Shown piece after piece: positions 1 through 36,143 of a stretch of 36,143 nucleotides of DNA. Origin of the DNA: Pirellulales bacterium (GTDB taxonomy: Bacteria > Planctomycetota > Planctomycetia > Pirellulales > Lacipirellulaceae); contig JAICUM010000004.1 in assembly GCA_025935855.1 (NCBI GenBank), positions 1 to 36,143 of the forward strand. The letters run 5' to 3'. A model generated the notes under the pieces. It was not told the DNA's origin and searched no databases. It worked only from the letters and a program-made list of their open reading frames with translations. The translations under genes and the position numbers were made by a program. Numbering within the stretch: the stretch's first letter is position 1; each line of letters begins with the position of its first letter.

Positions 1-7
1 TCTCAGC

Positions 8-44
8 AAGTGTAGTCATCTCGCGGAGCGAGAGGGCTACACTT
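8..44. repeat. Hairpin/REP-like inverted repeat immediately downstream of the terC-like gene
   Basis: AAGTGTAG(tcat)CTCGC(gga)GCGAG(aggg)CTACACTT: outer 8-bp and inner 5-bp perfect arms; lies just past the stop of the minus-strand gene at 48. Confidence 0.7.
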
Positions 45-47
45 GGG

Positions 48-857
48 CTATTCCTCGGCGGCCGCGGCGCGGCTTTCAGCGCGAATGTTCAGCATTTCGA
101 CCGATAGCGAGAATGCCATCGCGAAGTAGATATACCCCCGCGGCACGTGCGTGTGCAGGCCTTCGGCGATAAGCACGACGCCAATGAGAATCAAAAACGA
201 CAGCGCCAGCATCTTCACGCTCGGGTGGTTGTTCACGAACCGCGCGATCGGCCCGCTGAACACGATCATGACGGCGATCGCGAGGAGCACGGCGCTGATC
301 ATGATGGTCAGCGGCACCCACTCCTGCTGGTAGTCGTCGGGCCGCACCATGCCGACCGCGGTGAGCACCGAGTCGAGCGAGAAGACCAGGTCGATCGCCA
401 CGATCTGGGCCAGCACCATAGCCATCGAGTGCGCCGGCTTAGGCCTGCCCTTTTGACGGGCCTCGTTCACTTGATGGCCGATTTCCCAGGTGGACTTGGC
501 TAATAGAAATAGGCCGCCGGCTAGCAGCACCAGGTCTTTGATCGAAATGGGCGTGACCGATTGGACATCGCCGTTCGACCCGTGCTGGACGCTGTGTTGG
601 CCGCCGGGAATGTCGAACGGCAGCTCGAAGAGAATCGTCTTGTTGAGCGTGATGACCCAGGTGATGGCCAACAACAGCGCGCAGCGCCCCAGCGCGGCGA
701 GGCCCAGCCCCAGCTTGCGAGCCCGCGGCTGGTCCTTCGAAGGGAGCTTACCCGTGAGGATCGCCAGGAAGACGACGTTGTCGATGCCAAGAACAACTTC
801 CAGCAGCGACAGCGTGGCCACCGCGACAAGTGAATTAAACGAGAACAGTTCGTGCAT
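48..857 (-). CDS. TerC family integral membrane protein
   Basis: 269 aa, multi-TM; SLLEVVLGIDNVVFLAIL and IVAIDLVFSLDSVLTAVGM match the repeated TerC-type motifs. Confidence 0.9.
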   Translation of the reverse strand: MHELFSFNSLVAVATLSLLEVVLGIDNVVFLAILTGKLPSKDQPRARKLGLGLAALGRCALLLAITWVITLNKTILFELPFDIPGGQHSVQHGSNGDVQSVTPISIKDLVLLAGGLFLLAKSTWEIGHQVNEARQKGRPKPAHSMAMVLAQIVAIDLVFSLDSVLTAVGMVRPDDYQQEWVPLTIMISAVLLAIAVMIVFSGPIARFVNNHPSVKMLALSFLILIGVVLIAEGLHTHVPRGYIYFAMAFSLSVEMLNIRAESRAAAAEE

Positions 858-903
858 AGATATACTGATTCGCTCGCGGCAAACGTACGGATTAACAAAT
901 ATC

Positions 904-955
904 GTTTAGCCGCGACCCGCGAGGGGAGCGCTCCCCTAGCGGGTCGCGGCTAAAC
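904..955. repeat. 52-bp near-perfect palindrome (REP-like, 'AGCGCTCCCCTAGCGGGTCGCGGCTAAA' family)
   Basis: GTTTAGCCGCGACCCGCGAGGGGAGC|GCTCCCCTAGCGGGTCGCGGCTAAAC; 25 of 26 positions self-complementary with no spacer. Related half or compressed copies near 23780, 23926 and 31351. Confidence 0.85.
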
Positions 956-1029
956 ATTTTCGTTCAACCGAGCCCTGATCCACTCAATCGCCGAATCCGC
1001 GTTCATCCGTGTGCTATTCGTTACATCAC

Positions 1030-2091
1030 TCAAAGTATCGCCGAGAGCTTGGCAAGAAGCGTGCCGAGCTGCTCGTCCGTGCCGACGCTGATCCGCAATC
1101 CCTCGCCCCAGCCTTCGTATTTCATGTAGCGCACCAGCACGCCGTCGTCTTTCAATCGCTGATACAGGGCGTGCGCCGATTGCTTCGAATGCCGGCACCA
1201 AACGAAGTTCGCCTGTGAATCAATACACTCAAAGCCGCGCTCGCGTAGTTCGGCCGTGAGCTTGCCGCGTGTTGCCAGGATCGCGCCGCGTGTGCGCTTG
1301 AACCACGCCCGATCATCGATCGCCGCGGTGGCGCCCGCGATCGACAACGAGTCGCAGTTGTAAGAATCCTTCACCTTCGCAAGCTCGAAGATCACGTGCG
1401 GCTGAGCAACGAGAAACCCGAACCGCAGCCCTGCGAGCGCGTACGACTTGCTCAAGCTGCGGGCGACCATCACCCGGTCGTTCTCCGCCACCAGGTGCAG
1501 GCAGTTGGTCTCCGCGAAATCGGCGTACGCCTCATCCACCAACAACGGGCAGGGCAGGGCGGCCGCGATGCGGGCCACTTCGGCGGGCGGAATTGCCGTG
1601 CCGGAGGGACTGTTCGGGTTTGCTAAAAACGCGAGCGACAACCGGCCGCGCAGCTCAGTGAAGCGCGAGCCCAGCGTCCAATCGCGCTCATAGTTCACAA
1701 CGTCCGTCTGAGCGCCTTGAATCGAAGCCAGCGTGTCGTACAGCAGATAGCTCGGCCGCGCGAAGCGAATCACATCGCCGGACTCAACGAATGTGCGCGT
1801 CACGATCGTGAGAATGTCGTCACTGCCATTGCCGCAGAGAATCCAATCCGGCGTGATGCCGGGGATTTCCGCTTCGAGCAGCTCGGCGGCCCGCTCGCGA
1901 AACTGCGTCGCCGCCGGATCAGGATAGCGCTGCAACCCCGCCTGGCACACGCGGCCAATCGCCGCCTTCACGGCCGGCGAGCACTGGTAGGGATTCTCGT
2001 TCGTGTTGAGTTTGACGTATTCCATCCCCCGCGGCTGCTCGCCGGGGGTGTAGCCGTGCATGGCGGCAATGTTGGGGCGGACGAAAGGCAT
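1030..2091 (-). CDS. hisC: Histidinol-phosphate aminotransferase
   Basis: 353 aa; KLNTNENPYQCSP, NPNSPSGT, VDEAYADFAE and SLSKSYALAGLRFGF are class-II (HisC) aminotransferase motifs; next to hisD on the same strand. Confidence 0.93.
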   Translation of the reverse strand: MPFVRPNIAAMHGYTPGEQPRGMEYVKLNTNENPYQCSPAVKAAIGRVCQAGLQRYPDPAATQFRERAAELLEAEIPGITPDWILCGNGSDDILTIVTRTFVESGDVIRFARPSYLLYDTLASIQGAQTDVVNYERDWTLGSRFTELRGRLSLAFLANPNSPSGTAIPPAEVARIAAALPCPLLVDEAYADFAETNCLHLVAENDRVMVARSLSKSYALAGLRFGFLVAQPHVIFELAKVKDSYNCDSLSIAGATAAIDDRAWFKRTRGAILATRGKLTAELRERGFECIDSQANFVWCRHSKQSAHALYQRLKDDGVLVRYMKYEGWGEGLRISVGTDEQLGTLLAKLSAIL

Positions 2092-2127
2092 TACTCTTCC
2101 AGTTAATTTGCGATGCTGTGTGTATGA

Positions 2128-2196
2128 GAATGACGAACCCGAATGACGAATGTCGAAAGCAAGTATTCGTCATTCGGAATTCGTCATTCGTCATTC
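2128..2196. repeat. Word-repeat palindrome (GAATGACGAAT / ATTCGTCATTC)
   Basis: GAATGACGAACCCGAATGACGAATG followed by ATTCGTCATTCGGAATTCGTCATTCGTCATTC between hisD and hisC. Confidence 0.75.
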
Positions 2197-2200
2197 ACGA

Positions 2201-3646
2201 TTACGCGGGACTTTCCAATCGAATCTCGACACTACGAGCGTGGCCCGTCAGGCCTTCCTTGTTGGCCATCGCGAGCACATCGTCGGCGATTTCTTCCAGG
2301 CCCTGTTGCGTGAAGTGGATCACGCTATTGGAGCGCAGAAAATCGTTGGCCGACAGCCCGCTGGCATAGCGGGCCGTGGCGCCGGTCGGCAGCACGTGCG
2401 ACGGCCCCGCCGCATAATCGCCCAGCGGCACCGGGCTGTACGGCCCGATGAACATGGCGCCAGCATAGCGGATTTTGTCGGCGAGCCGCTCGGCGTTTGC
2501 CGAGGCGAGGTGCAAGTGCTCCGTAGCGAGCTCGTTGGCCAAGCGAACGGCTTCGTCCTCGTCGCGCACTCGAATCAATGCTCCAAACGATTCGAGCGAT
2601 TGCCGGGCGAGCTCGCCGCGATTCAGGGCCGCGAGCTGCTTGTCGAGGTCCGCCGCCACCGCGTCGATCAACTGGCCATCCCACGTGATGAGAATGGCTG
2701 ACCCTGGCGCGTGCTCCGCCTGGGCAATCAAGTCGGCTGCGGCGTAGCCGGCATGCGTCGTTTCATCTGCGATGACGATCACTTCGCTCGGACCAGCAAT
2801 CGAATCAATATCGACGTCGCCGAAGACATACTTCTTTGCCAGCGCGACGAACAAGTTGCCGGGACCAACGATCTTATCCACGCGCTCCAACAACAATCCC
2901 CCTCCCTCGAAGGGAGGGGCTAGGGGAGGGATTCGCAGGCTATCAACCACGGTGCTGCCGTTCAGACTCGCTTTGTCCTTAACGCCGTAGGCCAGCGCGG
3001 CAACAGCCTGAGCCCCGCCGATGCGATACACCTCTGTCACGCCGAGCTCATGGCACGTCGCCAGCAAATCCTGGTTGTACGAACCAAAAGGCGTCGGCGG
3101 CGCCACGATGGCAATCTGCTCGACGCCCGCCGCCTGTGCCGGCACGACGGTCATCAGCACCGTCGAAGGATACGCGGCCGCCCCGCCGGGCACGCATACG
3201 CCCACCCGCCGCAGCGGCCGATATCGCTGCGCCAGATAGCCGCCATGCTCCGTGTCGATCCAGACGTCCTTGTGCAGAATGGCCTGCTGAAACTTGAGAA
3301 TCCGCTCGCGAATTCGCTGAACGGTTCGCAAGAATTCAGGCGCCGCCGCGGCATGAGCGGCCGCTAGCTCCTCCGACGAAACCCGCAGCTCCCCGGCCGA
3401 AAGCTGCTTGCCGTCGAGCTTCGCCGTGTAATCCAGCAGCGCCGGCAGCCCGCGCGCTTTCACCTCCCGGCAAATCCGCTCCACCACTTGCACCGGCGAA
3501 AGCGGCTCGCCGAACACCTCCACCGTCTTCCGCCGTCCCGCTTCGCTGACAACATTCCCCTCAGGCGCGAGCTTCGCGCGCAGCGCCGCAATCTGCTCAG
3601 GGGCGCCGGGGTCGCTGGTGTCGATGCGGGAAATGTTCAGCGGCAT
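2201..3646 (-). CDS. hisD: Histidinol dehydrogenase, carrying an in-frame repeat-derived insertion
   Basis: 481 aa; GGAAAYPSTVLMTVVPAQAAGV, VDKIVGPGNLFVALAKKYVFGDVDIDSIAGPSEV and GPSHVLPTGATARYASGLS are HisD hallmarks. Confidence 0.95.
   Translation of the reverse strand: MPLNISRIDTSDPGAPEQIAALRAKLAPEGNVVSEAGRRKTVEVFGEPLSPVQVVERICREVKARGLPALLDYTAKLDGKQLSAGELRVSSEELAAAHAAAAPEFLRTVQRIRERILKFQQAILHKDVWIDTEHGGYLAQRYRPLRRVGVCVPGGAAAYPSTVLMTVVPAQAAGVEQIAIVAPPTPFGSYNQDLLATCHELGVTEVYRIGGAQAVAALAYGVKDKASLNGSTVVDSLRIPPLAPPFEGGGLLLERVDKIVGPGNLFVALAKKYVFGDVDIDSIAGPSEVIVIADETTHAGYAAADLIAQAEHAPGSAILITWDGQLIDAVAADLDKQLAALNRGELARQSLESFGALIRVRDEDEAVRLANELATEHLHLASANAERLADKIRYAGAMFIGPYSPVPLGDYAAGPSHVLPTGATARYASGLSANDFLRSNSVIHFTQQGLEEIADDVLAMANKEGLTGHARSVEIRLESPA
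2886..2940 (-). repeat. CCCTCCC-type palindromic repeat inserted in frame within hisD
   Basis: ccccctccctcgaagggaggggctaggggaggg encodes IPPLAPPFEGGG inside HisD; related copies at 7688-7777. Confidence 0.75.
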
Positions 3647-3666
3647 GTGCGGGAAAGGATGCTAGA

Positions 3667-3839
3667 TTCTCGATGCTCGATGCTGGATACTTGAAGCGTT
3701 CGCGATCCTAATCGTAATCGTACTCGTAATCCTAATCGTGCCGCTCATCGAACCGATTAGGATCACGAGTACGATGATGATTACTAGTTGAAGGCATTTC
3801 TGAGCGTTCGAGTATCGAGCATCCAGCATCCAGCATCAA
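3667..3839. repeat. Nested inverted repeats: GATGCTGGATAC-type outer arms enclosing TAATCGTACTCG-type inner arms
   Basis: Inner arms 3709-3738 and 3754-3783 are complementary at 27 of 30 positions. Outer arms GATGCTCGATGCTGGATACTTGAAGCG (about 3671-3700) and CGTTCGAGTATCGAGCATCCAGCATCCAGCATC (about 3804-3836). Confidence 0.8.
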
Positions 3840-3849
3840 GCCGCCGTTT

Positions 3850-4884
3850 ATGATCGACCTACGCAGCGACACCGTCACCAAACCCACCCCCGCCATGCGA
3901 GCCGCCATGCTCCAGGCCGAAGTCGGCGACGACGTGTACCGCGAAGATCCCACCGTGCGGCGGCTCGAAGAGCGAATCGCCGCGATGGTCGGCAAGGAAG
4001 CCGCGCTGTTCGTCCCCTCCGGCACCATGGGCAACCAGCTCGGCGTGTGGCTCCATTGCCGCCCGGGCGACGAGTTTCTGTGCGAAGCGGGCTGTCATAT
4101 CTTCAACTCAGAGCAGGCGGCCTACGCCCAACTCTTTAGCATTGCCGCGCGGCCGGTGGCCACGGCGGACCAGGTGCTCACGGTCCAGCACGTACAAGAC
4201 CTGGTTCGCGGCGAGGATGTTCACAACCCCCGCACAACTTTGCTTTGCCTCGAAAACACCCACAACCGCGGCGGCGGCAAGGTGCTCCCCTACGAAGGCC
4301 TCGCCGAGCTCTGCCGATGGGCCGCCGCTTGCGGCTTAGCGCGCCACCTCGACGGCGCCCGCCTCTTCAACGCGGTCGTCGCGTCCGGCATCTCCGCCGA
4401 CAAATGGGTCCAGCACTTTGACACCGTAAGCATCTGCTTCAGCAAAGGCCTCGGAGCGCCGATCGGTTCCGCCCTCTGCGGCCCCCGCGACGCCATCGAG
4501 CGCGCTCTGCGGATGCGCAAACCCCTCGGCGGCGGCTGGCGCCAAGCCGGCATCCTCGCCGACGCGGCGCTGTACGCACTGGACCACCACATCGACCGGC
4601 TGGCCGACGATCACGCCAATGCCAAGATACTGGCTGAAGCCGTGAAGCAAGCCGACGGCTTAGATCTCGACCCGCCGACGGTCGAAACAAACATCGTCAT
4701 TTTCCGCGTCGATCCGAAGCTCGGAACAGCCGCCCAGTTCTGCGACCGGCTGGAACAGCGCGGCGTGCTCATGTCGCCAAACGCCAAGCACAAAGTCCGC
4801 GCCGTGACGCATTTAGATGTCTCGGCCCAAGATGCGAAGCGAGCAGCTGAGTGCCTATTAGAAATCGGCTCAAAACCGTCTTGA
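3850..4884 (+). CDS. ltaE: Low-specificity L-threonine aldolase family (PLP-dependent)
   Basis: 344 aa; MIDLRSDTVTKPTPAMRAAM, VGDDVYREDPTVRRLE, FVPSGTMGNQ, HLDGARLFNA and SICFSKGLGAPIGS. Confidence 0.93.
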   Translation: MIDLRSDTVTKPTPAMRAAMLQAEVGDDVYREDPTVRRLEERIAAMVGKEAALFVPSGTMGNQLGVWLHCRPGDEFLCEAGCHIFNSEQAAYAQLFSIAARPVATADQVLTVQHVQDLVRGEDVHNPRTTLLCLENTHNRGGGKVLPYEGLAELCRWAAACGLARHLDGARLFNAVVASGISADKWVQHFDTVSICFSKGLGAPIGSALCGPRDAIERALRMRKPLGGGWRQAGILADAALYALDHHIDRLADDHANAKILAEAVKQADGLDLDPPTVETNIVIFRVDPKLGTAAQFCDRLEQRGVLMSPNAKHKVRAVTHLDVSAQDAKRAAECLLEIGSKPS

Positions 4885-4906
4885 TAGTACAGAATGCCAT
4901 GCAACG

Positions 4907-5236
4907 ATGACGCCGCGGTTTCCATGCCCTAACTGTGCAGCATCAAGGAGCGGGCCAAGAGCGCCATGCCTCCGATGTGGATATCCAAAGCATGCTCGGA
5001 GTTCTCGCCACCCCGAACCAATAAAACCGTTTCGGTTTAGCGTTCGCACACTCCTCGTCTGCCTGACGCTGGGGGCGGTAGTGTTTGCTCTTCTTCGCGC
5101 AAGAGAAGGAGCGTTCACCGCCGCCGCGGAACTTTGCGCGATCTTCTACCCCGTGATCAATTTCTTCTATCAATTCTGGTGCAACCTTTGCGAGCCAGAA
5201 CCGGGCTTGGACAATCGTAGTCCCTTCGACGACTAA
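4907..5236 (+). CDS. Small zinc-ribbon plus single-TM hypothetical protein
   Basis: CPNC-x14-CLRCG zinc ribbon, then FRFSVRTLLVCLTLGAVVFALL TM segment; 23 nt after ltaE. Confidence 0.55.
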   Translation: MTPRFPCPNCAASRSGPRAPCLRCGYPKHARSSRHPEPIKPFRFSVRTLLVCLTLGAVVFALLRAREGAFTAAAELCAIFYPVINFFYQFWCNLCEPEPGLDNRSPFDD

Positions 5237-5323
5237 ATTATCGCCACATCCCAACTTACGCTTTGCGCCGTTGGGTCGGCCAAGATAAAATAGATTAAGG
5301 CCAAAGCCACAGGAGTTCAGACC

Positions 5324-5575
5324 ATGACTTATCAAGGCAAAATTCAAAACGGGGTTGTGGTGTTTCCGCCCGGCGTCTGCCTGCCTGAAGGAACGCCAGT
5401 CATTGTTCAATTTGGTCCGGAAGAAACCGACAGCAAGTCGGCTGCAATTGATCCAAGCGAGTTGGATCCCATTTTTCGCATGGCAGAACTGGCCGTCGAT
5501 ACTGGCATCCCAGACCTAGGCGTCAACATCAACCACTACCTCTACGGGCATCCAAGAGTTGATGATGTCCAATAG
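5324..5575 (+). CDS. Putative antitoxin-like protein upstream of a PIN-domain ORF
   Basis: 83 aa, MTYQGKIQNGVVVFPPGVCLPEGTPVIVQF; 3' end overlaps the start of the PIN ORF, as in TA operons. Confidence 0.6.
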   Translation: MTYQGKIQNGVVVFPPGVCLPEGTPVIVQFGPEETDSKSAAIDPSELDPIFRMAELAVDTGIPDLGVNINHYLYGHPRVDDVQ

Positions 5576-5980
5576 CGCTTTTCTCGACACGAACGGCTGG
5601 ATTCAACTTCTTAACGTCACGGAATACGGGCACGAGGCAGCGACAAATGCGTGGCTTGATTTAGGTCGGCGTCGCTATCGTATTGTCCTTACTGATTGGA
5701 TCATCGCGGAAACGGGCAATGGCCTCGCTCGGTCGGCCGCCAAGGAGAACTTTGCGATTGCTGTCGAACAGCTTTGGAAAAGCTCGGCCATCGAAATAGT
5801 CCCGGTAGATCAATCACTCATCGCACGGCGATAGCCCGCTATCGGCACTACACAGACAAGACTTGGGGCTTGGTCGATTGCGCTAGCTTCATCGTCATGG
5901 AAGATCGAGGCATCACCGAAGCGTTCACCAGCGATCGGGATTTCGAACAAGCCGGCTTCGTGCGCCTCCTCAAGGACTGA
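5562..5980 (+). pseudogene. PIN-domain (VapC-like) ribonuclease toxin, frameshifted
   Basis: Frame 1 (ATG 5562/5565 to stop 5834): SNSAFLDTNGWIQLL...VDQSLIARR*. The C-terminal half continues in another frame from about 5828: AIARYRHYTDKTWGLVDCASFIVMEDRGITEAFTSDRDFEQAGFVRLLKD*. Confidence 0.75.
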
Positions 5981-6210
5981 ATCCGGGACGTCAGCAGGCG
6001 GCGAAAATCCTTCAGGCAGCTTGGCCAAGTTTTCGTCTTGAAAATGAACTAATGTTCATGTATACTCGCCTTCGGCTTCATGCCGGCCAGTTCTTTGAAA
6101 ACTTGAAAGTTCTGCTCCCCGGGCGTGCATCGGCACGGCCAATGCTTTTCCTGCGCGCATGTCGCAACGAAATTTGGCTCAGCTCTGCACAAGCCGATGA
6201 TCGAAAAGCG

Positions 6211-6260
6211 CGGTTTTGGGTGTTTTGGACTTTTTCTGGAAAAGCCAAAAGTCACCCACG
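6211..6260 (+). repeat. Copy of dispersed 'TTTTGGACTTTTT..GGAAAA..CCAAAA..CACCC' repeat
   Basis: GTTTTGGACTTTTTCTGGAAAAGCCAAAAGTCACCCACGC is closely similar to the reverse complement of the segment near 23715-23755. Confidence 0.6.
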
Positions 6261-6432
6261 CTTTCGGCCTCACTTCCATTGAAAACCGCGTGAAACGCCG
6301 AGCCGTTTGGTCAAGCGAATTTTTTGGCCACCCAATTTTGAGCGCCGAAAGTAAGTAATTCACTTACACGCGTTCAAAAGCCAAAAGGCCAAAACCCGCC
6401 GCTTGCGGCTTAGCGAGAGCCAAATGGCGCCT

Positions 6433-7671
6433 TCACTCCAGCCCCGACAGCTCAGTCGCCCGCGCCACGCGGTCAATGCCCAGCATGAATGCCGCCGTGC
6501 GTAAGGTTACCTTCCGCTCGCGCGACAGGTCCCACACGCTGTCGAAGGCCAGCGTCATCACGCGCTCCAGCTCTTGCCGCACCCGGTCCAGGTTCCAGTG
6601 GTAGAACTGACGGTTCTGGGCCCACTCGAAGTAGCTGACCGTCACGCCGCCGGCGTTGGCCAACACGTCCGGCACGATGAGCGTGCCGCGCTCGGCGAGC
6701 ACGTCGTTCGCCTCGGCCCAAATAGGCTCATTGGCTGCCTCGATGATAATCGGGGCGCGAATCTTCCCCACGTTGTCGGAGTTGATCACGCCGCCAAGCG
6801 CCGCGGGGACGAGGATATCGACGTCCAGTTCCAAAAGCTGCTCGTTCGTGATCTTCTCCGCCTCGCGGTAGCCTTCGAGCGACATCTTATTCTGGTTCGA
6901 GTGGCGGATGGCGCCCAGTACGTCGATGCCGTCCTTCCGGTAGTAGCCGCCGCTCACGTCGCTGATCGCCACCACCTTGAACTCGGCGTCCTTGAGGACC
7001 TTGGCAGTGTGCGAGCCGACGTTGCCGAAGCCCTGGATGGCGACCCGTGTCTGTTGCGGCTTGTGGCCCATCCGGCCGAGCGTCTTGAGCGTGACGATGC
7101 CCACGCCGCGGCCGGTGGCCTCCTCGCGGCCGGGAATGCCGTAGTACTCGACCGGCTTACCGGTCACGACGCCCGGATTGAAGCCGTGGTACTTGTTGTA
7201 CTGGTTCATAATCCAGGCCATGACGCGGGCGTCGGTGCCCATGTCGGGGGCCGGGACGTCGATGTCGGGGCCGATGACGTCGTGCAGCTCGTCGATGAAC
7301 TTGCGCGTGAGCCGCTCCAGCTCACGCGAGCTGAGCTGCCGGGCGTCCACGGCGATGCCGCCCTTGGCGCCGCCGTAGGGGATGTTCACGACGGCGGTCT
7401 TTAGCGTCATCAGCGCCGCCAGGCTGCGGATCTCGTCGAGATCGACTTGCGGATGATAGCGGAAGCCGCCCTTCATCGGGCCGCGGGAATTGTCGTGCTG
7501 CACGCGGTAGCCGATGAAGGTTTCAACGTCGCCATTGTCGCGCTCGATGGTGACCTGCACCTGGACTTCGCGCTTGGCGATGATCAACCGGCGGCGCATG
7601 CTGTCGGCCAGCTCGAGCTGGTCCGCCGCTCGATGGAAGTAAGCCAGCGCCGCCTCGGACGACTTCATCAT
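6433..7671 (-). CDS. Glu/Leu/Phe/Val dehydrogenase (glutamate dehydrogenase-like)
   Basis: GPMKGGFRYHP, PYGGAKGGIAVD, DVPAPDMGTDARVMAWIMNQY, AIQGFGNVGSHTAK. The annotated 473-aa ORF extends upstream through a repeat; the likely start is MMKSSEAAL at 7671/7668. Confidence 0.92.
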   Translation of the reverse strand: MMKSSEAALAYFHRAADQLELADSMRRRLIIAKREVQVQVTIERDNGDVETFIGYRVQHDNSRGPMKGGFRYHPQVDLDEIRSLAALMTLKTAVVNIPYGGAKGGIAVDARQLSSRELERLTRKFIDELHDVIGPDIDVPAPDMGTDARVMAWIMNQYNKYHGFNPGVVTGKPVEYYGIPGREEATGRGVGIVTLKTLGRMGHKPQQTRVAIQGFGNVGSHTAKVLKDAEFKVVAISDVSGGYYRKDGIDVLGAIRHSNQNKMSLEGYREAEKITNEQLLELDVDILVPAALGGVINSDNVGKIRAPIIIEAANEPIWAEANDVLAERGTLIVPDVLANAGGVTVSYFEWAQNRQFYHWNLDRVRQELERVMTLAFDSVWDLSRERKVTLRTAAFMLGIDRVARATELSGLE

Positions 7672-7687
7672 CGGATTGCCTCGGGTG

Positions 7688-7777
7688 ATCCTCCCTCCCA
7701 CTTGTGGGGAGGGCCGGGGAGGGGGCTGAATTGGGCGCCCAATGTTACCCCTCCCTAACCCTCCCATTAAGGCGAGG
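7688..7777. repeat. Composite palindrome of facing CCCTCCC-type repeats around ATTGGGCGCCCAAT
   Basis: GGGAGGGCCGGGGAGGGGG...ATTGGGCGCCCAAT (perfect 14-mer, 7730-7743)...CCCCTCCCTAACCCTCCC. Confidence 0.75.
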
Positions 7778-7884
7778 GATTTCATAACTGGTGAGAATCT
7801 TGTCTCACGTGGATAATAAGATGCCTGCGCCGCGGCCACAAGGAACGGCCGCACGGCGATTTGCCTCGCGATTTTTCAAGGAAT

Positions 7885-9573
7885 ATGCCCGAACAACAGC
7901 ATCATCCGCGTGCCGAGCAAGCCTTCGTCCGATCGCGGGCGAAGAAACGGCAGCCGATTTGGCCGTTCATCACTGCGGCGAGTGTGCTGGTGTTTGGGGT
8001 GATCATCGCGGTGATCATTTTCAACGCGGGATCGCCATCGGCCAACACAACATCAGGCCCGAAGGCGGCCGAATCCGAGCCGACCGAGACGCCAACGCCG
8101 GCCGCAGCGGAGGCCGCAACCGAGGAAGCTTCATCCATGGCCGCCGAGCAAGCGGTCGACGATCCCAAGGGCGAGCTACTGTGGGTCTCGCCGACGGAAG
8201 GTCCGCCGATCTCGCTCGCCTACGTGCCGGCCGGAACACAGTGCCTGGTGCACCTTCGACCGGCGGCCCTCCTCTCGCATCCGGAAGGCGAGCGAATGCT
8301 GGCCGCCCTCGGACCTTGGGGCCAAAGCGCCGTCGCGGATTTGAAATCCATGCTCGGCGGTGAACTTGCCGACGTCGATTCGCTGCTGATGGCCATCGTG
8401 CCAAATGTGAAAGGCGGATTGGATGTCAGCGCTCGGGCTCATTTTTCCAAAGAACTGAGCAATGAAGATCTCGCTCGCCGCTTCCCATCCGGTTCGCAAA
8501 AACAGCATGGCGGACTGACTTATCGAATAGTCGGCGAGCGCGCCTGTTTCGTTCCTTCTAAGAATGCGGATAGCAAGACGCTCGTCATTTGCCGCGGCGG
8601 CCTCACAGACGAACTGATTGATTCCGCCGGCGAGCCTCCGTCCCTCGTGCGCGACGTCGAAGCCCTCGCGGCGCACACCGACGCCGATCGCATGGCGACC
8701 GTCATCGTCGCCCCAAAGTTCTTAGTAGCTGGCGGAAGCGAGCTGCTCGTCGGCGAGGCAAAGCCGGTCAAAGAGGCGCTGCATTGGCTCACCGGCAACG
8801 GCGCCACCGCGGTCGCTCTGAGCGCGCAGTGCGATCAGAACTTCTTCCTTGAGCTGCGAGCCACGCCGGCGCTGAACGTACCGCCGCATCGGCTGGCGCT
8901 GAAACTCCGCGAACGAATCGCCGCCGCGCCGAATGCCGTGGAGGACATCGTCGCCTCGGCAAACTGGCCAGCCTACGGCCGCAAAGTGCTCGCTCGCTTT
9001 CCCAGCATGTTGCGAGCCCTGGCTCAATACTCACGCGCGGCGGAGGACGATCGCGAAGCTCTCGTCCGCTGCTTTTTACCCATTGCGGCGGGGCATAACC
9101 TTGTGATGGCAAGCGAATTGCTGCTCACGCAACCGCATTCCGCCGAAGCGGCGACAGCAAAGGCCCAAGCAGCCCCTGCCGCGCCGGCCTCCACAGAAGA
9201 GCGGCTCGCCAAGAAAACGTCGCTCGTCTTCACGAAGGACTCGCTGGAACGCGCCCTCGAAATGCTCGCCGACGACGCCGGCGTCAGCATTACCATCGAA
9301 GGCAAAGACTTGCAGCTCGATGGCATCACCAAAAACCAATCGCTGGCGATGGACGTTCACGACAAGCCAGCCGGCGAAATCCTGGTGGAAATCCTTCGCC
9401 GGGCCAATCCCGACCGCACGGCCACGGGCCCCGACGACCCAAAACAGAAGCTGGTTTATGTCATTCAGCCCGGCAAGAACGGCGATGCGGGGCGGATTAT
9501 CGTCACGACGCGCGCCGCGGCCGCTAAGCGCGGCGACCGGCTGCCGGCCGCTTTTCTCCCCAAAAAGGGCTGA
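7885..9573 (+). CDS. Membrane-anchored hypothetical protein with C-terminal STN-like domain
   Basis: ORF from 7861, likely start MPEQQHH at 7885; TM IWPFITAASVLVFGVIIAVIIF; C-term VFTKDSLERALEMLADDAGVSITIEGKDLQLDGITKNQSLAMDVHDKPAGEILVEILRRANP resembles STN/secretin-N type folds. Confidence 0.65.
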   Translation: MPEQQHHPRAEQAFVRSRAKKRQPIWPFITAASVLVFGVIIAVIIFNAGSPSANTTSGPKAAESEPTETPTPAAAEAATEEASSMAAEQAVDDPKGELLWVSPTEGPPISLAYVPAGTQCLVHLRPAALLSHPEGERMLAALGPWGQSAVADLKSMLGGELADVDSLLMAIVPNVKGGLDVSARAHFSKELSNEDLARRFPSGSQKQHGGLTYRIVGERACFVPSKNADSKTLVICRGGLTDELIDSAGEPPSLVRDVEALAAHTDADRMATVIVAPKFLVAGGSELLVGEAKPVKEALHWLTGNGATAVALSAQCDQNFFLELRATPALNVPPHRLALKLRERIAAAPNAVEDIVASANWPAYGRKVLARFPSMLRALAQYSRAAEDDREALVRCFLPIAAGHNLVMASELLLTQPHSAEAATAKAQAAPAAPASTEERLAKKTSLVFTKDSLERALEMLADDAGVSITIEGKDLQLDGITKNQSLAMDVHDKPAGEILVEILRRANPDRTATGPDDPKQKLVYVIQPGKNGDAGRIIVTTRAAAAKRGDRLPAAFLPKKG

Positions 9574-9637
9574 CCGGTTATACTTGAGTGATCGGAACGG
9601 AAGCGCGGCATGGCCGCAGCCGCTTGGACTCTCGCGC

Positions 9638-11863
9638 GTGGAACTCTTCAAGATCACCTGCGTCACCTGCCGCGCCCGGCTCTCGGTGCGCGATGCGTCG
9701 CTCATTGGGCAGATTCTCGCCTGCCCGCGCTGCGGCATGATGGTGCATGTGACCGCGCCGGCGGGTTTTGAAGCGCCAACCAAGGCGGCCGCAGTCGCGC
9801 CACTGGCGGCGCCAACCGCAGTTGGGACTCCTCACTCCGAATCGCCTTTCAGCGAACCCACAAAGGAGCAGGTGACAGCCGGCGAGCCGAGCTTCGCTTC
9901 CTCCTCGTCGGCGCTCGAAGCGAGTGAATCGACAATCCGCGAACGGAGGCCGGATGCGCCACAGGCCTCCGCCACGGGAAATTCCGCCGGTATGCAGCCG
10001 ATCCTCACATCGTTTGAGGAAGCCGCCTCGGCCGTGACAGAACTCGATTCGCTCGAGCCTCAGGCGGCCGTTTCGCCGTCCTCTGTTTCCGCAGTAACGC
10101 ATTCAAGCGGCCTCTCATTGAAGCTCGCCGCGACCATTTTCGCGGGCGCGTTATTTGGTTCAGCAGTCGTCGGCGGGACGCTGTATGTGCTCAAAGGCGG
10201 GCATGAGACGACGACATCACAATCAATGGCCACGGCTGCGAAGTCTGCTGACGAAGGCAAGCCGCCCACAACTGAAGCGAAGCCGCAAGCGGATCTTGCG
10301 CCGAAACCGGCTGAGCAACTCACACAGTCCTCGCCAACCGCTACAAAGGAAGAACAAGGCGACGCGTCTAACTCAACAAAAGACGTGAAACCGGCTGCCG
10401 CGAAAGCCGATCCACCTCCATCTCCGCCGACTGCGTCGACTCTGGAACCAACGAAGCAACAGGAAGCGACGCCGCCTGCCTTCCTCCCACTGCAGCCGGC
10501 TGAACAGCAGCCCGAGCCAGCATCGCCCGAGCCGCCGACCGTTGCCACCGTCGCATCGAACAAGCCGAAGCTCTCCATTGATCCGCTGGACGTTGACCCA
10601 GAAGGTCTCGACCTTAGTCGGCTCACGAGCGGCCCGCCGAAAGATCCGATCGCCGAGAGCCACTTGCCGCCGGAGCCGCCGCCGAAGGCCAATGTCGAAT
10701 CGGCCGCGAACCCGCAACCGGAACAGCCGGCGCTGCCCGTCGCGCCGCAAGCCGTTCGCCGTGTTCAAGAGGATTCGGTCGGCGCTCCCACCGCTGTCGA
10801 GCCGTTGCTTGCGCGAAAGCTTCCCGCGGTGAAGTTCGACAAGATGCCGCTTTGCCGAGTGCTCGACCTGGCCACACAGGTCTCCGGACTGCCGGTCAGT
10901 GTGTCGCCGCAGCAATTGCGGCTGGCGAGCATTTCATCCGCGACGCCGGCGTCCGCCGACGTGAAGGCTGCCACGATCACCGAGTTGCTTGAGGCGGCCG
11001 TCAAGCCGCTGCATTTGAAGCCCGTCGTCGCGAAGGACCAAATCACGCTGCTGCGAGCCAGCGATGACAAGCCGCGCACCGTCGATGATGCGGTGGACGA
11101 CCTGGCGGCGGCCGCCATTTCACAAGACGATTTGATCGCCGCCATCCAGCAGCTCGTGGCGCCCAAATCATGGCAAGTCGCGGGTGGCTTCGGAAAAATC
11201 GCAGGTGACGGCGGCAAGCTGCACATCGAACACCTCGAATCGGTGCAGTATGAAATCCTGTTGCTGCTTGAACGCTCACGCGTGACGCTTGCCTTGCCGA
11301 TGCGCAGTAAGTATCCCAAGGAATTGGTCGCCGCCGGCGCCCACACGGCAGGCGTCATGGAACGACTCGCCGCGCCGACGACCTTCACGTTCACCGACTA
11401 CACGCCGCTGCGCGAGATATTCCGCTACTGGCAAGAGGAAATGCAAATCGCCGTACTGGTGGACTGGCCGTCACTCGCCGAAGAGCGGCTGTGGCCCAAC
11501 ACGCGGATCGCCTGCAGCGCCGCGAACAAGCCGTGGTCTGCCGCGATGGACGAAGTGCTGCAGCCGCTGGGCCTGGCCTGGCGGGCCGCCGATCATCGAA
11601 CGATCGAAATCACGACGCTCGAGAAGGCGACGCGCGAGCCGCAACTCGAAGTGTTCCGCGTGAAGCCGGGCGTCACCACCACTGCCGAGCAGCTCGCGGC
11701 GCGGATCGCGAAGCTGCAAGTCGCCGGCGAGCCGATTCCTGGCACGGCAGTCGTCTTCGAGCCGCAAGCACGGCTGCTTATCGTTCGCCAGCCGGCCGCG
11801 GTGCAGCGGCAGATCGTCGCCACGATGGGCGACGTGCTGGAGCTGCCCCAGCCGATGAAGTAA
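9638..11863 (+). CDS. Zinc-ribbon / TM / proline-rich linker protein with C-terminal STN-like repeats
   Basis: GTG start at 9638 (VELFKITCVTCRARLSVRDASLIGQILACPRCGMMVHV); TM LKLAATIFAGALFGSAVVGGTLYVL; long Pro/Ala linker; C-term FTFTDYTPLREIFRYWQEEMQIAVLVDWPSLAEERLWPN... Confidence 0.6.
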   Translation: MELFKITCVTCRARLSVRDASLIGQILACPRCGMMVHVTAPAGFEAPTKAAAVAPLAAPTAVGTPHSESPFSEPTKEQVTAGEPSFASSSSALEASESTIRERRPDAPQASATGNSAGMQPILTSFEEAASAVTELDSLEPQAAVSPSSVSAVTHSSGLSLKLAATIFAGALFGSAVVGGTLYVLKGGHETTTSQSMATAAKSADEGKPPTTEAKPQADLAPKPAEQLTQSSPTATKEEQGDASNSTKDVKPAAAKADPPPSPPTASTLEPTKQQEATPPAFLPLQPAEQQPEPASPEPPTVATVASNKPKLSIDPLDVDPEGLDLSRLTSGPPKDPIAESHLPPEPPPKANVESAANPQPEQPALPVAPQAVRRVQEDSVGAPTAVEPLLARKLPAVKFDKMPLCRVLDLATQVSGLPVSVSPQQLRLASISSATPASADVKAATITELLEAAVKPLHLKPVVAKDQITLLRASDDKPRTVDDAVDDLAAAAISQDDLIAAIQQLVAPKSWQVAGGFGKIAGDGGKLHIEHLESVQYEILLLLERSRVTLALPMRSKYPKELVAAGAHTAGVMERLAAPTTFTFTDYTPLREIFRYWQEEMQIAVLVDWPSLAEERLWPNTRIACSAANKPWSAAMDEVLQPLGLAWRAADHRTIEITTLEKATREPQLEVFRVKPGVTTTAEQLAARIAKLQVAGEPIPGTAVVFEPQARLLIVRQPAAVQRQIVATMGDVLELPQPMK

Positions 11864-12012
11864 TTCTTGCCCGGGCGGCGCCGCTCCAGCCTTCAATCGC
11901 CTATAGTGCTCCATGCGGCACTGGCGGCATGGCAATTGCTGACTCGCTGCGATTCCTTCAGCGGCCGCGTGCCAAGGTCAGAATCCCAACGAATTCCACT
12001 TCAGGAGAATGT

Positions 12013-13251
12013 ATGGCGTCCTTCCTTCAGCAACTGGGTCGCGTCTCGCTTGTTGCCGCGTTCATCGCGGCGGCAGCTCCAGAAACGGCAATCGCCCAGT
12101 CGGGCGTCGAAGTCGCCAAGCACCTGCCGGCTCCGTTCGCAACGCCATCCGTTCGTAAAGATTCCAAGGTCATCGGCTGGCCCGCGGACAAAACGCCGCA
12201 AGCGCCCAGCGGTTTCCGCGTCACCGCGTTCACCCGCAACCTGGAGAATCCGCGCTGGCTGTACGTGCTTCCCAACGGCGACGTCCTGGCCGCCCAATCG
12301 GGCGGCAACAAGGCGCCGAACGTTATCACGCTCTTGCGCGACGCCGACCACGACGGCACGCCGGAGGTTCGCGAAACGTTTCTCGGAGGGCTCAAGCAGC
12401 CGTTCGGCATGTCGCTGGTTGGCGACACGCTGTTCGTCGGCAGCACCGGCGCCGTCACGGCATTCCCCTACAAAACCGGCGACACCAAGATCACCGCCCC
12501 CGGCAAGAAAATCGTCGATCTCCCCGCGGGCGGCTACAACAATCACTGGACACGCAACGTGCTGGCCAAACCCGACGGCTCGAAGCTGTACATCTCCGTC
12601 GGCTCCGGCAGCAACGTCGGCGAGCACGGTGCGGAACACGAACGCCACCGGGCCAACATCCTCGAAGCGAACTTGGACGGCTCATCGCTTCGCGTCTTCG
12701 CTTCCGGCCTGCGCAACCCGGTTGGCATGGATTGGGAACCGGTCACCGGCGCCCTCTGGACCGCCGTCAACGAACGCGATGAGCTCGGCGACGAGCTTGT
12801 CCCCGATTATCTCACTAGCGTCCGCGAAGGCGGCTTCTACGGCTGGCCCTACGCCTACTTCGGCCCACATGAAGACCCGCGGCGCAAAGGCGAGCGTCCG
12901 GACCTCGTGCAAAAGACGATCGTCCCCGACGTGTCGCTGGGCGCCCACACCGCATCGCTCGGCCTGGCCTTTTACAAAGCCGACGCGTTCCCTGAGCACT
13001 ATCGCGGAGGCGCCTTCGTGGGACAGCATGGCTCCTGGAACCGCTCGAAGCTCGCCGGGTACAAGGTGGTGTTCGTGCCGTTCAAAGATGGCAAGCCCGC
13101 CGGTCCGATGGAGGACTTTCTCACAGGATTCCTCGTCAACGATACCGACGTTCACGGCCGGCCGGTGGGCGTCGTTGTCGCGCCCGACGGCTCGTTGCTC
13201 GTCGCGGATGATTCCGGCAACGCGATCTGGCGCGTCTCTGCCGCAAAGTGA
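12013..13251 (+). CDS. Secreted PQQ-dependent sugar (sorbosone) dehydrogenase-like beta-propeller
   Basis: ATG 12013 with AGGAGA upstream; signal peptide; [100 protein letters not shown]. Confidence 0.9.
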
Positions 13252-14363
13252 TGTTAATTCGAGTCACGCTTAAGCGCGGTGCTGAAAGAGTCGCCGGCGC
13301 GATGCCGCGCAACGGGAGGGCGAGGCTCCTGCCGAGCCGCAGCGCCGTGTACCCGCTTCACGGCTCGGCGGGAGCCTCGCCCTCCCGACCAGCCGGTGGT
13401 CGAGCAACTTTGCGTGGCGCGTTCACGCTTGTTGAACTTTTAGTCGTCATCGCAATCATTGGCGTGCTCATCGCGCTCTTGCTTCCGGCGGTGCAGGCCG
13501 CGCGAGCCGCCGTGCGGCGTTCGGCCTGCGCGAACAACCTGCGGCAGCTCGGCCTGGCGATGCAGAACCACCACGCCGCGCAGCAAAAGTTCCCGCCGGG
13601 CCGCGGAACGCCCTCGCCGCGAATTTTTTCGCCGCAGGCGTATCTGTTGCCCTACATGGAACAGGACGTGATCGGCCGCTTAATCGATTACACCGACGCG
13701 CCGGCGCCGTTCACCACTCCGACTGCCGCGTACAACGGCGTCCGCAATCAGCCGGCGGCGATCTCCTCAGCCGCAGTGCTGCTGTGCCCAGCCGACCCCG
13801 AAGGCGGCGGCGTGCCCGGCTCCGCATATGGCGCCACGAACTATGCGGGCTGCGCCGGCAGCGGCGCCTCGCTCGGCACGCTCACCAACGCTGACGGCGT
13901 TTTCTTCCTCGGTTCAACGGTGCGCGTTAAAGACATCACCGACGGCACGTCGAACACCGCCGCATTTAGCGAGCGGCCGCTTGGCCACGGCGATGGCGCG
14001 CCCGGCGGAGATGCGGGCAACGCCGCCGACGCCGTACTGGAATTACTCGCCTCGGCCGACCCCACGCCGTCAGCGTGCGCCGCTCCCGGCGGCGGCTCCT
14101 GGAATCAAGAACGCGGCGAAAAATGGATCGTCGGCAACTACAACAACACGCTTTACAACCACGCCGTCAAGCCGAACGCCCAAACGTGGGACTGCATGAA
14201 CGCCACGCAGCAAAAAGGCAATCTCGCCGCGCGCAGCCCCCACGCTGGCGGCGTGAACCTACTCCTCTGCGACGGCAGCCTGCGGTTCATACAAGACTCG
14301 ATCGACCCCATCGCCTGGACAGCAATCGCGACGCGAGCCGGTGAAGAATCAACTAAAGAATAA
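13251..14363 (+). CDS. DUF1559 / prepilin-like protein with type IV pilin-like N-terminus
   Basis: [53 protein letters not shown]...[20 protein letters not shown] overlaps the upstream stop (TGATG); a TTG at 13410 is an alternative start. Confidence 0.88.
13313..13387. repeat. Large hairpin element with 26-nt arms, upstream of the prepilin motif of DUF1559 gene 1
   Basis: CGGGAGGGCGAGGCTCCTGCCGAGCC (13313-13338) and GGCTCGGCGGGAGCCTCGCCCTCCCG (13362-13387), 25 of 26 Watson-Crick plus one wobble; 23-nt loop including GCCGTGTACCCGCTTC. Confidence 0.88.
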
Positions 14364-14727
14364 CGGCTTCGTCCGCCCAATTCTCCGGCAATTGCGGCAA
14401 TGTCGCCGCTTCGTCCTCGGTGATGGCGCGCTTACCACGAACGGTGAAATGAATCCAACCGCCGCAGTTCGGGCAGCGTCCGGCAAAGCCTGTTTCCGCC
14501 CACCACGCTCGGACGAGTGGATCGTGAACAGTGCGGCCGAACGCTTCCAGGCGAAAGTCAATCGCTTGTAGGGACTGTTGGCAACCTTCGTGGGGGCATT
14601 TGCCATCTTGATAAACAATGTGCGGAGCCATGCCTCGCTGACGTCCTCCCTCGAGATAGAGCTCATGCATCCGTTCCAGAGCAGCGGCGTCAGTCGTAGA
14701 TGCTGCATTCGCCATAGCGGCCTCCAA
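14353..14727 (-). CDS. Small hypothetical zinc-binding protein
   Basis: 124 aa with CPHEGC and CPNCGG zinc-knuckle motifs; minus strand between DUF1559 gene 1 and aroF. Confidence 0.5.
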
Positions 14728-14744
14728 TCAACCCCCATTCCATT

Positions 14745-15761
14745 TTACCCCAGTTCCCGGTCCATCGCCTCGGCGATTCGCCCGCACTGCCGCATCATTT
14801 CCTGGAACTGCGGCAGATTGAGCGATTGGTAGCCGTCGCTCATCGCTTTATCAGGATTGGGATGCACCTCGACGATGACCCCATCCGCCCCCGCCGCGAT
14901 GGCCGCGCGGGCCATCGCCGTCACCAGATTCGTGTGCCCCGTACCGTGGCTGGGGTCGATCACAATCGGCAAGTGCGTCTTCTGCTGCACGTACGGCACC
15001 GAGGCCAGCGGCAGGGTGAAACGCGTATGCGCTTCGAAGGTGCGGATGCCGCGCTCGCAGAGCATGACGTTCGGGTTCCCCGCGTCGAGAATGTACTCTG
15101 CCGCCAATAGCCATTCATCCACCGTGGCGCTGGGTCCGCGTTTGAGCAACACGGGTCGCGTGGACTTTCCGGCACATTCAAGTAGCCGGTAGTTCTGCAT
15201 GTTGCGAGCGCCGATCTGCAGTACGTCGGCGTACTCGGAAACGAGTTCAACGTCGTCGGGCGCCACCACCTCCGTGACAATCGCCAGCCCCGTCTGCTCC
15301 CGCGCTTCGGCGAGCAGCTTGAGCCCTTCTTCTTTCAGCCCCTGGAAGCTGTAAGGACTGGTTCGCGGCTTGAACGCTCCGCCGCGCAGCGCCGTGGCGC
15401 CGGCCGCCTTGACGCCGCGGGCCGTCGCACAAATCTGCTCCTCGTTTTCCACTGAGCACGGCCCGGCGATGACGCCGATGTTCGCGCCGCCCACGGTCAG
15501 GCTGCCCGCCTTCACGACTGTCGGCTCGGCGCGCAGCTCGCGGCTGGCCAGCTTGTACGGCGCGAGGATCGGCAGCACCTCGTCCACTCCTGGGCCGCTT
15601 TCCAGCGAGCCAGCGCCGGCGAAGCGCTCTTCGCCAATCGCGGCGATGACCGTCCGCTCCGTGCCGCGCAGGACGACGGGCTTCATCTTCAGGGCCTCAA
15701 CGTGTTCAATCATGGCTTGAATGTCCTCTTCGCTCGCCGAGCGCTTCATGACGACGATCAT
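14745..15761 (-). CDS. aroF: 3-deoxy-7-phosphoheptulonate (DAHP) synthase, AroF/AroA-beta family
   Basis: [30 protein letters not shown] (N-terminal domain), [81 protein letters not shown]. Confidence 0.95.
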
Positions 15762-15802
15762 GGGTATGACTCCGAATTCGACCTGGGGCTGTTATGGCTT
15801 TT

Positions 15803-15873
15803 GGTGAGTAAGTGAGTAGGTGAGTAGGTCTTGAATGCCGAAGGGATCTACTTACTCACCTACTCACTTACTC
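15803..15873. repeat. Word-repeat palindrome (GAGTAAGTGAGTAGGT) in the aroF 5' region
   Basis: GTGAGTAAGTGAGTAGGTGAGTAGGTC ... GATCTACTTACTCACCTACTCACTTACTCC; about 21 nt (GAGTAAGTGAGTAGGTGAGTA) perfectly inverted. Confidence 0.85.
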
Positions 15874-15892
15874 CACCTACTCATCCGAAAAC

Positions 15893-15932
15893 AAAAAAAG
15901 CCCCGGGTCGCATCTCGGCGCCCCGGGGCTTT
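15893..15932 (-). terminator. Intrinsic terminator upstream of aroF (candidate attenuator; may also end S9 peptidase transcripts)
   Basis: Minus strand: AAAGCCCCGGG-(GCGCCGAGATGCGA)-CCCGGGGCTTTTTTT; 11-bp perfect stem, 14-nt loop, T7 tract. Confidence 0.88.
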
Positions 15933-15964
15933 CGCGGTTCGTGCTAAGGGATGACTCTTACGCA

Positions 15965-16030
15965 CTACCTCCGGGCGCGGCGGACGCCGCCGGTAAAGCT
16001 AAACCAAAAGTAGCGCCAATAAGTGTTCAT
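15965..16030 (-). CDS. Candidate aromatic-rich leader peptide MNTYWRYFWFSFTGGVRRARR
   Basis: Minus strand ATG AAC ACT TAT TGG CGC TAC TTT TGG TTT AGC TTT ACC GGC GGC GTC CGC CGC GCC CGG AGG TAG; 7 aromatic codons in codons 4-12; lies 33 nt before the terminator that precedes aroF. No strong SD. Confidence 0.6.
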   Translation of the reverse strand: MNTYWRYFWFSFTGGVRRARR

Positions 16031-16111
16031 CACGGTGTTATTGTCGGCACGATCGGCGAACAACGCAAGTGAATTTGCCCCGCTTTTTTCATGAAGCCGC
16101 AAGCAATCCGA

Positions 16112-18403
16112 TTACGCTTCGCTCTCCACCGGCTTCTGCTCTTCCTTCTTCGGCTTTTCCAGCCGATCCTTCGGCAAGGCCTCCTTGATCCCCGGCACTT
16201 GGTCGGCCCCGGCGGGAATGTGGATCGACGATCCCTTGAAGTCGTCGCCCACCGGCTCGTACTGCCCGCCGAGATGCTCCGCCAGAAAAGCCTCGGCCAC
16301 GGCGTTGAACGACATGCGGTTCTGCTCCAGCGCAAAACCGTGACCTTCATTCGGGTACAGCACGTAGGTTACGGGAATGTGCTTTTTCTGCATGGCCTCG
16401 ACGATCTGATCCGCTTCGAGCTGCGTGACGCGGGGGTCGTTCGCTCCCTGGCCAATGAGCAGCGGCTTTTTGATCTTATCCACCAGCGTCAGCGGCGAAC
16501 GCTCCAGCAGCTTCTGGCGGCCTTCCTCGGTATCAACATCGCCGACGCGAATCTTCATCACCGGCATGAATGGCGCCCAGTACGGCGGGATGTGCTGCAA
16601 GAGAGTCACGAGGCTCGACGGCCCCACAATATCCACGCCGCAGGCAAACTCGTCCGGCGTGAAGGTCATGCCCACGAGCGTCGCGTAGCCGCCGTAGCTG
16701 CCGCCCATGATCGCAACTTTGTCTTTCTGGGCCACGCCTTTGTCCACGGCCCACTTCACGGCGTCGATCAGATCGTCGTGCATTTTGCCGGCCCACTCGG
16801 CGTTGGCCGCGTTGACGAAGGATTTTCCGAAGCCGGTCGAGCCGCGGTAGTTCACGCTCAGCACCGCGTAGCCGCGATTCGCGAGCCACTGATGCTCGGC
16901 GTCGAAGCCCCACGTGTCGCGGGCCCATGGGCCGCCGTGTACGTTCAGCACCATCGGCACGGGTTTGTCCGGTTTGCCGTCGCCGTCAGGGTCGGTTCCC
17001 GGCGGCAGCGTCAGGTACGAGACTAGCTTCTTGCCGTCGCGGGCCTCGATGATCGGCGCGTGCATCTTGACCAGCGGATAGCCTTCCAAGTCATCGCGGC
17101 TGTTGAACAGAAAGTGGACCTTTTGATTCTCTCGGTCGTAGCGGTAGAACTTCACCGGGCCGTTGTCGAGCATGTAGGCGACCGTCCACTGCTTATCGTC
17201 CAGCGTGCGGCTGGTGACGATCAGCTCGCCGTCCTGCACCTTTTCGAGATAGTCGAGATCCTTCTTGATCGCCGGGTCGATGATCGTCCAATGTCGGCGA
17301 TCGTAGGTGAAGCCCACGGCCTGGATGTTCTTTTCGGTGGGATGGATCAGCACCTCGCCCACGTCAGCCTTGTCGTCCGCGGCAATCAGCTTCTTATCGT
17401 CGGTCTTCAAATCGACGGCAAACAACGCTCCGGTGTCACGGCCGCGGCTGTCGAGCAGGTACAGCACCGTGCCGTCCTTGTTGAAGCCCGCCGGGCCGGT
17501 GGTCATCGCGTCCTCGGGGCCGACCTTCATGTAGGACGCCCACTCGGTGATGCCCTTGTCGCCCGGCTTACCCTTGTCGCCTTCGGCCGGCTTTAACAGC
17601 TCCTGGCCGCCATCAGCCGTGTAATCGAAGGCAAAGCGCACGTTGAAATCGTCGTCCGTCACAAACGCCGCATAGCCAGGGTTCTCCTGAATCAGCTTTC
17701 GCTCGCCGCTTTTCAGATTAACCCGATAGATGTCGTGAAGCTGCGGATTGCGATTGTTCAGGCCGACGAGAATCTCCTCGGGAAACTTCTCGCTGGTCGC
17801 CTCGATGATGGCGTGTACTTTTTCCAGCGGCGTCAGGTCGGTGGTTTTCAGCGTCGCCACGTCGGTGGCGTACACGTGCCAATTCTCATCACCGGCCTTG
17901 TCCTGCGTGTGCAGGATGTGCTCGCCCGTGTACGCCCAGCTGTAGCCGCGAATGTCGCGCGTCTTGTCATCTGTCACCTGCTTGGCCTTGGAGAGGTCGT
18001 CAATCGGCGCGACGAACACGTTGAGGATGCCGTTCACCGGCGCGAGGTAGCTCAGCCATTTGCCATTCGGGCTGATGCGCGCGGTCGCGCGTTGCGGGTT
18101 GCCAAACAGGACGCTGCGGGGGATCAACTTCGACTCCTTGGATGATGTGGCGTTGTTCGTGGACGTCGCCGACGCGGGCGATGGTTTGTCTTCGGAGGCT
18201 TTCTTGGCGGCCTTTTCATTCGCGGACGAAGAATCCGACGACGCCTTGTCGCCGGCGGAAGAATCGCCTCCGGAAGAATTGGATGAATTAGTCGTGGGAG
18301 CGTCCACACGGGGGCCGGGTTTACACCCGACGATCATGGCCGCCATCGCGGCCACTAATAGTGAAGCGCCAACAAAGTCAGTTCCTCGACAATTGCATCG
18401 CAT
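16112..18403 (-). CDS. S9 family peptidase (prolyl oligopeptidase / acylaminoacyl-peptidase-like) lipoprotein
   Basis: Lipobox-like VGCKPG near N-term; NVHGGPWARDTWGF, GGSYGGYATLVGMTF (nucleophile Ser), YPNEGHGFALEQNR (catalytic His). Confidence 0.93.
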   Translation of the reverse strand: MRCNCRGTDFVGASLLVAAMAAMIVGCKPGPRVDAPTTNSSNSSGGDSSAGDKASSDSSSANEKAAKKASEDKPSPASATSTNNATSSKESKLIPRSVLFGNPQRATARISPNGKWLSYLAPVNGILNVFVAPIDDLSKAKQVTDDKTRDIRGYSWAYTGEHILHTQDKAGDENWHVYATDVATLKTTDLTPLEKVHAIIEATSEKFPEEILVGLNNRNPQLHDIYRVNLKSGERKLIQENPGYAAFVTDDDFNVRFAFDYTADGGQELLKPAEGDKGKPGDKGITEWASYMKVGPEDAMTTGPAGFNKDGTVLYLLDSRGRDTGALFAVDLKTDDKKLIAADDKADVGEVLIHPTEKNIQAVGFTYDRRHWTIIDPAIKKDLDYLEKVQDGELIVTSRTLDDKQWTVAYMLDNGPVKFYRYDRENQKVHFLFNSRDDLEGYPLVKMHAPIIEARDGKKLVSYLTLPPGTDPDGDGKPDKPVPMVLNVHGGPWARDTWGFDAEHQWLANRGYAVLSVNYRGSTGFGKSFVNAANAEWAGKMHDDLIDAVKWAVDKGVAQKDKVAIMGGSYGGYATLVGMTFTPDEFACGVDIVGPSSLVTLLQHIPPYWAPFMPVMKIRVGDVDTEEGRQKLLERSPLTLVDKIKKPLLIGQGANDPRVTQLEADQIVEAMQKKHIPVTYVLYPNEGHGFALEQNRMSFNAVAEAFLAEHLGGQYEPVGDDFKGSSIHIPAGADQVPGIKEALPKDRLEKPKKEEQKPVESEA

Positions 18404-18589
18404 TATGGTGCGTCGCCTCCGGTGCTTAGTGGTTTCTCGTCAATCGGGCTATTGTTCCCGGCGTTGCCCCGGCCAGCAACCCGCGATCGCCGGCGGCTGG
18501 CAATTGAACGGCTTTCGCTCGATCCGGTAAACTGGCGCCAGCAGGCTCCTCTTCCATTCCTTTCGGTCATCTGAACCGCAGTTCCCACG

Positions 18590-21124
18590 GTGGCAGAACG
18601 GCAAACTTCACCGCTGGATGCGTCCGGACCGGCGCCGACGCCCTATCGGCCGCTGATGTGGCTGGCTTTGGCCACTGGGCTAGGGGTGGCGGCTGACTAT
18701 CAGCTGCAATCGGCGGAGAGCGGGCCGTTGTTTGGATGGTGGTGGTTCGCAGCGATCTTGTCTCTGCTTTTCGCCATCGCGGCACGGCGCCGGGGGTATG
18801 CGAACGGCGCCGCGGGAGCGTTGTTGCTGACAGCGCTCGCCATCGGCGGCGCTTGGCACGATTGGCGCTGGAATTTTGCACGCGCCGATGATCTGGCATT
18901 GTTCGCAGGCGAGGAGCCGCAGCCGGCTTGCGTCGAAGTGGTGCTGGCCGACCGGATTCGCACCTCGCCGCCGGCGGATCGCAGCCCGTTGCGGGCCATG
19001 CCGGCGCATACCATCAGCGAGGCGACCGTGCGCGTCGTCGCCATTCGCGACGGCGCCCAGTGGCGGCCGGCTGGCGGCGTCTCGCGACTGCGCATCGCCG
19101 GGGAGCTGTCGGGCGTGAGCGCCGGCGATCGCGCGGTGGTCTTCGCTCAAATGGCCTGCCCTCGTCCGCCGCTCAATCCTGGCGAATACGACTGGGCGGC
19201 CGCCGAACGCCGCAACGGCCGGTTGAGCGAGCTGTATTGCGACGATCCGCACTGCGTGGCCGTCACCACATCGGCATCCGCGTTGCGCATCGGCTCGCCG
19301 CTGGCGATCGTCCGCGATTGGTGCGAACGGCAGCTATCAGCCAATGTCGGCCAGCGCGACGCGCCGCTTGTGCTGGCCACGTTGCTCGGAGACCAGGAGC
19401 GGCTGTCCGACGAAACCAAAGACGCCTTTATGAAGACGGGCGCCATTCATTTGCTCGTCGTCTCCGGCGCTCACATCGCGCTGCTGGCCACGATCGTGTG
19501 GCGAGTGACGGGCGGCGCCTCACTATCGCGCCGCGCGCAAGTGTTTGTCACGGTGGGCGCCATCATTCTTTATTCAGCCATTGTTGGCGCGCAGCCGTCG
19601 GTGCTGCGCGCCGCGGTGCTGACCATTGCGACGGTTATGGCGCTCGTCGGAGGTCGGCAGGCCTCGGCCGGGAATATCCTGGGCGCCGCTGCATTGGTCG
19701 TGATCCTGATCAACCCGTGCGAGTTGTTCCGCGCCGGCACGCAATTCAGTTTTCTCGCAGTTGCCGTACTCATCGCCTTTTCCAAGCTTGGCTCCCGATT
19801 TGCCGGCATGAGCCCGCTCGACCGATTGATCGACGAGGCTCGGCCGTGGTGGCTCAAAGCGATGCGACGCGTCGGCGGCTGGTTCGGCGCGATGACCGCC
19901 GCGTCGCTTGCCGTCGGCCTCGCGATGGCGCCGCTGGTTTCCTATCACTTTCACGTCGTTACACCGGCGAGCATTCTGCTCACGCCGCTCGCCGGTCCGC
20001 TGGTGGCCATGTCGCTGGCGGCGGGCGTCGCGGTCGTCACCTTCGGCTGGCTTGTTCCGCCGCTGGGCGCAATGTGCGGCGCGGTGTGCGGCGGCTGTCT
20101 GCACGCGACTGAATCGCTTGTCATCTACGCACAATCAATTCCCGGCAGCTACTTTTACACGACGGGCTTTCCGGCTTGGTGGCTGTGGGGATTCTACGGA
20201 GTGGCGGCGCTCTGGGTTGCCATTCCCCGCCTCCGTCCGGATTGGCATTGGCAAGCGTCGTCGGGCATGATCTGGCTGGCAGCGGCGCTCATCGTTCCGA
20301 GCCAAGCAAGTCCAAACAGCGAACGCCAACTGCGCTGTACGTTTCTTGCCGTTGGCCATGGCACGTGCGCCGTGATGGAACTCCCCAGCGGTCAAACCGT
20401 ACTGTACGACGCCGGGAGCCTCGGCTCGCCCGACGCCGCGGCGAAAATCATCTCCTCCTTCCTCTGGTCGCAGGGCATCGAGCGCATCGACGCGCTCGTG
20501 CTCTCGCATCCGGACATCGATCACTACAACGCCGTACCGGGATTGGTTGAGCGGTTTCCGATCGGCGTCGTGTACGTTTCGCCCATGATGTTCGATCCGC
20601 TGGCGACGATGGGCAATCTCACGGCGCCGAACTATCTGCGCGACGTGCTGAATCGCGCCGGCGTCCCGCTGCGCGAGGTCTGGCTCAACGATCGCCTGCG
20701 CACCGACGACGCCGACGTCGCGATGACCGTACTGCATCCGCCGCGCGACGGGGTGCTCGGCCGCGACAATGCGAACAGCGTGTTGCTCTGCGTCGAGTTC
20801 GCCGGGAAACGGATCCTCCTTCCGGGCGACTTGGAATCGCCAGGGCTCGAACTGGTGACCGCCGACCCGCCGCTGGACTGTGACATTCTGCTGGCGCCGC
20901 ACCATGGCAGCGCTCAAAGCGATCCGCCAGGCTTCGCCGCGTGGTGCACTCCGGAGCACGTTGTGCTGAGCGGCGAGCGTTCAGATCGAACGGCGCCGGC
21001 GCAGCAGTCGTACGAGCGCGTCGGCGCCGCGGTGTATCACACGGCGCTCGACGGCGCCGTAACTTTTTCAGTCAATGCGACCAGCGAACGCGTTTTCTGC
21101 TTTCGGGAGCGGCCCGAGCGATAG
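18590..21124 (+). CDS. comEC: ComEC/Rec2-family DNA internalization protein
   Basis: 844 aa, GTG start; FMKTGAIHLLVVSGAHIALL, GAQPSVLRAAVLT, multi-TM; C-terminal metallo-beta-lactamase part LVLSHPDIDHYNAVPGL, LLPGDLE, LLAPHHGSAQSD. Confidence 0.92.
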   Translation: MAERQTSPLDASGPAPTPYRPLMWLALATGLGVAADYQLQSAESGPLFGWWWFAAILSLLFAIAARRRGYANGAAGALLLTALAIGGAWHDWRWNFARADDLALFAGEEPQPACVEVVLADRIRTSPPADRSPLRAMPAHTISEATVRVVAIRDGAQWRPAGGVSRLRIAGELSGVSAGDRAVVFAQMACPRPPLNPGEYDWAAAERRNGRLSELYCDDPHCVAVTTSASALRIGSPLAIVRDWCERQLSANVGQRDAPLVLATLLGDQERLSDETKDAFMKTGAIHLLVVSGAHIALLATIVWRVTGGASLSRRAQVFVTVGAIILYSAIVGAQPSVLRAAVLTIATVMALVGGRQASAGNILGAAALVVILINPCELFRAGTQFSFLAVAVLIAFSKLGSRFAGMSPLDRLIDEARPWWLKAMRRVGGWFGAMTAASLAVGLAMAPLVSYHFHVVTPASILLTPLAGPLVAMSLAAGVAVVTFGWLVPPLGAMCGAVCGGCLHATESLVIYAQSIPGSYFYTTGFPAWWLWGFYGVAALWVAIPRLRPDWHWQASSGMIWLAAALIVPSQASPNSERQLRCTFLAVGHGTCAVMELPSGQTVLYDAGSLGSPDAAAKIISSFLWSQGIERIDALVLSHPDIDHYNAVPGLVERFPIGVVYVSPMMFDPLATMGNLTAPNYLRDVLNRAGVPLREVWLNDRLRTDDADVAMTVLHPPRDGVLGRDNANSVLLCVEFAGKRILLPGDLESPGLELVTADPPLDCDILLAPHHGSAQSDPPGFAAWCTPEHVVLSGERSDRTAPAQQSYERVGAAVYHTALDGAVTFSVNATSERVFCFRERPER

Positions 21125-21372
21125 CACGAATCGCTTGGCAAGCGACTTGCTGTTGAGACCGCGTCCCAATAAACCGCGAATCGCGCCCTAGCCAACGAGC
21201 CGTGAATTCCCTATCCTTACTGCGTCGAAATCTCGATGATTCCCTCCAGCGGCTTTGATTGCGGCGTTACTCGACTCACCTGGCCGTTTCGTCGAAATTC
21301 ACTAGGTTTCCGAAAACCCATGTCGCCTTGGCCGGCTTCCCATCTTCCTTGAATGAAAGGATGCAGCGTCCG

Positions 21373-22374
21373 ATGTCCGCTCCCACGCCCGAGACTCCTG
21401 AACTTCAGTCCAAGTTTGCCAAGTGGAAAGACGGTCTGGACTTGAAGAAGTTCGGCGGCTCGGCCGCCGTGGCCGTGGCCGCGGCGATTGTGCGTGCGCG
21501 GCGGGCGTTTCGGGAATTCGGGCTGAACTGGCCGGTCGTCATTTGGATCGCGATTATCCACGTGCTCGCCCTAATGGCGCCGTTCTTCTTTAGTTGGCCG
21601 GCGCTGGTCAGCTGCGTTGCACTGGCGTTCATCACCGGCAGCTTCGGCGTGTGCATGGGCTATCACCGGTTGCTCACGCACAAGAGCTTCCAGACCTACC
21701 GGCCGATCAAATGGCTGCTGGCCTTGCTGGGGCAGCTTTCCGGCGAAGGCTCGGCGCTCACCTGGGTCGCTCAACATCGGAAGCATCACGCGTTCAGCGA
21801 TCACGAAGGCGATCCCCACTCGCCGAAGGACGGCGCCTGGTGGAGCCACATGCTGTGGTTCATGCCGAACTTCGGCCGGAGTTGGCACAAGGAAGTCCTG
21901 CAGCGCTACGCTCCTGACATGATGAAGGACAAGATGATGGTGGTGCTTCACTATCTCTTCCTGCCGTCGCATTTCCTCTGTGCGGCCGCTCTGTATCTCA
22001 TTGGCTACTTCGGTCCGACGTCGTGGCATCTGGGCTCGAACTGGGCCGGCTGGTCGATGATCTTCTGGGGCCTTGGCGTGCGGATGGTGTATGTGCTGCA
22101 CGTTACCTGGTTCGTGAACTCGGCGACGCACCTGTGGGGCTACCGGAATTACGAAACCACCGATAACAGCCGCAACCTGTGGTGGGTCGGCATCCTGGCG
22201 TTCGGCGAGGGTTGGCACAACAATCATCACGCGTACCAGCGCGTCGCCCGGCAGGGGCATCGCTGGTGGGAAATCGACGTCACGTACTGGTGCATCTGGC
22301 TGATGGAAAAGGTCGGCTTGGCGTGGGACGTTGTCCGCGTGAAGGATGTGCCGAAGGGCATGAAGCCGGCTTAG
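21373..22374 (+). CDS. Acyl-CoA/acyl-lipid delta-9-type fatty acid desaturase
   Basis: Histidine boxes HRLLTH, HRKHH and HNNHH with hydrophobic segments. Start at 21373 or 21361 is more likely than 21259. Confidence 0.92.
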   Translation: MSAPTPETPELQSKFAKWKDGLDLKKFGGSAAVAVAAAIVRARRAFREFGLNWPVVIWIAIIHVLALMAPFFFSWPALVSCVALAFITGSFGVCMGYHRLLTHKSFQTYRPIKWLLALLGQLSGEGSALTWVAQHRKHHAFSDHEGDPHSPKDGAWWSHMLWFMPNFGRSWHKEVLQRYAPDMMKDKMMVVLHYLFLPSHFLCAAALYLIGYFGPTSWHLGSNWAGWSMIFWGLGVRMVYVLHVTWFVNSATHLWGYRNYETTDNSRNLWWVGILAFGEGWHNNHHAYQRVARQGHRWWEIDVTYWCIWLMEKVGLAWDVVRVKDVPKGMKPA

Positions 22375-22398
22375 GCTCTTCATTAAGTCGCGCCTCCC

Positions 22399-23526
22399 AT
22401 GTTGATCGCATTCAGGCGTTCGGTGTTCGCGATTTGGCGAACATCGAACGCTTGTTCTTTTGGGTCACGCTTTCGCGGCGGTCTAGGCCTCGCATCGTAC
22501 TGTAGGCGAGTTTCTCCGAAACTCGCGATCGCGTCTCCGCCACGGCGGATCCGGGATCGGAGAGACGCGGCTACAGGTCGCGGGTTCACACTTGTCGAGC
22601 TGCTGGTGGTGATCGCGATTATCGGCGTGCTGACGGCGCTGTTGCTGCCGGCGGTGCAGGCGGCGCGGGAGTCGGCTCGGCGGTCGCAATGTGCGAACAA
22701 CGTCCGGGAGCTGGCCCTGGCGTTTCTCAATCATGAGTCGGCGCACGGCTACTATCCGACCGGCGGCTGGGGGTTCATGTGGGTCGGCGAGCCGGACGCC
22801 GGCTATGGGCATGAACAGCCGGGGAGCTGGGCGTACAACATCCTGCCGTATGTCGAGCAGCAGGCGCTGCGGCGAACGGGCGCCGGCGTGACCGACCCGT
22901 TCGAGCATCAGGCGGCGATCAAATCGGTCGTCACCACGCCGGTGCCGATCTTTCAGTGCCCGTCGAAGCGGCCGGTGCAAGGCTATCCGATCAATCCGCG
23001 GCTGGCGGCGCTGGCGATCAACGCATTCGACTGCGGACCGAACAACGGCTGCCTCGTGGCTCGCGGCGATTACCGCGCCAACGGCGGGAGCACGTGGGCC
23101 GGCGACGTCGAAGGAGTGGCGCCAACACCGGCCGACCTCGCCAAGGACGACCGCACCGGCATTTCATACCAGTACAGCATGATCCGCGCGAGCCAGGTGA
23201 TCGACGGCTCTTCACACACGTTCCTACTCGGCGAGAAAGCGCTCAGCTCGGCAGCGTACGAGGACGGTTCGTACACGGCCGACGACCAATGCGTGTACTC
23301 GGGCAACGACAACGACAACGTCGGCTTCACCGGCAAAACGGCGGAGGACATCTACGTGCCGCAGCCGGATTCGCGGCCGGCCAATGCCGACCTGAAGTTC
23401 CGCTTCGGCGGGCCGCACGTCGAGGCGTTCGCGATGGCGATGTGCGACGGGTCGGTGTCGTTCCTGTCGTTCGACGTGGACGCGGTGGCGTTCTGGCGGC
23501 TGGGGGGGCGGAATGATGAGCGGTGA
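22399..23526 (+). CDS. DUF1559 / prepilin-like protein with repeat-encoded leader
   Basis: [53 protein letters not shown]...[19 protein letters not shown]-terminal CDGSV motif typical of the family. Start uncertain (22399, 22402 or 22423). Confidence 0.85.
22501..22575. repeat. 75-bp palindromic element abutting the prepilin motif of DUF1559 gene 2
   Basis: Arms 22501-22519 (TGTAGGCGAGTTTCTCCGA) and 22557-22575 (TCGGAGAGACGCGGCTACA), 16 of 19 complementary, with inner TCCGCCaCGGCGGA hairpin. Confidence 0.85.
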
Positions 23527-23582
23527 AGTTTTCGCCACTTGCGCGCGGTGATCGTTGAGTGCTGAAGCACTCCACGCCGAGA

Positions 23583-23754
23583 GTTTTGGCGTTTTGGATT
23601 TTGGAACACGCCGTAGGGGTCCCACTTTCTGGCGCTCAAAAGTCATTGGCCCTTGACACGCGCCGCTCGGGAAAACTGGGCTCGCACGCGACTTTGACGG
23701 TCGCGGCGGAGGGTGGGTTTTGGATTTTTCAAAAAAAGTCCAAAACGCCAAAAC
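23583..23754. repeat. Inverted repeat containing the 'FWTFFEKSK'-type dispersed element
   Basis: GTTTTGGCGTTTTGGA (23583-23598) and TCCAAAACGCCAAAAC (23739-23754), 16/16 complementary; related to 6211-6260. Confidence 0.7.
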
Positions 23755-23779
23755 CTTTCGCATGAGCGGCGCGGCGCGG

Positions 23780-23811
23780 CGAGCGCGCTCCCCTAGCGGG
23801 TGGCGGCTATT
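23780..23811. repeat. Partial copy of the GCGCTCCCCTAGCGGGT(C/G)GCGGCTA repeat
   Basis: gcgcgctcccctagcgggtggcggctat, matching the right half of the 904-955 palindrome. Confidence 0.65.
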
Positions 23812-23835
23812 GACGTTCAGAAAGCCAATCGAACT

Positions 23836-23912
23836 GGGTGCCACTCGCCGTGGCGAGTGCTGACGTGGGTATTCGCTTGCCACTTCTCACTGGCAAAATG
23901 CCAGTGGCACCC
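23836..23912. repeat. Compound palindrome with two internal hairpins (GGGTGCCACT...AGTGGCACCC)
   Basis: Outer arms 23836-23845 and 23903-23912; inner CACTCGCCgtGGCGAGTG (23842-23859) and CACTGGC(aaaat)GCCAGTG (23888-23906). Confidence 0.8.
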
Positions 23913-23925
23913 TGCGGCGGGCGCG

Positions 23926-23950
23926 CTCCCCTAACGGGTCGCGGCTAAAC
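23926..23950. repeat. Partial copy of the GCGCTCCCCTA(G/A)CGGGTCGCGGCTAAAC repeat
   Basis: gcgcgctcccctaacgggtcgcggctaaac, matching the right half of 904-955. Confidence 0.65.
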
Positions 23951-23991
23951 GTCGCGATTTGTAGTGTTGGGTTGAGATGTCAAAGAGCTGG

Positions 23992-24021
23992 CGGCGCTAT
24001 TGGCAGCGCCGTTGGTTTTTT
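23992..24021 (+). terminator. Candidate intrinsic terminator
   Basis: CGGCGCT(attggc)AGCGCCG followed by ttggtttttt. Confidence 0.55.
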
Positions 24022-24551
24022 GTCGCGTGAATTCTGTCGCGAAGCGTGTTTTTGGCGACAGAAATCGGTTCTGCGATTTGCGCGCAGCGTCGGCGTGCGG
24101 CCGGCCGCTGGTTAGGCCGGCTGTTGAATACGATACGCATGTACATTAACACACGGGGCGGTCAATTTCAAGGCGAGTTTTTGGGCCAGCGCCGTCTGCT
24201 CGCGCAATCTGGCGGCCTGACAGGGCAAAAAGTGCGACCGGCGGTGCAGCAGCGTGGGTCGCCGGAAGGAGGTTTGCACTCGCGCCGGCGAGGGCGTCCG
24301 TCTCAACCTTCGGCCGCTGAGATTGGGTTGGCCGGAAAGCGGCGTGCTTAAAGGACTTGCGGCTCGCCTCGGTCGCGAGGGGGGCGGCTCCGATGGCCGT
24401 TTGCCGGCCTTCCAAGATGCGGTTTTTGCCGCCGTTTTCTTGATTCCCGCGTTTTCTGATACCAAAATCTTAGCTGTCGCGCCTCTTATAGAGGCAGCAC
24501 AGTGCGGGCCGGCTGGTCATTGGCATCAGTCGTTCTCCGGAAGCTCGTCTC

Positions 24552-25361
24552 ATGGCATGTGGTGAAATGGTGGCACACTTTTTCTCTCTATCATTCGGGC
24601 TAATGCTGAGTTGGTTGCTGACCGCGCCGACGGCGCTGGCCGATGTGGTGATCGCGGCGGACGACGCCTCGAACGCGCCCTACAACGACGGCTGGAATGT
24701 CGGCGACAACGGGGGCAGCGGCTTTGGAGCTTGGTCAGTAATCGGACGGGAGAACGGCAGCGGTTTCGGCGGTGGATTTCTTTCTACAAATAATGGCGCC
24801 GTCTCCATCGGCAGCGGCGGAAATAACGCGGCGTGGGGGGTTTTTGGAAACGGCGGCGGCGTCGGGCAGGCCATTCGTCCTTTTTCTTCACCGCTTGTCG
24901 TGGGTACGACGTTTTCGATCGATATGGACAACCAAGGCATTGATACAGGGGGAACGGTCGGCTTTGGTCTGCGAAATGCCGGTGGTGACAATCTCTTTGA
25001 ATTTTACTTTAAGGGCGGGGAATCGAATTACACGGTTAACGCGACAAATGTGAGCGGCTCGACGCCGGAGTTTACCTCAGACGGCCTGAGATTGGCACTG
25101 ACGCTGACGGCTTCGAATGCGTTTACGCTGACGATCGACACGCTCGGCAACGGCATTGGCGTGGACAGTACGATCATGGGAAACCTGCTGAACAACGCCG
25201 ACCAATCAATTACGACGATACGAGCGTTCAATGCGAACGGCGGTCCCGACGTTTTCTATAACAATCTGGTGGTGTCTGCCGTGCCGGAGTCTTCGGCGAT
25301 TGGAGTGCTGGCGGCATTGGGGTTGGCGGCGGTGATTATTAAGCAGCGGCTGGCGGGCTGA
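24552..25361 (+). CDS. Secreted PEP-CTERM-like anchored protein
   Basis: N-terminal signal peptide, low-complexity Gly/Asn-rich beta region, C-term VPESSAIGVLAALGLAAVIIKQRLAG (VPE motif, TM, basic tail). Confidence 0.65.
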   Translation: MACGEMVAHFFSLSFGLMLSWLLTAPTALADVVIAADDASNAPYNDGWNVGDNGGSGFGAWSVIGRENGSGFGGGFLSTNNGAVSIGSGGNNAAWGVFGNGGGVGQAIRPFSSPLVVGTTFSIDMDNQGIDTGGTVGFGLRNAGGDNLFEFYFKGGESNYTVNATNVSGSTPEFTSDGLRLALTLTASNAFTLTIDTLGNGIGVDSTIMGNLLNNADQSITTIRAFNANGGPDVFYNNLVVSAVPESSAIGVLAALGLAAVIIKQRLAG

Positions 25362-25375
25362 TATCGGCTGGGCTT

Positions 25376-25527
25376 GCCGTGTACCCGCATCGCACTGCTG
25401 GACGAGCCAGCAGTGGCACCCGGCGGGGTAGCACCCCCGCGCGTCCGCGACCAGCGGTCGCGGCTTTCTGGGCGGCGTGGTGGCCGTGTACCCGCTTCGC
25501 ACCGCTGGACGAGCCAGCAGTGGCACA
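25376..25527. repeat. Direct repeat pair of a hairpin-bearing element
   Basis: Copy 1 25376-25421 gccgtgtacccgcatcgcactgctggacgagccagcagtggcaccc; copy 2 25483-25527 gccgtgtacccgcttcgcaccgctggacgagccagcagtggcacac. Confidence 0.8.
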
Positions 25528-25793
25528 CTCAGCGCCCTCCGGACTCGTCAAAAATGGCCGCAAATGCTGGCCTAAAGTGCGGTTGCGTTCTAGAATCGGT
25601 GCGTTACATTGGTGGGGATCGTACATTTTTTGTCACAGTATCAAGTAGTAGGAAGAGTTGTAGCAGTCGCATCGAGCACAAGCTAAGCCGCGGCGCGTCG
25701 TCGTCGCGAGGGCCGGCGCCAGCGAGCGCGCGCCCGACGAAGTGAACGCTCACGTCGAACGCCGACAGCGACCGAAAGGGTGCGGAAAGCTAG

Positions 25794-26063
25794 ATGTCAG
25801 TCACGAAAGATCGCAAGCGGGAATTGATCGACCAGTACGGCCGGACGGAGAGCGACACGGGTTCGCCCGAGGTGCAGGTATCGATCCTGACGAGCCGCAT
25901 TGCGGAGATGACCAAGCATCTGCAGCTCCACAAGAAGGATTTTGCCAGCCGCCGGGGTCTGTTGGGCATGGTCAGCCGCCGGCGTCGCCTGCTGGATTAC
26001 GTGAAGCGCACCAATCCGCAGTCGTATCTGGATTTGCTCCGGCGTTTGGACCTCCGCAAGTAG
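25794..26063 (+). CDS. rpsO: 30S ribosomal protein S15
   Basis: 89 aa; HKKDFASRRGLLGMVSRRRRLLDYVKRTNPQSYLDLLRRLDLRK; followed by pnp as in many bacteria. Confidence 0.97.
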   Translation: MSVTKDRKRELIDQYGRTESDTGSPEVQVSILTSRIAEMTKHLQLHKKDFASRRGLLGMVSRRRRLLDYVKRTNPQSYLDLLRRLDLRK

Positions 26064-26182
26064 CGCTTTCGCCCTTGGTGGCGGGATTGTCGGCTGGCGG
26101 CCGGCATTGGGCGCTTGCGGTTTCGTTGGTCGCACGTTCGTTTACGCGTCCCCTTTCTGGGGCGGGTCTTCGTGGCGTTGTC

Positions 26183-26203
26183 CCGGAGGGCGTGGCCCTC
26201 CGG
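26183..26203. repeat. Hairpin in the rpsO-pnp spacer
   Basis: CCGGAGGGC(gtg)GCCCTCCGG, perfect 9-bp stem. Confidence 0.65.
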
Positions 26204-26277
26204 CTATTGGCAGGCGTTGCCTCGGGGCTAGGAGAGATGCGGTGCTGGGGCTCGTAACCCAGTTAGGAATTGGAAAA

Positions 26278-28392
26278 TTGAATCGCATTCGAGTTGAAAA
26301 GAAGATTGGAAAAGGAACGTTCTCATTTGAAACCGGCGCCCTGGCGAAGCAAGCCGCCGGCGCTGTGTTGGTCCGGTATGCCGACACGGTCGTGCTGGTG
26401 GCGGCAGCCAGCGATAAGCCTCGGCCCGGCATCGACTTCTTCCCGCTGACGTGCGACTACCGCGAGCGGACGGCCGCGGCAGGCAAATTCCCCGGCGGCT
26501 TTATCAAGCGCGAGGGGCGGCCCACGCTGAAAGAGACCTTGACCTCGCGGTTAATGGACCGGCCGATTCGGCCGTTGTTCCCCGAGGGGTTCAACGACGA
26601 AGTTCAGATTCAGGCGTTCGTGATGGCGAGCGACCGGCAGACGGACGGCGACGTGCTGGCGATGAATGGCGCGGCAGCGGCGCTGGGCGTTTCGGAGCTG
26701 CCGTTCCAGGGGCCGTTGGCCTCGGTGCGGCTGGGGCAGGTTGACGGCAAGTTCGTGCCGTTCCCGACGCAGGACGAGTTGGAGGTCAGCACGCTGGACC
26801 TGATCGTGTCCGGCACGAAGGAAGCGGTGCTGATGATCGAGGGCTTCGGCCGTGAGCTGCCGGAGGACGAGATGGCCGAGGCCATTCTCACCGCTCACAA
26901 GTACGTGAAGGAGCTGTGCGACTTGCAGCAGGAGCTGATCGACAAGGCAGGCAAGCAGAAGCGAGAGTTTGTGGCGCCGGCGTCGGACGGCTTGTCCGAC
27001 AAGCTGAAAGAGAAGTACTACGCCAAGGCTCGCGAGGCGAAGCAGACGGAAGGCAAGCACGCTCGGGCCGACGCCATGCGGGCTGTGAAGGAGCAGGCCC
27101 AGGCCGAGCTGATTCCCGATCCGGCGGCGGAAGGCGCGTATCAACTGGCTTCCTTCTCGAAGGCGTGGCACGACATGGAGGCGCGGATTGTCCGCGACCT
27201 GATTCAAGGCGGCACGCGGCCGGACGGGCGCGACTACAAGACGCTGCGGGCGATTCACTGCGAGGTGGATTTGCTGCCGCGCGTACACGGCTCTGCGATG
27301 TTCCAGCGCGGCGAGACGCAGGCGCTGATCACGGTGACGCTCGGCACGGGCCGCGACGAGCAGCGCGTGGACGGGCTGTTCGACGAGTACTCGAAGCGGT
27401 TCATGCTGGATTACAACTTTCCGTCGTTCTCGGTGGGCGAGGTGCGGCCAATTCGTGGGCCGGGGCGGCGTGAGATCGGCCACGGCGCCTTGGCCGAGCG
27501 AAGCGTGAACCCGGTGCTGCCGGACCACGACGAGTTCCCGTACACGGTGCGGGTGATTTCGGACATTCTGGAGTCGAACGGCTCCAGCTCGATGGCCTCG
27601 GTGTGCGGGGCGACACTGGGGCTGATGGCCGCCGGCGTGCCGATCACCAATCCGGTCGCGGGCATCTCGACGGGCCTGGTGAAGGACGGCGAGAAGTGGG
27701 TGCTGCTCACCGATATCATCGGTGACGAAGACCACTACGGCGACATGGATTTCAAGATCGCCGGCACGCAGAACGGCATCACGGGCATTCAGCTCGACCT
27801 GAAGATCGACGGCATTAGCGAGGAGATCATCCGGGCGACGCTGGCCCAATCGCGCGAGGCGCGGCTGGAAATCCTGCGGTCGATGCTCTCGACGATTCCG
27901 CGGCCGCGCACATCGGTGGCGGAGAGCGCTCCGCGGCTGTTCCGCACGCAGATCAACCCGGACAAGATTGGCCTGTTGATCGGCCCCGGCGGCAAGACGA
28001 TCCGCGGCATTCAGGAAGAAACGGGCGTCACGATCGACGTGCAGGAAGACGGCACGGTGACAATCGCCGGCGGCGACGAAGCGTCGGCCCGTGCGGGCCT
28101 GGCGAAGGTCGAAGCCCTGACGGCGAGCGTGCAGGTCGGCCGCGTTTACGACGGCACCGTGACGAGCGTGAAGGACTTCGGCGCGTTCGTCGAAATCCTG
28201 CCGGGCCGCGACGGGCTGTGCCACATCAGCGAGCTGGCGGAAGGCTACGTCTCGTCGGTGGGCGACGTGTGCAAGGTGGGCGACCACATGAAGGTGAAGG
28301 TGATCGCCGTCGATGAGCAGGACCGCGTGAAGCTCAGCCGCAAGGCGGCGCTGCGGGAGGAAGCTCAACAGGAAGAGCCGGTCGAGGCGTAA
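26278..28392 (+). CDS. pnp: Polyribonucleotide nucleotidyltransferase (PNPase)
   Basis: NRIRVEKKIGKGTFSFETGALAKQAAGAVLVRYADT..., KH (IGLLIGPGGKTIRGIQEETGVTIDV) and S1 (GRVYDGTVTSVKDFGAFVEILPGRDGLCHISEL) domains. Homology begins at a TTG (26278), with aggaa upstream. Confidence 0.95.
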   Translation: MNRIRVEKKIGKGTFSFETGALAKQAAGAVLVRYADTVVLVAAASDKPRPGIDFFPLTCDYRERTAAAGKFPGGFIKREGRPTLKETLTSRLMDRPIRPLFPEGFNDEVQIQAFVMASDRQTDGDVLAMNGAAAALGVSELPFQGPLASVRLGQVDGKFVPFPTQDELEVSTLDLIVSGTKEAVLMIEGFGRELPEDEMAEAILTAHKYVKELCDLQQELIDKAGKQKREFVAPASDGLSDKLKEKYYAKAREAKQTEGKHARADAMRAVKEQAQAELIPDPAAEGAYQLASFSKAWHDMEARIVRDLIQGGTRPDGRDYKTLRAIHCEVDLLPRVHGSAMFQRGETQALITVTLGTGRDEQRVDGLFDEYSKRFMLDYNFPSFSVGEVRPIRGPGRREIGHGALAERSVNPVLPDHDEFPYTVRVISDILESNGSSSMASVCGATLGLMAAGVPITNPVAGISTGLVKDGEKWVLLTDIIGDEDHYGDMDFKIAGTQNGITGIQLDLKIDGISEEIIRATLAQSREARLEILRSMLSTIPRPRTSVAESAPRLFRTQINPDKIGLLIGPGGKTIRGIQEETGVTIDVQEDGTVTIAGGDEASARAGLAKVEALTASVQVGRVYDGTVTSVKDFGAFVEILPGRDGLCHISELAEGYVSSVGDVCKVGDHMKVKVIAVDEQDRVKLSRKAALREEAQQEEPVEA

Positions 28393-28420
28393 CGCGGCGT
28401 TAATCAGAATTTGAAGCGAA

Positions 28421-28447
28421 CAGCGGGGCCGAACGACGGCCCCGCTG
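28421..28447 (+). terminator. Hairpin/terminator-like structure after pnp
   Basis: CAGCGGGGCCG(aacga)CGGCCCCGCTG, 11-bp perfect stem; weak T-tract. Confidence 0.55.
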
Positions 28448-28466
28448 CTTTGCGCGGACAGGAAAT

Positions 28467-29231
28467 ATGTCGAGCGACGGACAACAGAGCGACCCGTATG
28501 AAAAGCTGCTCGCGCAGTACACGGAGATGGCGCGCCTAGCCGGGGCGCTGGCGCATGAGATTAAGAACCCGCTGTCCACGATTCGGCTGAACATGGAGCT
28601 GCTGGCGGAGGACCTAGAGGATTCGCCGGAGCCGGTGCAGCGGCGCGCCGTGAAGCGCGTGGACGTGATGAAGCGCGAATGCCAGCGGCTGCAGGATTTG
28701 CTCGACGACTTTCTGAATTTCGCGAAGGTGCGGCGGCTGAACCTGCAGCCGACGGATTTGAACGCCGAGATTGACGAGACGCTCGACTTCTTCGAGCCGG
28801 AGGCGGCGGCGGGCGACGTGGAGATCGTGCGGTATCTCGATCCGAACCTGCCGCGGGTGTTGCTGGACGCCGAGTCGTTCCGCAGCGCGCTGATCAATCT
28901 GCTCTTGAACGCCAAGCAGGCGATGCCAAAGGGAGGGCAGTTGGTGGTGCGCACCGCGGCGAGCGCCGACACGGTGACGGTTCACCTCATCGACACGGGC
29001 GTGGGTATCGACGAGCAGACGGCGGCGCACATGTTCGAGGCGTTTTACTCGACGAAGCCGGGCGGCTCTGGCCTTGGGCTGCCGACGACGACGAAGATCA
29101 TCGAAGCCCACGGCGGGCAGATTCTTGTCCACAGCGAAGTGGGGCGGGGGACGCAGTTCACGATTGAGCTGCCGGCGCTGCGGCGGCTGGGCTCGAGCGC
29201 CGGCGCATCAGCGGTTGCCGCGGCGGATTAG
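28467..29231 (+). CDS. Soluble NtrB-like sensor histidine kinase without evident sensory domain
   Basis: 254 aa; H-box ALAHEIKNPLSTIRLNMELL, N-box LINLLLNAKQAM, G1 DTGVGI, G2 GGSGLGLPTTTKIIEAHGG; no TM or PAS region visible. Confidence 0.9.
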   Translation: MSSDGQQSDPYEKLLAQYTEMARLAGALAHEIKNPLSTIRLNMELLAEDLEDSPEPVQRRAVKRVDVMKRECQRLQDLLDDFLNFAKVRRLNLQPTDLNAEIDETLDFFEPEAAAGDVEIVRYLDPNLPRVLLDAESFRSALINLLLNAKQAMPKGGQLVVRTAASADTVTVHLIDTGVGIDEQTAAHMFEAFYSTKPGGSGLGLPTTTKIIEAHGGQILVHSEVGRGTQFTIELPALRRLGSSAGASAVAAAD

Positions 29232-29531
29232 TTGCATCCAATCCCGAGCGCCGTGAAAAACGCGAGAGATTTCCACGCCTTGCCGCGTTTGGGAATAACA
29301 GATCACGTAGTTATGCGCCGGCGGCCTCGGTGAAAAGACGCGAAGCCCCGCTCTCAGCTCATCACGCCGCTCGCCGGCCTCTGGATTCTCACCAAGGACT
29401 TCAAACGCGTCGAACAAGGCCGCGACGACGCGCTTTGCGGCGCGTTCGTTTTGAGCAATCAAATAGTCGGCGATGCCGTCCAGATCCGGGGCGCACTGCT
29501 TCGAGAGTCGATAAGCGGCGGGCTTCATCAA
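29208..29531 (-). CDS. ParE/RelE-family toxin
   Basis: 107 aa; YRLSKQCAPDLDGIADYLIAQNERAAKRVVAALFDAFEVLGENPEAGERRDELRAGLRVFSPRPPAHNYVICYSQTRQGVEISRVFHGARDW. Confidence 0.88.
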   Translation of the reverse strand: MMKPAAYRLSKQCAPDLDGIADYLIAQNERAAKRVVAALFDAFEVLGENPEAGERRDELRAGLRVFSPRPPAHNYVICYSQTRQGVEISRVFHGARDWMQLIRRGNR

Positions 29532-29788
29532 TCGTGCTGTTGTCCGGCGCGCTGTCTGGCTCGGTCCAAGAGTCCGTCGAAGAATTCTCGCAGGCCTTCC
29601 TGATCGAATTCTAGGTACTCGCCCTCTTCGAGCTGCCGGTGGCCGATGTCAATTCGGACCAGTAAATCCTGTCGTTCACGAAGCAGGTCCACTGCGGCTT
29701 CGAGCGCCGCGGACCGAGACGGAAAGAACCCGCGAGACACGGTTTCGCCGAGAAATGCTTCGGAGTCACTGGATAGATCGATTGACAT
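29528..29788 (-). CDS. ParD/CopG-like antitoxin
   Basis: 86 aa from ATG 29788; [39 protein letters not shown]; 4-nt overlap with the downstream toxin gene. Confidence 0.82.
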
Positions 29789-29899
29789 GCGTTGCTCCTC
29801 CAAGGTCATTATGCCGTAAATGGATGGCAGGTCAAAACGAGTTCTCGGCGGTTCGGCCGCCCCTTTTTTGGGGTACGCCAGCCCCGTATCATCGTCGGT

Positions 29900-31294
29900 A
29901 TGTCCAAGACGACGGCCGCGGCGGCGGCTCCTATTAAAGTGCTGGTGATCGACGACGAGGCGGCGCATGCCGACGCGGTGGCGGATAGCCTGGCGCGCGT
30001 CGGCTACGAGTGCACGGTGGCCACGAGCGCTCACGACGGTATCGCGATGCTTTCGCGCGATGCGTTCGAGGTGGTCGTCACCGATCTACGGATGAAGGAC
30101 GCGACGGGGCTGGACGTGCTCGCGAAGGCGAAGGAGCTGTTGCCGGACGCGGAGGTGATCGTCGTCACCGGGCATGGCACGGTGCAGTCGGCCGTCGAGG
30201 CGATGCAGCAGGGGGCGTTCAACTACCTGCTGAAGCCGCTGGATTTGAAGCAACTGCGGGCCGTGGTGGACAACGCGTCGCGGAATCAGCACTTGCGGCG
30301 GGCGAATGCCGAGCTGAGCCGGCGGCTGGATGAGAAGTTCGGCTTCGAGGGGGTTATCGGCAACAGCCCGCAGATGCACGAGGTGGTCGATCGCTTGCGG
30401 CGAATCGCGCCGACGGACGCGACGGTGCTGATTCAAGGCGAAACGGGCACCGGGAAAGAGCTGGTGGCGCAGGCGATTCATCAGAACAGCCCGCGGAAGG
30501 CCCGCCCGTTTGTGGCGCTGAACTGTGCGGCCCTCAGCGAGCACATTCTGGAGAGCGAGTTGTTCGGGCACATTCGGGGGGCGTTCACGGATGCGAGTGC
30601 CGATCGCATCGGTAAGTTCGAATACGCGAACGGCGGCACGATGTTTCTCGACGAAGTGGGCGACATGCCGCTGCCGACGCAGATCAAGCTGTTGCGCGTG
30701 CTGGAGAACCACGAGATCACGCGCGTGGGGTCGAATGACCCGGTCAAAGTGAACGTGAGAATTCTGTCGGCGACGAATCGCGATTTGGAGGAAGCGATTC
30801 GCAACGGGACATTTCGCGAGGATTTGTACCACCGGCTGAAGGTGGTGACGATCCGCTTGCCGCGGCTGGCCGAGCGGGCGCCGGACATTCCGCTCTTGAT
30901 CGAGCATTTCATTCAGCTGCACAGCGCCCGGCATCACAAGAAGATCCGGACGATCACGGTGGCGGCTCGGCGGAGGCTCATGTCGTACAGTTGGCCGGGG
31001 AACGTGCGGGAGTTGAAGAACGTCATCGAGAGTATGGTGGTCGTGGATTACGACGAAGTGCTGGACGTGGACGACCTGCCGCCGGAGCTCGCCGGGGGCG
31101 ATGGCCAGGCGCCATTGCCGACGGCCGTCGATGGGTTGGCGTCGCTCGTGGGCCGGCCACTGTCGGAGCTGGAGGGGTTGCTCATCGGCGAGACGCTCAA
31201 GGCGACCGGCGGCAATCGTGAAGAAGCGGCCGCGATGCTCGGCATTGGCGAGCGGACGTTGTATCGGAAGATTAAAGAGTACGGACTGCACTAA
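29900..31294 (+). CDS. NtrC-family sigma-54-dependent response regulator
   Basis: Start [20 protein letters not shown]; receiver [18 protein letters not shown]+ [21 protein letters not shown] in place of [21 protein letters not shown]-terminal Fis-type [30 protein letters not shown]. Confidence 0.94.
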
Positions 31295-31300
31295 GAAGAT

Positions 31301-31450
31301 TTTTTGCCGCGAATCTCGCGAATCTTCGCGAATCGTCAGAAAGTTGTAACTTGCCGCGACCAGAGCGCTCCCCTATCGGGTCGCGGCAAAACACGTGCGA
31401 TTTATTGTTTGTTTTTGATCCGCGCGGATTCGCGAGATTTGCGGCGAAAA
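31301..31450. repeat. Nested palindromes between the response regulator gene and mutL
   Basis: Outer arms 31301-31324 and 31427-31450 (22 of 24 complementary); inner arms 31351-31361 and 31379-31389 (11 of 11) around AGCGCTCCCCTATC. Confidence 0.8.
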
Positions 31451-31458
31451 CTCTTATC

Positions 31459-33339
31459 ATGCCAACGATTCGCCAACTGCCGCCGAATGTTGTGAATAAG
31501 ATCGCGGCGGGGGAGGTGATCGAGCGGCCGGCGAGCGTGGTGAAGGAACTGGTGGAGAATTCGATCGACGCCGGCGCGCGGCGGATCGACGTGGCGGTGG
31601 AGCAGGGCGGGGTGGAGTTGATCCGCGTCGTGGACGACGGCTGCGGCGTGGCGCCGGAGCAGTTGGAGCTGGCGCTGGCGAGCCATGCCACGAGCAAAAT
31701 CGTGGATGCGGATGATCTGTTTCGCGTGGGGACGCTGGGATTCCGGGGGGAGGCGCTGGCGTCGATTGCGGCGGTGAGTAAGTTGACGTTTCGCAGCCGG
31801 CCCGCTGAAGCGGAGCTCGCGAATGAGCTTGAAGTTGTGGGAGGGCGCGCGGAGGCGCTACGACCGGCGGGGGGGCCGTGCGGGACGACGGTTGAGGTGC
31901 GGAATCTGTTCTTCAACACGCCGGTGCGGCAGAAGTTTTTGCGCACCGTGCAGACGGAGATGGGGCACATTGTCGAGGCCGTCTCGCGGTTGGCGCTAGC
32001 GCATCCGGCCATTCATTTTACGCTGTCGCACAATGGCCGGGTGCTGCATGAGCTGCCGCCGGGTGACGCGCGTGCGCGGATCGCGGCGCTGTTTGGGCCG
32101 GAGCTGGCGGACAGCTTGATTCCGATTCAAAGCCTGGACGGCGAGGTGCAGCTTGCGGGTGAAGTGGCGAACCCCTCGCAGAGCCGGCCGAATAATCGGA
32201 TGCAGTATTTGTTTCTGAACGGCCGGTTTATTCGCGACCGCTCGCTACAGCACGCGCTGGGGGAAGCGTATCGCGGGCTCTTGCTCACGGGGCGGTTTCC
32301 GATCTGCTTTTTGCACCTGCGGATGCCGCCGGCGGCGGTGGACGTGAACGTACACCCGACGAAGCTGGAAGTGCGGTTTCAGGACGGCGGGCGGATTTAC
32401 AGCCAACTGCTCGGGGCGCTGCGGACGAAGTTCCTCTCGACGGATCTTGTCGCGCGGGCGTCGGCGCCGCCGATGACCGTTGACGCCGGCGCGGATGCGG
32501 CGGATGAACTCGCGCCGGCCGCGGCTTCGTCGCATGATCTCTGGGAATGGGCGAAGCGGCAGCTATCGCCCGGAGTGGCGGACGACGGCTCGTCGCGCGA
32601 CTTCGCCGCGCCTTTCGCGGAACGGACCGACGGGCTGCAATTTCATCGCATTGATCTGCCGCCGCTCGTGGGCCGCGCTCCCGCGCCGCACGTGCCAACG
32701 CCAAGCGCGGGCGAAACGCTAACCCCATCCGCGGCCCACGCGCCTAAGATTGAAAGCGAGTCGCAGCGTCCGCCGCGCGCCCTGCAAATTCACAACCGGT
32801 ACCTTGTGGCTGAAACGTCGGATGGGTTAGAAGTCATCGACCAACACGCCCTGCACGAGCGCATCTTGTACGAAGCGCTCCGGGAGCGCGTGCTGGCCGG
32901 CGCGGTCGAGAGCCAGCGGCTGCTCGTGCCGGAGCCGATCGACCTGGCGCCGAGCGAGGCCGCCGCGGCGCTGGAGCATCGCGACGTGCTGGCGCAGCTT
33001 GGGATGGAAGTCGAATCGTTCGGCGGCGAGACGCTGCTCATTTCCACCTACCCGGCGATGCTCGCGAACCTGCCGCCGGGCGAGGTGCTCCGCGGTCTGG
33101 TGGAGCAACTGCTGCACGAGGGGAAGCGGCCGGAGTCGCGCGACGTGCTGGATGAGCTGCTCCACATGATCGCCTGCAAGGCGGCGATCAAATACGGCGA
33201 CCGGCTAACGCCGCAGGAGATCGACGCCCTGCTGGAACGCCGCGACCTGGCCCAGGACCACCATCACTGCCCGCACGGCCGGCCCACGGCCCTGGTTTTC
33301 ACGCGGGAACAGCTCGACCGGCAGTTCAAGCGGATTTGA
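31459..33339 (+). CDS. mutL: DNA mismatch repair protein MutL
   Basis: MPTIRQLPPNVVNKIAAGEVIERPASVVKELVENSIDAGA, DDGCGV, ASHATSKI, GTLGFRGEALASIAAVS; C-term HHHCPHGRPTALVFTREQLDRQFKR. Confidence 0.96.
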   Translation: MPTIRQLPPNVVNKIAAGEVIERPASVVKELVENSIDAGARRIDVAVEQGGVELIRVVDDGCGVAPEQLELALASHATSKIVDADDLFRVGTLGFRGEALASIAAVSKLTFRSRPAEAELANELEVVGGRAEALRPAGGPCGTTVEVRNLFFNTPVRQKFLRTVQTEMGHIVEAVSRLALAHPAIHFTLSHNGRVLHELPPGDARARIAALFGPELADSLIPIQSLDGEVQLAGEVANPSQSRPNNRMQYLFLNGRFIRDRSLQHALGEAYRGLLLTGRFPICFLHLRMPPAAVDVNVHPTKLEVRFQDGGRIYSQLLGALRTKFLSTDLVARASAPPMTVDAGADAADELAPAAASSHDLWEWAKRQLSPGVADDGSSRDFAAPFAERTDGLQFHRIDLPPLVGRAPAPHVPTPSAGETLTPSAAHAPKIESESQRPPRALQIHNRYLVAETSDGLEVIDQHALHERILYEALRERVLAGAVESQRLLVPEPIDLAPSEAAAALEHRDVLAQLGMEVESFGGETLLISTYPAMLANLPPGEVLRGLVEQLLHEGKRPESRDVLDELLHMIACKAAIKYGDRLTPQEIDALLERRDLAQDHHHCPHGRPTALVFTREQLDRQFKRI

Positions 33340-33393
33340 ACAGCCGCCGCCGATGTAGCACAATAGTAATCTTCAACCGCTGAAGAATAATTA

Positions 33394-33645
33394 ACAGAAG
33401 GTCGCAAAGGTCGCCAAGAGTAAAGACCAGAAGTCTGATGAATTGGTGCTCAGTGATCCGGTCTTAATCCGGCCACGAGTAGCTAGAACGGGTTTAAAAA
33501 CCGGGGGCTAGCGCCCCGCGGCTGATGAAATTAGCCGGAACGCGCTAGCGTCCGGTTTAGCACAATTGGTTTTGAAATCACTTCTAAGCAAACTGCCATA
33601 AGCGATTAGACTTTGCCAATGTTCCTTGACTTTGCGACCTTCTGT
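33394..33645. repeat. Long-range inverted repeat enclosing two smaller palindromes
   Basis: ACAGAAGGTCGCAAAG (33394-33409) and CTTTGCGACCTTCTGT (33630-33645), 16/16; inside are AACCGGGGGCTAGCGCCCCGCGGCT (about 33499-33523) and AGCCGGAACGCGCTAGCGTCCGGTT (about 33533-33557). Confidence 0.75.
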
Positions 33646-33671
33646 AACCACCCTTTGAGTCCGTTTGTACG

Positions 33672-35189
33672 ATGATCTGCGTTGCCATTGGCCGTAGCCG
33701 CCACAAGCATATGATGGCGGAGCACCAGCACCTTGCCGAGCAAGGCGCGAAGATGGTCGAGCTGCGCCTCGACTACGTGGCCGGCCGGGTGAACATCCGC
33801 CGGCTGATGGCCGAGCGGCCCGAAGGTTGCCAGGTGATCATCACGGCGCGCCGCAAGGAGGACGGCGGCAAATGGCAGGGGACCGAGGAAGCTCGCCAGC
33901 TGCTCTTGCGCGAGGCGATCGCTGAAGGCGTTGATTGGGTGGATCTGGAAGAGGACGTCGCGGGGCAGATTCGCCGTTTCGGCCGCACTAAGCGGATTGT
34001 GAGCTACCACAACTTCCGCAAGACGCCCGACGACCTGCGCGAGCTGCACGAGCGGATGGCGGGGCTCGATCCGGACGTCATCAAGATTGCCACGATGGCC
34101 AACACGCCGCATGACAACGTGCGGGTGTTGGAGATGATGCAGGAAAGCGAGATCCCGACCGTCGGCATGTGCATGGGCGACATCGGCACGCCGTCGCGCA
34201 TTCTGGCGGGCAAATTCGGGGCGCCATTCACTTACGCCACGTTCCATCACGAGCGGACGCTCGCTCCCGGTCAACTCAGCTTCCGGCAGATGACGGAGAT
34301 CTACAACTACGAGCGGATTGGGCACAACACGATGGTGTACGGCGTGATCGCTGACCCGATCGGCCACAGCCTCAGCCCGCACGTCCACAACGCGGCGTTC
34401 GAGGCGCGGGGCATCGACGCGGTGTACGTGCCGTTCCGCGTACCGGCGGATTCGCTGGGGCAGTTCATGGAAGACGCGCCGCGGCTAGGGATCAAAGGGC
34501 TGAGCGTCACGATTCCCCACAAGGAAGCCATCGGCCGGCATCTGACGAAGGTCGATCCTGCGGTGAAGAGCATCGCGGCGGTGAACACCGTGGTGTTCGA
34601 CGCCGCCGAGCGCATCGGCTACAACACCGACTACAACGCGGCGATGGATTGCCTGGAGCATGCGCTGGGGCAAATTGGCGCCGAGCCGAGCCCTCTGAAG
34701 GGGAAGCGCGTGCTGGTGCTGGGCGCCGGCGGCGTGGCCCGGCCGATTGTGTTCGGACTGCGGAAGCGCGGGGCGCTGACGAGCATTGCCTCGCGGACCT
34801 TGGCCCGCGCCGAGCGGCTGGCGAGCGCCTTTGACGCGAAAGCCATCGAATGGGAAGCTCGCCATCGCAATCCGGTGGACATTCTCATCAACTGTACGCC
34901 GGTCGGCATGCACCCGAACGTCGATGAATCGCCGATCCACAAGACATTCCTGAAACCGGCGATGATGGTTTTCGACACAGTGTATAACCCCGAGTCAACG
35001 CTGCTGGTGAAAGACGCCCGGGCGCGGAACTGCGGCGTGATCACCGGCGTCGAGATGTTCGTCCGGCAGGCGATGCTGCAGTTCTTTCTATTCACCCGCA
35101 AGGAGGCCCCGGCGGAGCTGATGCGCGACGTGTTGAAACGGGCGATTGGCCCGGTGAAGTTCGCCCCACCGCCGACCTCGGACGACTGA
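33672..35189 (+). CDS. aroDE: Bifunctional type I 3-dehydroquinate dehydratase / shikimate dehydrogenase
   Basis: N-term MVELRLDYV, RIVSYHNFRKTP, DVIKIATMAN; C-term VIADPIGHSLSPHVHNAAF, SVTIPHKEAI, VNTVV, GYNTDYNA, VLGAGGVARPIVFGL. Confidence 0.94.
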   Translation: MICVAIGRSRHKHMMAEHQHLAEQGAKMVELRLDYVAGRVNIRRLMAERPEGCQVIITARRKEDGGKWQGTEEARQLLLREAIAEGVDWVDLEEDVAGQIRRFGRTKRIVSYHNFRKTPDDLRELHERMAGLDPDVIKIATMANTPHDNVRVLEMMQESEIPTVGMCMGDIGTPSRILAGKFGAPFTYATFHHERTLAPGQLSFRQMTEIYNYERIGHNTMVYGVIADPIGHSLSPHVHNAAFEARGIDAVYVPFRVPADSLGQFMEDAPRLGIKGLSVTIPHKEAIGRHLTKVDPAVKSIAAVNTVVFDAAERIGYNTDYNAAMDCLEHALGQIGAEPSPLKGKRVLVLGAGGVARPIVFGLRKRGALTSIASRTLARAERLASAFDAKAIEWEARHRNPVDILINCTPVGMHPNVDESPIHKTFLKPAMMVFDTVYNPESTLLVKDARARNCGVITGVEMFVRQAMLQFFLFTRKEAPAELMRDVLKRAIGPVKFAPPPTSDD

Positions 35190-35192
35190 TCG

Positions 35193-35723
35193 ATGGAAGT
35201 TGAGTCGATCGCCCTCATTGGATACCGCGGGACCGGCAAGACGACGATCGCCCAGCGGCTGGCCGGCGCGCTTGGCTGGGATTGGGTGGACGCCGACGTT
35301 GAGGTGGAGTTGCGAGCGGGGAAGAGCATTGCGGCGATTTTTGCCGATGATGGCGAGTTGGCGTTTCGCGATCTGGAAGCAGCCGTTGTGGCGGAGCTGT
35401 GCGGCCGAACGCGGACGGTGATTGCGCTGGGCGGGGGGGCGATCTTGCGCGAGGAAAACCGCCGGGCGATTGGCGGTTGCGGGGCCGTCGTTTGGTTGCG
35501 GGCATCGGTGGATGCCATCGAACAGCGCATGGCGGCGGACCCGGCGACCGCGGCCAGGCGGCCGAATCTTACGGCGGCCGGGGGCCGGACGGAAATTGAG
35601 CGAGTGTTGGCCCAACGGACGCCACATTACCGGGCGTGTGCTACGCTTGTGGTTGATACCGACGCTAAGGATCCTGCCGAAATCAGCGGCGAGATCCTTG
35701 CGGCGCTGAATGATCACGCGTAA
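35193..35723 (+). CDS. aroK: Shikimate kinase
   Basis: IALIGYRGTGKTTIAQRLAGALGWDWVDADVEVELRAGKSIAAIFADDGELAFRDLE, LGGGAILREENR, RPNLT; begins 3 nt after aroDE stop. Confidence 0.93.
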   Translation: MEVESIALIGYRGTGKTTIAQRLAGALGWDWVDADVEVELRAGKSIAAIFADDGELAFRDLEAAVVAELCGRTRTVIALGGGAILREENRRAIGGCGAVVWLRASVDAIEQRMAADPATAARRPNLTAAGGRTEIERVLAQRTPHYRACATLVVDTDAKDPAEISGEILAALNDHA

Positions 35724-35742
35724 CGCGGCTCGATGAGGTTAT

Positions 35743-35799
35743 GTTAGCCGGCGCCGCCAGCGGCGCCGCGGACGCGGCATCGGGACGATGCCGGCTAAC
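35743..35799. repeat. REP-like inverted repeat GTTAGCCGGC...GCCGGCTAAC
   Basis: 10-bp perfect arms at 35743-35752 and 35790-35799, with internal GCGCCGCCAGCGGCGCC self-complementarity. Confidence 0.75.
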
Positions 35800-35832
35800 G
35801 GCACACCACTCCTGTTCACAATCGCCACCCGC

Positions 35833-36143
35833 ATGATGCTTGCCGCGTTGCCGATGCCTTGGGGATGCGTGCTGGCCGGCGTGGCGGGCCTCGTGGCCGG
35901 CTCGTATGTGAATTGGGCCGTCTACACGCTGGCGTGGAACGCGCGGCCGATTTCGCCATGGGCCGGCGCTCATCCTGAGGCGCCGGCCCGCCGCCGCTTG
36001 GATCGCCTGCCGGTGCTCGGCTGGGTCGGCATGCGGCGCGAGGCGGTGCTCCACGGCGAGCGTTTCTGGTTGCGGCCGATGGTCATTGAACTGCTCCTGG
36101 CGGCCGGATGGGCGGGGCTGTACTGGTGGGAAGTCGATCGGCA
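35833..36143 (+). CDS. Prepilin-peptidase-like (A24 N-terminal domain) protein, truncated at window edge
   Basis: GLVAGSYVNWAVYTLAWNARPIS...RRRLDRLPVLGWVGMRREAVLHGERFWLRPMVIELLLAAGWAGLYWWEVDR resembles GspO/PilD N-terminal organisation but lacks the Cys tetrad; runs off the window; start 35833 or 35788. Confidence 0.6.
   Translation, partial: MMLAALPMPWGCVLAGVAGLVAGSYVNWAVYTLAWNARPISPWAGAHPEAPARRRLDRLPVLGWVGMRREAVLHGERFWLRPMVIELLLAAGWAGLYWWEVDR

Follow-up and report, generated by a model that had tools for sequence, protein, structure and literature searches.

Does the short ORF rich in aromatic codons that precedes aroF in this Pirellulales genome control the gene by transcription attenuation and, if so, how is the leader transcribed and translated, and how far does the arrangement extend beyond one genome? 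All positions given here refer to the window, that is, the whole stretch of DNA analysed (36,143 nt; contig C182 of an assembly that is 82% complete and consists of 827 contigs).

Organisation of the aroF leader

The leader ORF begins with an ATG at 16030 and its TAG ends at 15965 on the minus strand, as read directly from the sequence, and its aromatic cluster is YWRYFWF (Table 1). The named relatives of the aroF product are from Pirellulales and other Planctomycetota. An initial annotation of this DNA had described a 21-codon aromatic ORF, a terminator and a distance of 132 nt from the end of the terminator (15893) to the aroF ATG (15761), all of which were exactly reproduced from the sequence. 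The sequence also contains the small hairpin of that annotation (GTGCgTAAG..CTTAGCAC, 15941-15965), of which the alignment retains only the GTGC/GCAC ends, and these only in the nearest relatives. A generic promoter and terminator scan of the window gave no match, its rules admitting neither the GACAAT box nor the loop geometry of this terminator. Among the features by which an attenuator is recognised, the locus combines a short leader ORF enriched in codons for the end products of the pathway, an intrinsic terminator between that ORF and the structural gene and, as computed, an alternative antiterminator that uses the 5' arm of the terminator.

Table 1. Features of the aroF leader region, in window coordinates.
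Feature	Position	Strand	Description
-35 element TTGCGT	16063..16068	-	Conserved as cTTGCnn; promoter pattern in 46/52 aligned loci
-10 element GACAAT	16040..16045	-	17-nt spacer; ends 9 nt ahead of the leader ATG
Leader ORF MNTYWRYFWFSFTGGVRRARR	15965..16030	-	21 codons; Tyr/Trp/Phe codons clustered at codons 4-12; conserved in relatives
Segment 1	16004..16012	-	Codons 7-9, TAC TTT TGG; potential partner of segment 2 in the protector hairpin
Segment 2, antiterminator arm	15966..15985	-	Last leader codons, consensus GGGTCGCGGGGCCGGAGGTnG
Segment 3, terminator 5' arm AAGCCCCGGGGCGC	15918..15931	-	Alternative partner of segments 2 and 4
Segment 4, terminator 3' arm	15898..15911	-	Pairs with segment 3
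Intrinsic terminator hairpin with T7 tail, GAAAGCCCCGGGGCGCCGAGATGCGACCCGGGGCTTTTTTT	15893..15932	-	Sequence, fold and placement in relatives
aroF, the controlled gene (type I-beta DAHP synthase)	14745..15761	-	NCBIfam NF006421 and TIGR01361, above curated cut-offs

Between the terminator and aroF (15803-15876) there is also a long palindrome with the 8-bp repeats GAGTAGGT/GAGTAAGT (about -43 kcal/mol for the segment). A similar palindrome occurs in L007 and none in most relatives, and the element is probably a mobile or REP-like repeat.

Selection on the aromatic codons

In the leader, the maximum is 7 aromatic residues in 10 codons. Among the 263 ATG-initiated small ORFs of the window that encode 12-40 aa, the leader alone has a stretch of 10 codons with at least 6 aromatic residues, and 361 kb of flanking DNA contained only two small ORFs with at least 6 per 10 codons, one of which (L097) also looks like a genuine aromatic leader. 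Of 7,550 shuffled upstream regions, five reached 6 aromatic residues per 10 codons and none reached 7. Elsewhere in the window, the small ORF MSKSWRRYWQRRWFFVA (23977-24030, plus strand), with five aromatic residues and no terminator-linked context, was set aside as a probable chance occurrence.

Upstream of aroF, we identified 86 non-redundant loci with an aromatic-rich small ORF, of which two (L124 and the paralog L143) are probably false. At seven aligned codon positions, 1,297 of the 1,573 single-base differences from an aromatic codon left the codon aromatic (82%; pairwise counts, uncorrected for shared ancestry), compared to 8/45 (18%) expected for random changes from an aromatic codon. 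Within the aligned leaders, TTT and TTC, as well as TAT and TAC, are freely exchanged and Phe, Tyr and Trp substitute for each other, while all 52 have an aromatic codon at alignment position 31-33. All three aromatic amino acids are present in 75 of 83 leaders, with a mean of approximately 7 aromatic codons per leader, Trp included. The conservation of aromatic codons with synonymous drift, for which the initial annotation had suggested looking, is therefore seen in close and distant relatives alike.

A strong terminator was found in 84 of the 86 loci, typically about 50-85 nt past the leader stop; terminators had no part in the selection of these loci, so that their conservation in relatives, previously only a proposed check, is an outcome of the comparison. 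These observations bear on the possibility that the terminator only ends the transcript of an S9 peptidase gene, with aroF expressed from its own promoter further downstream and the aromatic ORF arising by chance. In the window, as in some relatives, the leader is indeed preceded by an S9 peptidase gene in the same orientation, but this gene holds the position in only 14 of 65 loci, whereas the leader, the terminator and aroF stay together. Moreover, promoter-like sites between the terminator and aroF are no more common than in shuffled sequences (3/63 vs. about 10%), and the aromatic ORF is much better conserved than chance would allow. We regard this explanation, which the initial annotation had raised against its own reading, as exceedingly improbable.

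Covariation and competing structures in the leader RNA

The region folds with a z-score of -3.3 in the window, where the energies of the 1:2 region (approximately -23.9 kcal/mol), the best 2:3 duplex (-26.1 kcal/mol) and the 3:4 hairpin (-24.9 kcal/mol) are alike, so that three structures of similar strength compete. The antiterminator pairing originally proposed between CGCGCCCGG and CCGGGGCGC was confirmed and is longer than first described, the -26.1 kcal/mol duplex being the best one between the ORF tail and the terminator arm.

Across the aligned loci, 90.5% of the cells in the terminator stem (3:4) are paired, and 9 of its 14 pairs have changes on both sides (uncorrected for shared ancestry). 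The number of cells with changes on both sides is 67, compared to 17.6 in shuffles (0 of 500 shuffles). For the antiterminator (2:3), 73.4% of the cells are paired and the covariation score exceeds those of all 500 shuffles, likewise uncorrected for shared ancestry; covariation, another check put forward with the original description, is thus found in both structures. Comparison of the duplexes that segment 2 forms with segment 3 shows a mean of -22.4 kcal/mol for the partner from the same leader vs. -19.0 kcal/mol for the arms of other species (0 of 2,000 permutations), and the last ten leader codons pair with the terminator arm at -23.6 kcal/mol, compared to -17.3 kcal/mol after synonymous randomisation of the same tail. 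Because each tail pairs better with its own arm and the real tail outperforms its synonymous recodings, the conservation of Gly, Ala and Arg at the end of the peptide is best read as an imprint of the antiterminator. In the protector (1:2), 81.8% of the cells are paired and covariation exceeds that in all but 2 of 500 shuffles, a result partly confounded by the codon constraint that also acts on segment 1. Formation of the protector can give the classical four-segment layout of 1:2, 2:3 and 3:4 pairings, in which the aromatic codons themselves would act as the protector, a point absent from the initial annotation.

We computed the folding of a set of leaders with the ribosome at different positions. 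With the ribosome stalled and segment 4 not yet made, the mean probability of the antiterminator is 0.92, the lowest value of the set (0.49) being that of the window sequence, and with the ribosome at the stop codon the probability of the terminator is 1.00. At equilibrium, the terminator is favoured in most full-length sequences even with the ribosome stalled (mean probability 0.83). Equilibrium folding alone does not reveal a switch, for which reason the state preceding segment 4 was used in the computation, and antitermination would have to act kinetically, during transcription.

The same results weigh on two other accounts of the small ORF. It might act through Rho-dependent termination or translational coupling, or encode a functional small protein, with the hairpin being secondary, and such leader systems are known in other bacteria. 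Here, however, almost every locus has an intrinsic terminator, with strong covariation, the leader stop is separated from aroF by roughly 85-290 nt in most loci, and the peptide conserves only aromatic identity and RNA pairing, its C-terminal Gly, Arg and Ala codons following the antiterminator, all of which makes this account highly improbable. To a T-box or a metabolite riboswitch as the sensor in the same leader we assign next to no probability. Although such elements control amino-acid genes in other phyla, the terminator is preceded by no more than about 140 nt of transcript, half of which is the ORF, and no Rfam covariance model reached the gathering threshold in the window or, apart from an unrelated tRNA, in 12 relative loci.

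A promoter positioned at the leader start codon

Directly at the leader there is a conserved promoter, a feature missed in the initial annotation. The pattern TTG-16..18 nt-nAnnnT, placed 3-13 nt ahead of the leader ATG, is present in 46 of the 52 aligned loci, compared to 2.8% of shuffles, and the distance from the end of the -10 box to the ATG is 6-7 nt in 37 of these 52 loci and 9-10 nt in 9. Words resembling a Shine-Dalgarno (SD) sequence are found ahead of the leader in 4 of 52 loci, vs. 39 of 52 for aroF. Given this conserved distance of 6-10 nt and the lack of a Shine-Dalgarno sequence, the leader is probably translated from leaderless or nearly leaderless RNA, the predicted start of which should be the ATG itself or up to about 4 nt earlier. 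Leaderless attenuator transcripts were reportedly also found in C. glutamicum by Neshat and colleagues in 2014.

A working leader could instead be SD-led or initiated upstream, at TTG (16063) or GTG (16033), both of which are in frame with the leader ATG, and in some of the more distant relatives the leader is longer, with no promoter immediately before the ATG. This is unlikely in view of the distance between the -10 box and the ATG in these 46 loci, the rarity of SD-like words ahead of the leader and the overlap of the TTG at 16063 with the -35 box.

Distribution across genomes

A covariance model of the leader, built from 52 loci, matched the DNA just ahead of aroF in 51 of 60 genomes, the source genome included, which corresponds to 51 of the 55 genomes that have an ortholog with its upstream DNA. 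Of the nine unmatched genomes, five have no ortholog or lack its upstream DNA, and the other four, related genomes with an aroF ortholog, have no detectable leader. Matches outside the training set were obtained in G035 (2e-21), G036 (1.7e-18), G025 (3.4e-18) and G049 (1.9e-15). Wider sampling of the phylum identified aromatic leaders with terminators in families f21, f49, f58, f67 and f73, and single loci were found outside the phylum, namely, in Chloroflexota (L102, L109 and probably L097), Calditrichota (L101) and an Acidobacteria MAG (L105). The distribution is patchy, with many distant families having no leader.

The aromatic leaders of the Chloroflexota loci L097 (91-162), L102 and L109 (MKGYWSFFYAYFYGAPKAAVASR, MPNLANTFYGYFYYFTELHTARSLRTVS and MLTKPVYFYFYFFSSSTRRNCCEAVVSR) are located about 575-1340 nt upstream of aroF and probably precede an operon. 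In family f58 (L299, L306, L307, L309 and L311), the leaders are of the type ..YWVIYYFRYYYKRGG. and the terminators are weaker.

Leaders matched to other pathways

We further compared the residues of the leaders to the pathways of the genes that follow them. An aromatic leader was found ahead of 28 of 30 aroF genes, 0 of 14 second DAHP synthase copies and 0 of 18 trpE genes (L183-L196 among these loci), and a targeted search for Trp leaders upstream of trpE likewise identified none. Leu-rich leaders with a terminator precede 17 of 21 genes for 2-isopropylmalate synthase (leuA; L198-L217), and Ile/Val-rich leaders precede 9 of 18 genes for citramalate synthase (cimA; L228-L244); no other tested residue group was found at either gene. 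Weak secondary matches of the covariance model also fall before leuA, at runs of Leu codons, and before the citramalate synthase gene, at Ile/Val-rich leaders. This agreement between leader residue and pathway, an internal control, is the strongest argument that the leaders are amino-acid attenuators; the residue-matched leaders of leuA and cimA in this lineage had not been noticed in the initial annotation. Neither leuA nor cimA was found in the source genome, the assembly of which is incomplete, so that the wider regulon can be checked in relatives only. It appears fairly likely that Planctomycetota possess an old and widespread attenuation regulon, in which DAHP synthase, 2-isopropylmalate synthase and citramalate synthase, as the first committed enzymes of their pathways, each have a residue-matched leader and a terminator, the aro member being leaderless and integrating Phe, Tyr and Trp in one switch.

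Several further observations concern amino-acid genes of the source genome. Its second DAHP synthase (G000:C593:2693-3700), which is 52% identical and encoded on another contig, has no leader. The window also contains genes for a fused 3-dehydroquinate dehydratase/shikimate dehydrogenase and for shikimate kinase (33672-35723, plus strand), with no aromatic leader upstream. Upstream of hisD (3640-3850) lies a long imperfect inverted repeat of GATGCTCGA- and TAGGATTACGA-like units, where no His-rich leader ORF was found.

Discussion

Taken together, the conservation of the ORF, the covariation of the terminator, the 2:3 complementarity beyond that of the controls and the position of the promoter, along with residue-matched specificity, lend good support to the multi-aromatic attenuator originally suggested: the leader is very probably a ribosome-mediated transcription attenuator that controls aroF through the supply of charged tRNA-Phe, tRNA-Tyr and tRNA-Trp. 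From the sequence, we infer that the leader is expressed from a leaderless start and translated, that ribosomes stall on it, and in which direction and how strongly aroF responds. RNA polymerase would start at, or a few nucleotides from, the leader ATG, and the ribosome would initiate on (nearly) leaderless RNA. When any aromatic tRNA is short, the ribosome would stall on the YWRYFWF cluster and cover segment 1, leaving segment 2 free to pair with the emerging segment 3, with read-through into aroF. When all three are plentiful, the ribosome would reach the stop codon and cover segment 2, so that the 3:4 terminator would form and transcription would end near 15893. Without translation of the leader, 1:2 could form, and termination would be expected as well. 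The cell can thus probably raise aroF production when aromatic amino acids run short.

A leader reading three amino acids at the common first enzyme would suit a branched pathway, in which shortage of any end product should raise the entry flux. The conservation of such an attenuator across Planctomycetota, alongside its Leu and Ile counterparts carried by these genomes, would indicate that this phylum, the cell organisation of which has long been debated, makes regulatory use of coupled transcription and translation, and these loci can be tested in culturable strains. A leaderless leader would also provide a defined case of start-codon-first initiation in the phylum.

Comparison with known systems

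Attenuators of DAHP synthase genes are already known elsewhere, in C. glutamicum (aroR) and, as a prediction, in Acholeplasma (uORFC-13-1). As of 2010, leader-peptide systems had been known only from Proteobacteria and Actinobacteria before Firmicutes were added (PMC2965389). The literature searched, which largely excludes subscription journals, yielded no amino-acid attenuator of this kind in Planctomycetota, and such control of aroF seems not to have been described in this phylum.

In C. glutamicum, a leader peptide with Phe-Tyr-Phe precedes the DAHP synthase gene, attenuation has been proposed, and aroF transcription increases under Phe limitation, whereas Tyr supply is reported to be without effect (PMC4046766; PMC11802643, citing Neshat et al. 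2014). The likeness to the planctomycete leader is one of function, an aromatic-codon leader peptide before a DAHP synthase gene; C. glutamicum belongs to another phylum and has Phe-Tyr-Phe only, compared to about 7 aromatic codons, Trp included, and long conserved RNA segments in the planctomycete leaders. The uORFC-13-1 motif similarly places a predicted uORF, an intrinsic terminator and promoter elements upstream of aroF, but differs in its ribosome-binding site, its uORF with at least one Phe codon and its range of 24 representatives, only from Acholeplasma and environmental sequences (PMC8632094). The leader RNA of Sinorhizobium meliloti trpL-trpE(G) likewise has the leader ATG at its 5' end and is leaderless (PMC7298713), but this alphaproteobacterial system reads Trp only and controls trpE(G).

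The pheA and trp attenuators of E. coli share with the planctomycete leader an ORF rich in end-product codons, the 1:2, 2:3 and 3:4 segments and an intrinsic terminator. They are, however, SD-led and respond to a single amino acid, whereas the planctomycete leader would read three and targets the first enzyme of the common pathway. In the E. coli systems, segment 2 lies downstream of the leader ORF; in the planctomycete leader, it is the 3' end of the ORF. The unusual traits of this probable attenuator are that three amino acids would be read at once, that the antiterminator arm lies inside the ORF, that the start is probably leaderless and that its range is phylum-wide.
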